This document shows, one piece after another, positions 1-64,000 of a stretch of DNA of 64,000 bases. How positions within the stretch are numbered: the first letter of the stretch is position 1; each line of letters begins with the position of its first letter. Origin of the DNA: Anaerolineales bacterium (GTDB lineage Bacteria; Chloroflexota; Anaerolineae; Anaerolineales; Villigracilaceae); assembly GCA_025056175.1 (NCBI GenBank), contig JANWWK010000014.1, positions 1 through 64,000 on the forward strand. The letters are read 5' to 3'. Under the pieces are notes generated by a model. The model was not told where the DNA came from. It searched no databases and saw only the letters and a list, made by a program, of their open reading frames with translations. The position numbers and the translations under genes are program-made.

Positions 1-1
1 T

Positions 2-946
2 GACCTGGCGGCCGAGATGGGCATTTCCAGCGCTGATTATCCCGCCGGGGTTTGGGCCGCAGGAGAAGTGGCCGGACGCCGCTATAGCATTCCGTTGGAC
101 ATTCATCCGATGACGATGTTCTACAATGCCGACCTGCTCAAGGCTGCTGGTTTTGAGTCTGCGCCCAAAACGCGCGAAGAGTTCGAAGCAGTGGCGGCTG
201 CTTTGACTACGGCTGAAACCAAAGGCTTCAACATCACCGGTGGTTTCCCGGTCATGCAGATTTTCCAGATGCTGCTCCACCAGTTTGGCGGTACGGAATT
301 CAGCGCCGATGGTACGCAGGCTACCTGGAATAGCGAAGCCGGGGTCAAGGCTTTGCAATGGATGAAGGACGCCCAGACCAAATACTCCGAACCCAACCTG
401 GAAGTGGATGCCGAGCTCAACGCCTTCAAGACCGGCACGGTCGGCATGATTTGGAACGGTATCTGGCAGACGACCAACGTCACCGGCGCGGGCGTGGAGT
501 TCAATGGCGTGGCGACTGCCGTGCCGCAAATTGGCCCGCAGATGGCCGTATGGGCCGGTTCGCATCAGTTTACCCTGCCGGTGCAAAAGACGGTTGACCC
601 CTGCAAAGACCGCGCCGTTGCCGTTTTCATCAAGTACATGGTCGAAAACTCCGTCACCTGGGCCAAAGCCGGGCAGATTCCCGCTTCCAATTCCGTGCGC
701 GCCAGCGCCGAATTCAAGGCCATCGAACCCCAGGCTTCAATTGCGCCTTCGGTGGAATATGCCTTCTTCCCGCCTGCTGTGCCGGGCATTACCGATGCCT
801 TTGGACCGCTGGGTGAAGCCGTCGGCGCGGTGATGAACGGCACCGCCACCGACATCAAAGCCGCACTGGATGACGCTGCCAAACGCGCCAATGAAATCCT
901 GGCGCAAAACAAAGCCACCTACGGTGACGCGCCCAAAGCGCCGTAA
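2..946 (+). CDS. Sugar ABC transporter substrate-binding protein (5'-truncated)
   Basis: Extracellular solute-binding protein of the carbohydrate (MalE/UgpB-like, family 1) type. It captures a sugar or oligosaccharide outside the membrane and delivers it to the two permeases encoded just downstream. The frame is already open at base 2, so the signal peptide and N-terminal lobe lie upstream of the window and the first internal ATG (17) is not a real start. Visible family features are the hinge-region stretch IHPMTMFYNADLLKAAG, the segment GTVGMIWNGIW, and a C-terminal helical region. The 314 visible codons are about three quarters of the usual length. The neighbouring GH43 and GH2 enzymes point to a plant-derived oligosaccharide, but the exact ligand cannot be read from the sequence. 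Confidence 0.9.
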   Translation, partial: DLAAEMGISSADYPAGVWAAGEVAGRRYSIPLDIHPMTMFYNADLLKAAGFESAPKTREEFEAVAAALTTAETKGFNITGGFPVMQIFQMLLHQFGGTEFSADGTQATWNSEAGVKALQWMKDAQTKYSEPNLEVDAELNAFKTGTVGMIWNGIWQTTNVTGAGVEFNGVATAVPQIGPQMAVWAGSHQFTLPVQKTVDPCKDRAVAVFIKYMVENSVTWAKAGQIPASNSVRASAEFKAIEPQASIAPSVEYAFFPPAVPGITDAFGPLGEAVGAVMNGTATDIKAALDDAAKRANEILAQNKATYGDAPKAP

Positions 947-961
947 ATTCTCTCTCAACTG

Positions 962-1009
962 CGCGAAGGTCTCGCAAGAACCATCGAGAGACCCTGCGAG
1001 ACCTTCGCG
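962..1009 (+). promoter_or_regulatory. Intercistronic hairpin between binding-protein and permease genes
   Basis: A perfect 15-bp inverted repeat (962-976 with 995-1009, arms starting CGCGAAGGTC) encloses an 18-nt loop. It lies between the stop of the binding-protein gene (946) and the permease start (1082). There is no clear U-tract directly after it. This arrangement is known from malE-malF-type operons, where a hairpin protects the upstream mRNA so that binding protein is made in excess of permease. That role is inferred here; a partial terminator is the alternative. Confidence 0.6.
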
Positions 1010-1081
1010 GCCTCTTACGAAAAATTCTTTTCTTGCCTGGTAGTTTCAGTGAGTTTTCAGATTTTCAAAAGGCAGGTTCTT

Positions 1082-1996
1082 ATGTCCATTGCGCTCGCCC
1101 GGAAACGCAAAATTCCGCTGACCCCTTACCTGTTCATCCTGCCGCACCTGCTTTTCTTTGCTGTCTTCGTCGGCTACCCGTTTTTCAGCGGCCTGTATAT
1201 CAGTTTTTTCCAATACGACTATCTGCGGCCTGAAGCCACAGTCTTCGTGGGGTTACAAAACTACCTGGATTTGTTCAAACCGGGCAGCGTCAAGTTTATC
1301 GAGTTCTGGAATTCGGTGCGCGTAACGTTCACTTTCGTCATTTGGAGCGTGCCGTTCCTGGTGCTTATTCCGCTGGGGTTGGCAATTTTGCTCAACTCAA
1401 AGTTGAAAGGTATGACGTTTTTCCGGGCGGTGTTTTTCTCCCCCTGGGTGCTTTCGTGTGCAGTCATTTCACTCATCTGGTGGTGGATTTTCCAAAGCCA
1501 GGGCGGCCTGCTCAACTACTATCTGAAGTTGTGGGGCTTCGATACGCCGCGCTGGCTTTCAACCATGCCTTACGCCATGATTTCCATCGTTGTTGCCACC
1601 GTCTGGTGGACGATGGGCTACAACATGGTCATTTTCCTGGCCGCCCTGCAAGATATTCCTACCGACTTATATGAAGCCGCCGAGGTGGATGGCGCGAATG
1701 CCTGGCAGCGCTTCACGCGCATTACCCTGCCACTGCTTCAGCCAGTGTTGGTGTTCATCATCATTACGACCATCATCGCTTCGTTCAACCTGCTGGGCCA
1801 GCCAATGATGATGACGCGCGGCGCGCCTGCCCAGCCAACCGGCGGTGGAGCAACCGAGCCGGTAATGCTGCGAATTTTCACCGAAGGCTTCGTGCGTCCC
1901 TTCCAGGGCAGCGCGGCGGCCATGTCGGTCGTGGTTGCAATTATGATGATGACTTTTTCCTTTGTAAACTTCCGTCTTTTCCGTCAGCGTGATTGA
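1082..1996 (+). CDS. Sugar ABC transporter permease (MalF/UgpA type)
   Basis: Inner-membrane permease subunit of a carbohydrate ABC importer, about 304 residues with six predicted membrane helices. The cytoplasmic EAA loop that contacts the ATPase is seen as LYEAAEVDGANAWQRF followed by ITLPLLQP. The start is placed at ATG 1082 (MSIALARKRK), since the N-terminus then begins with a basic stretch just before the first helix as in relatives; a GTG at 1049 is in frame but has no better ribosome site. It is followed after 18 bp by the partner permease. No ATPase gene is visible in the operon, so the system probably uses a shared MsmK-type ATPase encoded elsewhere. Confidence 0.93.
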   Translation: MSIALARKRKIPLTPYLFILPHLLFFAVFVGYPFFSGLYISFFQYDYLRPEATVFVGLQNYLDLFKPGSVKFIEFWNSVRVTFTFVIWSVPFLVLIPLGLAILLNSKLKGMTFFRAVFFSPWVLSCAVISLIWWWIFQSQGGLLNYYLKLWGFDTPRWLSTMPYAMISIVVATVWWTMGYNMVIFLAALQDIPTDLYEAAEVDGANAWQRFTRITLPLLQPVLVFIIITTIIASFNLLGQPMMMTRGAPAQPTGGGATEPVMLRIFTEGFVRPFQGSAAAMSVVVAIMMMTFSFVNFRLFRQRD

Positions 1997-2014
1997 CGCT
2001 TCAGGAGGCAAGCC

Positions 2015-2884
2015 ATGACAATCAGAACCACCCACAGTCCGGTTTCGGGCTACCGTGTGCAAGAATTCGTCAATCGCGCCGTGATATATCTGACCCTGTC
2101 TATTGTCACGTTGATTGTGGTCATCCCGTTGGTCTGGATGTTCTCGACCTCGTTCAAACTCAAGTCGCAATTGTTCACCAAAGAAATTTACTGGATCCCC
2201 AAACAAATTACGCTGGAAAACTACGAAAAAATTCTGAACAACCCCTCCACGCCCATTGGCCGCTGGTTCATAAACAGTCTGTTTGTTGCCTCTGTTACTA
2301 CCGTGCTGAAACTGGTGATTGATTCCCTGGCCGGATATGCCTATGCACGCATGGATTTTCCCGGGCGCAAGCAGATTTTCGGCCTGCTGATTGCGACCCT
2401 GTTCCTGCCGGGGGTGATGTTCCTGGTGCCGAATTTCGTTACGGTTGCCAACCTGGGCATGTTGAATAAATTCAGCGGTGTCATCATCCCGGCCCTGGCG
2501 AGCGTGTTTGGGGTGTACTTTATGCGGCAATTCTTTGAGAGCCTGCCCAAAGAGTTGGAAGAAGCCGCCGCGATTGATGGCGCAAACCGTTTGCAAATCT
2601 TCTTCCTGGTTGCTCTGCCGCTTTCCAAACCAGCCCTGGCAACGCTGGCGGTTATCGAATTTCTTGCCAGTTGGAACGATTTTCTCTGGGCGCTTCTGGT
2701 GCTGAAAGACCGCGCTGTGCAGACCCTTCAGCCTGGTTTGCGGACTCTGCAAGGCGCTTACACTTCGGAATATGGCCTGATGATGGCCGGGGCTGTGATT
2801 GTGGCTGTGCCGGTCTTGGTGCTTTACATCTTCCTCCAGCGCTTTATCGTCCAAAGCGTGGCGACGACGGGACTCAAGGGATGA
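2015..2884 (+). CDS. Sugar ABC transporter permease (MalG/UgpE type)
   Basis: Second permease subunit of the carbohydrate importer, 289 residues. It has an N-terminal helix (VIYLTLSIVTLIVVIPLVWM), a long periplasmic segment typical of MalG proteins, and the EAA loop ELEEAAAIDGANRLQIF with the ensuing ALPLSKPAL. A ribosome site (AGGAGG) precedes ATG 2015. The gene ends in an ATGA overlap with the next gene (2881-2884), which points to translational coupling with the GH43 lipoprotein and a single operon covering uptake and hydrolysis. Confidence 0.94.
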   Translation: MTIRTTHSPVSGYRVQEFVNRAVIYLTLSIVTLIVVIPLVWMFSTSFKLKSQLFTKEIYWIPKQITLENYEKILNNPSTPIGRWFINSLFVASVTTVLKLVIDSLAGYAYARMDFPGRKQIFGLLIATLFLPGVMFLVPNFVTVANLGMLNKFSGVIIPALASVFGVYFMRQFFESLPKELEEAAAIDGANRLQIFFLVALPLSKPALATLAVIEFLASWNDFLWALLVLKDRAVQTLQPGLRTLQGAYTSEYGLMMAGAVIVAVPVLVLYIFLQRFIVQSVATTGLKG

Positions 2885-3942
2885 AACTCTCCTGGCTCTT
2901 TTTCCTCGCTCTGGGTTGGCTGAGCGTTTCGTCGGCTTGCACCCCGCAGACGCCGCTCCCCGTTTCCTCACCGGCTGCCGAGCCCACCGTCGCGCCTTCG
3001 CCGACCGTTCCAACCTTTCAGAACCCGGTGTTGCGCGAGAACTTTGCCGACCCGTTCATCCTGCAAGTCGGCGACACCTTTTACGCTTACGCCACCAACA
3101 ACGCCAGCAAGAACATCTCTCTGGCGCGTTCTACCGACCTGGTGAAGTGGCAAATCTTGCCAGATGCCATGCCTGCTCTGCCCCGCTGGGCCAGGCTGAC
3201 CGGCGGCCTGGTCTGGGCGCCGGAAGTCATTCAGATTGGCGAACAATTCGTCTTGTACTACACCGCCCGCGATAAGCAATCTGACAAGCAGTGTGTTGGC
3301 GTGGCGGTCAGCGACAAGCCAGAAGGCAAATTCAAAGATACCAGCGACGCGCCGCTCGTCTGTCAGGCTGAACTGGGCGGGACGATTGACGCCAGCCCAT
3401 TCCGCGATGAAGACGGCAAACTGTACCTGTATTTCAAGAACGATGGCAATTGCTGCAATCTCACCACCTACATCTACGTTCAGGAACTTGCGCCCGATGG
3501 CTTGCGCCTGCTCGGTGAGCCGATTCCGCTCGTGCGAAATGATGCTCTGTGGGAAGGGCGCGTGGTAGAAGCGCCCACCATGTTCAAGCATGAAGGCCGT
3601 TACTACCTGTTCTTTTCGGCCAACAATTATGCCGGACATGAATACGCGGTCGGCTATGCCATCTGCGAATCACCCGTTGGCCCCTGTCAGGATGCACCGG
3701 AGAATCCCATTCTGCAAAGCGATTTGACCAACCCTCCGGCAATGGTGATTGGTCCCGGTCACCAGGCGTTGTTACAGATAGGTGGTCAGACCTGGATGTT
3801 TTATCATGCGTGGGAGGTAGTGGGCGGCAGCCGACGCGGTGAACGTCGCCTGATGTGGCTCGACCGCCTGGATTGGGTGGATGGAAAACCGGTCTTGCGC
3901 GGGCCGACGACCGGGCCGCAGCCCCTACCGCAATTGCCCTGA
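2881..3942 (+). CDS. GH43-family glycoside hydrolase, lipoprotein
   Basis: Five-bladed beta-propeller glycosidase of family GH43 (beta-xylosidase/alpha-L-arabinofuranosidase group), 353 residues from ATG 2881, which overlaps the permease stop. The N-terminus is a lipoprotein signal with lipobox LSVSSAC (Cys20), then a Pro/Ser/Thr-rich tether to about residue 45, so the enzyme should be anchored on the outer face of the membrane. Catalytic features are the base Asp57 in FADPF, the pKa-modulating Asp in IDASPF, and the acid Glu in EAPTMFKHEGRYYLFF. Its place after the permeases suggests it trims oligosaccharides before import. Which sugar it releases (xylose or arabinose) is not decidable from the sequence. 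Confidence 0.9.
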   Translation: MKLSWLFFLALGWLSVSSACTPQTPLPVSSPAAEPTVAPSPTVPTFQNPVLRENFADPFILQVGDTFYAYATNNASKNISLARSTDLVKWQILPDAMPALPRWARLTGGLVWAPEVIQIGEQFVLYYTARDKQSDKQCVGVAVSDKPEGKFKDTSDAPLVCQAELGGTIDASPFRDEDGKLYLYFKNDGNCCNLTTYIYVQELAPDGLRLLGEPIPLVRNDALWEGRVVEAPTMFKHEGRYYLFFSANNYAGHEYAVGYAICESPVGPCQDAPENPILQSDLTNPPAMVIGPGHQALLQIGGQTWMFYHAWEVVGGSRRGERRLMWLDRLDWVDGKPVLRGPTTGPQPLPQLP

Positions 3943-4069
3943 CCAGATTCGCTTTTACTGCGCCATTTCTCTTCTCCTTATGCCTGCCCGCAGGCCGATG
4001 CTGCGGGCAGGCGCAATCTGCCGCCAGGCGCGGCCTGGTTTTGCGTTGCAATCATTCAAGGAGTTTCCT

Positions 4070-6799
4070 GTGTCTGCTCGTATGCGCCTCTCTCTGGATG
4101 GACAATGGTTTTTCTCTCCACTTGAACCACTGACGCCTGACTCCCCTGCTTTGCTTGCCGGGAACTGCACCCTGATTCAGGTTCCCGCCCCCTGGCAGGC
4201 CGACCCGCGTTTTCGCCATCATACCGGCGCGGCCTGGTATGCGCGTGAATTTCACCTGCCAGACGAATGGCTCGCAGCGGGGCGCGTGCTGATTTTGGGG
4301 TTTGGCGCGGTGGATTATTGCGCGCAGGTCTGGGTGAATGGCGTGGAGGTCGGCAATCATGAAGGCGGCTACCTGCCTTTCGAGTTCGACATCACCTGCG
4401 CGGCGCGGCCTGGCGCAAATACGGTCACGGTACGGGTAGATGACCCGCCTGAAATTTTCGAGGAAATTCCGCACGGCAAACAGTCCTGGTACGGAATGCT
4501 CTCCGGCTTGTGGCAATCGGTTTGGGTGGAAAGCCGCGCGGCCACCCACATTCGGCGGGTGAAAGTGACCCCAACTGGCGAACAGGTTTCGGTGGAAGTC
4601 AGTTTGAGCGGCGCATTCGCCAGAAAACTCACGGCGGAAGTTATTGCGCCGGATGGCCGAATCGCGGCGCGGGGCGAATTCGATGCGCCGCGTTTTTCCA
4701 TCCCCATCGAACACCCTTTGCACTGGTCGCCAGATGAACCACATTTGTACACGCTCAAGGTCTCGACCGGCGACGATGAAGTAACCGAAACCTTCGGTTT
4801 TCGCGTCATTGAGACCAAAAACGGGCAGATTTGGCTCAATGGGCGTCCGTTTTATCTGCGCGGCGCGCTGGACCAGGATTATTATCCCGACCTGATTTGC
4901 ACGCCGCCCTCGCAGGAATACATCGAGGCCGAGTTTCGCCAGGCCAAAGCATTGGGCTTAAACTGTCTGCGCGTACATATCAAAGTGGCGGACCCGCGCT
5001 ATTACGCTGCCGCTGACAAGGTGGGGTTGCTCATCTGGACGGAACTGCCCAACCATATTTTGCTCACCGAAGACGCCAAGCGCCGCGCCCGGCAAACCCT
5101 GGCCGGCATGGTAGAGCGAGATTGGAATCACCCTTCGATTGGGATTTGGACGATTATTAACGAATCCTGGGGCGTGGACCTGAGCAATCCCGAACACCGC
5201 GCCTGGCTGGCTGAAATGTACGACTTCATGAAGTCGCTTGACCCAATGCGGCTGGTGGCTGGTAATTCGGCCTGCTGGGGCAACTTCAACGTGGTCAGCG
5301 ACCTGGATGACTATCACATGTACTTTGCTATGCCCGACCATCACGCGCAGTGGCGCGATTGGGTGGCGGCCTTTGCCGGGCGGCCCTGGTGGACATACGC
5401 TTGTGAGTACAAAAATGCGGCTGACTGGCAGGAGATTCTGCGCGCGCCCTGGCAGGCCGCGCCGCATCCGCTTGCGCCCGAAGCGCGCCGCCGCGGCGAT
5501 GAACCGCTTCTGGTTTCCGAATTTGGCAACTGGGGACTGCCAGACGTGGAAAAACTGCTGGCGCGCTATGGCGGCGAACCCTGGTGGTTCGAGACCGGGT
5601 TGGAATGGGGCGATGGCGTGGTGTACCCGCATGAGACCGGGGGGCGTTTTCGGCAATACGCACTCGACCAGGTCTTCCCCTCGCTGGCGGCCCTTTCTGC
5701 GGCCAGCCAAAATCTGCAATTCGCGGCGATGAAGTATGAAATCGAACAAATCCGGCGTCACCCCTCCATTCAGGGCTATGTCATTACTGAGCTGACCGAT
5801 GTGCATTGGGAATGCAACGGCCTGTTGGATATGCTGCGCGGCCCAAAGACATATTTCGAGAAATTTCACACCGTTAATGCCGATGATGTGCTGATTCCGC
5901 TGTGGGAGCGGCTGGCTTTTTCGAGTGGCGAGATGTGTAACATGCCGGTTTTGTTCTCGCACTATTCAGCGCGGGATGTAAAAAAAGCTCTGCTGGAGTG
6001 GAAAGTGACCAGTGAGCCGTGCGTGGAAGGGAATCAGCCAAAGGCGGTTTTGGGAGAACCCTTCGTAGAGATGAGCGGACAAGTCGAAAGTGGAGAATGC
6101 GCACCCTTCGACGTGACCGCGTTGGGCAGGATATGTTTCACGGCACCGGTGGTGGAAAAGCCCACCCGAGCCTGCCTGCATCTGAAATTGGCGCATTGCG
6201 GCGAGATGATTGCCGCAACCGAACAGGAGTTTCTCCTGTTGCCTGCTGCATGGCAGCGACCGCCGCTCGAAAATCTGTATGCCCCCGATTTGAACGCATT
6301 TTTTGCCCGGCAGGGCATTTCGACCGTAGATGACCTTTCTCAGGCCCGCATGGCTGTCGTCTCGACTTTGGATGATGCCTGCCGTGAATTTCTCTTGCGC
6401 GGCGGGAAGGTTTTATTCCTGGCCGAACAGCCCGATTCGCTGCGGACGGTTTTGCCTGGCGTGGGCATTTCTCCGCGCGCTGGCTCGCCCTGGCAGGGCG
6501 ATTGGGCCAGCAGTTTTGGCTGGCACCGCTTCCAGAGCCTTCCAACCGGTGGCGTGGTAGATTTCTCGTTCGCCGGGCTAACGCCAGAGCAGGTCATTCA
6601 GGGCTTTGCCCCGCGTGATTTCGCGCGCAACGTCTTTGCCGGGCTGTTCGTGGGATGGATTCACAAACCTATCCCAACCATCGCCCGAAAACGTTTGGGA
6701 CGCGGCGTTCTGGTCGTTTCTACTTTTCGTTTGCGTGAAAATCTGCACGATAACCCCCTGGCGCGCTTCTTGCTGGGAGAATTGCTGCGCCTGCTCTGA
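4070..6799 (+). CDS. GH2-family glycoside hydrolase (beta-galactosidase/beta-glucuronidase-like)
   Basis: A 909-residue retaining glycosidase of family GH2 with no signal peptide, so probably cytoplasmic. The order is: N-terminal jelly-roll sugar-binding domain (to about 170), Ig-like domain, then the TIM barrel with acid/base Glu365 (WTIINESWG) and nucleophile Glu484 (LLVSEFGNWG). After the barrel is an extra region with a flavodoxin or amidotransferase-like look (AVVSTLDDACREFLLRGGKV). The start is GTG 4070, since AAGGAG lies 7 nt upstream; an in-frame open stretch to 3881 overlaps the previous gene and is rejected. Flanked by two GH43 genes, it probably acts on imported oligosaccharides; substrate unknown. 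Confidence 0.9.
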   Translation: MSARMRLSLDGQWFFSPLEPLTPDSPALLAGNCTLIQVPAPWQADPRFRHHTGAAWYAREFHLPDEWLAAGRVLILGFGAVDYCAQVWVNGVEVGNHEGGYLPFEFDITCAARPGANTVTVRVDDPPEIFEEIPHGKQSWYGMLSGLWQSVWVESRAATHIRRVKVTPTGEQVSVEVSLSGAFARKLTAEVIAPDGRIAARGEFDAPRFSIPIEHPLHWSPDEPHLYTLKVSTGDDEVTETFGFRVIETKNGQIWLNGRPFYLRGALDQDYYPDLICTPPSQEYIEAEFRQAKALGLNCLRVHIKVADPRYYAAADKVGLLIWTELPNHILLTEDAKRRARQTLAGMVERDWNHPSIGIWTIINESWGVDLSNPEHRAWLAEMYDFMKSLDPMRLVAGNSACWGNFNVVSDLDDYHMYFAMPDHHAQWRDWVAAFAGRPWWTYACEYKNAADWQEILRAPWQAAPHPLAPEARRRGDEPLLVSEFGNWGLPDVEKLLARYGGEPWWFETGLEWGDGVVYPHETGGRFRQYALDQVFPSLAALSAASQNLQFAAMKYEIEQIRRHPSIQGYVITELTDVHWECNGLLDMLRGPKTYFEKFHTVNADDVLIPLWERLAFSSGEMCNMPVLFSHYSARDVKKALLEWKVTSEPCVEGNQPKAVLGEPFVEMSGQVESGECAPFDVTALGRICFTAPVVEKPTRACLHLKLAHCGEMIAATEQEFLLLPAAWQRPPLENLYAPDLNAFFARQGISTVDDLSQARMAVVSTLDDACREFLLRGGKVLFLAEQPDSLRTVLPGVGISPRAGSPWQGDWASSFGWHRFQSLPTGGVVDFSFAGLTPEQVIQGFAPRDFARNVFAGLFVGWIHKPIPTIARKRLGRGVLVVSTFRLRENLHDNPLARFLLGELLRLL

Positions 6800-6819
6800 A
6801 AATACACCTGGAGTTGCCT

Positions 6820-7758
6820 ATGTCTCTTGTCTATTCCAACCCCCTGCCTATTAAGCATATCGGTGACCCCTTCGTTTTGCGCGCGCCGGATGGTCTGTAC
6901 TATTGCTATGCCACATCGGCCCCCGATGGCTTTCAGGCCTGGGTTTCACCCAACCTGGCAGATTGGCGCGAAGCGGGATATGTCTATCAACGTCGGCCCG
7001 ATTCATGGGGTCAATCCGATTTCTGGGCGCCAGAAGTGGTCTTCTATCAGGGCCGATACGTCATGCACTATACCGCCCGTTGGGCGAAGAATCAGAGTTT
7101 ACGCCTGGGCGTGGCCATTGCTGATTCTCCGCTTGGGCCGTTCGTGGATGTTTTCAACCGCCCGATGTTCGATTTTGGCTATGCAGCGATTGACGGACAT
7201 GTTTTTTTCGATGACGACGGACGGAAATACTTCTACTATTCGCGTGATTGCAGTGAAAATATCGTCGAAGGCCGCCACGAAAGCCATTTGTACGTGGCGG
7301 AACTGACCGACGACCTGCTCTCTTTCCGCAGCGAACCGGTGCTGGTTGCCAAACCGGAGCAGGAATGGGAAACGCGCCACTCCGCCGAGTGGCGCTGGAA
7401 TGAAGGGCCGTTCGTTCTCAAGCATGAGGGGCGATATTTCTTGATGTATTCGGCCAACTTCTACGCCAGCCGTGAATACGCTGTTGGATATGCCGTTTCA
7501 GAAAGCCCCACCGGGCCTTTCGTCAAAGCCGCCCACAACCCGGTTCTGGCGGCGCGCGGCGCGGAGATTTCTGGCCCCGGACACAACTCCGTCACCCTGG
7601 CGCCTGATGGCAAAACGCTGGTGATTGTCTATCACATTCACACCGACCCCCAAAACCCCAGCGGCGACCGGCAGGTTTGCATAGACCGGATGGGGTTCGA
7701 TGCTGAAGGGCGCTTGTTCGTAGAGGGGCCAACACTTGGAGCGCATATTCTCACATAG
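6820..7758 (+). CDS. GH43-family glycoside hydrolase, cytoplasmic
   Basis: Second GH43 enzyme of the operon, 312 residues, without a signal peptide. It shows the propeller hallmarks: base Asp16 in HIGDPF, the AIDGHVFFDDDG segment with the pKa-modulating Asp, and the acid Glu in WNEGPFVLKHEGRY. It resembles the upstream lipoprotein GH43 (both have the APEVV/APEVI and SAN-Y stretches), so the pair probably splits the work between outside and inside the cell. The start is ATG 6820, with CTGGAG 6 nt ahead; an in-frame TTG at 6814 is less likely. It is the last gene of the sugar operon. Confidence 0.9.
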   Translation: MSLVYSNPLPIKHIGDPFVLRAPDGLYYCYATSAPDGFQAWVSPNLADWREAGYVYQRRPDSWGQSDFWAPEVVFYQGRYVMHYTARWAKNQSLRLGVAIADSPLGPFVDVFNRPMFDFGYAAIDGHVFFDDDGRKYFYYSRDCSENIVEGRHESHLYVAELTDDLLSFRSEPVLVAKPEQEWETRHSAEWRWNEGPFVLKHEGRYFLMYSANFYASREYAVGYAVSESPTGPFVKAAHNPVLAARGAEISGPGHNSVTLAPDGKTLVIVYHIHTDPQNPSGDRQVCIDRMGFDAEGRLFVEGPTLGAHILT

Positions 7759-7955
7759 AGCCTGCTGTTTGTGGTCTGTGTGACCATCTTACGCCTGGTT
7801 TTCGTACTCCCCCTTTTATTTCTGTGCGTTTCGTGGGCTGGTTTGTGTGGCAAATGTAAGCGCCAGAGCAGCAAACGCGGTGTTTATCAGGGATTTCGAT
7901 TACAATTCAAAAAATCATACGGTGACCAATCAGTTTGTAGGTTTTTTACTTGTCC

Positions 7956-10001
7956 ATGCCCAACCGACTCGCCCGCGAAACCTCCCCTTATTTGCTTCAG
8001 CATGTTCACAACCCCGTGGACTGGTATCCCTGGGGCGAAGAAGCGTTGCAGCGCGCCCGTGCCGAAGATAAGCCAATTTTCCTCAGCATTGGCTATGCGG
8101 CCTGTCACTGGTGCCATGTCATGGAGCGTGAATCGTTTGAGGACCCCGAAACCGCCGAACTGATGAATCGGCATTTCGTCAACATCAAAGTAGACCGCGA
8201 AGAACGTCCCGATTTGGACAGCATTTATATGGCCGCAACGGTGGCGCTCACCGGTTCGGGTGGATGGCCGATGTCGGTCTTCCTCACGCCTGATTTACAG
8301 CCTTTCTACTGTGGAACGTACTTTCCGCCCCGCCGGCGCTACAACATGCCCTCGTTTCGTGATGTGCTGACCGGGATTGCCCAGGCCTGGCAAAACGAAC
8401 GGGAGGAGATTTTCAAAGTAGGCAGTCAAATTACCGAACATCTTCAGCGCGCCAATCTGGTACCGGGACGCGCGGCGTTGCCCCTCACCCCCTCTTTGCT
8501 CGATAACGCGGCTGATTATCTGTATCAATCCTACGATTGGGGGTTTGGCGGCTGGGGTGGCGCACCCAAATTCCCTCAGCCGATGACCATCGGGTTTCTC
8601 CTGGCGCGGGCTACGCATCCTTCCGAACTAGAACGGCGCGCCAACTATCTGAAAACTGCCATCCACGTCCTGCGCGCGATGTCGCGTGGTGGTATGTACG
8701 ATGTGGTTGGGGGTGGTTTTGCCCGTTACAGCGTGGATAATCTCTGGCGCGTGCCGCATTTTGAGAAAATGCTTTACGATAACGCCCAGCTGGCGCTGGT
8801 GTATCTGCATGGTTACCTGCTCAGCGGTGAAGAATCCTTTCGCCAGGTGTGTGAAGAAACGCTCGATTTCGTTTTGCGCGAAATGACCCATCCGCTTGGC
8901 GGCTTTTACAGCAGTCTCGATGCCGATTCCGAGGGAGAAGAAGGCAAGTTCTACGTTTGGGAATTTGACGAACTGAAAGACCTGCTCGGTGACGAATTCG
9001 CGTTCTTTCAGAGCGCCTATGGCCTGACGCCTGCTGGCAATTGGGAGGGCAAAATCGTCCTTCAGCGCGCGCTGGATGACGCCACCCTGGCCGCCCGCTT
9101 TGGCCTGACCCGCGAAACAGCTCGCCAGCGGCTTTCTGCTTTGCATGCCCGTTTGCTGGAAGTCCGCACACGCCGCACGCGCCCGGCGACGGATGACAAA
9201 ATCCTGACAGCCTGGAACGCGCTGATGTTGCAGGCCTTTGCAGAAGCCGCTCGCTACCTTGGCCGGGCCGATTATCTGCAAGCTGCCCGGCGCAATGCCA
9301 CTTTTCTGCTCCAAAACTTGATGGTAGAAGGAAAGCTGCTGCGCTCCTGGCGCGAAGGCATGGCGCGACATAGCGCCTACCTCGAAGATTACGCCGCGCT
9401 TGGTCTGGGATTGCTCTCCCTATATCAATCGGACCCTGCTCCCGAATGGTATGTTGCTGCCCTGCGCCTGGCCGATGACCTGATGAACCGCTTTGCCGAC
9501 CCCGCCGGAGGCTTTTTTGACACGCCTGCGGACCACGAGTCTCTGCTTTTGCGCCCCAAAGACCTGCAAGACAACGCCACCCCCAGCGGAAATGCACTGG
9601 CTGCGCATTTGCTCCTGCAACTGGCAGCCTATGGTGACCGTCCTGCCTGGCGCAGAACTGCCGAAGAAATGCTTGCTCCCGTCCTGGAAACCGCCGTGCG
9701 CTATCCTACCGCCTTTGCCAGGTGGCTCACAGCAGCAGATTTTGCGTTGGGCCCGGTCAACGAGGTCGCCATTGTGGGCGCCTATCCCAACAGATTGCTG
9801 GAGACGTTGTGGAAAACCTGCCGGATGCGGCAAGTGGTGGCGATTTCTGCGTTTCCCCCGCCGGACGGTGCGCCGGCTTTACTGCGTGACCGTCCTTTGT
9901 TGAACGGCCAGCCCACAGCGTACGTTTGCCGCGATTTTGTGTGTAAACAGCCCGTGACCCGGCCCGAAGAACTTGAAGCGCAATTGAATGCACAGGGTTA
10001 G
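7956..10001 (+). CDS. YyaL/SPATA20-family protein with thioredoxin-like domain (DUF255)
   Basis: A 681-residue soluble protein of the family known as YyaL in Bacillus and SPATA20 in animals. The N-terminal thioredoxin-like domain begins [20 protein letters not shown] and carries the CHWC motif ([13 protein letters not shown]), then WPMSVFLTP and the GTYFPP stretch. The remainder is an alpha/alpha-barrel resembling N-acylglucosamine epimerase-type domains ([42 protein letters not shown]). The biochemical activity of the family is not established. The start is ATG 7956; an in-frame TTG at 7950 has no ribosome site. It faces folK convergently with only 4 bp between the stop codons. Confidence 0.9.
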
Positions 10002-10005
10002 CAGT

Positions 10006-10488
10006 TCAGGCAAACAGAGCAACGCCGTCTGTTTCAACCTCCGCCAGCAAGGCATCCACAGTGCGCCCCAGGCGCGGATGAATGACCCCAGCCCCTACTT
10101 CGGCCAGTGGGACGAGAACGAACGCGCGCTCGTGCAAACGTGGGTGTGGCAGAACGAGCGGCGGCGTATCGAGAACCAGGTCGTCGTAGAAGAGAATGTC
10201 GATATCAATCAGGCGTGGACCGTTACGGAAGGTGGGGACACGCCCCAAAGCGGCTTCTAACTGCTTGAGAAATGTGAGCAAATCACCAGGCGAGAGCATC
10301 GTACGGGCGCGAAGGGCCATGTTCAAAAAAGCAGGCTGTTCGTGAAATCCCCACGGCGCAGTCTCGTAGATGTGCGATTCAGCCTCCACCTGCACCTGTG
10401 GTGGAAGGGCGCAAATGGCCGCGCGCAGGTTGGCTTCTCGTTCCCCCAGGTTTGAGCCAAGTGCCAGGTAGATAACGTGAGATTGCAT
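10006..10488 (-). CDS. folK: 2-amino-4-hydroxy-6-hydroxymethyldihydropteridine pyrophosphokinase (HPPK)
   Basis: Transfers pyrophosphate from ATP to 6-hydroxymethyl-7,8-dihydropterin in folate synthesis. It is 160 residues, a normal length. Signatures seen: YLALGSNLGEREANLR at the N-terminus, YETAPWG, the metal and ATP-binding core NGPRLIDIDILFYDD, and LPHPRLHERAFVLVPLAEV. It lies 8 bp after cdd on the same strand, so the two are probably co-transcribed. No other folate gene (folP, folB) is in the window. Confidence 0.95.
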   Translation of the reverse strand: MQSHVIYLALGSNLGEREANLRAAICALPPQVQVEAESHIYETAPWGFHEQPAFLNMALRARTMLSPGDLLTFLKQLEAALGRVPTFRNGPRLIDIDILFYDDLVLDTPPLVLPHPRLHERAFVLVPLAEVGAGVIHPRLGRTVDALLAEVETDGVALFA

Positions 10489-10496
10489 TCAGGCCT

Positions 10497-10910
10497 TCAG
10501 GAATGTTTCAGCGAGTCTGGAGTGAATGCCCCGGGCAGCAAATCACGCACGGTGGTCTGATGCAGGAGATGTCCTGCGGCATCGCCAATCAGGACAATCG
10601 TTTCCAGGCCGAATTCAGCCAGCACCTGGCGGCATCCGCCACACGGAAACCCACCATTGGGGGTGACGATGGCAATTGCCTCGAAGGTGTGTTCGCCTTC
10701 GGAAATGGCTTTAAAGACGGCAACCCGCTCGGCGCACATGGTGGCCGGGTAGGCCGCGTTTTCGACGTTGACACCGGTAAAGACCTGCCCCGATTTTGTG
10801 AGCAACGCCGCACCGACCGCGTAGTTCGAATAGGGCGCATACGCGCGCTGACGGGCTTCGCTGGCGGTGGCAATCAACATTTGGATTTGTGGGTCGGAGA
10901 GAGAGTTCAT
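10497..10910 (-). CDS. cdd: Cytidine deaminase
   Basis: Homotetrameric-type cytidine deaminase, 137 residues, converting cytidine or deoxycytidine to the uridine form in pyrimidine salvage. Zinc ligands and catalytic Glu are visible in NVENAAYPATMCAERVAV (Cys-Ala-Glu) and PCGGCRQVLAEF (two Cys). The start is ATG 10910, which has an AAGGG ribosome site; the open frame extends another 35 codons upstream through the terminator hairpin of the previous gene and that part is not credible as protein. It is first in a short operon with folK. Confidence 0.95.
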   Translation of the reverse strand: MNSLSDPQIQMLIATASEARQRAYAPYSNYAVGAALLTKSGQVFTGVNVENAAYPATMCAERVAVFKAISEGEHTFEAIAIVTPNGGFPCGGCRQVLAEFGLETIVLIGDAAGHLLHQTTVRDLLPGAFTPDSLKHS

Positions 10911-10962
10911 CGTTCCCTTCAGGAGGAGTGGAGTAGGTGTGATTATTATACATCTCGCCCCG

Positions 10963-11001
10963 AAGCAAAACGAGCGGCATCTGCTTCCGCTCGTTTTGCT
11001 T
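10963..11001 (-). terminator. Hairpin terminator after the ABC exporter operon
   Basis: Perfect 15-bp inverted repeat (10963-10977 and 10987-11001, arm AAGCAAAACGAGCGG) with a 9-nt loop. It begins 17 bp beyond the stop of the ABC transporter gene (11019) and ends ahead of the cdd start, so it would end exporter transcription and separate it from cdd. The T-rich part is inside the stem, so efficiency is uncertain. Confidence 0.7.
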
Positions 11002-11018
11002 TTCTCGATGGGCATCCG

Positions 11019-13013
11019 TTACGAAGCCGGGTTCAGTGCCAGCTCGCTCTCTTGTTTTTGGAACTGACTCATGTACAGGTCATAGTAGAAACCACGCCGT
11101 GCCAACAAGTCATCGTGCCGTCCGCGTTCGATGATTTCTCCCTTATTGAGAACCAGAATCATATCCGCATTGCGGATAGTGCTTAGGCGGTGGGCAATGA
11201 CGAAGGCCGTGCGCCCTTTGAGCAGCTCATCGAAGGCTTTCTGAATCAAGCGCTCGGTGCGCGTATCGACACTGGACGTGGCTTCATCGAGGATGAGAAT
11301 GCGCGGGTCTGCCAGTGCTGCGCGTGCAATTGCCAGCAGCTGGCGCTGTCCTTGCGAAAGGCCGGCGCCGCGTTCACCGAGCAGGGTATCGTATTTTTCG
11401 GGCAGGCGTTCAATGAAACTATCGGCGTTTGCCAGCCGAATGGCTGCCAGCACTTCTTCATCGGTAGCGTTGGGGCGTCCGAAACGGACGTTGTTCATCA
11501 CCGTATCGTTGAACAGGAAAGTATCCTGTAAAACGATGCCAATCTGACGGCGGAGCGATTCCATTGTCACATCGCGCACGTCCAGCCCGTCAATTTTCAC
11601 AGCCCCGGCGGTCACATCCCAAAAACGCGGCAGCAGGTTGATGATAGTGGTCTTTCCGGCCCCGGTCGGCCCAACGATGGCAATGGTCTGACCGGGTTGC
11701 GCCTCGAACGAGACATTCTTCAACACCGGCACACCGTCTTCGTACTCATGGGAAACGTTCTCGAAGACAACATGTCCGCGAATGGGGGGCATTTCCCGCG
11801 CGCCAGGCCGGTCACTGACGGCAGGTCTTTCATCCAGAATGTTGAAAATACGTTCGGCCCCGGCGATGGCGTTCTGGATGTTGCCCCACAACGTAGCGAT
11901 TTGCTGAATGGGCTGGTTGAAGCGCTGCACATAAGCCAGAAAGGTAACCACCAGACCGAGAGTCACTGTGGTTCCCATAAAACTGCCGCCGCCCAACAGC
12001 GCCCAGCCGCCCACGCCAGTGACGATTGCCAGCGCAACGTAGGAGAGTGCTTCGAGCGTGGGCGCCAGTGCCGAAGTAAAGGCGACTGCGCGCACGTTGG
12101 CATCGCGGTTGGCGGCGTTGACTTCGCGGAATTGTTCGATGTTTTCATCGGCGCGGTTAAAGGCTTGCACTTCACGCACCGCGGAAATGCTCTCTTGCAA
12201 TTCGGCGTTTACCGAGCCGATTTCCTTACGCGCCACCCGAAAGGCCTTACGCGCCTGGTCGCTGAAAAAGCGCGTCACCAGGAACATCACCGGCGCCACT
12301 GCCAGCGAGAGCAGGGCAAACTGCCAGTTGGTGGCAAGCATGTTGTAGGCCACCCAAACCAGCAGCAGAATGCCGCCAAATACCTGTACCAGCGCAAACG
12401 AAAAGGTCTGCTCGATGGCGCTGGTGTCGTTGGTGATGCGGCTCATCAGGTCACCGGCTTCGTGTTTGGAGTAGTAACTGAGCGAAAGTTCGTGTAATTT
12501 GCGAAAGACCTGCACGCGCATATCGCGCAGAACGTGTTGACCGGCCCAACTCATGCTGAAGAAGGTGAGACCGTTGAGCAACGCGCCTGCTACGAACAGG
12601 GCAATCACGATGAGAATGAGTCGTACCAGCCCGGCCACGCGGTCGCCACTGGGGTCAAAACGACCCCAGTGGTAGAACAGACTCAACAGATGCCGGGCGC
12701 CGCTTTGGGAAGCCGGGTCGCTGGTCAGCCAGCAGCCGGAAGTCTGCGCTCCGCTCTGCGATGTGCCGCTGGAGAACATCGAAAATCCGCTCGCCTGAGT
12801 GGATGGTACAAGGAAACAATCGGTTGCCTGTCCCAGCAATTCGGGGGTGGTGACCTGAGTCCAGGTGGCGATAAAAACGAAAACTACTGCCAGCCCAATC
12901 ATGTACCAGAAACGCCCAAAGTACCCGAGCAGACGCGAGAGCGTGCGCCCGACATCGCGGGCGGTGCTGGTTTCCTGGTCGAGCAGGTCACGAAAACGTC
13001 CACCGTGCATCAT
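11019..13013 (-). CDS. ABC exporter half-transporter with canonical ATPase site
   Basis: Fused membrane/ATPase half-transporter, 664 residues (MsbA/MDR type): six helices in about residues 35-400, then the nucleotide-binding domain. The ATPase motifs are canonical: Walker A GPTGAGKTT, signature LSQGQRQ, Walker B ending ILILDEATSSVD, and H-loop IAHRLST. The loop between helices 1 and 2 is unusually long, about 70 residues, Ser/Gly/Gln-rich, and has two cysteines (66 and 94). Its start overlaps the stop of the preceding half-transporter gene (ATGA at 13010-13013), so the two should be made together as a heterodimer. Substrate is unknown; drugs or lipids are usual for this family. Confidence 0.92.
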   Translation of the reverse strand: MMHGGRFRDLLDQETSTARDVGRTLSRLLGYFGRFWYMIGLAVVFVFIATWTQVTTPELLGQATDCFLVPSTQASGFSMFSSGTSQSGAQTSGCWLTSDPASQSGARHLLSLFYHWGRFDPSGDRVAGLVRLILIVIALFVAGALLNGLTFFSMSWAGQHVLRDMRVQVFRKLHELSLSYYSKHEAGDLMSRITNDTSAIEQTFSFALVQVFGGILLLVWVAYNMLATNWQFALLSLAVAPVMFLVTRFFSDQARKAFRVARKEIGSVNAELQESISAVREVQAFNRADENIEQFREVNAANRDANVRAVAFTSALAPTLEALSYVALAIVTGVGGWALLGGGSFMGTTVTLGLVVTFLAYVQRFNQPIQQIATLWGNIQNAIAGAERIFNILDERPAVSDRPGAREMPPIRGHVVFENVSHEYEDGVPVLKNVSFEAQPGQTIAIVGPTGAGKTTIINLLPRFWDVTAGAVKIDGLDVRDVTMESLRRQIGIVLQDTFLFNDTVMNNVRFGRPNATDEEVLAAIRLANADSFIERLPEKYDTLLGERGAGLSQGQRQLLAIARAALADPRILILDEATSSVDTRTERLIQKAFDELLKGRTAFVIAHRLSTIRNADMILVLNKGEIIERGRHDDLLARRGFYYDLYMSQFQKQESELALNPAS

Positions 13014-14956
13014 AGGGCGGCCTCCGGCTGGTGTGCGAGAATTTGTGAGTTGTAAATTTCAGCGTAAATCGGGTTTTCTTCCATAAGCTCCTCGTGCTTG
13101 CCGATGGCGGCCACGCGGCCTTTTTCCAGCACGATAATTTTGTCGGCATTGCGCACGGTGCTGATGCGTTGAGCAATGACAAATGAAGTGCGGCCTTTCA
13201 TCAGTTCGTCCAGCGCGCGTTGAATGGCGGCTTCGGTGGCAAGGTCTACGCTGGAGGTAGAGTCGTCGAGAATGAGAATGCGGGGGTTGAGCAGCAGGGC
13301 GCGTGCGATGGCAATGCGCTGTTTCTGCCCGCCGCTGAGGGTTTGCCCGCGTTCTCCCACGTAAGTATCATAACCATCGGGGAAGGACATGATGAATTCA
13401 TGCGCCTGGGCGGCTTTGGCGGCAGCGATAATTTCTGCTTCCGTGGCGTCGGGTTTGCCAAAGGCGATGTTTTCCCGAATGGTGCCGCTGAACAGGGTGG
13501 TTTCCTGCAAGACGATGCCAATTTGCGAGCGCAGCGAGGAGAGGGTCACGTCACGCAGGTCATAGCCATCAATGGTAACCCGGCCTTCGGTAGGGTCGTA
13601 GAAGCGTGGCAGCAGGTTGATGATGGAGGTTTTGCCGGAGCCGGTGGCACCGAGCAGAGCAATCGTCTCCCCAGGCAGGGCTTCAAAACTTACCCGGTCT
13701 AATACCGGTTCACCGGTGCTGAAATAGCGAAAAGAGACATTCTCGAAGCGAATGTGTCCGCGTACGGGAGGCAGGGCAATGGCATCTGGCTTGTCGGTGA
13801 TGTCGCTGCGGGCATCCAGAATCTCGAAGATGCGCTGCGCCGAAGCGGCAGCCTGACTCATCTGGGTAATAATCATCCCGAACATGGCAATCGGGAAGAA
13901 CAGATACATGATGTACATTGAAAATTGTTGCCACTCGCCCAGGGTGAGCGTGCCAGCGATGATTTGTTTCCCGCCCACGTAGAGAATGCCGGCCTGCCCC
14001 AGGTTGGCAACCAGAAAGATGAACGGGAACAGAAAGGTGAACAACCGCGCCAGGCGGATTTGCTGCTGCATCACGTCATCGGCTGCGTGGGCAAATTTTG
14101 CCTGCTGCTCCTTCTCGCGGGTGAATGCTTTGATGACCTTGATGCCTGCCAGGTTTTCTTGCAAGAGCGTGTTGAGACGCGAGAGTTTTTGTTGAACGAG
14201 CGTGAACATCGGACGCGCCAGCGAACTGAATACGACAAAGATGATTGCCGCGGCGGGCAAGAGCGGCATGGTTGTCCAGGCCAGCGGTACGTTGGTGCTG
14301 AACAGGATGATGAGCGTGCCACCGAGCAGGATAGCTGCCCCCACCAGTTGCACCAGGCCTTGCCCAATAAACAACCGTACTTTTTCCACATCATCGGTGG
14401 CGCGAATCATCAGTTGACCGGTCTGGTTGCGGTCGTGGTAAGAAAACGAAAGCTTTTGAATTTTGGCATACAGGTCGTTCCGCAAATCGTAAGCCACAGC
14501 CTGGGAGTTCTTTTCTGCCCAATAGGCTTGCAGAAAGCCAAACACGCCGCGTAAGACCGCAAAGCCAAGCATGAAGAGCAGGGCGTTGAGAAGAGCAGCG
14601 GGTGCGCTATCGCGTTGGGCTATCAGCGCCGCACGCAGCGCTTCGAGGGTGGTTTCCTGGGGGTAATTCAGCGCCGTCAGAATGCGCGGCAGAGCGGCGG
14701 CGGCCATGCTTTCGGGAATCTGGCTCAATCCTTGCAGAACCTGGTCAGCCACATACCCGCTTGTGACAGCATCTATCACGCGGCGAATCAGCGTAGGGAC
14801 GGCTAACTGTGAGAGCGCCGAAATGAGCAGAAACACATAAGGGACGACCGCCTGACTTCGATAGCGGGTCAGATACTGAAGAGCGCGTTTGAGCGAGGCA
14901 TTATCTGCTGCTTGCGCTTCACGTCTGGATACGGGACGAGAAATGGATGCTTGCAT
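13010..14956 (-). CDS. ABC exporter half-transporter with degenerate ATPase site
   Basis: Partner half-transporter, 648 residues from ATG 14956 (AGGAG 6 nt upstream; a longer open frame overlaps the MarR gene and is rejected). The ATPase domain has Walker A GATGSGKTS and signature LSGGQKQR, but the catalytic Glu after Walker B is Asp (LILDDSTSSVD) and the H-loop His is Gln (IAQRIST). These two changes mark the degenerate subunit of heterodimeric exporters such as TM287/288 and BmrCD. It follows the MarR-family gene by 19 bp and overlaps its partner downstream, giving a marR-ABC-ABC operon. Confidence 0.92.
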   Translation of the reverse strand: MQASISRPVSRREAQAADNASLKRALQYLTRYRSQAVVPYVFLLISALSQLAVPTLIRRVIDAVTSGYVADQVLQGLSQIPESMAAAALPRILTALNYPQETTLEALRAALIAQRDSAPAALLNALLFMLGFAVLRGVFGFLQAYWAEKNSQAVAYDLRNDLYAKIQKLSFSYHDRNQTGQLMIRATDDVEKVRLFIGQGLVQLVGAAILLGGTLIILFSTNVPLAWTTMPLLPAAAIIFVVFSSLARPMFTLVQQKLSRLNTLLQENLAGIKVIKAFTREKEQQAKFAHAADDVMQQQIRLARLFTFLFPFIFLVANLGQAGILYVGGKQIIAGTLTLGEWQQFSMYIMYLFFPIAMFGMIITQMSQAAASAQRIFEILDARSDITDKPDAIALPPVRGHIRFENVSFRYFSTGEPVLDRVSFEALPGETIALLGATGSGKTSIINLLPRFYDPTEGRVTIDGYDLRDVTLSSLRSQIGIVLQETTLFSGTIRENIAFGKPDATEAEIIAAAKAAQAHEFIMSFPDGYDTYVGERGQTLSGGQKQRIAIARALLLNPRILILDDSTSSVDLATEAAIQRALDELMKGRTSFVIAQRISTVRNADKIIVLEKGRVAAIGKHEELMEENPIYAEIYNSQILAHQPEAAL

Positions 14957-14975
14957 GGAACTCCTGAAGGATGGG

Positions 14976-15425
14976 TCAATAAGGCTTGTTTCCGGCAGGC
15001 AAACGCGAGAGCAAAAGGCGCATTCCCGCGGCAACGACTTCGCGCTCGGCGGGTTCCATTTGCTCGATGAGTTCATCCATCCAGCGATGACGTGCAGCCA
15101 TAGACGCCTCGACCAGCCTTTGGCCCTGTGCGCTCAGCCGCAATTGCTTGGCGCGTCGGTCGTTGGGGTCTTCGGCCCGTTCCAGCAGACCGGCCTGTAC
15201 CAGTTTTTCCACCAGCTGGCTGGCGGCGGCGTTGGAAATCTCCATCCGCGCGCTGATGTCGGACAGGCCGCACTCGTGCTGGTAGTGCAATTGCATCAGG
15301 ATATTGAACTGCGGCATCGTCAACCCGCTGGCCTTAACGAAACGGATATGTTCACGAAAGGCACGGTGCGTCACCTGGTCAATGCCCTGGCGGATGGTTT
15401 CGGCAAGAGAGGAGGAATCGCTCAT
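14976..15425 (-). CDS. MarR-family transcriptional regulator
   Basis: A 149-residue winged-helix repressor. The recognition region is readable as CGLSDISARMEISNAAASQLVEKLVQAGLLERAEDPNDRRAKQLRLSA when split over the helix-turn-helix and wing, including the conserved D-x-R-A in the wing. It is first in an operon with the two ABC half-transporters. A perfect palindrome overlaps its promoter, so autoregulation, with release by a transported compound, is the likely logic (inference from the family). Confidence 0.93.
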   Translation of the reverse strand: MSDSSSLAETIRQGIDQVTHRAFREHIRFVKASGLTMPQFNILMQLHYQHECGLSDISARMEISNAAASQLVEKLVQAGLLERAEDPNDRRAKQLRLSAQGQRLVEASMAARHRWMDELIEQMEPAEREVVAAGMRLLLSRLPAGNKPY

Positions 15426-15428
15426 TGG

Positions 15429-15486
15429 TTAAGCCTGCTTTTTTATTAAGCAGGCTTAAATATATGCAGAACTTAAGGATTGTCAA
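15429..15486 (-). promoter_or_regulatory. Promoter and palindromic operator of the marR-ABC operon
   Basis: On the minus strand a -35 TTGACA (15481-15486) and -10 TATATT (15459-15464) are 16 bp apart. Directly after the -10 is a perfect inverted repeat, TTAAGCCTGCTT (15429-15440) and its complement (15448-15459), with a 7-bp AT-rich spacer. It touches the -10 and covers the expected start of transcription, the standard place for a MarR-type repressor site. Confidence 0.85.
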
Positions 15487-15752
15487 GGTCAACATGCTAA
15501 CGTTTACGAAACGCTAATCATTTCAACGGACACAGGGGAGAAATTGCGCGGATTTTGGCAACAAAAGCACCGATTTGCGGACGTTTCCCTCTTCCTGTGG
15601 AGGAGGGTTAGGGTCAGGGTAGCGTGTTGCCCCAAAAATCTTTGCAGCCTTTGCATTGCAAAAGGTTTTTGCGTAGAGTCCACGATTTGCAGGATATAAT
15701 CAAATCAGGAGAACTTAACGCCGAAATGTTCTCAAAAATTAAAAGGTGGAGT
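15487..15752 (+). promoter_or_regulatory. Upstream region of the NBR1-domain lipoprotein with a -10 element
   Basis: The 327-bp gap 15426-15752 carries the marR promoter on the left. On the right I see a good -10, TATAAT (15695-15700), some 50 nt before the lipoprotein start, with no convincing -35, and a ribosome site AAAGGTGGAG ahead of ATG 15753. Nothing else recognisable lies in between. Confidence 0.5.
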
Positions 15753-16346
15753 ATGAAGAGAATCCTTTTCCTGACTCTTGCTTTGCTTCTGACGGCTTGC
15801 GGAAATGCCGCCGTCGAGCCAACCGTTACGCCCGTCAACGTGAGTGCTATCCAGACCTCTGTTGTACAAACCGTCATGGCGCAAGCCACCCAAACCGCTC
15901 GTGCCTTGCCCACCAACACAACCGAGCCAACCCCTGTCCCTACGGAAACACCCATGCTGCCGCCAACCGAAACCCCTATCCCTGCCCCTACGCTCACGCC
16001 CACGCCAGCCTTGTGTGATGACGCTATCTACATTGCTGATGTCTCTGTGCCAGATGGAACACAAATGAACCCTGGACAGGAATTCGTCAAAACCTGGCGG
16101 GTGAAGAACACCGGCACCTGCACCTGGACGCGCGGCTATCAAATCATGTGGTCGTATGGGGATAACCGCATGAGCGGACAGGCTACAGCGCTCCCGCGCG
16201 AGGTACAACCGGGCGAAGAAGTCGAAATCTCCCTCGTTCTCAAAGCTCCCCTCAAATCTGGTACGTATAGCGGGTACTGGGTGCTTCGGAATAACAACGG
16301 TTATACCTTTGGGCAGCGGCTTTCAGTTATCATCACCGTTCCATGA
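15753..16346 (+). CDS. Lipoprotein with Pro/Thr-rich linker and NBR1-type Ig-like domain
   Basis: A 197-residue exported lipoprotein. The signal ends at lipobox LLTAC; then comes a helical stretch and a Pro/Thr/Glu-rich linker (about 60-95), and a C-terminal beta-sandwich with the Trp-rich pattern of the NBR1 central domain (FVKTWRVKNTGTCTW, YSGYWVLRNNNG). Such domains are frequent in cell-surface proteins of Anaerolineae; their function in bacteria is not known. An upstream open extension of 43 codons is rejected because AAAGGTGGAG precedes ATG 15753. It overlaps queG by ATGA (16343-16346), although no functional link is evident. Confidence 0.85.
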   Translation: MKRILFLTLALLLTACGNAAVEPTVTPVNVSAIQTSVVQTVMAQATQTARALPTNTTEPTPVPTETPMLPPTETPIPAPTLTPTPALCDDAIYIADVSVPDGTQMNPGQEFVKTWRVKNTGTCTWTRGYQIMWSYGDNRMSGQATALPREVQPGEEVEISLVLKAPLKSGTYSGYWVLRNNNGYTFGQRLSVIITVP

Positions 16347-17401
16347 GACCAGATGAGCTGGCCGCCGCCTTGAAAACACAAGCCCGCCAGATGGGCTTCA
16401 CGCTGGCGGGCATCACCACGCCCGACCCTCCGCCTCATTTCGATACCTATCGGCACTGGGTGGAAGCCGGCCTGCACGGCGAGATGGCTTACCTGGCCGA
16501 AGAGCGCGCCCTGGCCCGCCGTGCTGACCCGCGCCAGATTCTGCCAGAATGCCGCGCCATTCTCGTGCTGGGGATTCCCTACTTTAACCCGGCCCTGGCC
16601 TCGTCCGAATCTGCACACGCGACGAACACCGGCAGAGTGGCTGCGTATGCCTGGGGCGATGATTATCACCTGGTTTTGCCACCCCGTCTGCAGGCGCTGG
16701 TGCGTTTTCTGGAGGAACAGGTGGGGCATCCCATCCCCAACCGCTACTACACTGACACCGGTCCGCTCCTGGAACGTGACCTGGCTCAACGTGCTGGCCT
16801 GGGCTGGATTGGCAAAAATACCTGTTTGATTTCCCCAAAACACGGTTCGTACTTCCTGCTGGCCGAAATTCTGCTCGGCCTGGATTTGCCGCCCGACCCG
16901 CCCTTTTCGACCGACCATTGCGGAACTTGCACCCGCTGTATTCAGGCCTGTCCCACCGCTTGCATCCGCCCCGACCGTACACTCGATGCCCGGCGCTGTA
17001 TCTCTTATCTGACCATCGAAAATAAAGGCGAAATTCCGCCATCCCTGCGGCCCCAAATGGGCAACTGGGTGTTCGGATGTGATATTTGTCAGATGGTCTG
17101 CCCGTGGAACCGGCGTTTTGCGTCTCCGCATGGCGACCCGGCTTTTGCTCCCCGCGAGGGTCTCTCTCTACCGGTTTTGTCGAATGAACTGACGCTGACG
17201 CCGGAAGCGTTTCAACGAAAATTCAGGAACAATCCGGTCAAGCGTGCAAAACGGCGTGGCTATTTGCGAAACGTGGCTGTGGCGGCTGCAAACGCGCGCG
17301 ATGCGGCATCGTTCCCCGCCCTGCAACACGCGCTGACCGACCCCGAACCGCTTGTGCAGGAACATGCCCGTTGGGCGATTCAGGCGCTTGGACAGCAGTA
17401 G
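16343..17401 (+). CDS. queG: Epoxyqueuosine reductase
   Basis: Cobalamin and 2x[4Fe-4S] enzyme that reduces epoxyqueuosine to queuosine in tRNA, 352 residues. Both ferredoxin-like cysteine clusters are present (CGTCTRCIQACPTACI and CDICQMVCPWNRR). The N-terminal region has the family segments MAYLAEERALARRADP and YTDTGPLLERDLA, with the catalytic Asp in DTGP. The C-terminus carries a HEAT-like repeat (DPEPLVQEHARWAIQAL). No other queuosine gene is in the window. Confidence 0.95.
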   Translation: MRPDELAAALKTQARQMGFTLAGITTPDPPPHFDTYRHWVEAGLHGEMAYLAEERALARRADPRQILPECRAILVLGIPYFNPALASSESAHATNTGRVAAYAWGDDYHLVLPPRLQALVRFLEEQVGHPIPNRYYTDTGPLLERDLAQRAGLGWIGKNTCLISPKHGSYFLLAEILLGLDLPPDPPFSTDHCGTCTRCIQACPTACIRPDRTLDARRCISYLTIENKGEIPPSLRPQMGNWVFGCDICQMVCPWNRRFASPHGDPAFAPREGLSLPVLSNELTLTPEAFQRKFRNNPVKRAKRRGYLRNVAVAAANARDAASFPALQHALTDPEPLVQEHARWAIQALGQQ

Positions 17402-17472
17402 CCCGGTTTTCAGCCTGTCAAACCGTTTGAATGTGACGGTGGTACACAACGCTTACTATTTTTGGGAGAGCC

Positions 17473-18072
17473 ATGCAAAAACTTCTGATTGCAACCGGAA
17501 ACAAAGGAAAAGTGCGCGAATTGCAGGCCTTGCTTGCAGGCCTGGACGTGGAACTGGTCACGCCGCAAGAACTCGGCCTGGAAATGGACGTGGAAGAAGA
17601 TGGTGCGACCTACGAAGAAAATGCTGGAAAGAAAGCACGCGTCTATAGCCAGGCCAGCGGCCTGATTGCTCTGGCCGACGACTCTGGTCTGGAAGTAGAT
17701 GCCCTGAACGGGGAACCCGGCCTGCATTCGGCGCGTTACACCGGTCAACCCGGCGCGACGGATGCCGACCGGCGAGCCTTCTTGTTGCACAAACTCAAGG
17801 GAAAGCCGCGTCCGTGGACGGCGCATTTTCACGCCACCGTGGCGTTGGCCGCGCCCGATGGCCGATTGCAGTTTACCGAAGGGAATTGTTACGGCGAAAT
17901 CATTCCCGAAGAGCGCGGCAGTAGCGGTTTTGGCTACGACCCTATTTTCTTCCTGCCCGAATTGAACCGCACGATGGCCGAGCTTTCGATGGAAGAAAAA
18001 AACCGCCTGAGCCATCGCGCGCGGGCGGTGCAGGCGGCTATGCCAATTCTGCAGGCCTGGCTCACACAGTGA
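17473..18072 (+). CDS. rdgB: XTP/dITP diphosphatase (RdgB/HAM1)
   Basis: House-cleaning nucleotide pyrophosphatase that hydrolyses XTP and dITP to monophosphates, 199 residues. Signatures: N-terminal LLIATGNKGKVRELQAL, YEENAGKKARVYSQASGL, the metal-binding LADDSGLEVDALNGEPGLHSARY, and the base-selecting GSSGFGYDPIFFLPELN. A GGGAG ribosome site precedes ATG 17473. Its last 11 bases overlap the 3' end of the convergent hydrolase gene. Confidence 0.95.
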   Translation: MQKLLIATGNKGKVRELQALLAGLDVELVTPQELGLEMDVEEDGATYEENAGKKARVYSQASGLIALADDSGLEVDALNGEPGLHSARYTGQPGATDADRRAFLLHKLKGKPRPWTAHFHATVALAAPDGRLQFTEGNCYGEIIPEERGSSGFGYDPIFFLPELNRTMAELSMEEKNRLSHRARAVQAAMPILQAWLTQ

Positions 18073-18850
18073 GCAGTTCTCCGGGACGATAATCAATCGT
18101 CTTCAGGAACACATCCAGCAGCCTGGCGGCTACCAGCGGTTGTTCGAGCATTAACATGTGACCGGCGCCCTCGATGGTGTGAAACATCGCGCCGCGAATG
18201 CGTTCGCGCATGGCCTGCGAAAGGAACACCGGTGTCATTCTGTCGTCTGTACCGCACAGAATCAGGGTAGGGGCTTTCACGCGTCCGAGCAGCGCCGTCT
18301 CATCGTAGCTGGCGCAGGCTAAAAAATCACCATGTAAAACGGAGGGGCGCACTTCGGCCAGGCGTTTTGCAGCCAATTCTTTCAAGCGCTCTTGCGCCGA
18401 GGGTGAGAACGCCCACTCCACAAGCGTTTTAACTGCCAGCGGAGCTGTGACCGGGTTCGATGTATCTTCCAAAAGGCTGGGCGCAACGCGTAAACGCGGC
18501 GCTGTAGCAAGCAACCCCAGCCCCAGCGTGCGCGCCGGGCGGTGAATCCCCAACCAGAGGGCAATCGCACCGCCCATTGAATGCCCCACAAAGACAGCCT
18601 TGCGTAGTTTGAGCGCATCCATGAACCCCAGCACGGCTTCGGCGTATTCACTCACCGATTGCCGGCCAACGCCGTTCGATTTGCCATGACCGGGCAGGTC
18701 GAGGGCGTAAATTCGCTGGCCGGGCAAATGCCGTATCTCCGGCGGCCAGAAGAGATGATTGCCGCCCGCACCGTGCAACAAAACTACTGCCGGGCGCGCC
18801 CAGTTCTCTTCTTCGTGAGCAAAGTAGTAGATTCCGTTGGCAAGGGGCAT
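18062..18850 (-). CDS. Alpha/beta-fold hydrolase
   Basis: A 262-residue alpha/beta hydrolase. The oxyanion segment LLHGAGGNHLFW, nucleophile elbow GHSMGG (catalytic Ser), acid region LILCGTDDRMTP and the His in IEGAGHMLMLEQP make a complete triad. There is no signal peptide, so it is cytoplasmic. Families with this layout include esterases, lactonases and C-C bond hydrolases; the substrate cannot be assigned. It stands alone, convergent with rdgB. Confidence 0.9.
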   Translation of the reverse strand: MPLANGIYYFAHEEENWARPAVVLLHGAGGNHLFWPPEIRHLPGQRIYALDLPGHGKSNGVGRQSVSEYAEAVLGFMDALKLRKAVFVGHSMGGAIALWLGIHRPARTLGLGLLATAPRLRVAPSLLEDTSNPVTAPLAVKTLVEWAFSPSAQERLKELAAKRLAEVRPSVLHGDFLACASYDETALLGRVKAPTLILCGTDDRMTPVFLSQAMRERIRGAMFHTIEGAGHMLMLEQPLVAARLLDVFLKTIDYRPGELLTV

Positions 18851-18883
18851 GGGATTCCAGGGAAAGTGCTGCGTTGAATGCAG

Positions 18884-18907
18884 AAAAAGAAAGCCAGCGA
18901 GGCTGGC
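18884..18907 (-). terminator. Rho-independent terminator of the histidine kinase gene
   Basis: Read on the minus strand, a GCCAGC/GCTGGC stem with a 3-nt loop (18893-18907) is followed at once by a T-rich run (18884-18892). It starts 3 bp after the kinase stop codon at 18911. Confidence 0.75.
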
Positions 18908-18910
18908 GGT

Positions 18911-20692
18911 TCAGGCGGCTTGTTCTTTTTGCCGTTCGCGGGCGTGATGTAACAAATCGGCGGCTTCTTCGGTCAGTGGAATGAAAACCTGAATGCGCGT
19001 GCCGCGTCCGGGGGCCGAGTCAATGTTCAGCAGACCATTTACCAGTTCTGTGCGTTCGCGCAGGTTGACCATGCCGAGACTGCCGCGCTTGTCATACGAT
19101 TTCAGCGTGGCATTCACATCGAAGCCGACTCCATCATCGGCAATTTCCAGTTGGGCAATATCGGGTTGTTGGCGCAATGGGTTCAGGCGCACCCAAATAT
19201 GGGCGGCCTGTGCGTGCTTGCGGGCATTGTTCACGGCTTCTTCGGCAATGTAAAAGATGACGCCGCTCTTGCCCATTTCCAATTGCTCGGTCAGTTTATC
19301 ATCTACCTGAATGATGACTTCCTGCCCGTAGGTTTCTTTCATCTTGTCAGCCATTGCCTGCAAAGCGGCCTTCAGCCCTTGCGATTCCAACACCAGCGGG
19401 CGCAAAGTGAAAAGCATGTGGCGAATTTCTTTGGTGGTACGCCGTGCCAGGTCTTCGATTTTTTCCAGCTCTTCTTTGGCGGCTGCCGGGTCACGGTCAA
19501 TCATACGCCGCGCCAGGTTGACGCGCATCGCCATTGCTGCCACCGATTGGGTGGGACCGTCGTGCAAGTCGCGTGCCAGTTTTTTGCGGGCTTCTTCTTG
19601 CACTTCGGTAATGCGTTCTTTTTCGTCTGCCAGGTCCTGGTAGAGCCGGGCATTTTGAATGGCGATGACGGCCTGCCGTCCGATAATTCCCAGCACATCG
19701 GCGCGGTCACGGGTAAAGTAGTTGGGTTCGGGGTGTCCGAAAATCATCACCCCATAAACGTTGAAGCCGCTGCGCAGTGGGAAGCAATACACCGATTTGC
19801 ACACCGATAACCCCACCAGCCGCCCCAGCTCGGGGTCGTTCGTCACCCCACCTACGGTGATGGGGTCGCCTTCTTCGATGACTTTGGCCAGCAGACCGGT
19901 TTTGGCTGGAAACGTCGCGCGCATATCGGCTTGTGTAAAGCGCCGCGCTGAACCGATGACCAGCTCTTCTCCGTGAAAGAGCAGAACAGCACTCACAATG
20001 CGGTCTTCTTCTGGCGGTGAAGGTGTTTCGGGGTCGGTCTCTTCCACGTGTAACGCATTGACGCTCAAATCGAGCGCGCTATCCAGCACCCGCCGGTAAC
20101 TCAGCGTGCTGGTGAGCGCTGAAGAGAGATTGTAAATGGCCCGCAAACGGTCTTTTTCGATTTTTTGTTGTCGTTCACGCGCTGCAATCTGCTTTTTGCG
20201 TTCTTCTTGCCAGTGTTTATATAACTGCTGGCTGGTAAACCCAAACACGCCGCCCAGGAGCAGCGTCAGCACAATTCCAATGCTTGTGGTTGTCCATTCT
20301 CCAGTCCATGCCCCACCCGCCGCCTGAACCAGGGCCATGAACAGCGCAGAGAGGATGCCTCCCCTGAAGTTATAGTAGAAACTGCTGCTCATGAGCGGAA
20401 TCATGACCACCCATGCTGCCGGTCCCAGGAAGTTACCTTCGAGCAGGAAGAAGGCTACGGCAAATGCCAGGTCGAAACCTGTACTCACGCCGCGATGATT
20501 CTGGAAACGCCGATTTTGAGCCGCCATCCATGACAGGAACAGATTCCATCCCGTTATGCCTATCAGCAGCAGGGTGTTAAGGGAAAGCAGTTTATTGCTG
20601 GTGGCAACGGAGAGGGTCAGGCCTACCAGGATAAACCAGCGCAAAGACACGACATACCAGTCTGTAACGAAAGGAGCATCAGCGCGTTTCAT
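18911..20692 (-). CDS. Membrane sensor histidine kinase with GAF domain (NarL-type partner expected)
   Basis: About 593 residues. N-terminal block of five to six membrane helices (about 10-170), a linker coiled coil rich in Arg/Lys/Gln, a GAF domain (about 200-360, with YCFPLRSGFNVYGVMIFG), then the HisKA_3 dimerisation domain with phospho-acceptor His in LARDLHDGPTQSVAAMAMR, N-box EEAVNNARKHA, and G-boxes DDGVGFDV and GSLGMVNLRER. This architecture pairs with NarL/LuxR-type response regulators, but none is adjacent, so the kinase is an orphan here. The start is uncertain: ATG 20692 is used, while in-frame ATGs at 20707 and 20731 are possible. Confidence 0.9.
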   Translation of the reverse strand: MKRADAPFVTDWYVVSLRWFILVGLTLSVATSNKLLSLNTLLLIGITGWNLFLSWMAAQNRRFQNHRGVSTGFDLAFAVAFFLLEGNFLGPAAWVVMIPLMSSSFYYNFRGGILSALFMALVQAAGGAWTGEWTTTSIGIVLTLLLGGVFGFTSQQLYKHWQEERKKQIAARERQQKIEKDRLRAIYNLSSALTSTLSYRRVLDSALDLSVNALHVEETDPETPSPPEEDRIVSAVLLFHGEELVIGSARRFTQADMRATFPAKTGLLAKVIEEGDPITVGGVTNDPELGRLVGLSVCKSVYCFPLRSGFNVYGVMIFGHPEPNYFTRDRADVLGIIGRQAVIAIQNARLYQDLADEKERITEVQEEARKKLARDLHDGPTQSVAAMAMRVNLARRMIDRDPAAAKEELEKIEDLARRTTKEIRHMLFTLRPLVLESQGLKAALQAMADKMKETYGQEVIIQVDDKLTEQLEMGKSGVIFYIAEEAVNNARKHAQAAHIWVRLNPLRQQPDIAQLEIADDGVGFDVNATLKSYDKRGSLGMVNLRERTELVNGLLNIDSAPGRGTRIQVFIPLTEEAADLLHHARERQKEQAA

Positions 20693-20838
20693 ATCGCCTA
20701 TAATCATAACGCATCTTTGCGCTGCGCGCATGAAATTCTCATTTCTTATTAAAATTGATAGGAGACCTTGCAATTCCCAGGGCGGCCCTGCAGCAACGCT
20801 CTGCCCACCTGTTGCACGTCAGATTCCGGATTCCGCAT

Positions 20839-20844
20839 TAAAAT
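20839..20844 (+). promoter_or_regulatory. -10 element just ahead of the helicase-associated-domain gene
   Basis: TAAAAT ends 6 nt before ATG 20851, and no ribosome site is present between them. If it is used, transcription would start at about the A of the start codon, giving a leaderless mRNA. The -35 is not clear. Two GATTC (GANTC) sites lie at 20822-20826 and 20829-20833. Confidence 0.45.
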
Positions 20845-20850
20845 CACTGC

Positions 20851-22713
20851 ATGCCTTCTCTTGCTCAAACCCTTCCGGCGAACGACCTGGGCTTTTTGCG
20901 TATCGCTGCCTCCTTGTGGGGCATCGAGTTGACTTCCAATGCACCTGCACAGGCAGCGTTAGAACTGGCCGAAGCCATGCTCGATGCCGAGTTGATGGAA
21001 GAAGTGCTGGCTACCTTGCCAGATGCCGCGCGTGAAGCCCTGGCTGCTCTGTTTGGCGCGGGTGGACGCCTGCCCTGGCCGCAATTTGCCCGCCGCTTTG
21101 GCGACCTGCGTGAAATGGGGCCTGCGCGGCGTGACCGCGAACAGCCGTATGCCCGTCCCAACTCTGCGGCTGAAACGCTCTACTACCGCGCGCTCATTGG
21201 TAAAGCGTTCTTCGATACGCCCAACGGCCCTCAAGAATTTGCCTTCATCCCCGATGACCTGCTGCAAGCGTTGGAGTTCATCGGCTTTGCACCCGATGAA
21301 GCCCCTGCTGTGCCACCGCCGGCCAGACAACTCGCTGCTCCACCTGCGCCGAAATACACCGCCCCCAAAGAACCCCGCTACGCTGCGCTCGATGAGCCGG
21401 AATATGCCGATATTGACTCGTTGCTCTCGGACCAGGAATCAAACACGGTCGTCGTTCCTGCCGTCAGTGCAAAACTGCCTCCCGTTATCACACCGGGGGC
21501 GGGTCGTACACGTGAATCATCCCCGCTGACCGCCTCCGCAGGCAACAAAGACTCACCGCCCGGGCGCGCCGCTACCCCTTCTGAAAAAGCCCACCTGCGC
21601 CCGGCCAGTGACTACATTTTGGATGACCTGACAACGCTGCTGGCTGCTCTTCGTAGCGGCATCGAACCGCCGGCGATGGCAATACCCCTTGCTGTGCTGA
21701 CCGGCCTGGCCTCAGCCTCTGGTCTCGTGAGCGGCAATACCCTTCAACCAGAGGCCATCCGCACCTTTTTGGAAGCGCCCCGTGAAACCGCTCTGGCTGC
21801 GCTGGTAGAAGCCTGGCAGACGAGCGAGACTTTCAACGAACTGCGCCTGATGCCCGGACTCGTCTTTGAGGGCGTTTGGGAGAATCAACCGCTCGTCACG
21901 CGCGAGTTTCTACTTAATTTGCTGGAACCCATTCCCGAAGGCGTGTGGTGGAGCCTGTCTTCTTTCATCCGCGATGTCAAACAGCGATACCCCGATTTTC
22001 AACGCCCGGCCGGAGACTACGATACCTGGTTTATCAAACGTGCGTCCGATGGTCAATACCTGCGCGGTTTTGGCGCCTGGGACGAAGTAGATGGTGCGCT
22101 GATACGTTTCTTTTTCCAGATTTTGCACTGGCTGGGGCAAATAGACCTGGCCGCTCCCGATGAAACGGCTGCACCGACGGCTTTCCGCATTCTCAACGGT
22201 GAATTGCGCGAGACAAAACATGAAAATGCCCGGCCAGTTCTGGCCTCGAACGGCCTGCTCGTCATTCCACGCCTGGCGCCGCGCAGTCTACGCTATCAGG
22301 CGGCGCGCTTTTGCGAATGGCTTGCTTCACCCAATTCCGAAGAATACCGTTATCGCATCAGCGCAGCCTCGCTGCGGCGTGCCGCCGCACAGGGCCTCAA
22401 ACCGGGGCATCTGCTCGGTTTGCTGGCAAAACACACTGCCGGGCAAGTGCCTCCTGTGCTGGTGAAAGCCCTGCAACGCTGGGAGGCGCGCGGTACCGAA
22501 GCGCGCATCGAAACGTTGACCGTGCTAAAAGTCAGCCGCCCCGACGTGTTGGCCGAACTGCGCGCTTCTAAAGCCGCCCGCTTTTTGGGCGAAGTCATCG
22601 GTCCAACGGCGGTTGTCATTCAGCGTGGAGCCGAGGCCAGTGTGCTGACCGCTTTGGCCGAGTTGGGTCTGCTGGCCGAAGTGGACAGTAGCGCCGACTC
22701 GCCATCTTCCTGA
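20851..22713 (+). CDS. Protein with C-terminal helicase-associated (XPB/Ssl2 N-terminal-like) domain
   Basis: A 620-residue protein without a signal peptide. I see no Walker motifs, so it is not itself a helicase. The last part (about 540-620, RPDVLAELRASKAARFLGEV then TAVVIQRGAEASVLTALAEL) resembles the Helicase_C_3 domain found next to XPB-like helicases. The N-terminal 130 residues are helical with a winged-helix look, and residues 155-260 form a Pro/Ala-rich, probably disordered linker. This is the type often annotated as helicase-associated domain-containing protein; a DNA-repair or transcription link is inferred. No XPB homologue is in the window. Confidence 0.6.
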   Translation: MPSLAQTLPANDLGFLRIAASLWGIELTSNAPAQAALELAEAMLDAELMEEVLATLPDAAREALAALFGAGGRLPWPQFARRFGDLREMGPARRDREQPYARPNSAAETLYYRALIGKAFFDTPNGPQEFAFIPDDLLQALEFIGFAPDEAPAVPPPARQLAAPPAPKYTAPKEPRYAALDEPEYADIDSLLSDQESNTVVVPAVSAKLPPVITPGAGRTRESSPLTASAGNKDSPPGRAATPSEKAHLRPASDYILDDLTTLLAALRSGIEPPAMAIPLAVLTGLASASGLVSGNTLQPEAIRTFLEAPRETALAALVEAWQTSETFNELRLMPGLVFEGVWENQPLVTREFLLNLLEPIPEGVWWSLSSFIRDVKQRYPDFQRPAGDYDTWFIKRASDGQYLRGFGAWDEVDGALIRFFFQILHWLGQIDLAAPDETAAPTAFRILNGELRETKHENARPVLASNGLLVIPRLAPRSLRYQAARFCEWLASPNSEEYRYRISAASLRRAAAQGLKPGHLLGLLAKHTAGQVPPVLVKALQRWEARGTEARIETLTVLKVSRPDVLAELRASKAARFLGEVIGPTAVVIQRGAEASVLTALAELGLLAEVDSSADSPSS

Positions 22714-22784
22714 CCGGTTTTGGCGAAGAGGAACTGGCAAAAAGCCGCAAGGCAGGGTTAGCGCTGTCGTAGAGACGCCAGACG

Positions 22785-23147
22785 TCATTCCAAATCTGCG
22801 GTGATGTTCTCAAAATGTTTCAGGCGTGGAGGTAGACCGGGCGCGCCCTCAACAGCAATCGCATCACACTGCCACGTTTCGATACCGCGTTCGGCGGCAT
22901 AGTGACCCGCTGCGGCGCGCATGTGTCGGCGTTTTCGCAAAGTCAGCGCGTCTTCGGGCAGGCCATATACCCGCGAAGTACGCGCTTTGACTTCCACAAA
23001 CACCGTCACGCCCTCAATTTCCGCCACCAGGTCAATTTCTCCATACGGGGTGCGGACGTTCCGTTCCACAATCCGGTAGCCTTTTTTGCCAAGATAGGCA
23101 GCGGCCACCTCTTCGCCCCAATGCCCAATGCGCCGGTTGTGGTTCAT
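22785..23147 (-). CDS. YraN-family (UPF0102) nuclease-fold protein
   Basis: A 120-residue protein of the YraN family. The nuclease-like core is intact: GHWGEEVAAAYLGKKGYRIVERN, then the acidic GEIDLVAE and the VFVEVKAR motif of the restriction-endonuclease fold. Its cellular role is unknown; a Holliday-junction or repair nuclease is suggested by the fold. Its start codon shares one base with the stop of the upstream glycosyltransferase gene, so they are translationally coupled. Confidence 0.92.
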   Translation of the reverse strand: MNHNRRIGHWGEEVAAAYLGKKGYRIVERNVRTPYGEIDLVAEIEGVTVFVEVKARTSRVYGLPEDALTLRKRRHMRAAAGHYAAERGIETWQCDAIAVEGAPGLPPRLKHFENITADLE

Positions 23148-24343
23148 TAGCGGAATTTCTCCAGAAAACTGCGTAAACGAAATCCCACGCCGCGTTGCCG
23201 CGAGCGGCTTTGTTGGACGAGTTCTTCGTAATGGGAGAGCATTTCGGCGGTGGTGCGACGGATGTCGTAGCGTTGCGATTCGCGGCGCGCCTGTTCACCC
23301 ATCCGGCGGCGCAGGGGTTCTTCCAGGCAAAGGCGGGTCAATTTGGCTGTGAAGGCTGCCAGGTCTTCGCTGGAAAGCAGACCGGTGAAGCCATCGGTAA
23401 CGGTATCGCCTACCCCCACCGATTGAATTCCCATCACCGGCAGGCCGGCAGCCATCGCTTCAATGACTGAAAGCGGATGCACTTCGCTCACCGACGCGGT
23501 CACAAACAGGTCGCACATGGCCAGGTAATCGGGCAAGTCGTCATACGGAACGCGCCCGACGAAATGGATGCGCTCGCCACAGCCGCTTTCCTGTGCCTGC
23601 TCGGTCAGTTTCTCCCGTTCGGGACCGTCGCCTACCAGCAAGAGATGTGCCTTTGGCACGGCCTCGCACACGCCGCGAAAGGCTTTGAGCAGGAAAGGCA
23701 AATTCTTTTCTGGTGCCAGCCGCCCGGTGTAAACCAGCAACAGGTCGTCTGGTTTCAGGCCATACTGCTGACGTTGCATACGCCCGTTCGATTTGTAAAA
23801 ACGCTGCAATTCTACGCCATTGGGGACGATGGTGATGGGCGCGGTGACTTTGAAGCGCCGCAATACCGCCGCCATGCCCGGCGAGGGCGAGATAACCCTA
23901 TCTACTGCCGCACAGAAATCGGGCATGTAGGCTTCGAGCAAACTCTCGCTGATTTCCGCGGGGATGCCTGGCAGGTAGGTTTGGGCGTAAATATCGTAGC
24001 GGGTGTGGTTGGTGAACAGGATGGGGATGCCCAGCGGGCGGCAATAGCGCAGCGCCAGCCTGCCGCTTAAAAATGGATGATGGACATGCACAACATCCAT
24101 CGTTTGCAAGAGATGTTTGGCCCGGCGGCTGTATTGGAGCGAAAAATAGTAGCCTGTGTTCATTAATGGTAGGCCGGGCGAGCGGATAATGTGTGTCTCC
24201 TCATCGGGGTAATCTTCGTTCCCGAAGGTAAACACATAGACATCATGGCCGGCCTGTTCCAGATAACGCTTATTCAGCTCGATGTAATTTGTAATCCCGC
24301 TGATATGCGGTTTGTAGGCATCTGCCATCATGCCGATTCTCAT
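23147..24343 (-). CDS. Family 4 glycosyltransferase (glycolipid-synthase-like)
   Basis: GT-B glycosyltransferase of family GT4, 398 residues. N-terminal Rossmann half begins RIGMMADAYKPHISGITNY; the donor-binding half has YTGRLAPEKNLPFLLKAF, LLVGDGPER and the E-x7-E motif SEVHPLSVIEAMAAG. The acceptor-domain stretch TNHTRYDIYAQTYLP recalls diacylglycerol glucosyltransferases, so membrane glycolipid synthesis is a reasonable guess. GGAG lies 7 nt before ATG 24343. Coupled to yraN downstream. Confidence 0.88.
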   Translation of the reverse strand: MRIGMMADAYKPHISGITNYIELNKRYLEQAGHDVYVFTFGNEDYPDEETHIIRSPGLPLMNTGYYFSLQYSRRAKHLLQTMDVVHVHHPFLSGRLALRYCRPLGIPILFTNHTRYDIYAQTYLPGIPAEISESLLEAYMPDFCAAVDRVISPSPGMAAVLRRFKVTAPITIVPNGVELQRFYKSNGRMQRQQYGLKPDDLLLVYTGRLAPEKNLPFLLKAFRGVCEAVPKAHLLLVGDGPEREKLTEQAQESGCGERIHFVGRVPYDDLPDYLAMCDLFVTASVSEVHPLSVIEAMAAGLPVMGIQSVGVGDTVTDGFTGLLSSEDLAAFTAKLTRLCLEEPLRRRMGEQARRESQRYDIRRTTAEMLSHYEELVQQSRSRQRGVGFRLRSFLEKFR

Positions 24344-24494
24344 AAAATGCTCCGCAGGTGGGTTTTCCTATGCCCGGCTCTCTCCTGCTGGGAGAGGAGA
24401 GAAAAGTTTCCAAACGCTGTTTTTGTATCGAACCTTCACAAGGGTATCGTGTTCGGGCGCGTTTGTGGTGGGCAAACCCTTTTTGTAGGGGGGG

Positions 24495-25556
24495 TCATTG
24501 TTGTAAAAAGTGTTCCAGCGTCTCAAAGGTGTGTTTGAGGGCTTCGTGCCGGGCGCGGTAGATTTTTTCCTGCCCCCGCAGGGTAAGGTGAACCAGGCCA
24601 GAGCGCCGCAGTTCGGCCAGGTGATGGGTGACGGTGGGGGCGCGTAAGTTCAAACGGCGTGACAACTGCGAGGGGGTCAGCGATTCGCGCGCCAGATAGT
24701 TTAAAATTTTCAAGCGGGTGGGGTCGGCCAGGGCTTTGAGCGCACGCAACAGGGCCTCTGGTACCAGTTCGCCGGGGATGGCTGACATTTCTGCCGGGCG
24801 CGCACCGAACAGGAAGAGCAGCTCCGTTTCGTTCAGTTTTTCCAGCATCACCAGTGGTGTAGGCCAATAACTGGGGGCGATGATAATTTTCTGTGGCTGG
24901 AAATCTTGTTCCTCGAAGCGCACGCCCTGTGAGAGTTCGGTAACCAAATCGCTCACGCTCAGGGTCTGCGCCAGCGCGCGAGCGCGTTCCAGCCCGGCCT
25001 GCATCACCGGGCCAATGCGTTTTTCTTCCTCTTGAAAGAAGGCGCTGTGATACGCCTGCAAGGCAGATAGAAACCCCTGTCCGAAGGCTTCAGGGCGGCT
25101 CCACCAATCGAGATACCGCTGAAGCGCCTGAGGGCGCACCTCTCTGCGGCCTCCCCGTCGGCGCTCGCTCTCGAAAAGCTCCAAATCGGACTGCTTCCAG
25201 GAACCCCGCGTGGCAATCTCCAGGAGCGCCCGCGCCGTTTCGGATTGGGAACGGCGTTCAAGTTCAAACAGTTCGGCCATGCGGGTTTGTGCAGGCAGTT
25301 GCTGCAGAGTCTCCAGCAAGGTGACGGCATCTTTGGGCGGGGGCAATTTCCGTACCCATGCGAGCGGCCACCAGGAAAAGGGGATGATTTCCTCCAGCAG
25401 TTTGCGCTCGGTGGGTGGAATGCGCGAGCGAATGCCTGCAGCCCAGGAAGCGCGAATGCCGTAATACTCCGGGTCGTGCAAAACGTGCAGGCTGAGAAAG
25501 AACTCGTAGGCGGTGCCAAAATCCCAGTCAATCGTTGCGTTATCGAGCGAATTCAT
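24495..25556 (-). CDS. ArsR-type transcriptional regulator with long N-terminal sensor domain (DUF5937-like)
   Basis: A 353-residue protein whose last 90 residues are an ArsR-type winged helix (LKALADPTRLKILNYLARES, then TPSQLSRRLNLRAPTVTHHL and SGLVHLTLRGQEKIY). The first 250 residues (YEFFLSLHVLHDPEYYGIRA at the start) match the DUF5937 type found ahead of such DNA-binding domains; the ligand is unknown. There are no metal-binding cysteines typical of ArsR or SmtB. The start is ATG 25556, with GGAG 9 nt ahead; ATG 25562 would leave no spacer to that site. A palindrome overlaps its -10, so it probably represses itself. Confidence 0.85.
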   Translation of the reverse strand: MNSLDNATIDWDFGTAYEFFLSLHVLHDPEYYGIRASWAAGIRSRIPPTERKLLEEIIPFSWWPLAWVRKLPPPKDAVTLLETLQQLPAQTRMAELFELERRSQSETARALLEIATRGSWKQSDLELFESERRRGGRREVRPQALQRYLDWWSRPEAFGQGFLSALQAYHSAFFQEEEKRIGPVMQAGLERARALAQTLSVSDLVTELSQGVRFEEQDFQPQKIIIAPSYWPTPLVMLEKLNETELLFLFGARPAEMSAIPGELVPEALLRALKALADPTRLKILNYLARESLTPSQLSRRLNLRAPTVTHHLAELRRSGLVHLTLRGQEKIYRARHEALKHTFETLEHFLQQ

Positions 25557-25600
25557 ATCCATCTCCAGGTCGGGCCGGCGTGCCGGTTGGCGCAAGACAG

Positions 25601-25623
25601 AATTAGATGTTTGTCTAATTATA
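25601..25623 (-). promoter_or_regulatory. Palindromic operator overlapping the -10 of the ArsR-type gene
   Basis: Minus-strand -10 TATAAT (25618-25623) runs into the inverted repeat AATTAGACAAACATCTAATT (25601-25620; 7-bp arms, 6-bp centre), about 45 nt before ATG 25556. No convincing -35 is seen. The size and position fit an ArsR/SmtB-family operator, implying autoregulation. Confidence 0.7.
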
Positions 25624-25637
25624 CCTGTGCTTCGGCT

Positions 25638-26567
25638 TCAGGGCCGGGAAGGAGAGGCATCTGCTTTGAGCTGAAGATGCGGCGCAGCGTTCGTCTGCTT
25701 TAGCCGTTCTCGAATGTAGCGTACGACTTCTGCCGCCACATCGAAGCCGGTAGCGCGCTCGAAGCCCTCAAAATCGGGCTGACGGTTCACTTCCAGAATC
25801 ATCGGCTCACTGCCCTTCATGCGAAGGTCTACTGCTGTAATTTCGCGCCGCAGGGCGCGGGCGGCGGCTTCGGCCAGCGGCCCAAAGCCGGGAAATTCCT
25901 GCAAGGTGCGGGCGATGAACGTTCCACCCAACGAATGGTTGGTACGGAAATCTCCCGCCGGCGGGCGGCGGCTGACCATGACCGGCAGGGCGCGAAAGCC
26001 GATGACCAGCACGCGGTAATCTTCTTCGGCAGGTAGATATTCCTGCAACATCAGTTCGCCATACGTATAATGCCACAGGCGGCGGTGCAGTTGTTCCGTG
26101 CTGTGAATGAGATAGGTGTGTTCGCCCCGCGCGCCATGTACGCCCTTCAGGACGCACGGATAGCGCAACTGTTCGGCCAATGCTTCCACCTGACGCGGAT
26201 TGAACAGTTGCCAGGTGCGTGGGCAGGGCAGGCCATGCGCGGTCAGGACAAGCGTATCGTGCATTTTGCTGACGGCGTAGCCCTCGTCGGTCAGGCTCTG
26301 GTCAATGACGACCTTGCCCGCATCGCGGAACAGGCGCGCGACCGTCAACGCTTCGGAGATGTAAGGGTAAAAGGTGCGGACGACCAGTCCATCCCAGTGC
26401 TCCAGTAACGATTCGCCAAAAGCGCGCAAATTGGCGCGGCGCTCTTCGATGTCAAACTGAATATCGTGAATGTTGCAGACCAGCAAATCCAGCCCTTGCT
26501 GGCGGGCGGCTTCTTGCACCCGGCGCGTGGTATAGACTTCTTCCCATCCCAGCCAGACGACTTTCAT
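25638..26567 (-). CDS. RimK-like ATP-grasp ligase
   Basis: A 309-residue ATP-grasp enzyme of the RimK/LysX group, which joins an amine (often an amino acid) to a carboxylate with ATP. Seen are the N-terminal Rossmann-like domain, VSKMHDTLVLTAHGLPCPRTW, the ATP-clamp loop KGVHGARGEHTYLI, LMLQEYLP, and the metal-binding end MILEVNRQPDFEGFERATG. The LysW amino-carrier is not encoded nearby, so the target (peptide tail, protein or small molecule) is open. AGGAG precedes ATG 26567. Confidence 0.85.
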   Translation of the reverse strand: MKVVWLGWEEVYTTRRVQEAARQQGLDLLVCNIHDIQFDIEERRANLRAFGESLLEHWDGLVVRTFYPYISEALTVARLFRDAGKVVIDQSLTDEGYAVSKMHDTLVLTAHGLPCPRTWQLFNPRQVEALAEQLRYPCVLKGVHGARGEHTYLIHSTEQLHRRLWHYTYGELMLQEYLPAEEDYRVLVIGFRALPVMVSRRPPAGDFRTNHSLGGTFIARTLQEFPGFGPLAEAAARALRREITAVDLRMKGSEPMILEVNRQPDFEGFERATGFDVAAEVVRYIRERLKQTNAAPHLQLKADASPSRP

Positions 26568-26587
26568 TCATCACTCCTGGAGATTAG

Positions 26588-26613
26588 GAGTGCAGGAGAA
26601 ACCTCCTGCACTC
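26588..26613 (-). terminator. Hairpin between the GlyA-GcvT gene and the ATP-grasp gene
   Basis: Perfect 11-bp inverted repeat GAGTGCAGGAG/CTCCTGCACTC with a 4-nt loop. It lies between the 3' end of the upstream GlyA-GcvT gene (26681) and the ATP-grasp start (26567). No T-tract follows on the minus strand and the arm ends near the ribosome site, so it may be a weak terminator or a translation-modulating hairpin. Confidence 0.5.
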
Positions 26614-26680
26614 TCACACACAAGAAACCTTTTTGTCGCGCAGAACACGGTGGTTTGCGGGTTGGCTGTCATGCAGCGGT

Positions 26681-29600
26681 TTAGCCCATCGGGAAACGGC
26701 TGACGATGACCGCCGGCGTGGGCAGGTTGACCTTATCACCGTTTTTCAGGTCGGCAGGTGCTTTGCCACTTTCTTTGGGGGCCGATTGATAAACCAGGAT
26801 GGGCGTGCCTTCGGCGGCAGATTTCAAATCCACATACGCCTGACCGGTAAGATACCCTTCGGAATCGACCGCGCAAGAAGTGACCCAGCCGATGACCTTG
26901 CCGCGCTTATCCAGCACAGGGTCGCCGTTGTGTGCCATGCGCACCCCTTTTTCGGTGAAGCGGAAGCGCGCCACCACGCCTTTGCGGGTTTGCTCGGCGG
27001 CCAGCAGGGCTTCGCGTCCGATGAACCAGGGTTTGTAGAATTTGACGTAGCCGATGAACCCACTTTCGCCAATGCCCAAATCGGGCTGGCCCAGTTTGCC
27101 GGAACCTGCGCCCATTTCATGCCCGTAGAGTGGCAGGCCGGCTTCGGTGCGGAGCGAATCGCGCGCACCCAACCCCGCTGGCTTCAATCCGAAGCGTTCT
27201 CCCACGCGCAATAGCGCCGTCCAGAATTCCACAGCGCGTTCCGGGTGAATGAACAGTTCGTAGGCCACTTTTTCGCCGGTGTAGCCGGTGCGGGAGACAA
27301 TCAGGTCAAACGGTTCGTTGATGCCGTTTTCCTTTGCGCCCAGGCGGGCATCGCACAGATGGGTGCGTTTGAGGGCGCGCACACGTGCCAGTTCTTCTGC
27401 TGAACCGCCCAGGGCCAGCAGAATGTCGGTACTGCGCGGCCCTTGCAGGGCCATGTCAACGCGCATATCGCCGCCAGAGCGGGGGTCACGCAGGTTGCGG
27501 ATGATGGCGTTATAGCCAAATGCACGCGCCCAGGGCCGGGCGGTATCTACTTTCACCGTGCCATCGCGCACGGCCTCCAGCCAGGTGCGGTCTTTGTCGT
27601 CGTTGGAAGCGTTGACGACCATCAGGTACTTATCGTATGTGCGGCGGTAAACGATGGTGTCATCCAGCACCTGGGCATCGGGGGTCAGGAAGTGGGTGTA
27701 GGCCGAAGCACCTGGCTGTAATTTGCCGATGTCATTTGCGCAGACGCTATCCAGGAACGCGGCGGCGTCTTCTCCTTCGATGGCGTAAACTCCCATGTGG
27801 GAGACATCGAACAACCCGGCTGCCTGACGGGTAGCAAGGTGTTCTTCCAGCACGGAACTGTACCACACCGGCATTTCCCAACCGGCAAAGGGGATGAGTT
27901 TGGCGCCCATTTGCCGGTGCGTCTCGTAGAGTGCAGTACGGCGCAGGGTGGTGGGTTCCTCGGCATTCCAGGTGAAATCGGGCAGGGGCGTCCCTTCTCC
28001 GCCGTTGAGGCCGATGTAGAAGGGTTTGCGGGGCGCAATCGGGTCACCCTCGACGTGAACCGGCGGCTCTTTCGATTCTTCTACGATGACCAGGCCAGGG
28101 ATGTGACGTGGGGTGTAATCGGGTGTGCCATCCAGGTTGAGCGAGGTGTACCCGTCGGAGTGGCCGCGCAGCCAGGCAGCGGTCAGGCCGGCCTGTTCGG
28201 GCGGTACGCTCAGGCGGAAGTGAGTCAGGTTGACGCAGGTCAGCGTGCCTTTCACCGCTCCCCGCGGGGTGAACAGTTGGGTAGGCTGGCTTTGACCGGG
28301 CTGAAGGGCTGAAATATCGCTGGTCAGCACATAGTTTAAGAATTGGCGCACGCGCACGCCGTGAATCTCGAATACGCCGTTGGAGGGGTCGTCAATGTAG
28401 AAGAAGTGCGGATACCCGTGTCGGGTTGGCTCGAAATCTACACCTGCCGATTCGGCCAGCGCACGCACTTTCAGGCGAGATTCTTCCAATACGTTGAAAT
28501 CTATCTTGGCGCGGCGTTTGACCCGTTTGGGGTTGGGCGTTTCGATGCGGTGGGGGGCAGCGGCCAGCAACACATCGGCGATGATGTCGGCCAGCTGGCG
28601 GGTTTTTTCTTCGTCGAAACCGCGCTGGGTAATCCAGGGCGTGCCAAGCCGCACGCCAGAGGGGTCGTTGGCGACCAGGTCACCGGGCATGGTGTTGCGG
28701 TTGGCCACGATGCCCACCAGGTCGAGAATGCGCACGGCGCGGTCGCCAGAGAGCGAGGTACCATCCGGCGCCTGGATAGGACGGCAGTCAATGTTGAGCA
28801 GGTGCGAGTTCGTGCCGCCATACGCAATCCGCAGACCGCGCTCGGCCAGGCGGTCAGCCATCGCTTTGGCGTTCTTGAGGGTTTGTTCCTGAAGCACGCG
28901 GAATTGGGGGGTGCGCGCCAGCTTGAAAGTCAGCGCCAGCGCCGCAAAGATGTTGACGTGCGGTCCGCCCTGCTCACCGGGGAAAACGGCGCGGTCTATC
29001 AGCTTCGCCAGGTCGGCGTGATGGGTCAGGATGATGGCGCCGCGCGGCCCGTGCAGGGTTTTGTGCGTGGTGGAGGTGATGACATCGGCATAGCCGACCG
29101 GCGAGGGGACAACCCCCGCAGCCACCAGGCCGCCGATGTGGGCAATATCGGCCAGCAAATAAGCGCCAACGGCATCTGCAATTTCGCGGTATTTCTGCCA
29201 GTCCGGAATCCACGGGTACGAGGAATACCCGGCGATAATCATTTTAGGTTTGTGTTCTTTTGCCAGCGCCATCACCGCGTCGTAATCAATCTGTTCGGTG
29301 ACGGGGTTGACTGAATAGGAGACGATGTTGAAATATTTGCCCGAGCGGTTCACTGGCGAACCGTGCGAGAGATGCCCGCCGTGAAAGAGATTCATGCCCA
29401 TCACGGTATCACCGGGTTTGACCAGCGCGTGGTAGACGGCGTTGTTAGCCGGGCCGCCCGAAAGCGCCTGCACGTTGACGAACAGCTGGTCGGGGTGAAT
29501 GCCGTTGGCCGCAAAGAGTTCCGCGCAGCGCCGGCGCGCCAGCGCTTCCACCACATCGGCATATTCCACCCCTTTGTAGTAGCGCGGGTCGGCATAGCGC

Positions 29601-29854
29601 CGGTAGTGCGCCAGCTGGTTGACATAATCCAGAATTTCGGCTTCGGTTTGCGTGCGGGTTGATTCGTTGGGGTAACCTTCTGCGTAAATGTTCTGAAACG
29701 CCGAAGCCATCGCTTCGCGCACGGCCAGCGGCGCCTGGCTTTCGGAGGGGATGAGAATCAATTTGCGCGCCTGGCGCTCGGCCTCTAACTGGGTCAGTTC
29801 GTACACATCGGGGTCGAGGTCGGCCAGCGAACCGCGAAACAGGTAATCGGACAT
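26681..29854 (-). CDS. glyA-gcvT: Bifunctional serine hydroxymethyltransferase / glycine-cleavage T protein fusion
   Basis: A 1057-residue fusion of two one-carbon enzymes. Residues 1 to about 470 are SHMT (serine + THF to glycine + methylene-THF), with the PLP-lysine motif STTHKTLHGPRGA and ANRNTMPGD. Residues about 630-1057 are a complete aminomethyltransferase (GcvT; LRRTALYETHRQMGAKLIPF, GYTGEKVAYELF, LGARDSLRTEAGLPLYGHEM). The roughly 160-residue middle holds a degenerate GcvT-like stretch (FLNYVLTSDISALQPGQ). An AAAGGAG site precedes ATG 29854; a much longer upstream open frame is rejected. Both halves use folate at the same oxidation level, so channelling is plausible. gcvH and gcvP are not in the window. 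Confidence 0.93.
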   Translation of the reverse strand: MSDYLFRGSLADLDPDVYELTQLEAERQARKLILIPSESQAPLAVREAMASAFQNIYAEGYPNESTRTQTEAEILDYVNQLAHYRRYADPRYYKGVEYADVVEALARRRCAELFAANGIHPDQLFVNVQALSGGPANNAVYHALVKPGDTVMGMNLFHGGHLSHGSPVNRSGKYFNIVSYSVNPVTEQIDYDAVMALAKEHKPKMIIAGYSSYPWIPDWQKYREIADAVGAYLLADIAHIGGLVAAGVVPSPVGYADVITSTTHKTLHGPRGAIILTHHADLAKLIDRAVFPGEQGGPHVNIFAALALTFKLARTPQFRVLQEQTLKNAKAMADRLAERGLRIAYGGTNSHLLNIDCRPIQAPDGTSLSGDRAVRILDLVGIVANRNTMPGDLVANDPSGVRLGTPWITQRGFDEEKTRQLADIIADVLLAAAPHRIETPNPKRVKRRAKIDFNVLEESRLKVRALAESAGVDFEPTRHGYPHFFYIDDPSNGVFEIHGVRVRQFLNYVLTSDISALQPGQSQPTQLFTPRGAVKGTLTCVNLTHFRLSVPPEQAGLTAAWLRGHSDGYTSLNLDGTPDYTPRHIPGLVIVEESKEPPVHVEGDPIAPRKPFYIGLNGGEGTPLPDFTWNAEEPTTLRRTALYETHRQMGAKLIPFAGWEMPVWYSSVLEEHLATRQAAGLFDVSHMGVYAIEGEDAAAFLDSVCANDIGKLQPGASAYTHFLTPDAQVLDDTIVYRRTYDKYLMVVNASNDDKDRTWLEAVRDGTVKVDTARPWARAFGYNAIIRNLRDPRSGGDMRVDMALQGPRSTDILLALGGSAEELARVRALKRTHLCDARLGAKENGINEPFDLIVSRTGYTGEKVAYELFIHPERAVEFWTALLRVGERFGLKPAGLGARDSLRTEAGLPLYGHEMGAGSGKLGQPDLGIGESGFIGYVKFYKPWFIGREALLAAEQTRKGVVARFRFTEKGVRMAHNGDPVLDKRGKVIGWVTSCAVDSEGYLTGQAYVDLKSAAEGTPILVYQSAPKESGKAPADLKNGDKVNLPTPAVIVSRFPMG

Positions 29855-29901
29855 GCGTATCTCCTTTGGGAAATGGCAGAAATTCGGTGAACGTGGGTTG
29901 A

Positions 29902-29930
29902 ATTGTAGGACGAATTGAGAATTGCGGCAA
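29902..29930 (-). promoter_or_regulatory. Promoter of the GlyA-GcvT gene
   Basis: Minus-strand -35 TTGCCG (29925-29930) and -10 TACAAT (29902-29907) with a 17-bp spacer, giving a leader of about 40 nt. No glycine riboswitch is recognisable in that short leader. Confidence 0.55.
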
Positions 29931-29964
29931 GTGTCGAACATCACGCGAAATGGCGCGATGATGG

Positions 29965-29970
29965 TATATT
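29965..29970 (+). promoter_or_regulatory. -10 element next to the glycosyltransferase start
   Basis: TATATT ends 6 nt before ATG 29977 with no ribosome site between. A leaderless transcript is likely if it is used; the -35 is weak. Confidence 0.45.
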
Positions 29971-29976
29971 TTGACC

Positions 29977-31131
29977 ATGCGTTTGCTGTTCGTGGCCGAT
30001 GGCCGCTCTCCGATTGCTTTGAACTGGATTCGCTACTTCGTCGAACGGGGAGACGAGGTGTATCTGGCCTCCACCTTTGCCTGCCGGCCTGGTCTGCCCT
30101 TACGGGGGATGGAGGTGGTGCCGGTGGCGTTTTCGGGGATGAAAACATCCACCGAAAGCAGCGCCCCACGGCGCGGAGTGTGGGCGGCTTCGACCCTGCG
30201 CCTGCGTACTGCGCTCCGACAGTGGTTTGGACCGCTGACCATCTTTCGCGCCGCGCAGAAACTGCGTTCTTTTGTGGAACAAACCCGGCCCGACCTTGTC
30301 CATGCGATGCGGATACCCTATGAGGGGATGGTGGCTGCCGATGCCGCCGGACTTGCGCCGCTGGTGGTTTCCGTTTGGGGCAACGATTTGACCCTGCATG
30401 CCCCTGCCACTCCCCTGATGCAGCATTACACTGCCTGGACGCTAAAAGTGGCCGATGCGCTTCACGCGGACTGTCAGCGCGACATCCGCCTGGCAAAGCA
30501 GATGGGCTTCGACCCTTCCCGCCCGACCCTGGTGACACCAGGCAACGGGGGAATTCGGATGGATGTGTTCTCGCCTGCCCCCTCGCCGCCTGTTGCGCCG
30601 CTGGTGGTCAATCCGCGCGGGTTTCGCGCCTATGTGCGAAACGATACGTTTTTTGCGTCCCTTCCGCTGGTGCTGAAGGAACGCCCGGATGCGCGTTTTG
30701 CCTGTGTGGGAATGGCGGATGTGCCGGAAGCACGAGAAACGGTGGCGCGGCTGGGTCTGCAAGCGGCGGTGGATTTACTGCCGGCCCGGCCTCACGCGCA
30801 AATGGCAGACCTTTTCCGTGCGGCGCAGGTGGTGGTCTCTCCTTCGACCCACGATGGCACGCCTAACACGCTCCTGGAAGCGATGGCCTGCGGCTGTTTG
30901 CCGGTGGCGGGTGATTTGGATTCTATCCGTGAGTGGATTCAATCGGGAGAAAACGGCTTGTTGATAGACCCTGCTGACCCCCGTGCGCTGGCACGGGCGA
31001 TTTTGCGCGGCTTAAATGACTCCGCTCTGCGCCGTCAGGCCGCCGAGAAAAATGCGGTCCTCATCGCAGAGCGGGCCGAGTATGCGCGCAACATGGCGCG
31101 TGTGGTGCAGTTTTACCAGAAATTATGCTGA
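29977..31131 (+). CDS. Family 4 glycosyltransferase
   Basis: A 384-residue GT-B glycosyltransferase. The N-terminal half begins MRLLFVADGRSPIALNWIRYF and contains PDLVHAMRIPYEGM and VVSVWGNDLTLHA, a pattern seen in polysaccharide and glycan-modifying GT4 enzymes. The donor half has the E-x7-E equivalent in STHDGTPNTLLEAMACG. Substrate unknown. An in-frame TTG (29971) is a less likely start than ATG 29977. Its 3' end overlaps the convergent YtxH gene by 9 bp. Confidence 0.85.
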   Translation: MRLLFVADGRSPIALNWIRYFVERGDEVYLASTFACRPGLPLRGMEVVPVAFSGMKTSTESSAPRRGVWAASTLRLRTALRQWFGPLTIFRAAQKLRSFVEQTRPDLVHAMRIPYEGMVAADAAGLAPLVVSVWGNDLTLHAPATPLMQHYTAWTLKVADALHADCQRDIRLAKQMGFDPSRPTLVTPGNGGIRMDVFSPAPSPPVAPLVVNPRGFRAYVRNDTFFASLPLVLKERPDARFACVGMADVPEARETVARLGLQAAVDLLPARPHAQMADLFRAAQVVVSPSTHDGTPNTLLEAMACGCLPVAGDLDSIREWIQSGENGLLIDPADPRALARAILRGLNDSALRRQAAEKNAVLIAERAEYARNMARVVQFYQKLC

Positions 31132-31353
31132 GGCCGCCGGCGGACGTGGGGCGCGCAGTTCGGCCAGTTGCTTTTCCAGTTCCTGGCGGCGCGCTTCGGC
31201 AGCAGATTTGATTTCGGTCAGAAAGTTGTTCGAGCGGGCGCGCAGTTCCTGGCGCAGTTTTTCGCCGCTCGTGGGGGCAAACAACAGGGCCAGCGTAGAA
31301 CCAACCAGCCAGCCGACAAATACTCCAATCAGAAAACCGAAGATGCTGCGCAT
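31123..31353 (-). CDS. YtxH-domain small membrane protein
   Basis: A 76-residue protein with one N-terminal membrane segment (FGFLIGVFVGWLVGSTLALL) followed by the FAPTSGEKLRQELR motif of the YtxH family and a charged helix likely to form a coiled coil. Members occur in general-stress contexts in Bacillus but have no known activity. AAAGGAG lies before ATG 31353. It overlaps the convergent glycosyltransferase gene at its 3' end. Confidence 0.85.
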   Translation of the reverse strand: MRSIFGFLIGVFVGWLVGSTLALLFAPTSGEKLRQELRARSNNFLTEIKSAAEARRQELEKQLAELRAPRPPAASA

Positions 31354-31413
31354 ACGCTCTCCTTTCCAGGGCGAGAAATTTCGCTTTTCTGGGAATTTTC
31401 TATATTTTTCAAA

Positions 31414-32517
31414 TTATACACGATGATAGAGACCCATTTCCAGACGGAATTGTTCGCGTATTTCGGATAGGCTAACCATGCGGTCAGCCTGCTGTACGAA
31501 CCAGTGCTCCCATCCGTTGCAGGGCGCACCGTTCATGTAGTGGCTGCCAGCCTGATGAATGCTGCCCTCGAAACCATCCGCCGTTCGCAAGCGCCCATCC
31601 GGTTTGATGATGGCCAGACGCTGTGTATCTTTGCGAAAGAAGAGTGTTTGTCCGGGCTGCACGTACCCCTGTTCCACCAGCGCAGAAAATTCCACTTTGG
31701 GGGCGGCTTTGGCTGGGCTGCGCACATCGAACACGGCAGGGTCGAATGGTTCAGGGGTGACCGAGTCTATGCGCTTTTGCGCCAGTTCGATGTATCGTTT
31801 CTCGCGCTCGATGCCAATCCAGCGGCGGTGCAGTCGTTTGGCAACCACGCCAGTTGTGCCGCTGCCGAAGAAGGGGTCGAGAACGACATCGCCCGGTTGA
31901 CTGGAAGCCAGGAGGATGCGGTAGAGCAGGGCTTCGGGCTTTTGGGTAGAGTGGGCTTTTTCGCCGTTTTCGTCTTTCAGCCGCTCTGCGCCGGTTGCCA
32001 GGGGCAACAACCACCAATCGGAGCGCATTTGTTTTTCTTCGTTCAATCCTTTCATGGCATGGTGGTTGAAGGTGTATTTTGCCTCTCTGCTCGTGCTGGC
32101 CCAAATCAGGGTTTCGTGGGCATTGGTGAAGCGCACGCCGCGAAAGTTAGGCATGGGGTTGGTTTTGAGCCAGATGACATCGTTGAGAATCCAGAACCCC
32201 AAGTTTTGCAAGATAGCGCCCACTCGGAAGATGTTGTGATACGTGCCGATGACCCAAATCGTCCCCGTGGGTTTGAGGACGCGCTGGCAGGCCGTCAACC
32301 AGTGGTGGGTGAACGCATCATACGCCTGAAGAGACTCGAATTTATCCCATCCATCCTGTACACCGTCCACGCGGCTCATGTTAGGGCGGTGCAGGTCGTT
32401 GCGTAATTGTAAATTGTACGGAGGGTCGGCGAAAATCAAGTCTATGGATTTTTCAGGCAGCGTCTTTAAGATTTCAATGCAATCGCCTTCGAGAATTTGA
32501 TTCACGGGAAGGGTCAT
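31414..32517 (-). CDS. CcrM-like DNA adenine methyltransferase with C-terminal RAMA domain
   Basis: A 367-residue beta-class N6-adenine methyltransferase. The catalytic motif DPPYNLQL (DPPY at 31-34) precedes the SAM-binding motif DPFFGSGTTG, the beta-class order. Between them SYHNIF-like and MPNF segments (GTYHNIFRVGAILQNLGFW, NPMPNFRGVRFTNAHET, KQMRSDWWLLPL, HSTQKPEALLYRILL) closely follow Caulobacter CcrM and M.HinfI, which methylate GANTC. Residues from about 265 form the extra C-terminal (RAMA-like) domain that CcrM uses for site recognition. No restriction enzyme is nearby, so it is a solitary methyltransferase. It overlaps ftsK by ATGA (32514-32517), an operon pairing that hints at a cell-cycle role. 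Confidence 0.9.
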   Translation of the reverse strand: MTLPVNQILEGDCIEILKTLPEKSIDLIFADPPYNLQLRNDLHRPNMSRVDGVQDGWDKFESLQAYDAFTHHWLTACQRVLKPTGTIWVIGTYHNIFRVGAILQNLGFWILNDVIWLKTNPMPNFRGVRFTNAHETLIWASTSREAKYTFNHHAMKGLNEEKQMRSDWWLLPLATGAERLKDENGEKAHSTQKPEALLYRILLASSQPGDVVLDPFFGSGTTGVVAKRLHRRWIGIEREKRYIELAQKRIDSVTPEPFDPAVFDVRSPAKAAPKVEFSALVEQGYVQPGQTLFFRKDTQRLAIIKPDGRLRTADGFEGSIHQAGSHYMNGAPCNGWEHWFVQQADRMVSLSEIREQFRLEMGLYHRV

Positions 32518-34886
32518 GGGTTCCTCTCCGGCGGTGGGGCTGCGGGGCCGTAATCCAGCACTTTGCGAACGCCAGTTGCGTCTTCGGGCGGAGCAATGAT
32601 GCCTTTCTCTTCCAGCGTATCTATCAGCCGTGCGGCGCGGGTGTACCCGATGCGGAGTTTGCGCTGCAACATAGAAACCGAAGCCCGCCCTTCGCGGCGC
32701 ACCAGGTCGAGCGCTTCTGTGTAGAGCGGGTCGCCCTGTGGCGTTTCGGCGGTGATGTCTCCATCGAAGAGTGGCACCTGCTTGAGGGGAGCATGGAGCG
32801 CAGCAGCATCCACCGGTCCGCCCGGCGGGATGGGCATGCCTTGTGCGTTCTGCGCTCGCCAGAAGTCGGTGAGCCGATGGATTTCGGTATCCGAAACGAA
32901 CACTCCCTGTAAACGCACAGGGGAGGGGGCATCGGGTGATTGATAGAGCATATCCCCGCGTCCAAGCAGGCGCTCCGCACCGGGCTGGTCGAGAATAACA
33001 CGGCTGTCGGTGTTGGAGGCTACGGCAAAGGCGATGCGCGCTGGAAAGTTGGCTTTGATGAGACCGGTGACGACATCTACTGAAGGGCGCTGGGTGGCGA
33101 GAATCATGTGGATACCGGTAGCACGCGCCAGTTGCGCCAGACGCGTGATGGTGCGTTCGGTTTCGTCGGGGGCTATCATCATCAAATCGGCCAATTCATC
33201 AATGACGATGACCAGATAGGGAAGTTTTTTCTGTCCTTGCGCTTTCATGCGGGCATTGTAATCGCCGATGTTGCGCGCACCGGCCTGAGCAAAGGCGTGG
33301 TAACGTCGGTCCATTTCCCGCGTCATCCATTGAAGCGCGCCGAGAACGCGGTCCATTTCCACCACCACCGGCGCCAGCAGGTGCGGAATGCCGTTGTAAC
33401 CGGTCAGTTCCACCCGTTTGGGGTCCACCAGCACCAGGCGCAGGTCATCGGGGGTGTTGTACAGCAGGAGTGAGGTGAGAATGGCGTTGACACATACCGA
33501 TTTGCCTGAGCCAGTTGTGCCGGCAATGAGCAGGTGTGGCATGGCGGTCAGTTCGGCACTTACCGGGTGTCCTGAAACATCCCGTCCCAGCGCGAACGAA
33601 AGGGATTTGCGCGTGCGCGTGAAGACATCCGATTCCAGAATTTCGCGCAGTGTCACCAGGCTCATCTCTTCGTTGGGAACTTCGATGCCAACGTAACTGC
33701 GACCTGGCACAGGGGCTTGAATACGGATGCGTGGGGCGGCCAGCGCCAGCGCAATGTCATCGGCCAGGGAGACGATTTTGCTCACGCGGACGCGGGTGCG
33801 CCCATTGCGCGATTCGATGAAAAGGGGTTCCACCCCGAACTGGGTGATGGTCGGCCCACGATTGATTTCGACCACCTGCGCCGGCGCGCCAAACGAAGCC
33901 AGAGTTTCTTCGATGAGCCGTGCGCGTTGTTCCACATATTCTTCGTTGACCGAAGCGGCGCTGCCCGGCTGAAGGATGTCTTTGATGTCGGGCAGTTTCC
34001 ATTCGATGGGTCTGGCAGCGGATGCTGAAGCGGACGAGGCGGATGGTGAAGCGGATGAAGTGGTTGACGGAATGGATGGCGAAACGGATGAAGGGGAGGA
34101 GGGGGATGACAAACCAGCGGGCAATGGGTGGAATCCGTTTTCGAGCGGGGCGGGGCCTGGTTCGGTGGCGTTGCGCCGCTGCCGCGCGAATCGATGCTTC
34201 CAAAATTGTGCCAGCGCATCCAACCAGGGTTTTATCTGCGCCGCCAGCTCTGGCACGGTGACATCGAACGCCAGGGTCAGGGCAATCAGCAAGAGTGCCA
34301 GCCAGGCGATAATGGCGCCGCCTAGCCCAAGAAAGGTGTACAACAGATAGTAGAGTGCGCCGCCAAACCAGCCGCCATCGCCGGTAACGGCTTCGATGAC
34401 CGTCTGAATCAGCAGAAAGAGCAACAGGAAACCGGTGACACGCTCAACCGAAACCGGGGGGATGCGCTCGATTTTGCGCAACACCAGCCAGCCGCCGAAA
34501 AGGATGAGCGCCAGCCATAAAACGTAAATGCTGTTGCCAAACGGGAATTTGAACAGGCGCAACAGGCCGCCGGTCACTTCGCTTTGTGTGGAGGAGAGCA
34601 GAGTCAATCCCATCAGCAGGCCGCCCAGCGCCAGGAAGATGCCCAGAATGTCGAGTTTGCGGTCGGTAGAAAGATGAAAGAGCGGTGGCAGGGGTGGTGG
34701 CGTGACCGGGGCGGCAGAAGATGCTGTGGGTTTGGTCTCTCGTTTGACCGGCGGGGTTTTAGAAGCCGGTTTGGGTGTAACCGATTTGGACGGCCCAGCA
34801 GATTTAGCCGGCGGCTTTTTTTCGTCCTTTTTCGGTGCGGACTTGCCTTTAGACGAGGATTTCTGAAAGGGAATCTTGAGGGGCAT
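32514..34886 (-). CDS. ftsK: DNA translocase FtsK/SpoIIIE
   Basis: A 790-residue septal DNA pump for chromosome segregation. Order: Lys/Pro/Ser-rich cytoplasmic N-terminus (1-70), about four membrane helices (75-220), a short Ser/Ala/Pro-rich linker (about 250-295), the motor with Walker A GTTGSGKSVCVNAIL, LVLVDPKRVEL, and MILATQRPSVDVVTGLIKAN, and a C-terminal gamma winged helix (REGRASVSMLQRKLRIGYTRAARLID) that reads the chromosome polarity sequence. The linker is much shorter than in E. coli and is encoded by an imperfect hexamer repeat. It is upstream of, and overlaps, the CcrM-like gene. Confidence 0.95.
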   Translation of the reverse strand: MPLKIPFQKSSSKGKSAPKKDEKKPPAKSAGPSKSVTPKPASKTPPVKRETKPTASSAAPVTPPPLPPLFHLSTDRKLDILGIFLALGGLLMGLTLLSSTQSEVTGGLLRLFKFPFGNSIYVLWLALILFGGWLVLRKIERIPPVSVERVTGFLLLFLLIQTVIEAVTGDGGWFGGALYYLLYTFLGLGGAIIAWLALLLIALTLAFDVTVPELAAQIKPWLDALAQFWKHRFARQRRNATEPGPAPLENGFHPLPAGLSSPSSPSSVSPSIPSTTSSASPSASSASASAARPIEWKLPDIKDILQPGSAASVNEEYVEQRARLIEETLASFGAPAQVVEINRGPTITQFGVEPLFIESRNGRTRVRVSKIVSLADDIALALAAPRIRIQAPVPGRSYVGIEVPNEEMSLVTLREILESDVFTRTRKSLSFALGRDVSGHPVSAELTAMPHLLIAGTTGSGKSVCVNAILTSLLLYNTPDDLRLVLVDPKRVELTGYNGIPHLLAPVVVEMDRVLGALQWMTREMDRRYHAFAQAGARNIGDYNARMKAQGQKKLPYLVIVIDELADLMMIAPDETERTITRLAQLARATGIHMILATQRPSVDVVTGLIKANFPARIAFAVASNTDSRVILDQPGAERLLGRGDMLYQSPDAPSPVRLQGVFVSDTEIHRLTDFWRAQNAQGMPIPPGGPVDAAALHAPLKQVPLFDGDITAETPQGDPLYTEALDLVRREGRASVSMLQRKLRIGYTRAARLIDTLEEKGIIAPPEDATGVRKVLDYGPAAPPPERNP

Positions 34887-34946
34887 AAAACGGGGAGAGA
34901 GCAGGCAGACGAAAAAGATGAAGCCAGCAAATTAGAACACATTTTC

Positions 34947-34952
34947 ATTATA
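34947..34952 (-). promoter_or_regulatory. -10 element of the ftsK operon
   Basis: Minus-strand TATAAT, some 60 nt before ATG 34886, preceded by no convincing -35. It lies within the 101-bp gap between ftsK and the copper regulator gene, where nothing else is seen. Confidence 0.5.
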
Positions 34953-34987
34953 CCCTGCTTGCCAAAAGATGTGTTTGTCTCGAAGGG

Positions 34988-35548
34988 CTATTTGCGATTG
35001 CCGATGTGAGAAAGGGCCATCAGCCGCGTGATTTCCGCCTGCGCGGCGGAGAAAGCGTACACGCGCCCGCCAAAGGCAGCGGCAAACCGTTCAGCATCGC
35101 TTTGGGCATCGAACGCCAGCGCGGACGGACGACAGCAAGGCGCTACATCGCTTTCCAACACGTACCAGGCCTGTGCAGCGTTAAGCAATGCCCCGTAGAG
35201 GAAATCGGCTGTCATGGCCTGGTGCGTGTCGCTCAGGTGACTGAGGGCCAGCAGGCCGCAATGGGCACAACAGGCGGCATGGCGGCTGCCTTCACTCGCG
35301 TGAATGTGAAAGACCAGACGCGGGTTGACCGGACGCCGGCAATGCAGGCACAGGCTGGCAGCAGATTCGGGCAGGGTGATGCCACCGGGTACTTTTTGGG
35401 CAACGCCTGCCGCAATGAGCGCGTGGATTTCGCGGTAGGCCGTCGCCTGAGAGACGCCTGTCCGTGCGCGGATTTCAGCAATGCTTAAATCGCCTGTTTG
35501 GGTGAGCCAGTTCAACAGTTTTTGTTGACGGGGTGAGAGATTTTTCAT
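34988..35548 (-). CDS. HTH regulator with Cys-cluster and NosL-like domain, likely copper sensor
   Basis: A 186-residue protein with three parts: a DeoR-type winged helix (1-55, LSIAEIRARTGVSQATAYREI), a cysteine cluster resembling a zinc ribbon (Cys67-x2-Cys70 and Cys93/94-x2-Cys97, with several His), and a C-terminal segment (about 112-175) like NosL, the copper-binding lipoprotein, with paired Cys138-Cys139 and DAERFAAAFGG. It is divergent from a PCuAC-Sco copper-delivery pair and shares their promoter region. A copper-responsive repressor or activator of those genes is the natural reading; that is inference from domains and position. Confidence 0.75.
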   Translation of the reverse strand: MKNLSPRQQKLLNWLTQTGDLSIAEIRARTGVSQATAYREIHALIAAGVAQKVPGGITLPESAASLCLHCRRPVNPRLVFHIHASEGSRHAACCAHCGLLALSHLSDTHQAMTADFLYGALLNAAQAWYVLESDVAPCCRPSALAFDAQSDAERFAAAFGGRVYAFSAAQAEITRLMALSHIGNRK

Positions 35549-35645
35549 CTTTTACGCGTTCTCGCGTGGTGATACAATTTTAGAAAACCTGATAATTTTC
35601 TCAAATTTTCTCATATTTCTCTTTTCCGTCAAGGAGGCAAAAAGT
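35549..35645 (+). promoter_or_regulatory. Divergent promoter region of the copper locus with repeats
   Basis: For the regulator (minus): -35 TTGAGA (35599-35604), 16-bp spacer, -10 TAAAAT (35577-35582). For PCuAC (plus): -10 TACAAT (35573-35578), overlapping the minus -10. Candidate operators are two exact 10-bp direct repeats AATTTTCTCA (35594-35603, 35604-35613), followed by a partial third copy (35614-35621), and the inverted repeat ACGCG-TTCT-CGCGT (35554-35567). AAGGAGG precedes ATG 35646. Confidence 0.65.
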
Positions 35646-36152
35646 ATGAAAAAGTGTTTTGTGTTTTGGCTGGTTTTAATGACGATGCTGCTGGCGGCGT
35701 GCGGGGCAAATGCGCGAATGTCGCACGGCAGCGAGGGCGGCGGTCAACATACTTCGGGGATGCCGATGGATGACCAACCTGCCGTGACGGTTGGCGGGTT
35801 GGAAATTTACACGCCGAGAGCAATGTCGGGGACAAAAGGGCAGGTCACTGGCGGGTTTATGGTCATCAAAAACAATGGCGCAACCGCTGACCGCCTTTTG
35901 GGGGCTTCGTGTGGTGCAGCCATGATGACGCAGGTGCATGAAACGGTGATGGATGGCGATGTGATGAAGATGCGTGAAGTGAAGTCCATCGAAATTCCTG
36001 CCGGCGGCATGGTGGAACTGAAGCATGGCGGCTATCACATTATGCTGATGGACCTCAAGCAGGATGTAAAGGCTGGCGAAACCACCTCCTGTACGTTAAA
36101 ATTCGAAAACGCGGGCGAAGTGACGGTCGAACTTCAGGTCATGAGCCGTTGA
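35646..36152 (+). CDS. PCuAC copper chaperone lipoprotein
   Basis: Extracytoplasmic Cu(I) chaperone, 168 residues, that loads the CuA centre of cytochrome c oxidase together with Sco. Lipoprotein signal with lipobox LLAAC, a Met/His-rich N-terminal stretch (MSHGSEGGGQHTSGMPM), then the beta-barrel domain with the ligand pattern VHETVMDGDVMKM ... HGGYHIMLM (H-x-M and M residues). It is followed 16 bp later by the Sco gene. A haem-copper oxidase is implied elsewhere in the genome. Confidence 0.92.
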   Translation: MKKCFVFWLVLMTMLLAACGANARMSHGSEGGGQHTSGMPMDDQPAVTVGGLEIYTPRAMSGTKGQVTGGFMVIKNNGATADRLLGASCGAAMMTQVHETVMDGDVMKMREVKSIEIPAGGMVELKHGGYHIMLMDLKQDVKAGETTSCTLKFENAGEVTVELQVMSR

Positions 36153-36168
36153 GCCGCGTCAGGTTGGT

Positions 36169-36771
36169 ATGAAACGTCTGTTTCTGATAATTGTCAGTCT
36201 CACTCTTCTGCTGATTGTGGGCATTGGGGTCTTTCAACTTACCCGCCCGCCCGTGTTGCATGGCACGGTCATCGAACCCCCCAAGCCCATGCCAGATTTT
36301 ACACTGCAATCGACAAATGGGCCGGTTTCTTTGAGCAATTTTCGCGGCAAGGTCGTCATTCTGTATTTTGGGTACACGTCTTGCCCGGATGTTTGTCCCA
36401 CCACGCTGGCGAATCTGCGGCGTGCCTTCAACGAGTTGGGCGCCGAAGCAGAAGGGGCGCAGGTCTTGTTTGTGGCGGTGGATTGGAAAAAGGACACACC
36501 GGAACGGGTGGCTTCGTATTTGAGTGCATTTCATCCTGCTTTTGTGGGGTTGAGCGGCAACGAAGCGCAAATCAACGCGGTGACGAAGGATTTTGGCATT
36601 TTCTATCAGATTAATCCCCCCGATGAAAATGGCTATTACACCGTAGACCACACAGCGACCACGCTGGTGTTAGACCGCGAAGGCCGTCTGATGTTAACCT
36701 GGCCCTACGGTCTGACAGCAGAAGAAATGCAGGCAGATTTGCGGGCGGTTTTGCAGCAAACGAGCCGGTGA
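36169..36771 (+). CDS. SCO1/SenC-family copper-delivery protein
   Basis: Membrane-anchored thioredoxin-fold protein, 200 residues, for cytochrome oxidase CuA assembly. One N-terminal membrane helix (LFLIIVSLTLLLIVGIGVF), then the domain with Cys72-x3-Cys76 in YTSCPDVCPTT, VDWKKDTPERV, and the copper-ligand His in VDHTATTLVLD. Length and motifs are normal. Second gene of the PCuAC-Sco operon, ended by a strong terminator. Confidence 0.94.
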   Translation: MKRLFLIIVSLTLLLIVGIGVFQLTRPPVLHGTVIEPPKPMPDFTLQSTNGPVSLSNFRGKVVILYFGYTSCPDVCPTTLANLRRAFNELGAEAEGAQVLFVAVDWKKDTPERVASYLSAFHPAFVGLSGNEAQINAVTKDFGIFYQINPPDENGYYTVDHTATTLVLDREGRLMLTWPYGLTAEEMQADLRAVLQQTSR

Positions 36772-36785
36772 GTGATGCGAACGAA

Positions 36786-36817
36786 AACGGAGTCCGAAGC
36801 ACACTTCGGACTCCGTT
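36786..36817. terminator. Bidirectional terminator between sco and rhodanese genes
   Basis: Perfect 14-bp stem (AACGGAGTCCGAAG and complement) with a 4-nt CACA loop, followed by GCTTTT on the plus side. It sits between convergent genes and can serve both. Confidence 0.88.
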
Positions 36818-36833
36818 GCTTTTGCAGGCCTTG

Positions 36834-37307
36834 TTACGGTTCGATGGGATAGCCCAATTCCCGCCAGGTCTTCAGGCCGCCATCCATGCTGGTCACGTTG
36901 GTAAATCCGGCGCGGCGCAGGATGTCGCGACCCTCATCGGAGCGGTTGCCTGAGCGGCAGACGACTACAATGGGCGCATCTTTGGGAACAGGGATTTCTC
37001 CCACCCGTGCCGCCAATTGTCCCAGCGGGATGAGCGTGGTGTTGGGAGCGTGGTACTCGTTCCATTCTTCCTGTTCGCGCACATCGAGGAAGAACGCTTC
37101 ACCATTTTGGTAAAGGGCATAGGCTTGTTGGGGGCTGATGGTAGCACCCAGTTTGCCGTTGTTTTCGGCGTTTCCGCTCAGAATCAGGGCGACGACCACC
37201 AGTACGGCAATGCCCAGCAGACCGAGCTGGACGGCAGGCCGCCGCAGAAAGGCAAAGGGGTCACTCTGGGTCGTTTTGCGGCGGCGTACAGATGTTTTTT
37301 GGGACAT
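36834..37307 (-). CDS. Membrane-anchored rhodanese-like protein
   Basis: A 157-residue protein: basic N-terminus, one membrane helix (VQLGLLGIAVLVVVALIL, about 27-44), then an outward-facing rhodanese domain with FFLDVREQEEWNEYH, the active-site loop VVVCRSGNRSDEG (catalytic Cys) and the C-terminal GGLKTWRELGYPI. Single-domain rhodaneses of this kind handle sulfane sulfur or act as carriers; the substrate is not known. GAGG precedes ATG 37307. Confidence 0.9.
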   Translation of the reverse strand: MSQKTSVRRRKTTQSDPFAFLRRPAVQLGLLGIAVLVVVALILSGNAENNGKLGATISPQQAYALYQNGEAFFLDVREQEEWNEYHAPNTTLIPLGQLAARVGEIPVPKDAPIVVVCRSGNRSDEGRDILRRAGFTNVTSMDGGLKTWRELGYPIEP

Positions 37308-37411
37308 GGAAACCTCGTTTGACCGTAAAGTTTGGCAAAACCTGGCTCTCTTTCGCTATGAAGAGTCGTGGGTTTAGATGTCCCAAAGCGCCGAAAGTTG
37401 CGTTGAAGTGG

Positions 37412-39298
37412 TTACTTGCCGGCAGCGGTGGTTTCTTCACGCGGGTCGGCCCCGGCGTAAATCAGGCCATCTTCTCCGATGTGAATAGCGCCCACCGCGC
37501 CGAAATCTTTATCCAGCGGATATTCCGGGTTGACCTGAATGTTGTACCCTAACGCAGTGAGCGCATCGCTGACCTGGGCCGCCAGCGGCGGCTCCAGGCG
37601 AAGGCCGCCAACGGTGTATTCGTGGGGCGCAAACGAGGAGGGTGCACTGATGCTATAAAAGCGTGGGGCGCTGATGGCTTCTTGAATGTCCATGCCGAAG
37701 ACGACCATGTTCAGGAAGACCTGTACCAGCGCTTGCGCCTGCATATCGCCGCCGGGGGTGCTGTAGGACATGAAGAATTGACCGTTTTTGAAGACGATGA
37801 CGGCGTGGGGGGTGATGCGCGGACGTTTGCCCGGCTGTAAGGCGTTGACATGCGTCGGGTCCAGGCGGAACTGGTTCATGCGGTCGCCCAGCGTCAATCC
37901 CAGGCCTGGCACCATGGGGCTTTTGGGAAAGTCGGACGGAGTCACGACGACCGAGTTTCCGTATTGATCCAGCACAACCAGTTGGGAGGTATCCTGCCCC
38001 GGCCTGGTTTCAGCCAGGAGCGCAGAAACCAGGCTGCTCGCAGCAGGTTCTGGCTGTGTGGAAGCGGGCTGAAAGCCGGGAATCTCTCCAGGGGGCGGGA
38101 GCGTGCCAAACGCGCGCTCAGTCATCTGCTTTCTGCGCTGAGCGGCATATTCTTTCGAGAGCAGAATCTCGAGTGGGACGTTGACAAAGGCCGGGTCTGC
38201 CACATACGCTTCGCGGTCAGCAAAGGCGAGTTCAATCGCCTGCGTGACTGTGTGGATATATTGCGGGGAGTTGTGTCCCATGCTTTTCAGATCGAGACCT
38301 TCAAGAATTTGCAAGACCAGCGGCTCCATAATGCCCTGGGACCAGGTGCCGTTGCCGTAAAACGTGTATTCGCCATAACTGCCGCTGATGGGGGTTTCCC
38401 AGCCGCCGGTGTAAGTGGCAAGGTCTTCGTAGGTCATCAGCCCGCCCTGTTTTTTGTGCATCGCATCTATGGCTTGAGCGATGGGGCCTTTGTAGAAGTA
38501 GTCACGCACGGCCTGATAGCCCTGCTGGCGCGTGCCGCCGGCTTCGAGAACGGCGCGTTCGGCATTGGCGAGGGCTTCGAGGGTGTTGGCCAGGTCGGGG
38601 AAGCGCATTCGGTCGTGCAGGTGAATCGGTCGCCAGAACTCGCCTTGCAGGTATACGCGGGCGGTTTCGGGCATCAGAATGCTAAAGCCGATGCGTTCCA
38701 GGGCCGAGAATTGCAGGTTGCGGTACATGATGGCGTGAATGGGAAAGCCTTCCCGTGCAATTTGGATGGCGGGCGCAGCCAGTTCACCGAACGACATCGT
38801 GCCACATTCGGTCAGCAAGGCCGTGATGACATCGGGAGAGGCCGGGACGAGTTGCGCCCAGATATGAAAATCGGGAACGGTTTCGTAACCGGCATTCCGA
38901 AAGGTTTCGATGGTTGCGGCCTGTGGGGCTTTGCCTGCGCCGATGTAGGATTTGACCTGGCCGCTTTTGGCATCGTAATACAGCATGGGAGCCACGCCCG
39001 GAAAGGAGGCGGCTTCTCCATGGGTGACATTGAGTGTGAGCAGCGCCGCTACGGCGGCATCGCACGCGGTGCCGCCTTTTTCCAGCACGGCTAACCCGGC
39101 CTGGGTGCTCCAGGGTGTGCCAGCCACAATGGCATATTCTCGCCCAACAAAGAGTGGTTTTTGCGTACCGGTCGAATCGGTATATTCCATCAGGTCTCGT
39201 GGACCTTTGGGGAGCAGCGCGTAGACGACGAGGCCGAGAACAATCAGGCCGAGCAGGCCAAGCCCCAGCCATTGCAGGATGCGAAGAAGGGTTTTCAC
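37412..39298 (-). CDS. Gamma-glutamyltransferase-family protein, membrane-anchored
   Basis: A 628-residue Ntn-hydrolase of the gamma-glutamyltranspeptidase family, with an N-terminal membrane helix (LGLGLLGLIVLGLVVYALL) rather than a cleavable signal. The large-subunit region starts AIVAGTPWSTQAGLAVLEKGG. The autoprocessing site, normally TTHxSV, reads DTSQLVVLD: the nucleophile Thr is kept, but the next Thr and His are replaced. Later come GDRMNQF and YSTPGGDMQAQALVQ. It could be a glutathione hydrolase or an acylase-like relative. Start GTG 39298 has AGGAG upstream. Confidence 0.85.
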   Translation of the reverse strand: MKTLLRILQWLGLGLLGLIVLGLVVYALLPKGPRDLMEYTDSTGTQKPLFVGREYAIVAGTPWSTQAGLAVLEKGGTACDAAVAALLTLNVTHGEAASFPGVAPMLYYDAKSGQVKSYIGAGKAPQAATIETFRNAGYETVPDFHIWAQLVPASPDVITALLTECGTMSFGELAAPAIQIAREGFPIHAIMYRNLQFSALERIGFSILMPETARVYLQGEFWRPIHLHDRMRFPDLANTLEALANAERAVLEAGGTRQQGYQAVRDYFYKGPIAQAIDAMHKKQGGLMTYEDLATYTGGWETPISGSYGEYTFYGNGTWSQGIMEPLVLQILEGLDLKSMGHNSPQYIHTVTQAIELAFADREAYVADPAFVNVPLEILLSKEYAAQRRKQMTERAFGTLPPPGEIPGFQPASTQPEPAASSLVSALLAETRPGQDTSQLVVLDQYGNSVVVTPSDFPKSPMVPGLGLTLGDRMNQFRLDPTHVNALQPGKRPRITPHAVIVFKNGQFFMSYSTPGGDMQAQALVQVFLNMVVFGMDIQEAISAPRFYSISAPSSFAPHEYTVGGLRLEPPLAAQVSDALTALGYNIQVNPEYPLDKDFGAVGAIHIGEDGLIYAGADPREETTAAGK

Positions 39299-39347
39299 TG
39301 TGGGTCTCCTGACGGTAAGGGAATAAGTTTAATTTTAAGCCGGAAAT

Positions 39348-39383
39348 CTTAAAACCTCCGCACAGGTTTGCGGAGGTTTTAAG
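39348..39383 (-). terminator. Terminator of the membrane PAS-like gene
   Basis: Perfect 15-bp inverted repeat CTTAAAACCTCCGCA and complement with a 6-nt loop. It lies 54 bp after the stop at 39438 and ahead of the gamma-glutamyltransferase start, on the minus strand. Runs of A and T at the stem base support a terminator acting in either direction. Confidence 0.8.
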
Positions 39384-39437
39384 AGATTCATCCAGAGTCG
39401 TCTGGGGCGGGCTGATAAACGCTCAAGCCTTGCGGCT

Positions 39438-41060
39438 TCAGGTCAGCAAGTTCATGCGTCCCAGGTTATATTTTTTCATTAAGCTGCGGGTGGTACGGTC
39501 GGCCTCGCGGTGCAGGCGTTCGGTTTCTTTGCGGACGATTTCTGTTCCGGCCAGGTCGCTGATGTATTCGCGTCCGGCAGCCAGCAGGATGGAGACAGAT
39601 TTGCCCAGTTCATCGCGCCTGACTTCGTCTGGCACGTTGAGTTCTTGCTCCAGCACACGCACAAGAAGCCGCTGTTCTCGGGCAACCCGGTTGACGCGGT
39701 CGCTCAACCCGGCGGCGCGGCGTGACCCTTCGTATTGAACAGCCAGGCCGGCCAGCATTTTGTAGTGTAAATTGAAGTAGGTTACCAGCAGTTTCTCTTC
39801 GTCTTCGCCGCTGACGCCACTCAGGTAGAAGATGTTTTCGACCAGGGCGCGCTCTTCGTTCGTCAGGCCAGCGCCGGCTACACCTTCGGTCAGAACTTGC
39901 ACTACCATATCCATACCGGTATAGCGCCGCTGTTGGTCTAAGGAGGGGATGGCAGTAATCCAGGCTTTGCTTCCGGCGCGGAAGTAGGAGGGTTCGATGA
40001 TGTATTTTTTCAGGTTGCCCTGTTTGCGGAGTTGAGTTTTCATCTCCTGGAACGTGGTGTCCGAAATTCCCAGCACTTGCTGAACCGGGCTGCCGGTCAG
40101 AACGATAGAATCCGGCAGGCGCGTAATGTAGCGAAAGTTCAGGCTGGCTTTGATGACGTGGTCGTTTTCATCGGTGAATAAGAGTGCATTCGCATTCGGT
40201 AAGAGTTCTTCTTGCCTGGAAGCAGGTTTTGGCGGCTCGAACTGGTAGGACAATGCGGTTTCATAGACGAAGAGCCCAAAAGCGGCGAACGCATACCAGG
40301 CATAATGGAAGAAGTTAGCGAAAGAAGTCAGAAAGCCTGGCCCGAAATTGGAAGGAAGGGGGACAATGGCTTCCCCAAGAAATTTGAGACTGATTGCTAT
40401 TGCCAGGTAGCGCCAGGGGCCGCCAAAGGTTTTCCATTGCGCCAGGACAATGTTCCCCAGGAAGAAGAGTAAACCCAAATCGGCCAGGGAGTGCAACAGA
40501 GCAGCGATGCCACCGGCCAGGCTGGGGACTTGTCCATTGAGGAGCGGTAGAAGGCGAAACAGAACCACGTAGAGCAACCCGACCGCCACTCCGCCCCACA
40601 AACCCTGTAGTTGACGTTTTTCCGGCAGCGATTCGAGGGCGGTGTAGCGCAGTGCAAGCGCGTAAAACAGGGGAATCAATCCCAGCAGGGCGAGCCAGTT
40701 GAGCAGGGTGAGGGATGGCTGGGGCGAAGCCAGGATGAGCAGAAGGCGGACAAATTCCAGCACGCTCCAAAAGCCGGCGCTCACTGAAATCACCATCCAC
40801 ACCCAGTTGGCGCGCGGAATGCTTTCTAGCCGCCGATAAATGCGGATGGCTAATATCGTGAACAGCAGGGCGGTCAGCAGGGCTATCACGCCGTTTAGCC
40901 CATGCACAAAGCGCCCGCCCCCAATGCGCAGCAGGTTGATAAGAAAGACCAGGATGCCCACCGCAGAGGCGGAATATGTTATCGCCAGAAAGCGGTCGTT
41001 ATAGGAGAAGATTTCGTTGATTTCGGCAGGAGATTTATACTCGAGGCTGCTTTCGTTCAT
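39438..41060 (-). CDS. Multi-pass membrane protein with cytoplasmic PAS-like and helical domains
   Basis: A 540-residue protein that I do not recognise as a named family. Residues about 25-270 hold seven membrane helices, reminiscent of the 7TM sensor modules found ahead of PAS domains. Residues about 290-400 look like a PAS domain (ANALLFTDENDHVIKASLNF, ITRLPDSIVLTGSPVQQVLG). The rest is mostly helical with no kinase, cyclase or phosphodiesterase motif, so the output is unclear. AGGA precedes ATG 41060, and a strong terminator follows. A signal-transduction adaptor is plausible but unproven. Confidence 0.6.
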   Translation of the reverse strand: MNESSLEYKSPAEINEIFSYNDRFLAITYSASAVGILVFLINLLRIGGGRFVHGLNGVIALLTALLFTILAIRIYRRLESIPRANWVWMVISVSAGFWSVLEFVRLLLILASPQPSLTLLNWLALLGLIPLFYALALRYTALESLPEKRQLQGLWGGVAVGLLYVVLFRLLPLLNGQVPSLAGGIAALLHSLADLGLLFFLGNIVLAQWKTFGGPWRYLAIAISLKFLGEAIVPLPSNFGPGFLTSFANFFHYAWYAFAAFGLFVYETALSYQFEPPKPASRQEELLPNANALLFTDENDHVIKASLNFRYITRLPDSIVLTGSPVQQVLGISDTTFQEMKTQLRKQGNLKKYIIEPSYFRAGSKAWITAIPSLDQQRRYTGMDMVVQVLTEGVAGAGLTNEERALVENIFYLSGVSGEDEEKLLVTYFNLHYKMLAGLAVQYEGSRRAAGLSDRVNRVAREQRLLVRVLEQELNVPDEVRRDELGKSVSILLAAGREYISDLAGTEIVRKETERLHREADRTTRSLMKKYNLGRMNLLT

Positions 41061-41276
41061 TGGGCGATTCCTGTCAGGATAATTCTTCGGGGCTGAGAGA
41101 AAAATGTTAACCTGGCATTATTGTAATCCAACGCTGTCCGACTGCAATGCAAAAATCCTTGCAAACCAGGCTGCACAGGTTTCCGCCTGTTTGACCGTCT
41201 GAAAGCAGGGGGACAAACGCGGACGCTACGGGTCGGTACGACAAAGCAACAGGGGGTGTGCAGAAATGACGAATCA
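41061..41276. other. Intergenic stretch with no recognised feature
   Basis: Between the glnS terminator hairpin and the start of the membrane PAS-like gene. I see no coding frame of note and no RNA family. The AT-rich right flank of the PAS-like gene (41100-41125) may hold its promoter, but no -35/-10 pair stands out. Confidence 0.5.
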
Positions 41277-41298
41277 CCCGGCAGAGTGCTCTGCCGGG
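41277..41298 (-). terminator. Hairpin terminator of glnS
   Basis: Perfect 10-bp stem CCCGGCAGAG/CTCTGCCGGG with a 2-nt loop, 8 bp after the glnS stop. A partial outer pairing (41264-41270 with 41305-41311) extends it. The following T content on the minus strand is moderate. Confidence 0.7.
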
Positions 41299-41305
41299 CG
41301 TGGGG

Positions 41306-43012
41306 TCATTTCAGTTTGCTTTCGATTTTTGCCCAACTGTCTTTGAGCGTTACTGTGCGGTTGAAGACCGGTTGGCCGGGCCGGCTGTCGGGGTCGGTGC
41401 AGAAGTAGCCAACTCGCTCGAACTGGAAGCGTTCACCAGGCGCAGAATTGGAGAGCGAGGGTTCCACAAGACAATCGCTAAGGACTTCGAGCGAGTTCGG
41501 GTTGAGAATCTCGTCCAATTCGCCTTCATCGGGACGTTCAACCGTGAACAATTGCTCGTAAAGTCGTACTTCGGCGCGCACGGCGTGCTGCGCCGAGACC
41601 CAGTGAATGGTGGCTTTGACCTTGCGTCCATCGGGGGCATCGCCACCGCGCGTGGCGGGGTCGTAGGTGCAGTGAACTTCAGTGATGTTGCCCTTCTCGT
41701 CTTTGACGACGTGCGTGCATTTGACCAGGTAAGCATAGCGCAGGCGCACTTCGTTGCCTGGAAACAGGCGGAAGTACTTGGGCGGCGGCACTTCGCGGAA
41801 GTCATCCTGTTCAATGTAAAGCACCTTGGAGAACGGCACTTTGCGCGTGCCGGCAGCGGGGTCTTCGGGGTTGTTGATGGCGTCCATCTCTTCGACCAGG
41901 TCATCGGGATAGTTGTCAATGACCAGTTTGAGCGGTTTGAGAACGGCCATGCGGCGCAAAGCGGTCTTGTTCAACACATCCCGGATGACGGCCTCGAATT
42001 GCGCCATTTCGACCCAGCTGTCGTTTTTGGTCTCGCCCAAACCGGTGACGAATTCGATGATGGCTTCTGGTGGAACGCCGCGCCGACGCAAGCCGCGCAG
42101 CGTGGTCAGACGCGGGTCATCCCAGCCGCGCACGATGCCGCTTTCGACCAGTTTCCTTAATTTGCGCTTGCTCATCATCGCATAAGTCAGGTTCAGGCGC
42201 GAGAACTCAATCTGCCGGCTGGGGAAGATGCCCAGTTTCTCGATGAACCATTCATACAGTGGACGATGGATGATGTATTCGTTGGAACACAGCGAGTGGG
42301 TGATGCCTTCCATCGAGTCGTTCTGTCCGTGCGACCAGTCGTACATCGGGTAGATGTGCCATTTGGTGCCGGTGCGATGATGTGGAACGTGCATGATGCG
42401 ATACATGACCGGGTCGCGCATCAGAATATTTGGATGTGCCATGTCAATTTTGGCGCGCAACACGCGGCTGCCTTCGGGAAATTCACCGTTTTTCATGCGT
42501 TCCAGCAGGTCCAGGTTTTCTTCGACTGAGCGGTTGCGCCATGGGGAATCGACACCCGGACGCACAGCGGCTTCGGTTTCACTCCACTTTGTGCCTTTGG
42601 GCAGGGTGCCGCGGTTGGCGCTCATCTCTTCCTGACTCTGGTCATCCACATACGCCAGCCCCATTTTGACGAGTTTGACCGCCCATTCATAAAGCAAATC
42701 AAAGTAGTCGGAAGCAAACGTCACTTTATCCCATTTGATTCCGAGCCAGGCAGCATCTTCCTGGATGGCTTCAACGAACTCCGTCTCTTCTTTGGCGGGG
42801 TTGGTGTCGTCGAAGCGCAGGTACAATTCGCCGCCGAATTCTTTGGCGGTGAAGTAGTCAATCAAGAACGCTTTGCAATGCCCGATGTGCAGGTAACCGT
42901 TTGGCTCCGGAGGCAGACGGGTACGGACGTAGGTGAAGCGACCGGTGCGCAGGTCTTCTTCCACCGCTTCGCGGATGAAGGATGGGATGCGGGAGGATTT
43001 GGTGACTTCCAT
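41306..43012 (-). CDS. glnS: Glutaminyl-tRNA synthetase
   Basis: Class I aminoacyl-tRNA synthetase charging tRNA-Gln directly with glutamine, 568 residues. HIGH motif in [32 protein letters not shown], and the KMSKS equivalent MMSKRKL. The C-terminal beta-barrel anticodon-binding part (about 345-568) is complete, with VLYIEQDDF and [13 protein letters not shown]. The motifs fit GlnRS rather than GluRS ([34 protein letters not shown]). Having GlnRS means the cell need not rely on the amidotransferase route for Gln-tRNA. An AAGGAT site precedes ATG 43012. Confidence 0.96.
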
Positions 43013-43257
43013 GACAATCCTTTTGAGTTTCGCACAAGAATCGTTTTTCAGGCAAAAAGCGACGTTCGCGGATGCTCAGACAAAACAGCAAATCAGCCGA
43101 AGTCGCATTTGCGAACGAGCAGAGTATAATTTCATGGAGAAGCCGTGCTGGGCTTCTGACGAGGTGCGCTCCGTCCAATCGTTGGGGAAATCGCTGCCAT
43201 ACGACGCGGCGCACAACCACGTCTCCACATTATAACAAACCATGCGGAGGAATGATG
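43013..43257. promoter_or_regulatory. Divergent upstream region of glnS and a small membrane-protein gene
   Basis: A 245-bp gap. On the plus strand TATAAT (43125-43130) is a plausible -10 with a weak -35, which would give a leader of about 120 nt before the small gene. On the minus strand another TATAAT lies at 43229-43234. I looked for a T-box or other riboswitch and could not recognise one. Confidence 0.4.
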
Positions 43258-43587
43258 ATGCCTGACCAGCAAAGCACGCCTTTTTGGGGAACGTACTTCG
43301 ACCGGGATGCTGTTCTGCGTCTGGAACGCCGGGTGCGGATATTGGGATGGGTTCTTTTTGGGATGTATCTGGCGCAGTATCTGTATGATACCGTGACCTT
43401 GCTGTATAACAATCTGTCGAACGGCTACCCGCCCGATTGGGCCTATCTTGTGCTGGGGTTGAGCCGTCCGGCGCAAGGCTTGATGCTGCTGGTGGTGCTG
43501 TATGTTCTCTCCAGTGCCTTGTTGATTTTGCTCGATATTGAACACAATACCCGTTGTGCGGCGCGCGCGTTGAAGCGCAGCAAATGA
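43258..43587 (+). CDS. Small two-helix membrane protein, unknown function
   Basis: About 109 residues. A charged N-terminus (FDRDAVLRLERRVRI) is followed by two membrane helices (ILGWVLFGMYLAQYLYD and GLMLLVVLYVLSSALLILL) and a basic tail. No family recognised. GCGGAGG gives the best spacing to the third of three consecutive in-frame ATGs (43252, 43255, 43258). It lies ahead of the cyclase-type gene on the same strand, 89 bp away, but that gene seems to have its own promoter. Confidence 0.7.
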   Translation: MPDQQSTPFWGTYFDRDAVLRLERRVRILGWVLFGMYLAQYLYDTVTLLYNNLSNGYPPDWAYLVLGLSRPAQGLMLLVVLYVLSSALLILLDIEHNTRCAARALKRSK

Positions 43588-43663
43588 AAACGGACGGGAA
43601 TTGACCGGCGAAACAAGATGCCAATCAATCAATAATGAAATGATATCCTCCTTCCACGTTCGA

Positions 43664-43669
43664 TATAAT
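43664..43669 (+). promoter_or_regulatory. -10 element next to the cyclase/ATPase gene start
   Basis: Consensus TATAAT ends 7 nt before ATG 43677, with no Shine-Dalgarno sequence in the gap. A leaderless mRNA is likely. Confidence 0.5.
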
Positions 43670-43676
43670 CGAAAGT

Positions 43677-46600
43677 ATGGCGAACGAAATTGAGCTGCTT
43701 CAGCAAAGTATCGCTGCCTTGGAAGCCCAACGAGCCTTGCTGGGCGACAGCGTGGTGGATACGGCGCTCGCCCCCATGCGCGAGAAGTTGTTGCTTCTCC
43801 AGGCGCAGCAACAGGAACAGCAGCGTAAGTTCGTCACGATTTTGTTTGCCGATGTCTCTGGCTTTACCGCTGTGGCTGAAACGCTCGACCCGGAAGACAT
43901 CAGCGACCTGATGAACCGGATGTGGCAGCGACTGGATTCGATTATCCTGGCGCACGGTGGTTCGATCGATAAGCATCTGGGCGATGGTGTCATGGCAATT
44001 TGGGGACGTGAACAGGCGCGTGAAGATGACCCCGAGCGCGCTATTCGTGCTGCGTTGGAGATGCTCAACTATTTGCAATCAGATTCAACCCTGAGTGCAA
44101 AGTTCCGTATGAGGGTTGGCATCAATACCGGCAGTGTTCTGCTTGGCGCGTTGGGAACGCAAGGTGAATATACGGCGCTGGGCGATACCGTCAACGTTGC
44201 TGCGCGTCTCGAAAAGGCTGCGCCGGTGGGAAAGATTCTCATCAGCGCCGATACCTATCGGCAGGTGCGCGGACTCTTCAGCGTCGAAGCGCAGGCCCCG
44301 TTGGATGTGAAAGGGAAAAGTGAGCCGATTCAGGTGTACATCGTGCATGGCGCGCGTCCGCGTGTGTTTCGGCCTGGCGTGCGGGGGGTCGAAGGCATCG
44401 AAACGCACATGATTGGGCGTGACCGCCCGTTTCGGGTGCTGACGGCGGCCATCGAACGCACTGCCCGCCGTCCTGGCTTACAAATCTTCACCGTCATCGG
44501 CGATATGGGGATTGGCAAGAGTCGCCTGTTGCACGAAGTGGAACGCTGGCTGGATGGGTCTTCTCTCACCTTCTGGATGTTCAAAGCCCGCGCCGACCAA
44601 CAGCGGCAGGAACAGGCACTTTCGCTGGTGCGTGACCTGTTCTTCTATTACTTCCAGATTCAAGAAAGTGATAGCGCTCAAACGGCGCGCGAAAAGCTGG
44701 AGCGCGGTATTGTGGGGCTGTTGGGCGAAAGCGGGCGCGAGCTGGCGCATTACATTGGGCAGTTATTGGGATTCGACTTCAGTGAAAGTGAATACCTGCT
44801 GCCCTTCCGAAACGACCCGCGCACCTTGCGCTTGCGCGCCTTCGATGCGGTGGTGGAATTCTTCAGCCGGCTGGCCGAAAGCACGCCCCTTTTATTCCTG
44901 TTGGAAGATTTGCATTGGGCCGATGAGAGTTCTCTCAATCTGTTCCATCATTTCCGCGAACAAGGCGCCCATTTGCCATGTGTCTTTATCGGCACGGCGC
45001 GGCCTGCTTTTCTGGAGCGTGCTTCGGAGTGGGAACGGCAATTCCCCGGTGTGACAATTTTGCGCCTGGAGCCGCTGCGCGAAGAAGACAGCCGCCGTTT
45101 GACGCGCGAAATTCTGCAAAAAGTTTCCAACCTGCCGCTTTCGTTTGAGGAGATGATTGTCCAGAACGCGGATGGCAATCCGTTTTATCTTGAAGAATTG
45201 ATTAAGATGTTCATAGAAAATGGCAGCATCCTCAAGCGCGAAGATGAGTGGGTGATAGACACCGAAAAGGTCAAGGCCATTCGAGTCCCTGCCACGCTCG
45301 TGGGGGTGTTGCAAGCCCGTCTCGACCGGCTCTCTCACGATGAGCGCTTGTTGCTGCAACGTGCTTCGGTCATTGGCCGCGTTTTTTGGGACGATGCCCT
45401 GGCCTGGATTGAACAGCATGAGCCGGCGTTGGGAGAATTGCGGCTTCTTTTGCGCAGACTGACTCAGAAAGAGCTGATTTACAAGCGCAACCAATCGGCT
45501 TTTGCAGGCGCCGAAGAGTATCTCTTCCGCCACGCGCTCTTCCGCGATGTGGTGTACGAGCAGACGTTAAAAGCGCAGCGACGGGTGTATCACCGTCAGG
45601 CCGCCCGGTGGTTGATAAATAAAAGTGGCGAACGGGTGCAGGAATATGCCGGCTTGCTGGCCGAACATTTTGACCATGCCGGAGATATGGATGAGGCCGT
45701 GGATTGGTATCTGCGTGCCGGGCAGCGCGCGACCGAAACGTTTATGTTCGAGGCAGCCTTCGATTACATTCAGCGCGCGCTGACCTTGATGAATTCGCAC
45801 CCCGAAGACCACCGTCGTATTGCCGCACATGAGAAACTGGCTTACGTCAACTATCAATTGACACACTGGAAGGAAGCTTTGCAAGACTATCAGGCCATGC
45901 TCGAAGCCGCCTTGCGGCTGGGAGACCTGCCCGCGCAGATGCGCGCTCTGCATGGTTTGGCGCTCGTCAACGAAATTCGGGGAGATTACGATGCCGTCTT
46001 GAAAGCAGTAGAAGAAGCCGAAAAACGATACGATTTACTGGAAGCACCCGATGCAGCCGAAATGGCACAGATTTTGCTGGAAAAATCGCGCGCCTTGTAC
46101 TATCAGGGCAAGTATGCGCTTGCCAAAGCCAGTGCGCAGCGCGGCCTGGAGGTAGCCCTGAAGGCGCAGGCGGCGGTGCAAACGGCACGCCTGTATAACG
46201 TCTTGGGTATGGTGTATGGGGTCGAAGGGCATTACGAGCGCGCGCTGGAGTACAAGTTGAAATCTCTACAGCACTGGCGTACCATTGGTCACCGCGTATT
46301 CGAGGCAGCCATGCTCAACAACATTGGCGAAAACTACCGGCTGATGGGCGAACATCAACGCGCGCTCGCTTTCTACGAAGAATCCCTTGCGCTGGCGCGT
46401 CAGGTGCGCGATTTGGGACAGATTGTGGTGTGCCTGAACAACATGGGGGGGACTTATGTGGCAATGGGTGAGTTCGACGCGGCCATCCACGCCCTCGAGT
46501 CGGCTATGCACACCAGCCAGGAAAAGGTTTTCACCGAAGTTGAGACGTTGTGTTTTTTGGCCGAGGCCTATCTGGGCAAAGGCAATCTCGAACAGGCGAT

Positions 46601-46946
46601 GGAAACCGCTTTGCGTGCCTTGAAGTATGCTCAGGAACAGGAAAGTGCCTTTCGCGGCCAGGTCTGGCGGGTGTTGGGTTTGTTGGCCGCGCGGATGTTG
46701 GCCCCCATCCTGATAGGAGAAGAACGGCTGGACGCTCCACTCTGCTTTGAGCGCGCGTTGACTATCCACAGAGAGAGCGGCGCTTTGCGCGAGCAGGCCA
46801 TCGTTTTATGGGATTGGGCCAAATATGAGCAAAAGCGGGGGAATGCCGGGCAGGCTCTGACGATGTATCGGCAGGCGCGGGCGATTTTACAGCAGCTCAA
46901 TCTGCCGCGCCTGCTGGAGAAGATGGAACGTGAGCTTCCGAAGTGA
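43677..46946 (+). CDS. Class III adenylate/guanylate cyclase domain + AAA ATPase + TPR protein
   Basis: A 1089-residue cytoplasmic protein. Residues 1-45 form a coiled coil; about 50-200 a class III cyclase domain with both metal aspartates (FADVSGFTAV and GDGVMAIWG) and NVAARLEKAA; about 250-560 a STAND/AAA-type ATPase with Walker A GDMGIGKSR and Walker B FLLEDLHWADESS; the last 350-400 residues are TPR helices (for example LYNVLGMVYGVEGHYERALE, MLNNIGENYRLMGEHQRALA). This layout is known from Chloroflexota and Actinobacteria. Signal (bound by TPR or ATPase part) and product (cAMP or cGMP) are not established. It abuts the convergent anion transporter gene with no gap. Confidence 0.88.
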   Translation: MANEIELLQQSIAALEAQRALLGDSVVDTALAPMREKLLLLQAQQQEQQRKFVTILFADVSGFTAVAETLDPEDISDLMNRMWQRLDSIILAHGGSIDKHLGDGVMAIWGREQAREDDPERAIRAALEMLNYLQSDSTLSAKFRMRVGINTGSVLLGALGTQGEYTALGDTVNVAARLEKAAPVGKILISADTYRQVRGLFSVEAQAPLDVKGKSEPIQVYIVHGARPRVFRPGVRGVEGIETHMIGRDRPFRVLTAAIERTARRPGLQIFTVIGDMGIGKSRLLHEVERWLDGSSLTFWMFKARADQQRQEQALSLVRDLFFYYFQIQESDSAQTAREKLERGIVGLLGESGRELAHYIGQLLGFDFSESEYLLPFRNDPRTLRLRAFDAVVEFFSRLAESTPLLFLLEDLHWADESSLNLFHHFREQGAHLPCVFIGTARPAFLERASEWERQFPGVTILRLEPLREEDSRRLTREILQKVSNLPLSFEEMIVQNADGNPFYLEELIKMFIENGSILKREDEWVIDTEKVKAIRVPATLVGVLQARLDRLSHDERLLLQRASVIGRVFWDDALAWIEQHEPALGELRLLLRRLTQKELIYKRNQSAFAGAEEYLFRHALFRDVVYEQTLKAQRRVYHRQAARWLINKSGERVQEYAGLLAEHFDHAGDMDEAVDWYLRAGQRATETFMFEAAFDYIQRALTLMNSHPEDHRRIAAHEKLAYVNYQLTHWKEALQDYQAMLEAALRLGDLPAQMRALHGLALVNEIRGDYDAVLKAVEEAEKRYDLLEAPDAAEMAQILLEKSRALYYQGKYALAKASAQRGLEVALKAQAAVQTARLYNVLGMVYGVEGHYERALEYKLKSLQHWRTIGHRVFEAAMLNNIGENYRLMGEHQRALAFYEESLALARQVRDLGQIVVCLNNMGGTYVAMGEFDAAIHALESAMHTSQEKVFTEVETLCFLAEAYLGKGNLEQAMETALRALKYAQEQESAFRGQVWRVLGLLAARMLAPILIGEERLDAPLCFERALTIHRESGALREQAIVLWDWAKYEQKRGNAGQALTMYRQARAILQQLNLPRLLEKMERELPK

Positions 46947-48173
46947 TTACTTCCAGATAAAAATTTGAATCCACACCACGCCTATCACCAGGGAAAGCAG
47001 GGTGATGACCAGCCCGCTGCGGGTGTACTCCCAAAACGTCAGGGCGATGCCGCGTTTGGCAGCACTTTCGGCCACAATCAGGTTGGCGACTGAGCCGAGC
47101 AAGGTCAGGTTGCCAGCCAGGGTGGAGGCAGCAGCCAGGGTGAGCCACCCGGCCTGTGGGTTGGCAAGCGCTGCTACTGCCGGGCGCAGCAGTAAAACGG
47201 CAGGAACGTTCGAGACCAGGTTTGAGAGCAAAACGGTAATGGCTGCCAGGGTTGTGGCTCCACGGTTGAGATAAGGGGAGAGAAACGCAAACAGCCCTTC
47301 TGTCAGTCCGTTCAACTCGATGACACCGGTGAGAATGAACAGGGCCGCAAAGAAGACCAGCAAATTCCAGTCCACTTCGTTCATCACTTTTTCGGGGTGG
47401 ACTCGGCGCGTGAACAGCAGAACGCACCCGGCCACAAAGGCCGCTTCGGCAATTGGCACACCTAACACAAACGCAATCAGCAATCCGGCGGTGACGAACA
47501 GGCTCTTATACAGAAGCGGGCGGAACAGGCGTGGTTCCGGAATCTCTACATGCTCGAAGTGCGCGGCGGCGAACTCCTCCCGGTAGAACAAAACCAGCAC
47601 CAGCCAGATGCTTCCCAGTCCCAACAAGGCGATGGGGGTCAGGGCGGCAGCAAAATCGAGATACGAAATACCCGAAGCGATGCCAATAATCATGTTCTGC
47701 GGATTGCCGGTGAGCGTGGCGACCGAGCCGATGTTTGCCGCCGCGGCTAGGGCAATCAGATACGGAATCGGGTTGCGTTTGGCTGAGAGCGTCACATCCA
47801 CGATGAGCGGGGTGAGCATGATGCAAATCGTATCGTTCAAAAACAGCGCACTCAACACGCCGGCTGCCAGAATCTCCAGCGCAAGCAGCGTGCGCGGCGA
47901 ACGTGTAAACCTGAGAATAAAGGCGCCTGCCAGGCGGAAGAACCCCGCCAGTTGCAGGTTGGCGTTGATGACCATCATGCCGAACAAGAGTACGAGCGTA
48001 TTGATTTCTAGCAGGCTGCCCATTTTCTCGAAATCGAGCAGCCCCAGGCCCAGCAAGAGACCGACCCCAATCAAGGTAATGGTGGTGCGGTTGACGCGCA
48101 GACCCGGAAAGCCGCCAATGGCGATTCCGATGTAGGTGAAAGTGACGATAAGGGTGGTAAGCCAGAAAGTCAT
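46947..48173 (-). CDS. ArsB/NhaD-type (ion-transporter superfamily) anion transporter
   Basis: A 408-residue membrane protein with about 11 helices, of the ArsB/CitM/SLC13-like group. The two repeated re-entrant signatures are visible: FLNDTICIMLTPLIVDVT with LTGNPQNMIIGIASG in the first half, and LVSNVPAVLLLRP with GNLTLLGSVANLIVAESA in the second. Candidates are arsenite, carboxylates, sulfate-type anions or Na+/H+ exchange; no ars gene is next to it. Its stop codon directly abuts that of the convergent cyclase gene. Confidence 0.87.
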   Translation of the reverse strand: MTFWLTTLIVTFTYIGIAIGGFPGLRVNRTTITLIGVGLLLGLGLLDFEKMGSLLEINTLVLLFGMMVINANLQLAGFFRLAGAFILRFTRSPRTLLALEILAAGVLSALFLNDTICIMLTPLIVDVTLSAKRNPIPYLIALAAAANIGSVATLTGNPQNMIIGIASGISYLDFAAALTPIALLGLGSIWLVLVLFYREEFAAAHFEHVEIPEPRLFRPLLYKSLFVTAGLLIAFVLGVPIAEAAFVAGCVLLFTRRVHPEKVMNEVDWNLLVFFAALFILTGVIELNGLTEGLFAFLSPYLNRGATTLAAITVLLSNLVSNVPAVLLLRPAVAALANPQAGWLTLAAASTLAGNLTLLGSVANLIVAESAAKRGIALTFWEYTRSGLVITLLSLVIGVVWIQIFIWK

Positions 48174-48235
48174 TCGAATCCGTTTTTTTCAAACATTCTC
48201 ACGATATGGTGATGAAGCACTTTTTTTGCTAGTGC

Positions 48236-49099
48236 CTACGTTTTGCGACGAATGTCCAGAATCGCATCGCGGAATTGTGCTGCGGCCAGTTCCGGTTTTT
48301 CTGCCCGCGAAATGCCGCGCGAAATGGGCAGAAGCATGCCCTGCCCATCAGGGCGCAAGCCGGCGCGCAGGGCGGTTTCCAAATCTCCGCCTTGCGCGCC
48401 AATGCCGGGGGCAAGAAACCACATTTCCGGCACGGCAGTGCGGACGCGCGCCAGCGCCTCGGGCTGGGTAGCGCCTACCACCAGACCAACGTTGTTGCGA
48501 AGATTCCAGGTTTGAGCCAGGCGGGCAACATGCTCATAGAGCGGTATGACTGTTGGACGCTGATTGGTCGTCCGTGCCGGGCCGTCTGCTGTCCATTGTT
48601 CCCCATCTACCAGCAGATCTTGCAAATCGCCTGCACCGGTGTTGCTGGTTTTGCACAAGAGAAAAACGCCGTTTTCAGGCCGGCGCAGAAATGGCTCGAC
48701 TGAATCGCGCCCCAGGTACGGGTTGAGGGTGATGCAATGCGCGCCGAGCGTCTCAAAGGCCGATTGTGCGTAGGCTTCTGCAGTGGAGGCGATGTCGCCG
48801 CGTTTGGCATCCAGGATGACCGGGATGAATGAACCGAGACGATTCGATTGCTCCCTGACGGCCTGGATGACTGTTTGCAGCGCTGCCCAGCCTGGTGCGC
48901 CGAATTGCTCGAAGAACGCGGCGTTCGGTTTGAAGGCTGCAGCGTAAGGAGCGGTCTTTCGGACGAGATTCAGGCAAAAGTCCAGCGCGGCTTCTGCGGT
49001 GGGCGCGGGAAGGTCTGAAACGTGCGGGTCCAGTCCCACGCATAGCAGCGAGGCACTTTCCGCGACGCGTTGTTCCAGCAGTGCGAAAAACGACTCCAT
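48236..49099 (-). CDS. pyrF: Orotidine-5'-phosphate decarboxylase (type 2)
   Basis: Final step of UMP synthesis. 287 residues, the longer type 2 form. Active-site Lys and Asp in [18 protein letters not shown], then [18 protein letters not shown], and the phosphate-binding [12 protein letters not shown]. It begins one base inside the pyrB stop, so pyrB-pyrF are translationally coupled and both belong to pyrimidine biosynthesis. Confidence 0.95.
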
Positions 49100-50082
49100 T
49101 ACGCCTTCCCCAACACCATTGCCAGCAAGGCCATGCGCACGTACAGGCCGTATTCCATCTGACGGAAGTACGCTGCGCGCGGGTCGTCATCGAACTCGGT
49201 GCTGATTTCGCCAACACGCGGCAGGGGATGCATCACAATCATTTCTTGCTTGGCTGCTTGCATGATTTGCGGGTCAATCACATACGAACCTTTCACGCGC
49301 TCGTATTCTGCCGGGTCCTCGAAGCGCTCTTTCTGAACACGGGTGACGTACAGCACGTCTGTTTCCGGCAGAACGGCTTCGAGCGTGGTGTATTCGGCCT
49401 GCGGAATGCCTTTTTCGGCCACTTCATCCATCACTTCTTTGGGCATTCGCAGGATGTCGGGCGAAACGTAATTCAGCTTGACGTTGTAGAGCGAGAGCAA
49501 GCGCGCCAGAGAGTGAACCGTGCGACCGTATTTCAGGTCGCCCAACAGGGTCACGGTCAGACCGTCAATCTGGCCTTCGCCAAGTTCCTCAAAGATAGTA
49601 AAGGCATCGAGCAGGGCTTGTGTGGGGTGTTCACCGATACCATCTCCGGCGTTGATGACCGGTTTTCTGGCTGCTTTGGCGGCGATGGCGGCAGAACCGG
49701 TCTCCGGGTGACGCAGAACGATGACATCGGCATAACATTCCAGCGTACGAACGGTATCGGCCAGGCTCTCTCCTTTCGAGACGGACGAGTAGCGTACTTC
49801 GTTGATAGGGATGACCGAGCCGCCCAGCCGTTCCATGGCGGCGGTGAACGAAGACGAGGTGCGGGTAGACGGTTCATAGAACAGGTTGGCGAGGATTTTC
49901 CCCTTCAGCAGGTCGAACGTGCCAACCCGCTCTACCATGCCGCGCATCTCGTGCGCGACTCCGAAGATGTATTCCAAATCGGCGCGGGTGAATTGTTTGA
50001 CCGAGAGGATGTCTTTGCCGTACCAGGAGGCCTGTTTGTTCTCGCCAAACGGCAGATAAGGGGAAGAAGAAGCAGTGGGCAT
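49099..50082 (-). CDS. pyrB: Aspartate carbamoyltransferase catalytic subunit
   Basis: Makes carbamoyl-aspartate from carbamoyl phosphate and aspartate. 327 residues from ATG 50082, with GGAG upstream; a 20-codon upstream extension runs through the leader hairpin and is rejected. Motifs: [20 protein letters not shown] (carbamoyl-phosphate site), [34 protein letters not shown] and [11 protein letters not shown]. No regulatory pyrI is seen next to it. pyrF follows with a one-base overlap. Confidence 0.95.
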
Positions 50083-50110
50083 GATTCTCTCCTTTGGGGT
50101 GACAGAAAGA

Positions 50111-50136
50111 CTTCCGAAGCCTTCGGACTTCGGAAG
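50111..50136 (-). promoter_or_regulatory. Hairpin in the pyrB leader (possible attenuator)
   Basis: CTTCCGAAG (50111-50119) pairs with CTTCGGAAG (50128-50136), loop 8 nt. An alternative shorter hairpin (TCCGAA/TTCGGA) uses the same bases, so the two folds exclude each other. On the minus strand a TCTTTCT run follows. It lies 28 nt upstream of ATG 50082. A pyrimidine-responsive attenuator is possible; an upstream terminator is the alternative. Confidence 0.5.
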
Positions 50137-50230
50137 CCGCATTACGGAATGGAAACTTGCACGAACTTCATACGGCGATTATGCCATCAGGGGCGGTTTA
50201 ATGCAATAAATTGGGATGTCCTTGCGTCTC

Positions 50231-50258
50231 TTGACAAGCCCCTGCCAGGCATGATAAT
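50231..50258 (+). promoter_or_regulatory. Promoter of the cold-shock gene
   Basis: -35 TTGACA (50231-50236), 16-bp spacer, -10 GATAAT (50253-50258). The leader of about 43 nt is shorter than the thermosensing leaders of E. coli cspA. Confidence 0.75.
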
Positions 50259-50307
50259 CTTGCCCACGCCGGTTGACGGCGAAAACATTCCATGCAGGAG
50301 AAAGAAA

Positions 50308-50520
50308 ATGTCAGAACGTATCATTGGAACGGTCAAGTGGTTCAACGCCACCAAAGGCTACGGCTTCATCGGCCATGATGGCGGTGAAGATGTCTTTGTC
50401 CACTTCTCGGCTATCCAGATGGATGGCTACAAACGGCTCGAACCGGACCAGAAAGTCGAATTTTCCATCGAACAGGGTCCCAAAGGTGCACAGGCGGCCA
50501 ACGTCGTGCCGTTGAAGTAA
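50308..50520 (+). CDS. Cold-shock-domain RNA chaperone
   Basis: A 70-residue single-stranded nucleic-acid-binding OB-fold protein. RNP1 is KGYGFIGHD and RNP2 DVFVHFSAI; the family start [11 protein letters not shown] is present. A GGAG site precedes ATG 50308. The frame is open far upstream, antisense to pyrB, but that part is not protein. Monocistronic, with its own promoter and terminator. Confidence 0.96.
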
Positions 50521-50540
50521 ATTCCCCCCTCAAGAAACCA

Positions 50541-50570
50541 AACAGGACTGTTGATACAGTCCTGTTTTTG
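50541..50570 (+). terminator. Rho-independent terminator of the cold-shock gene
   Basis: 10-bp stem AACAGGACTG and complement (50541-50566), 6-nt loop, then a T run (TTTTTGTTTG). A textbook structure 20 bp after the stop codon; it may also serve the convergent MFS gene. Confidence 0.92.
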
Positions 50571-50593
50571 TTTGTCGCACCGACGAGAAAGGG

Positions 50594-51898
50594 TCAATCG
50601 GCGAGCGAAGAAAGCGTGGAAGAGGCTGCCGGGGCTTCTTTGTTCATGCGGTTGCTCTCCACGTTCATCACAACCGGCAGGAAGAAGCCTGCGGCGCCCA
50701 TCAGTAGACACACCAGGCCGCCAAACAGGTACCAGGCACGAACACCGACCACGTCGGAAACCGGGCCGGCCACCAGCAGAGAAAGCGGCGTCATGGCGGT
50801 TGCTGCGCTGTTGACCAGCGACATCACCCGTCCCTGCATGTCGGGCTGAATGGCGGCCTGAAGAATGGCATGTAGCGGCCCGTTGGCAATCGGATTGGTC
50901 ACGCCAACGACGGCCATGCCCGCCAATGCCAGCCAGAACATATTGGCAGGCGCCAGACCGGTCATGAGAACGCCGACGCCAATGCCGATGATGCCCAGCA
51001 GGGTCGTGGCAATGCGCTTTTTGAAGCCGCCCCAAACACCAAGCAGCGCCCCACCGGCAATCATCCCAACCCCCCACAGCGTATCGGTCAGCCCCAGTTC
51101 GAGCGCACCCAACCCGAAGTGCCTGGTGACCAGCAGCGGCATGAGCGCACCGGCCGGGGTGAGCAGGAAATTAATCAGGACGGCCATGCTTAGAATTGCC
51201 AGCAGACCCGGCCAGGCGGCCACATACCTCAAACCATCGCGGACATCCTGCCAGTAGGAGGGACGTGGTTCCTTGTGGGCGTTCTGCACGCGAGTCGGCT
51301 GAGGGATGGGGATGAACGCCAGCGGTAAGATGGCAATCAGCGCCGTGATGACATCAATCGCCAGCACGCCTTGCGTGGTCATCACACCGAGCAGGACGGC
51401 GCCGGTGGGAGGCGCGACCATGCTCACCAGTCCATGCAGGGTTTGCTGAAGCCCGGCCACGCGTGCCAGATGCTCATTTGGCACCATCAGTGCTGTGGAA
51501 GCCGCCATTGCTGGCCAGTGAAATGCCCCGCCCAGCGAGCGAATGAACAGGATGGCGTAAATGTGCCAGATTTGCACCCAGCCGGCCCAAAACGCGCCAG
51601 CCAGTGCTAAAGTGGCGAATGCGATGGCGCCATCGGCGGCCATCATCACCACGCGCCGGTCCCAGCGGTCTACCAGCGCCCCCACGAACGGCCCGAGAAA
51701 AATTTGGGGCAGCATGGCTATCAGCGTGGCGGTTGCCAGAATGGTGGCCGAACCGGTCTCCTGGGTGAGATACCAGACCAGGGCAAACTGCACCAGGCCA
51801 GAGCCAAATAATGATAATGCCTGCCCGGCGAAAATTGTGAAGAATTTGGGTTTCCAGTTAGCCTGAAATTCTTCACGGGTGATGGTAAAACCTTTCAT
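50594..51898 (-). CDS. MFS transporter (drug/enterobactin exporter-like)
   Basis: A 434-residue major facilitator with 12 predicted helices. It starts with a cytoplasmic stretch FTITREEFQANWKPKFFTIF and then GQALSLFGSGLVQFALVWYL, as in the MFS_3 (multidrug/EntS-like) group; motif A is seen in FVGALVDRWDRRVVMM. Likely an exporter of drugs or other small molecules; substrate unknown. GGAG precedes ATG 51898. Promoter elements are visible upstream. Confidence 0.9.
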   Translation of the reverse strand: MKGFTITREEFQANWKPKFFTIFAGQALSLFGSGLVQFALVWYLTQETGSATILATATLIAMLPQIFLGPFVGALVDRWDRRVVMMAADGAIAFATLALAGAFWAGWVQIWHIYAILFIRSLGGAFHWPAMAASTALMVPNEHLARVAGLQQTLHGLVSMVAPPTGAVLLGVMTTQGVLAIDVITALIAILPLAFIPIPQPTRVQNAHKEPRPSYWQDVRDGLRYVAAWPGLLAILSMAVLINFLLTPAGALMPLLVTRHFGLGALELGLTDTLWGVGMIAGGALLGVWGGFKKRIATTLLGIIGIGVGVLMTGLAPANMFWLALAGMAVVGVTNPIANGPLHAILQAAIQPDMQGRVMSLVNSAATAMTPLSLLVAGPVSDVVGVRAWYLFGGLVCLLMGAAGFFLPVVMNVESNRMNKEAPAASSTLSSLAD

Positions 51899-51939
51899 GG
51901 TTTCTCCGAAAGATAAAAATGGTTCGAATTTATGATTTT

Positions 51940-51967
51940 ATTTTACAGCAAATTTAACTTAAGTCAA
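51940..51967 (-). promoter_or_regulatory. Promoter of the MFS gene
   Basis: Minus-strand -35 TTGACT (51962-51967), 16-bp spacer, -10 TAAAAT (51940-51945), about 40 nt ahead of the gene. The spacer contains the near-palindrome TTAACTTAAG. The region 51900-52080 is strikingly AT-rich compared with its surroundings. Confidence 0.65.
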
Positions 51968-52137
51968 TATATTTTTTTATTTATGAATTGTTTTTTCCGA
52001 TTTATTCATGCTTCGCGTAAAAAGATGAAAATCTGCCCTGTTGCACTGGTCGCAAAACCGGCGTCTTACATTTGAGAGTTTTTGGATGCTTTTTTTCTTA
52101 TAAAATGGCCTCATCATACGCAACGGAGGAAAATCCC

Positions 52138-53058
52138 ATGTGGAAACGTGCCAAACGTACTTTTCTATGGCTGCTCTTTGCGCTGTTTGGGCTAATTGTC
52201 GTGTTGTTGCTTTCTATCCCCCTGGCTGCAATTGGCAGTGAGCAGCGCCTGGCTGCGGTCACCAACGTCCTCATTCCCGGCGCGAACGATGCACCGCCCG
52301 TCCGCGCGTATGTCGCCCGTCCAGCAGGAGAGGGGCCGTTTCCGGCGGTGATTCTGATTCATGAGTTCTTCGGGCTGAACAAATCCATCACTGGCAAAGC
52401 CGACGGTCTGGCGGAGGCTGGCTATCTGGTCGTGGCGCCCGATACGTTTCGGGGCTCAACCACGTCCTGGATTCCGCGTGCCATCTACCAGGTCATCACC
52501 ACCTCGCAGGCGCAGGTGAATGCTGACCTGGATTCAGTCTTTGCCTGGCTCGAAGCCCAGCCCGATGTGGATGTTAACCGGGTGGGGATTGTGGGTTTTT
52601 GCTATGGAGGGCGCGTTTCCCTCTTGTATAGCCTGCACAACCAGCGTATGGCCGCAACAGTGATTTTTTACGGCTCTTCAGAAACTGACCCCGCCGTTTT
52701 GCAGAATCTGCCCGGCCCGGTGTTGGGCATTTTTGGTGGCGCTGATGCTTCCATCCCGCTGGAGGAAGTGCGTGCGCTGGAAGACGGTCTGCGTCAGGCA
52801 GGCGTGCCGTATGAAATCACTGTCTACGAAGGTCAGCCGCACGCTTTCGTGACCGATATGCAAGCCATTCGCGCTGGCGGCGCACCGGGCCAGGCCTGGC
52901 AACAAATGCTGCGATTTCTGGAAACGCACCTGAAGAACGCTGGCGCGCGCAGTAACGGTCTGCCAGTTGCTCATGACCCGGGGTTTGCCTGGCGCTATTA
53001 CACCCTCCTGGTATGGGAACATGCCTTCGGCAGTGCTGTCCGTCATACCGGGCATTGA
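52138..53058 (+). CDS. Dienelactone hydrolase-family protein, membrane-anchored
   Basis: A 306-residue alpha/beta hydrolase with an N-terminal membrane helix (FLWLLFALFGLIVVLLLSIPL), so the catalytic domain is likely outside the membrane. The triad of this family is present: nucleophile Cys in VGFCYGGR, Asp in IFGGADASIP and His in GQPHAF; the segment ILIHEFFGLN fits too. The substrate is not known; other members open lactones or cleave esters. ACGGAGG precedes ATG 52138; an upstream in-frame extension is rejected. Confidence 0.9.
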   Translation: MWKRAKRTFLWLLFALFGLIVVLLLSIPLAAIGSEQRLAAVTNVLIPGANDAPPVRAYVARPAGEGPFPAVILIHEFFGLNKSITGKADGLAEAGYLVVAPDTFRGSTTSWIPRAIYQVITTSQAQVNADLDSVFAWLEAQPDVDVNRVGIVGFCYGGRVSLLYSLHNQRMAATVIFYGSSETDPAVLQNLPGPVLGIFGGADASIPLEEVRALEDGLRQAGVPYEITVYEGQPHAFVTDMQAIRAGGAPGQAWQQMLRFLETHLKNAGARSNGLPVAHDPGFAWRYYTLLVWEHAFGSAVRHTGH

Positions 53059-53066
53059 ACACCGAA

Positions 53067-54311
53067 TCACTCTCTCGTAATCAACCGCACCGCCCGGTCG
53101 TAAAAGAAATAGTCCCACGCCCAGTTAATCAGCACAATCAGCCGGTTGCGGAAGCCAATCAGCCCAATCAGGTGAACCACCAGCCACACGAACCAGGCCA
53201 GGAAGCCGCGAAACTGCATCCCAAAGGCGGCAGCGACGGCGGCGTTGCGCCCAATCGTTGCCATGCTGCCCAAATCGGCGTAGCGGAAAGGTCGGAGCGG
53301 CTTCTTCTGAATGGCTGCCAGGATGTTCTGCGCGGCGTGAACCCCTTGCTGCATGGCGACCTGCGCCACCATCGGCAGGGGTTTGCCGTTTTCTTCGAGA
53401 TAGGCCGCATCACCAATCACGTACACATCGGGTGCATGAGGCAGTTGCAGAGTCGGCAGAACGCGCACCCGTCCCATGCGGTCTTGCTCCACGCCAAGTT
53501 TACTCATCAGGCTGGCGGCGCGCACCCCTGCCGACCACAAGACTGTGCGTGCTGGGATGACCTCGCCGCTTTCGAGCGTCAATTTTTCCCCATCGTAATT
53601 GTTGACTTTAGCCTCCACCCGCACGTCCACTTTTTTCTGCTCCAGCGAACGGCGCGCAGCGGCCTGGAGCGCAGGCGGGAAACCGTTGAGCAGCGTGGGC
53701 GCGGCTTCCATCAAAATTACGCGCACATTTTCCACATTGATTTGGCGGTAATCCTTGCGCAACACCAGGCGGATGAGTTCGGAGAGCGCCCCGGCGGTCT
53801 CCACTCCGGTCGGGCCGCCACCGACCACCACAAAGGTCAGCAACGCCTGGCGTTTGCGTAAATCTGATTCGTGAGCGGCCTGCTCAAACATCCGCAGGAC
53901 GTGATTCCGCACCGTCACCGCATCGCTTACATCCTTGAGCGGCAGCGCATTCTGCTCCAGCGACGGATTGCCGAAAAAGTTGACCGATGCCCCTGCTGCC
54001 AGGATGAGATAATCGTAAGAAATCTCGCCGCTCTCGGTCAGCACCGTCTTGCGGGCAAAATCTACCCCGTTCACGCGCGCCATCACAAACTCGAAATTCT
54101 TCTGCCGCTGGAAAATCGCCCGCACCGGATAGGCAATCTCGTGCGGCGAAATGCCCGCCGTCGCCACCTGGTAGAGCAGGGGCTGGAACAGGTGATAATT
54201 GCGTTTGTCAATCATTGTCACACGGACGGGTTTGCCCGCCAGCGCGCGCGCCGCACGCAAGCCGCCAAACCCTGCGCCGACAATCACCACATGAGGGAGT
54301 GCCTGAGTCAT
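53067..54311 (-). CDS. ndh: Type II NADH:quinone oxidoreductase (NDH-2)
   Basis: A 414-residue single-subunit flavoprotein that oxidises NADH and reduces quinone without pumping protons. Two Rossmann signatures, VIVGAGFGGLRAARAL (FAD) and FVVVGGGPTGVETAGAL (NADH), the FAD-contacting VYVIGDAAYLE, and the quinone-site AQVAMQQGVHAAQN are all present. The C-terminal 60 residues (FLAWFVWLVVHLIGLIGF) are hydrophobic and attach the enzyme to the membrane. A promoter overlapped by a Rex- or CRP-like palindrome lies 60-110 bp upstream, suggesting redox or cAMP control. Confidence 0.94.
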   Translation of the reverse strand: MTQALPHVVIVGAGFGGLRAARALAGKPVRVTMIDKRNYHLFQPLLYQVATAGISPHEIAYPVRAIFQRQKNFEFVMARVNGVDFARKTVLTESGEISYDYLILAAGASVNFFGNPSLEQNALPLKDVSDAVTVRNHVLRMFEQAAHESDLRKRQALLTFVVVGGGPTGVETAGALSELIRLVLRKDYRQINVENVRVILMEAAPTLLNGFPPALQAAARRSLEQKKVDVRVEAKVNNYDGEKLTLESGEVIPARTVLWSAGVRAASLMSKLGVEQDRMGRVRVLPTLQLPHAPDVYVIGDAAYLEENGKPLPMVAQVAMQQGVHAAQNILAAIQKKPLRPFRYADLGSMATIGRNAAVAAAFGMQFRGFLAWFVWLVVHLIGLIGFRNRLIVLINWAWDYFFYDRAVRLITRE

Positions 54312-54370
54312 CTTTGCCTCGTTTCTACCTGCACCGCAGGTTTCCTCTGTATGATAAATTACGATATATT

Positions 54371-54420
54371 TTGTGATAATTATCGCAAATGATTATAAGA
54401 CCAAAGTTAGAACTTGTGAA
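54371..54420 (-). promoter_or_regulatory. ndh promoter with Rex- or CRP-like operator
   Basis: Minus-strand -35 TTCACA (54415-54420), 17-bp spacer, -10 TATAAT (54392-54397). The palindrome TTGTGATAATTATCGCAA (54371-54388) covers the expected transcription start. It matches the NADH-sensing Rex consensus TTGTGA-N6-TCACAA with one mismatch, and equally a CRP site (TGTGA-N6-TCACA). The position favours a repressor; ndh is a known Rex target in Bacillus. Confidence 0.7.
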
Positions 54421-54446
54421 GATTTTCGCAAAGCCAAATGGGAAAG

Positions 54447-54475
54447 TTGACATCCAGCCATACATCGAGTATGCT
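54447..54475 (+). promoter_or_regulatory. ffs: Promoter of the SRP RNA gene
   Basis: Consensus -35 TTGACA (54447-54452), 17-bp spacer, -10 TATGCT (54470-54475). The predicted start (about 54482-54484) coincides with the 5' end of the RNA stem. Confidence 0.88.
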
Positions 54476-54483
54476 TACACCCT

Positions 54484-54588
54484 GTCCGGGCAGGCCCGGC
54501 GCGGCGGAGCTCCCCGAACCTTGTCAGGTCCGAGAGGAAGCAGCAATAAGGAGATGTCTCCGGGTGCCGCCGGTCTCCTGCCCGGATA
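54484..54588 (+). ncRNA. ffs: Signal recognition particle RNA, small bacterial type (4.5S)
   Basis: RNA part of the signal recognition particle, binding Ffh for co-translational membrane targeting. The ends pair (TCCGGGCAGG at 54485-54494 with CCTGCCCGGA at 54577-54586) and the apical domain carries the conserved Ffh-binding core TTGTCAGGTCCGAGAGGAAG followed by CAGCAATAAGG. Length of about 105 nt fits the short form without an Alu domain. It has its own consensus promoter. Exact ends are estimated to within a few bases. Confidence 0.93.
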
Positions 54589-54614
54589 TTGATTCGTGCC
54601 GCCGCGAACAGCGG

Positions 54615-54620
54615 TACAAT
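54615..54620 (+). promoter_or_regulatory. -10 element next to the start of the first membrane-anchored paralogue
   Basis: TACAAT ends 7 nt before ATG 54628, without a ribosome site in between. It lies just after the SRP RNA, so read-through from the ffs promoter is an alternative source of transcript. Confidence 0.4.
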
Positions 54621-54627
54621 TACCTCC

Positions 54628-54969
54628 ATGAATGCCAAACGCTGGACGTTGTTTCTGCTCTCCATCCTGGCCGGGGTTGGCCTGGGGCTGTATTACGGCT
54701 GGGTGGTCAGCCCGGTGGAATACGTGGATACCGTCCCCTCCACGCTGCGGGCCGATTACAAAGCCGATTACTGCCTGATGGTGGCTGAAGTGTTTGAACG
54801 TGAGCGCGATGTGGAAGCCGCTGCCCGCCGCCTGGCTCTGCTCGGCAGTGAACCGCCCGCCGTTATCGCTTCTGCCGCCCTGGAGTTCGGACGCCAGCAC
54901 GCTTACGCGCCTGCCGACCTGCAACTCCTGCAAGAACTATCTCTGGCCTTACAAACCTGGCAACCATGA
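54628..54969 (+). CDS. Membrane-anchored protein, unknown function (paralogue 1)
   Basis: A 113-residue protein: one N-terminal membrane helix (LFLLSILAGVGLGLYYGWVV), then VDTVPSTLRADYKADYCLMV and a helical region that resembles a small repeat scaffold. No named family recognised. It is clearly related to the next gene (shared WGV/YGW-x-P-x-VDT-x-PS-x-LRADYK/FK block and LALLGS/LAVLGD), with which it overlaps by ATGA (54966-54969), so the two arose by tandem duplication. Start ATG 54628 has no ribosome site. Confidence 0.7.
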   Translation: MNAKRWTLFLLSILAGVGLGLYYGWVVSPVEYVDTVPSTLRADYKADYCLMVAEVFERERDVEAAARRLALLGSEPPAVIASAALEFGRQHAYAPADLQLLQELSLALQTWQP

Positions 54970-55877
54970 ATGCACAACAGATGGATACACAGCAGATGGA
55001 CAACCGCGGCCCGTGGTTCATCTTCACCGGCTTGTTGCTTGGGATTGCGCTTGGCATTGGCATTGCCTGGGGCGTGCCGCAGGCCCAGCCTGTCGATACG
55101 CACCCCTCTTCGCTGCGCGCTGATTTCAAAGACGAATACCGTTTCATGATAGCAGCTGCCTACGCTATCAGCGGCGATTTGGGACGCGCCCGCGCCCGTC
55201 TGGCTGTTTTGGGCGACCCCGACCCCCTCGTGGCGCTCGGTGGACAGGCGCAGCGTATGCTGGCCCAAAATGCCTCCATCGAACGGGTGCGAATTCTGGC
55301 CAATCTTTCGGAGGCGTTGCAATCGCAACCGCTGCTACCTGCGGGAGAGACGAACCCCGCCGAAACTGCCTTGCCGCCCGCGGACTTTACCGCCGTCCCT
55401 GCAACCGCTTCTGCCACGCCCACCGCCACCGAAGACCCGAACCTGCCGCGTCCTTCCCCAACGTCCACCGATACGCCTTTTCCGACTTTGCCGCCGCTCC
55501 CCACTGCTACATTACGTCCCACGCGCACGCCTACCCCTACGCCCGGTGCCCCGTTCGTGCTGGTGAATCAGGTGACCACCTGTGACCCCCAAACACCGGG
55601 CTTGCTCCAGGTGAATTTGAAGAACACGCTTGGTCAGCCTGCAGCCGGTCAGGAGCTGGTCATCACCTGGTTCGGCGGCGAAGAGCATTTTTTCACCGGT
55701 TTCAAGAACGAAATCAGTCCCGGCTATGCCGATTTTGTGCTGACAGAAGGCGTGGAATATGCCCTCAGCCTTTCGCAGGGGCGCACGCGCATCACCGGCC
55801 TGAAAGCGCCCGCCTGCCTGACTTCAGATGGCAAAGCGTACCCCGGTTCGATTGTGCTGGAATTCCGTCAACCGTAA
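54966..55877 (+). CDS. Membrane-anchored protein with Pro/Thr linker and C-terminal beta domain (paralogue 2)
   Basis: A 303-residue protein. The N-terminal membrane helix (FIFTGLLLGIALGIGIAWGV) and the helical domain (to about 125, VDTHPSSLRADFKDEYRFMI) are homologous to the upstream gene. It then adds a long Pro/Thr/Ala-rich linker (about 130-190, TPTPTPGAP) and a C-terminal beta-sandwich-like domain (VLVNQVTTCDPQTPGLLQVN). The linker style matches other surface proteins of Anaerolineae. Function unknown. Its 3' end overlaps the convergent phosphatase gene by 10 bp. Confidence 0.75.
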   Translation: MNAQQMDTQQMDNRGPWFIFTGLLLGIALGIGIAWGVPQAQPVDTHPSSLRADFKDEYRFMIAAAYAISGDLGRARARLAVLGDPDPLVALGGQAQRMLAQNASIERVRILANLSEALQSQPLLPAGETNPAETALPPADFTAVPATASATPTATEDPNLPRPSPTSTDTPFPTLPPLPTATLRPTRTPTPTPGAPFVLVNQVTTCDPQTPGLLQVNLKNTLGQPAAGQELVITWFGGEEHFFTGFKNEISPGYADFVLTEGVEYALSLSQGRTRITGLKAPACLTSDGKAYPGSIVLEFRQP

Positions 55878-56665
55878 ACCAGACGCACAAGTTCATCCTT
55901 CAGGGCTGCATTGCAGGCCATCGCCTCGCCGTGTGTGTGGCCTTCGCGGCCCTGCCAGCTGCCAAAATACCCGCCGGCTTCTTTGAAAATGACTGGAAAG
56001 GGCGCACAATCCCAAATGTTCATGATCGGGTCAAACATCGCTTCGGCGCGCCCGGTGGCCACCAGAAGATAGCCATACGCATCGCTCCAGCCGCGCGTTT
56101 CGTAAACCGATTGGGCAATGCGCTTCCAGGCCGCGCCGCGCCCGTGCTGCTCCATACTGCGCTCGTTGGTGTAACACACATACGCGCGTGCCAGAGAAGC
56201 CATCTCGGAAACACGCGCACGGCGGCCATTCCACCATGCACCCAGCCCCTCGGCTGCGCAGAGCAATTCGTCCGTTGCGGGATAGTAGGCTACACCCACT
56301 TTGCTGACCCCCTCGATTTCCAGCCCCATCAACACCGCGTAGAGCGGCACGCCGCGCAGGAATGCTTTGGTGCCATCAATTGGGTCCAAAATCCAGCGAA
56401 AGGCAGGGGCAGACTGTCTCTCTCCTTCTCTTTCATCGCCAGAGAAGTGCTTTTCTCCAAATTCCTCGCCCAAAATGGCATGAGTGGGATAATGCCGTTC
56501 GATTTCGGCGCGCAGGAAAGTTTCGGCAGCGCGGTCGGCAGCAGTGACGGGGGTATCGTCGGGCTTGTAATCGGGCCGCACACCGGCGTTAAAGTAGCCG
56601 AGTGTGATTCGGCCAGCACGGTAAGCGGTTTCGGCAGCGAAGTCGAGCAGGGGTTGCAGGTTCAT
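55868..56665 (-). CDS. Inositol-monophosphatase-family phosphatase (possible histidinol phosphatase)
   Basis: A 265-residue Mg-dependent, Li-sensitive-type phosphatase. Metal sites are complete: ILGEEFGEK, WILDPIDGTKAFLRG and WDCAP. The PVTAADRAAETFLR stretch and length resemble the HisN type that dephosphorylates histidinol phosphate, but inositol or other sugar phosphates are equally possible, and no his gene is nearby. AAGGAGG precedes ATG 56665; a longer frame overlapping alr is rejected. It overlaps alr by ATGA (56662-56665). Confidence 0.88.
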   Translation of the reverse strand: MNLQPLLDFAAETAYRAGRITLGYFNAGVRPDYKPDDTPVTAADRAAETFLRAEIERHYPTHAILGEEFGEKHFSGDEREGERQSAPAFRWILDPIDGTKAFLRGVPLYAVLMGLEIEGVSKVGVAYYPATDELLCAAEGLGAWWNGRRARVSEMASLARAYVCYTNERSMEQHGRGAAWKRIAQSVYETRGWSDAYGYLLVATGRAEAMFDPIMNIWDCAPFPVIFKEAGGYFGSWQGREGHTHGEAMACNAALKDELVRLVYG

Positions 56666-57819
56666 TCGTCCTCCTTGAAAAAAATGCGCGGCACGCGGGC
56701 CGAGATGTTGGTCATCACTTCGTAAGCGTTTGTCCCGGCCCATTCGGCCAGGTCTTCGGGCAGAATTTGTTCGCCGCTGGCGGCCTGACCCAGCAAGATG
56801 ACTTCATCGCCCAGTTCGGCCTCATCTGATTCCAGGTTGACCATGAACTGGTCCATGCAGATTCTTCCAACCTGTTGATATTTTTTGCCGTTCACAATCA
56901 CCTGCGGGCGGTTGGTCATGCGACGGAAGTAGCCATCGGCGTATCCGCAGGGGATGGTGACGGTTCGCACGGGATGGTCGGAGACCCACAGCGAGCCGTA
57001 ACTGACCGGGTGGCCGGCTTGAGTCAATTTACTATACACTACCTGCGATTTCCACGTTGCTGCCGGCTTCACCTGCACGGAGCGTAAAACGTCTTTATCG
57101 GGATAAATGCCGTAGAACAGGATGCCTGGACGCACCATATCGAAAAAACTTTCTGGCAGGTTGAGAATGGCGCCCGAGTTGGCGGCATGAACCAGGCGTG
57201 GGCGCGGCAGACTGCGCTTGTCGTAGAAGGCCAATACGCTCCGAAAACGTTCCAGTTGTTCACTGGGGTAAGCATAGCCCCATTTTTTCGGCGCGCCCGG
57301 CGTTTCACGCGCTTCGGAGTTGGCAAAATGGGTGTAAATGCCCTCGATATCGAGATGCCGACAGCGTAAAGAACGCTCCAGCAGATTGTCGGCTTCGTAC
57401 CAGCGTATACCTGCCCGTTCCATGCCGGTATCAATTTTGAGATGCACTTTGAGCGGCTTATGTTGTGCCTGCGCGGCGGCTTCGGCGGCTTCCAGCACTG
57501 CCGGATGTGATACCGTCAGCGTCAAATCATACTCCAGGTAATAGGGGACATGTTCTGGCAGGGTTCCGCCCGCCACCAGAATCGGTTTGGTGATGCCGAT
57601 TTGCCGCAGGCGAACGCCTTCATCCAGCACAGCAACGCCGATGTAATCTACATACGGTTCGATGTATGGTGCAACGCCCTCCACCCCGTGCCCGTAAGCG
57701 TTGGCTTTGAGCATCACCAGCACCTGCGCCGGGCAAACGTGGGCGCGAATGGCCTCCAGGTTGCGGCGCAATTGGGTCAGATTCACTAACAAATGTGTCG
57801 GGCGCAGGGGAATTTTCAT
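56662..57819 (-). CDS. alr: Alanine racemase
   Basis: PLP enzyme supplying D-alanine for peptidoglycan, 385 residues. The PLP lysine is Lys38 in VMLKANAYGHG; the second catalytic base Tyr lies in HPVSYGSLW; HLKIDTGMERAGIR, THFANSE and GRICMDQFMVNL are also seen. An AAGGTGAG site precedes ATG 57819. Its presence implies a peptidoglycan wall. First gene of a two-gene operon with the inositol-phosphatase-like gene. Confidence 0.95.
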   Translation of the reverse strand: MKIPLRPTHLLVNLTQLRRNLEAIRAHVCPAQVLVMLKANAYGHGVEGVAPYIEPYVDYIGVAVLDEGVRLRQIGITKPILVAGGTLPEHVPYYLEYDLTLTVSHPAVLEAAEAAAQAQHKPLKVHLKIDTGMERAGIRWYEADNLLERSLRCRHLDIEGIYTHFANSEARETPGAPKKWGYAYPSEQLERFRSVLAFYDKRSLPRPRLVHAANSGAILNLPESFFDMVRPGILFYGIYPDKDVLRSVQVKPAATWKSQVVYSKLTQAGHPVSYGSLWVSDHPVRTVTIPCGYADGYFRRMTNRPQVIVNGKKYQQVGRICMDQFMVNLESDEAELGDEVILLGQAASGEQILPEDLAEWAGTNAYEVMTNISARVPRIFFKEDE

Positions 57820-57906
57820 CGAAGTCTCACCTTTGCGTGTAAAATGGGGACGTCTCGCGGAGAGATTGTATCAAAAGAATATCCCCCGTAAAGAAAGTGA
57901 GCATTC

Positions 57907-58770
57907 ATGAAGATTGTGACGGATTGCGCCGCCGATATGTCTGCGGATGAACTGGAAGCGTTGAATATTACGCAGGCTCCGCTCTTCATTCAGTTCCCCG
58001 AAGGCGAGGTCAACTCTGCCGACCTGAGCGCGGACGATTTCTATAACCGGCTGGAAGCCATGCGCCCGGCTATTCCGACCACTGCCCAGCCTTCGAGCGG
58101 TGTGTTTGAGGCGTTATATCGCAAACTGGCCGAAAGCGGCAAAGAGATTTTTTCGATTCATATTTCCTCCGGCCTGAGCGGCACGTTCAATTCGGCGCGT
58201 GTGGGCGCAGAGCAGGCCAGCGACGCAGCCAACGTGCAGGTGTGGGATACGATGACGCTTTCGGGCGGACAACGTTTTCAGGTATTGGCAGCGGCGCTGG
58301 GTCAACGCGCTGGCTGGACGCTGGCGAAAATCCAGGAGCGGATGGCGGCCATCCGTGCGCAAACCGAAGTGATTTATACGCTTGAAACGCTGGAATATCT
58401 GGCGCGTGGTGGACGCATTGGGCGCGTACAGGCGCTGCTGGGTTCGGTGCTGAAACTCAAACCGGTCATTCATGTTTCGCATGAAGACGGCAAATACAGC
58501 ACGGTGGGCAAAGCGCGCACCATTCCGGCGGCGCTCCAGGTGCTTACCGACCATCTTTTGAACGTCTATCAGCGCACCCCGTTGTGGGTCAATGTCTTGC
58601 ATGGACGTTTCCAGCAGGGGGCCGAAATGCTCTCCGAAATGGTGGAGGAACGCCTGAACGTGGCAAAACAAGAAATCAACCGTATTTCCCCCGTTCTGGG
58701 TGTGCATACCGGGCCGGGAATTGTCGGCTGTGCCGTTGTTCCCTTCAGCCTGATGGAAGACCTTATCTGA
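57907..58770 (+). CDS. DegV-family fatty-acid-binding protein
   Basis: A 287-residue two-domain protein of the DegV/FakB family, which binds a fatty acid and, in Firmicutes, presents it to the kinase FakA. Motifs: KIVTDCAADMS at the N-terminus, TTAQPSSGVFEALYRK, SIHISSGLSGTFNSAR, and TLEYLARGGRIGRVQALLGS with LKLKPVIHV. No FakA-like kinase gene is in the window. AAGTGAG lies before ATG 57907. Confidence 0.92.
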   Translation: MKIVTDCAADMSADELEALNITQAPLFIQFPEGEVNSADLSADDFYNRLEAMRPAIPTTAQPSSGVFEALYRKLAESGKEIFSIHISSGLSGTFNSARVGAEQASDAANVQVWDTMTLSGGQRFQVLAAALGQRAGWTLAKIQERMAAIRAQTEVIYTLETLEYLARGGRIGRVQALLGSVLKLKPVIHVSHEDGKYSTVGKARTIPAALQVLTDHLLNVYQRTPLWVNVLHGRFQQGAEMLSEMVEERLNVAKQEINRISPVLGVHTGPGIVGCAVVPFSLMEDLI

Positions 58771-58780
58771 TAGAATGGCC

Positions 58781-58812
58781 AATGAGCAGCGGGGGTTTCC
58801 TCGCTGCTCATT
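58781..58812. terminator. Hairpin between degV and nadE (convergent)
   Basis: Perfect 11-bp inverted repeat AATGAGCAGCG and complement with a 10-nt loop, starting 10 bp after the degV stop. The A/T ends of the stem allow use in both directions; the T-tract is weak. Confidence 0.7.
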
Positions 58813-58852
58813 GAATGGTTCTGCTCTCTGTTCACTGCTTACTGAACCTGAA

Positions 58853-59677
58853 TCACGTCCCCCAATCTCGCAGATACAGAAAATCATATCCTACTGTGCG
58901 GGTGGTGATTTTGGCAACCGGGGGCATCACGCGCTTGAAGTGATTGCGCCGCATCCGACGGACGACCGTCTCCACGAACTCCCGGCGAAAACCCGCCTCC
59001 ACACACTCTTCGGGCGTGTAGCGCTGGTCTACCAGCAGGTAGAGCAGCTGGTCGGCTTCTTCGTATGTGAAGCCAAGTTCTTGTTCATCGGTTTGACCGG
59101 CCCACAAATCGGCGGAGGGGGCTTTATCGAGAATGGGCTGGGGAACGCCTACCTCGCGCGCCAGTTGCCGCACCTGCGCTTTGTACAGGTCGCCGATGGG
59201 GTTGAGCGCGTGCGCCGAATCGCCGTACAGGGTGGAGTACCCGAGCAGAATTTCCGTCTTGTTGCCCGTGCCGATGACCAATCCCTGGAACGCTTCGGAC
59301 TGGTCGTACAGGACAATCATGCGGCAGCGCGCCATGATGTTGCCCTTGCGAACGTTAGACATTTCTGGAAAACGGGAAATCAATCCGTCGGCCATTTCCG
59401 TAATCGGAATATCCAGATACGGTACGCCCAAATCCTGAATGACCAGCATGGCATGCTCGAGCGAATCTTGCGAGGAGGTTTTATAGGGCATCCGCACGCA
59501 CAGCAGGTTTTGGGGGCCAAGCGCTTCAGCAGCCAGATAAGCAACCAGCGCTGAGTCAATCCCGCCGGAAAGCCCCAGCACGCCGCGAGAAAAGCCAGTG
59601 CGGGTGATTTCGGTGCGAATGAAGCGCGTTAGCAGGCCGCGCACCAGAACAGGGTTGATAGACAGGTCAATTTTCAT
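58853..59677 (-). CDS. nadE: NAD+ synthetase, synthetase subunit (NadE, ammonia-type)
   Basis: Amidates nicotinate adenine dinucleotide to NAD+ with ATP. 274 residues, only the synthetase domain: P-loop LGLSGGIDSALVAYLAAEAL, RMPYKTSSQDS, GTGNKTEILLGYST and YGDSAHALNPIGDLYKAQVR. The glutaminase domain that is N-terminally fused in many bacteria is here a separate gene directly upstream (59717-60553, 39 bp away), in the same order as in the fused enzyme. Confidence 0.95.
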   Translation of the reverse strand: MKIDLSINPVLVRGLLTRFIRTEITRTGFSRGVLGLSGGIDSALVAYLAAEALGPQNLLCVRMPYKTSSQDSLEHAMLVIQDLGVPYLDIPITEMADGLISRFPEMSNVRKGNIMARCRMIVLYDQSEAFQGLVIGTGNKTEILLGYSTLYGDSAHALNPIGDLYKAQVRQLAREVGVPQPILDKAPSADLWAGQTDEQELGFTYEEADQLLYLLVDQRYTPEECVEAGFRREFVETVVRRMRRNHFKRVMPPVAKITTRTVGYDFLYLRDWGT

Positions 59678-59716
59678 TGCTGATAAGGCAGAACTTCTGA
59701 AGAGGAGGGCGGATAG

Positions 59717-60553
59717 TTATATTTTTTCTAGTTGTCTGAGCAAAATATCCGGTCTTTCATCCCGCAGCAGCGGCAATCTTATGCGCGTGCGGCGGAGTTG
59801 GGCCAGGTCGAGTTCGCACACTGTCAGGGCTTCCTCGTTGAAAGGTGCGCGCGCAATCATGCGGCCATCCGGGTCGAAGACGGTTGAACCGCCGAAGAAG
59901 TTCAGGCCGTCCTCGAACCCGACCCGGTTGGCGTGGACAAAAAAGGACGTGAACAGCCCGGAATATGCGCGATTGACATCCTGCACCCATTGCGCCGAGC
60001 CGAGAATCTGGTCGGTGACGCCGCGTCCGGGAGAGGCCGAAGTGAGCAGGAACAGGTCTGCGCCATCCATCCACAGGGCGTAGGGCGAGGAAACGTGCCA
60101 GAAGTCCTCGCAAATCAGAATGCCCGCGCGTCCAAAGCGCGTCTCAAAGGCGTGGAACGTATCTCCGGCGGCAAAGTAGCGTTTCTCATCGAAAATACCA
60201 TAGGTGGGCAGATATACCTTGCGGTGAACGTGAACCACTTGCCCGGCAGAAAGATAGGCTGCCGCGATGTAATAGCGGTAACGGCGGTCTTCCTCGACAA
60301 AACCGACCACCATATCCAGGTCTCTGGAAGCCTCCAGCAGCGGACGGAAGAGCGCATCATCGGGACGGGGACGATGGGCAACGGTAGCGGCCAGGTCTTG
60401 TAAGACGTACCCGGTCAGTGAGAGTTCCGGGAAGATGACCAGCTGTGCGCCGGACTGGGCGGCTTCTCTGGCCAGGGCCAGGTGTTTTTCCAGGTTGGCA
60501 TCCACGTCGCCAAGGTGGGTATTGATTTGGGCAAGGGCAAGAGAGAATTTCAT
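59717..60553 (-). CDS. Nitrilase-superfamily glutaminase, likely NAD synthetase subunit
   Basis: A 278-residue carbon-nitrogen hydrolase with the full triad Glu43 (FPELSLTGY), Lys112 (HRKVYLPTYGIFDEKRYF) and Cys148 (ILICEDFWH). The LTGYVLQDL and LPTYGIFDEKRYF stretches are close to the glutaminase domain of glutamine-dependent NAD synthetase, more than to other nitrilase branches. Since nadE follows on the same strand, it probably supplies ammonia from glutamine to NadE. Other amidase roles remain possible. Confidence 0.85.
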   Translation of the reverse strand: MKFSLALAQINTHLGDVDANLEKHLALAREAAQSGAQLVIFPELSLTGYVLQDLAATVAHRPRPDDALFRPLLEASRDLDMVVGFVEEDRRYRYYIAAAYLSAGQVVHVHRKVYLPTYGIFDEKRYFAAGDTFHAFETRFGRAGILICEDFWHVSSPYALWMDGADLFLLTSASPGRGVTDQILGSAQWVQDVNRAYSGLFTSFFVHANRVGFEDGLNFFGGSTVFDPDGRMIARAPFNEEALTVCELDLAQLRRTRIRLPLLRDERPDILLRQLEKI

Positions 60554-60653
60554 GGGGTTACTCGAAGAAAGTCACGCTCCACTTTGTGATGCGGTGCTTG
60601 CAAGCGTTGCCGCTTCGGGTCGGTGGCAGGGCAAAAAGCGGTCAGGGCTGTTT

Positions 60654-60681
60654 ATAATCTTACCATAACCACCGTTTGCAA
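60654..60681 (-). promoter_or_regulatory. Promoter of the glutaminase-nadE operon
   Basis: Minus-strand -35 TTGCAA (60676-60681), 16-bp spacer, -10 GATTAT (60654-60659), giving a leader of about 95 nt. Confidence 0.55.
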
Positions 60682-60846
60682 AATCGGTATTTATCCCTGC
60701 CCGATATTACCTATTCGTTAGAGCTGTTTTTGTGCGCGGGAGCGTGGCGGGGAAAAATTTACGTTTTATGTTTCAAATATGCATAAAAATAGCGTTTATG
60801 CATCAAAATATCGGAAAATATGACGAAAATTCATGGCGCTCAACCA
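60682..60846. promoter_or_regulatory. AT-rich divergent control region with a perfect inverted repeat
   Basis: Part of the 358-bp gap 60554-60911. It contains the perfect 9-bp inverted repeat ATGCATAAA (60779-60787) and TTTATGCAT (60795-60803), spacer 7 nt. It lies 44 bp upstream of the speH -35, where an activator or repressor could bind. No known riboswitch is recognised. Confidence 0.5.
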
Positions 60847-60874
60847 TTGACACAGTGCGATTCTGCGAGATAAT
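60847..60874 (+). promoter_or_regulatory. Promoter of the speH-speE operon
   Basis: -35 TTGACA (60847-60852), 16-bp spacer, -10 GATAAT (60869-60874). The spacing and -10 are the same as in the cold-shock promoter. A GATTC site (60859-60863), the expected CcrM target type, lies in the spacer. Confidence 0.78.
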
Positions 60875-60911
60875 GCGCGTTCGTTATTTCCAGTCAAGAA
60901 ACGGAGGAAGC

Positions 60912-61322
60912 GTGAACGCATCTCTCAAGCTCGGCGACCACTACATCGTGGATTTGTCCAACTGTAACCGCGACCTGCTGTTCGACAGCGAGCGCGCTTA
61001 TCAGACCTTTTCGCGCGCCATTCATGCCAGCGGCCTGACAGTGGTGGACGAGGGCCTCTATAAATTCAGCCCGCATGGGTTCACCTGCTTCTTGCTCCTG
61101 GCCGAATCGCACGCCAGCCTGCACGCCTGGCCGGAATACGGCTATTGTGCGATTGACCTGTTCACCTGCGCTCTCGATAGAGACCTTTTGCCGCTCATCC
61201 AGCAGATTCGAGATGCCTTCGGCGCAACGCATTTCACCTTCCGCAAACTGGACCGTGATGCGGAACTGGTTGAGCGCATGTCTATCAGTTTTGCTTCTCC
61301 CCATCTCCTGGAGACGGCATGA
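60912..61322 (+). CDS. speH: S-adenosylmethionine decarboxylase proenzyme
   Basis: Pyruvoyl enzyme of the short bacterial type, 136 residues, making decarboxylated SAM for spermidine synthesis. Self-cleavage site Glu65-Ser66 in LLAESHASLHAWPEYGY, where Ser66 becomes the pyruvoyl group; AIDLFTCA carries the conserved Cys. GGAGG precedes GTG 60912; the open frame upstream is not translated in this view. It overlaps speE by ATGA (61319-61322). Confidence 0.94.
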   Translation: MNASLKLGDHYIVDLSNCNRDLLFDSERAYQTFSRAIHASGLTVVDEGLYKFSPHGFTCFLLLAESHASLHAWPEYGYCAIDLFTCALDRDLLPLIQQIRDAFGATHFTFRKLDRDAELVERMSISFASPHLLETA

Positions 61323-62149
61323 GCATCTGGTTTACTGAAGAACTGCACCCCTATTACCGCAAATCGTTGCGCGTTAAGCGCATTCTGGCCGACGAGCAGA
61401 CCCAGTTCCAGCATCTTCAGGTAGTCGAAACCGAATTTTTCGGCAACGCCCTGATTCTGGATGGCATCATCCAGCTGACCGAGCAGGACAACATGGGCTA
61501 TCACGAAATGATTGTCCATGTGCCGATGCTGGCGGTGGGCGCACCTCGCCGCGTGCTGATTGTCGGCGGCGGCGATGGCGGCTCCTTGCGCCAGGTGCTG
61601 CGCTATCCTTCTGTGGAGCAGGTGGTTATCTGCGAACTCGACCGGCGGGTGGTGGAACTCAGCCGCCAGTACTTCCCCAAGTTCGGTGACCCCTGGTCCG
61701 ACCCGCGTGCCACCCTGCTGGTGCGTGATGCCTTCGGCTATCTGGAGGAAAACCCCGGCCAGTTCGATGTCATCATCTCTGATACCACTGACCCAATCGG
61801 GATGGCGGAGCGCCTGTTTTCGGATGAGTTTTACCGTCTGATGGTGCGCGCGCTCACGCCGGGTGGCGCAGCGGCCACACAATGCGAACAGCCCTATTTC
61901 GATACTGCGCTCATCCAGAGCATTTACCAGGCGGCGCGCGCCCTCACCAAAAACCCCGCCTATTACTACGCTCAAATTCCCACCTATCCTGGTGGTGGCA
62001 TCGGCTTTATGTATGTTTCTGATACCCCGTGGCAGAATGGCCTGAATACCCCCTACCCGCCCGGCGAAAACGAATATCTCAACCCTGAAGTTCACCGCGC
62101 CGCGTTTGCCCTGCCGGAATTCTTCCGCCGCGTGTTGTACGGCGGATAA
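61319..62149 (+). CDS. speE: Spermidine synthase
   Basis: Transfers the aminopropyl group of decarboxylated SAM to putrescine (or a related diamine). 276 residues. Family motifs: LILDGIIQLTEQDNMGYHEM, the nucleotide-binding VLIVGGGDGGSLRQVLRYPS, and the catalytic ISDTTDPIG. Overlap with speH makes a complete two-step spermidine module; putrescine production must be encoded elsewhere. Confidence 0.95.
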   Translation: MSIWFTEELHPYYRKSLRVKRILADEQTQFQHLQVVETEFFGNALILDGIIQLTEQDNMGYHEMIVHVPMLAVGAPRRVLIVGGGDGGSLRQVLRYPSVEQVVICELDRRVVELSRQYFPKFGDPWSDPRATLLVRDAFGYLEENPGQFDVIISDTTDPIGMAERLFSDEFYRLMVRALTPGGAAATQCEQPYFDTALIQSIYQAARALTKNPAYYYAQIPTYPGGGIGFMYVSDTPWQNGLNTPYPPGENEYLNPEVHRAAFALPEFFRRVLYGG

Positions 62150-62172
62150 TCCCACCATCTTGCTTTCTCCTG

Positions 62173-62214
62173 GCGCCGAGAGAAGACGGGAAAACCCGTC
62201 CTCACGGCGCTTTT
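62173..62214 (+). terminator. Terminator after speE
   Basis: Outer stem GCGCCG/CGGCGC (62173-62178, 62205-62210) and inner stem ACGGG/CCCGT (62186-62190, 62195-62199) with an AAAA loop, followed by TTTT. It lies 23 bp after speE. Confidence 0.78.
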
Positions 62215-62220
62215 ACGCTT

Positions 62221-62226
62221 TATAAT
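62221..62226 (+). promoter_or_regulatory. -10 element next to the uvrC start
   Basis: Consensus TATAAT ends 8 nt before ATG 62235 with no ribosome site between them; another candidate leaderless promoter. Its -35 region would fall inside the speE terminator and is not recognisable. Confidence 0.5.
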
Positions 62227-62234
62227 CAGCCTGC

Positions 62235-64000
62235 ATGGAAATTTCTGCTCATCTGCAAGGCATTCTTGCCACTTTACCGGCCAAACCCGGCTGTTACCTG
62301 ATGAAAGACCAGCAGGGGACGATTCTCTACGTCGGCAAAGCGGTGAATCTCAAAAACCGCGTGCGCTCCTATTTCCATGCCGATGCTGCCCACGATAACA
62401 AAACCCGCCGCCTGGTGCGGGAAATCCGCGACATCGAGTGGATTGTGGTCGGCTCAGAGCTGGAAGCGCTCATCCTGGAGATGAATCTCATCAAGCGGCA
62501 TCGGCCCAAATACAACGTCCGCTTGAAAGATGACAAACGTTATCCGTATATTAAAGTCCATTGGCACGAGGCCTACCCAAAGGTGACAGTCACCCGGCAG
62601 ATGGTAAACGATGGTGCGCGCTATTTTGGGCCGTACACCTCCGCCTGGGCGGTGTATCAAACGCTGGATGTCTTGCGGAAAATCTTCCCTTATCTGACCT
62701 GCGACCGCGAAATTACCGGACAGGATAAGCGTGCCTGCCTGTATTATGACATCAAACTGTGTAGCGGGCCGTGCATCGGCGCCATAGACCAGGCTGCTTA
62801 TCGCCGCATGATTGCTGACCTGATGGCTTTTTTGGACGGACACAGTGAGGAAGTCATCAGCCGGCTTACGCGCGAAATGGAGCAAGCCGCCGAAGAACTG
62901 CGCTTCGAGCGCGCGGCCGCCTTGCGCGACCGGCTGAAAGCCATCCACAGTATCACCGAGCGGCAAAAAGTGGTCTTTCGTGCCGATTATAAGGATTCTG
63001 ATGTGGTGGCAATGGCGCGCGCTGATGGGGAGGCCTGCGTGCAGATTTTCTTTATCCGTGGCGGTAAACTCATCGGGCGCGAATACTTCGTGCTGGAAGG
63101 TGCGGAAGAGACTCCCGATGCCGAGGTGATTGCCGGCTTTCTCAAACAGTTCTATACCGAGGCGGCCAGCATCCCACAGCAGGTGATGCTGCCGGAAGAA
63201 ATTGAGGAAGCCAGAATCATTCAGGAATGGCTGCGCTCGCGACGCGGCGGTGAAAAAGTGGAGATGTTCGTCCCCAAAGAAGGCGCGCCGCATGAACTGG
63301 TGCAAATGGCCGCCGAGAACGCTGTCGAAACCCTGCGTTCTCTGCGCGCCCAATGGCAGACCGATACCCACCGGCAGGAATTGGCCCTGGCCGAACTGCA
63401 GTCGGCGCTCAACTTGCCGACCCCGCCTAACCGCATCGAGTGTTATGATGTTTCTCACACCCAGGGCGTGGCTACCGTCGGAGCAATGGTCGTTTTTGAA
63501 CAGGGTGTCCCGGCCAAACGGCTGTACCGCAAATTCAACATTGATTCGACTTCGATTGGTGCTCCCGATGATTTCGCCAGCATGGAAGAAATGCTTACCC
63601 GTCGCTTCCGGCGCTGGCAAGCAGCGCAGATTGCCCAGACGCAGTCCCCCGGCGCTAAAGTGGACGAGGCCTTTGCGCGCTTGCCAGACTTAATCATCAT
63701 AGATGGCGGCAAAGGGCAGCTGGGACGGGCAGTTCGTGTGTTGGAGGAGTACGGCTTGTTCGAGAAGGTGCCGGTGATTGGGTTGGCAAAACGCGAGGAG
63801 GAAATTTTCTTCCCCCACACATCCGAATCACTCCGTCTGCCACGTCATGCCCAGGCACTCTACCTGATTCAACGCATCCGTGACGAGGCGCATCGCTACG
63901 GCATCACCGCGCATCGCGCCCGCCGCACCAGACAGGGCATGGCCTCCGTGCTGGATTCCGTTCCCGGCATCGGCCCGGCGCGCCGTAAAGCCCTCTTGAA
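62235..64000 (+). CDS. uvrC: Excinuclease ABC subunit C (3'-truncated by the window)
   Basis: Nuclease subunit of UvrABC nucleotide excision repair; makes both incisions. 588 codons are visible. N-terminal GIY-YIG nuclease (PAKPGCYLMKDQ then LYVGKAVNLKNRVRSYF), a cysteine cluster around residues 155-180 (LTCDREITGQDKRACLYYD, KLCSGPCIGA), the UVR/UvrB-binding helix (about 220), the RNase H-like second nuclease (IECYDVSHTQG, LIIIDGGKGQLGRA), and the start of the helix-hairpin-helix (VLDSVPGIGPARRKALL) at the window end. Only a short C-terminal tail is missing. Confidence 0.96.
   Translation, partial: MEISAHLQGILATLPAKPGCYLMKDQQGTILYVGKAVNLKNRVRSYFHADAAHDNKTRRLVREIRDIEWIVVGSELEALILEMNLIKRHRPKYNVRLKDDKRYPYIKVHWHEAYPKVTVTRQMVNDGARYFGPYTSAWAVYQTLDVLRKIFPYLTCDREITGQDKRACLYYDIKLCSGPCIGAIDQAAYRRMIADLMAFLDGHSEEVISRLTREMEQAAEELRFERAAALRDRLKAIHSITERQKVVFRADYKDSDVVAMARADGEACVQIFFIRGGKLIGREYFVLEGAEETPDAEVIAGFLKQFYTEAASIPQQVMLPEEIEEARIIQEWLRSRRGGEKVEMFVPKEGAPHELVQMAAENAVETLRSLRAQWQTDTHRQELALAELQSALNLPTPPNRIECYDVSHTQGVATVGAMVVFEQGVPAKRLYRKFNIDSTSIGAPDDFASMEEMLTRRFRRWQAAQIAQTQSPGAKVDEAFARLPDLIIIDGGKGQLGRAVRVLEEYGLFEKVPVIGLAKREEEIFFPHTSESLRLPRHAQALYLIQRIRDEAHRYGITAHRARRTRQGMASVLDSVPGIGPARRKALL

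Follow-up and report, generated by a model that had tools for sequence, protein, structure and literature searches.

A candidate YcnK-like regulator with a NosL fold beside the PCuAC and Sco genes of an Anaerolineales bacterium, and its predicted operator

The window (i.e., the whole stretch of 64,000 nucleotides analysed here, positions 1 to 64,000 of contig JANWWK010000014.1 in assembly GCA_025056175.1 of an Anaerolineales bacterium) carries a regulator gene that is divergent from a PCuAC gene across a gap of 97 bp (35549-35645), with a Sco gene starting 16 bp past PCuAC on the same strand. An earlier note, made from the sequence alone, had described a divergent regulator combining a DeoR-type HTH, CxxC and a NosL-like C-terminal part with a Cys-Cys pair, next to PCuAC and Sco; open reading frames, Pfam and alignment show each of these elements to be present. 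The features of the locus are as follows.

34988-35548, minus strand: regulator of 186 residues, DeoR-type HTH plus Cys-rich NosL-fold domain (Pfam, AlphaFold2 model, fold searches, 54-sequence alignment)
35366-35533, minus strand: HTH_DeoR domain, residues 6-61, with recognition-helix region SQATAYRE (Pfam E 1.9e-8, above the curated cut-off; group assignment)
35258-35350, minus strand: first half of the NosL fold, with C67xxC70 and C93-C94-x-H96-C97-G98 (kept in 53-54 of 54 sequences; alignment to NosL)
35042-35200, minus strand: second half of the NosL fold, residues 117-169 (Pfam NosL E 3.7e-9, above the curated cut-off; profile matches to NosL chains)
35132-35137, minus strand: Cys-Cys pair C138-C139, with C139 aligned to the conserved NosL Met (54 of 54; alignments)
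35598-35613, minus strand: predicted operator core TGAGAAAATTTGAGAA, two boxes at 10-bp spacing (pattern scans)
35617-35622, minus strand: degenerate third box AGAGAA (by eye)
35590-35595, plus strand: opposed TGATAA (by eye)
35577-35604, minus strand: promoter-like TTGAGA-N16-TAAAAT of the regulator, 10 of 12 matches, its -35 within the predicted operator (consensus match only)
35646-36152, plus strand: PCuAC, lipoprotein-like, H-x10-M-x21-H-x-M at residue 98 (Pfam E 2.2e-37; motif)
36169-36771, plus strand: Sco (SCO1/SenC), CxxxC (CPDVC) at residue 72 (Pfam SCO1-SenC E 3.1e-41; motif)

We take the H-x10-M-x21-H-x-M of PCuAC and the CPDVC of Sco to be canonical copper motifs. A membrane-anchored rhodanese (36834-37307, minus strand) adjoins Sco, and a related rhodanese is found beside Sco in another locus (L032) as well.

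Taken by itself, the HTH of the regulator matches DeoR/GlpR-type regulators, and the NosL match at residues 117-169 is confined to the C-terminal half of the profile. Neither the sugar-phosphate sensor domain of DeoR regulators nor the TRASH family was matched in Pfam, and CueR, CsoR and CopY were without a match among the families listed for the protein (24 from Pfam and 13 from NCBIfam). This agrees with the view of the earlier note that the locus departs from CueR, CsoR or CopY logic, its regulator being a single protein with an HTH, cysteines and a NosL fold that is tied to copper-delivery genes. The comparison of a predicted structure with NosL, proposed in the same note, gave a model that resembles NosL, which excludes, as far as prediction goes, a structure different from it. 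The AlphaFold2 model (19-row alignment) had a mean pLDDT of 89.2 and a pTM of 0.67; Foldseek ranked five NosL chains first, led by 7og7 (E 4.4e-6), with MerB after them, and VIA-align likewise placed 7og7 best (Z 14.9, 120 residues, rmsd 2.4), ahead of four further NosL entries (Z 12.4-13.2), winged helices (ca. 9.5) and MerB (8.8). A profile of the regulator family searched against the PDB also retrieved NosL chains (7osf, 7znq, 7og7; E 1.5e-5 to 4e-5).

The regulator has only seven cysteines (C67, C70, C93, C94, C97, C138, and C139), arranged in a CxxC motif (C67, C70), an ACCxHCG motif (C93, C94, H96, C97) and a Cys-Cys pair (C138, C139). Across 54 aligned homologs, the window protein included and the others 28-63% identical to it, six of these cysteines never vary, as is also true of H96, G98, and P141, and C93 is present in 53. 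NosL itself, the CuZ chaperone of nitrous oxide reductase, is described as binding Cu(I) by a CxM motif, with a second conserved Met present (PMC6530538). When the regulator is aligned with ten NosL proteins of the phylum (10 of 13 loci, as L141, L143, and L149 were unmatched by the motif filter and left out), both ββαβ halves can be aligned and C67xxC70 falls on CxxCxM, which all ten contain by construction since the filter demanded it, ACCxHCG falls on FDDIGC/D and the Cys-Cys pair on a conserved PM; a separate alignment of family profiles likewise sets C139 on the conserved NosL Met. In contrast to NosL, the regulator has an N-terminal HTH in place of an export signal, no cysteine before C67, an Arg at residue 72 where the Met of CxM would stand, C139 for the conserved Met, and C93, C94, H96, C97, and C138 in addition. 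Based on this alignment and on the CxM and second Met of NosL, the regulator seems to have swapped the thioethers of NosL for thiolates.

Homologs of the regulator sit beside copper genes in most of the loci recovered. The set comprised 54 loci, i.e., 50 places in genomes of the same family, one each in G209, G126, and G104, and a plasmid copy. PCuAC was found in the examined stretch of 47 of them; in 44 it is at most 250 bp from the regulator and lies downstream on the same strand (31 loci), divergent (7) or convergent (6). Of the seven loci devoid of PCuAC, four (L089, L104, L125, and L126) are interrupted by Ns or by the end of the contig, and three (L039, L041, and L046) are intact. The arrangement of the window, a regulator divergent from a PCuAC-Sco pair, which the earlier note had proposed to look for in other genomes, occurs at six of the 54 loci (the window, L103, L111, L120, L123, and L124). 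Other genes nearby encode a copper-type P-ATPase bearing HMA domains, DsbD_2-cupredoxin proteins or a small HMA protein, copA/copZ-like genes occur near several homologs of group A (defined below), and copC/copD lie near the plasmid homolog. This linkage to PCuAC recurs across genera; many loci also share genes unrelated to copper (SbcC-like, glycosyltransferase, cytochrome c552). Among the intact loci devoid of PCuAC, the homolog in the region 6956-10661 of L041 stands between an OmpR/histidine-kinase pair and hydrogenase-maturation hyp genes and may be an outlier that senses or controls something else, and the L039 homolog stands beside a PCYCGC protein, a histidine kinase and a PepSY-TM protein.

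Two neighbours of other homologs are recorded here in their own right. Directly downstream of the regulator homolog in L095 lies a PCuAC-type protein (3185-4948, minus strand) apparently made of four tandem PCuAC units, three of them nearly identical. A conserved protein of about 127 residues, with no match in Pfam, neighbours group A regulators (L036, 6434-6817, minus strand; relatives in L027, L030, and L035).

The window's genome has a single full-length copy of the regulator. Across the phylum, full-length relatives occur in 10 of 400 genomes, at 11 places (25 genomes if matches to the HTH only are counted), and within the same family 47 of 152 genomes have them, at 50 places (63 genomes on the same basis); rows with HTH-only matches and loci L027-L035, which are duplicate contigs of genomes already included, were left out of the counts. 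The named relatives are Chloroflexota MAGs, and one full-length relative is on plasmid records labelled Stenotrophomonas rhizophila. Searching plasmids by tblastn with two homologs gave mostly HTH-only matches: with the L046 query, coverage of at least 80% was reached only for the two Stenotrophomonas records, and with the L040 query nine records were covered to at least 80%, weakly apart from the same two. No relatives were found in the viral contigs searched. The plasmid homolog (L046, CP031730.1 276218-300772) is near copC/copD, ccdA, cadA, ars, and TnsA-type transposition genes, and its upstream region looks AT-rich for Stenotrophomonas. The NosL profile, run on 301 genomes of the phylum, matched 17, with 13 full-length NosL places and six fused to an HTH, though it overlooks some fused regulators (G224, G104). 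Besides the regulator it gave no NosL match in the window's genome, and a role in a nos cluster was set aside on that account.

The gap between the divergent genes holds a tandem repeat, TGAGAA-N4-TGAGAA, whose boxes are spaced by 10 bp (the predicted operator core listed above). Allowing one mismatch, this pattern matches twice in the window against 0.14 expected, a number reached by none of 100 shuffles; the second match, at 48186, has one mismatch. Grouping the 54 loci by recognition helix gave group A (S[QKP]AT-type, 16 loci, among them L124, assigned by hand since its HTH did not fit the grouping pattern) and group B (SxMT[IV]HR-type, 38 loci). With at most one mismatch, TGAKAA-N4-TGAKAA is found upstream in 12 of the 16 group A loci (1.6% of shuffles) and two of the 38 in group B, and ATAACA-N4-ATAACA in 28 of 38 (0.35% of shuffles) and none of 16, respectively, leaving four group A and ten group B upstream regions without a site; as the sites were first spotted by eye, testing these patterns on the regulator promoters was post hoc, and as the loci are related their counts are not independent events. 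Less dependent on the choice of pattern by eye are a lag test, the sites upstream of PCuAC and the matches in whole genomes. In the lag test, which needs no pattern, nine of 16 group A loci (shuffle mean 0.7) and 18 of 38 in group B (1.0) had an exact 6-mer that recurs after 10 bp, and recurrence peaked again at 20 bp (five of 16 against 0.5, and 12 of 38 against 1.2). Where PCuAC is convergent with the regulator (L036, L090, L091, and L093), an extra type-A site precedes PCuAC in each case, and G486 has another about 30 bp ahead of where a second PCuAC, divergent from copA, probably starts.

Ten whole genomes contain 30 exact type-A places, of which 16 are at regulator or PCuAC promoters, and a reversed control pattern gave 11; the 14 places elsewhere, a number similar to the control, had no PCuAC, Sco, CopA or regulator match in the stretches examined. 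One genome (G493) has the regulator and no exact type-A site genome-wide. The type-B pattern was found at eight places in six genomes, six of them the regulator promoter, against none for the control; these genomes were chosen for an exactly matching regulator promoter, so the scan informs only on rarity elsewhere (two of eight). One genome, G392, contains both a group A (L036, contig C133) and a group B (L037, contig C66) regulator, each with its own type of site. Two further candidates in the window's genome, a second exact TGAGAA-N4-TGAGAA (C70:193-208) and a relaxed match (C20:1700-1715), were rejected, as no copper gene lies at either. With one mismatch allowed, the operator pattern occurs at 12 places in that genome against six for the reversed control, and we therefore claim no wider regulon.

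Promoter elements overlap these predicted sites. A consensus scan gave five promoter-like sites in the gap region against a shuffle mean of 1.2, and TTGAYN-N15..19-TATAWT is found in 28 of the 38 group B loci, with a spacer of 17 (17 loci) or 18 (11 loci); by eye, its TATAWT hexamer falls in the TGTTATATT arm of the predicted operator. Such elements, placed inside the predicted operator, have a position that suits repression. The half-sites being one helical turn apart, several subunits could line up on one face of the DNA and form a cooperative switch.

The remaining copper genes of the window's genome are a COX2 with the CuA motif CAEICGASHAYM and one CsoR-family gene, located elsewhere with a copper-ATPase (copA) frame in the same stretch; the PCuAC of the window is the only one. 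It is plausible that CsoR runs efflux and the 34988-35548 regulator runs delivery. Two of 14 control genomes had a NosL-family match above the cut-off, one of them B. subtilis, and we take that match to be YcnK. A DeoR-type HTH at the N-terminus followed by a NosL domain at the C-terminus is presumably the architecture of YcnK also, in view of the B. subtilis match and of the assignment of YcnK to the DeoR family (PMC10991351).

In the literature, YcnK of Bacillus is a repressor of the DeoR family that responds to copper and controls a copper-uptake operon (PMC10991351, PMC8424229); it is described as binding upstream of ycnKJI through its HTH domain (PMC8424229), and B. subtilis as dividing the labour between CsoR and YcnK (PMC9484137), as is probably the case in the window's genome. 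The YcnK operon differs in encoding a CopC-CopD-YtkA importer and the DUF1775 protein YcnI, whereas the window regulator faces PCuAC and Sco on the other strand. As the content of the ycn operon was not found at our locus and the comparison with YcnK is by description only, we do not file the regulator under the YcnK family. The suggestion of the earlier note that this might be a distinct copper-sensor family thus survives in part, as regards the different neighbours and a newly predicted operator code; a wholly new family was set aside in view of the YcnK precedent. Archaeal CopR is similar in having a C-terminal Cys metal-sensing domain and in being divergent from a copper gene, but it has an Lrp-like HTH, a single TRASH domain, a semi-palindromic TTNNCAWWWTGNNAA motif and acts by activation (PMC7830388). 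CsoR is also a copper-sensing repressor, yet it is all-helical and unrelated. Among the matches listed in the open literature, we found no paper on a regulator like this one in Chloroflexota or beside PCuAC.

The protein is best described as a real copper-linked regulator, YcnK-like, with a different predicted target and a clean predicted operator code, and it very probably turns the copper-delivery genes next to it on and off. Its domain make-up, the fold prediction, the conservation of its cysteines, the linkage to PCuAC and conserved sites whose type follows the HTH type are the computed basis for a reading that we consider likely: a cytosolic copper-responsive autorepressor of PCuAC-Sco, YcnK-like in action, with the Cu(I)-loaded form repressing. 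We infer that the DeoR-type HTH would bind the tandem TGAGAA boxes in the gap, one helical turn apart, and would so control both its own gene and pcuAC-sco, whose products would supply the CuA site of cytochrome oxidase with copper. Having the Met ligands of NosL replaced and several cysteines added, the NosL-fold domain would bind Cu(I), the metal we infer, via thiolates. The most probable sign is that the copper-loaded protein represses and that copper shortage would lead to release and production of PCuAC-Sco.

The opposite sign, in which the apo-protein would repress and Cu(I) release it (CsoR- or CopY-like), making PCuAC-Sco a response to copper excess, is unlikely, though it deserves real weight. 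The copA/copZ-like genes near several group A homologs and the G486 site between a second PCuAC and copA would suit it, and accounts of YcnK diverge, with repression at high copper in some (PMC10991351, PMC12154828) versus Cu+ proposed as its antagonist in another (PMC13344008). However, efflux in the window's genome appears to be served by the CsoR beside copA, chaperones of the Sco and PCuAC kinds are said to be important when copper is low (PMC7558416), and ycnKJI is reported to rise in copper starvation and to fall when copper is replete (PMC12154828).

We find it improbable that the ligand of the NosL-fold domain is zinc, at a structural site similar to a treble clef, or some other thiophilic ion, the copper neighbours being incidental. 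The CxxC-x22-CCxHC spacing resembles a TRASH-type treble clef (by eye only), the NosL and MerB folds have been proposed to stem from duplicated TRASH-like zinc fingers (PMC4999995) and mercury-handling MerB is also a structural match, so that a structural zinc is possible and could coexist with a Cu(I) site; nevertheless, 44 of the 54 regulators have PCuAC no more than 250 bp away, the plasmid homolog is close to copC/copD, and the invariant C138-C139 lie outside the CxxC...CxHC set, all of which argues for copper. An ordinary DeoR-family metabolic repressor that lies beside copper genes by chance would share the DeoR/GlpR-type HTH, but is hardly credible next to the NosL fold, the recurrent linkage across genera and the lack of a sugar-phosphate sensing domain in Pfam.

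Returning to the Cu(I)-loaded autorepressor, its relatives may, tentatively and with somewhat less than even confidence, form a Chloroflexota-wide branch of NosL-fold sensors that are all-thiolate (not Cys/Met), dedicated to CuA delivery and reading tandem half-sites, split into TGAKAA and ATAACA specificities that coexist as separate circuits in G392. Bacterial control of copper delivery to cytochrome oxidase is poorly known compared with copper efflux, and the present analysis names a regulator, predicts the operon that it targets and gives a short, exact sequence as its predicted operator. The seven cysteines, set against the Cys/Met site of NosL, offer a hypothesis for how a periplasmic chaperone fold became a cytosolic sensor. 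Such a regulator would extend YcnK-like sensing past Bacillus-type copper importers to the chaperones of CuA.
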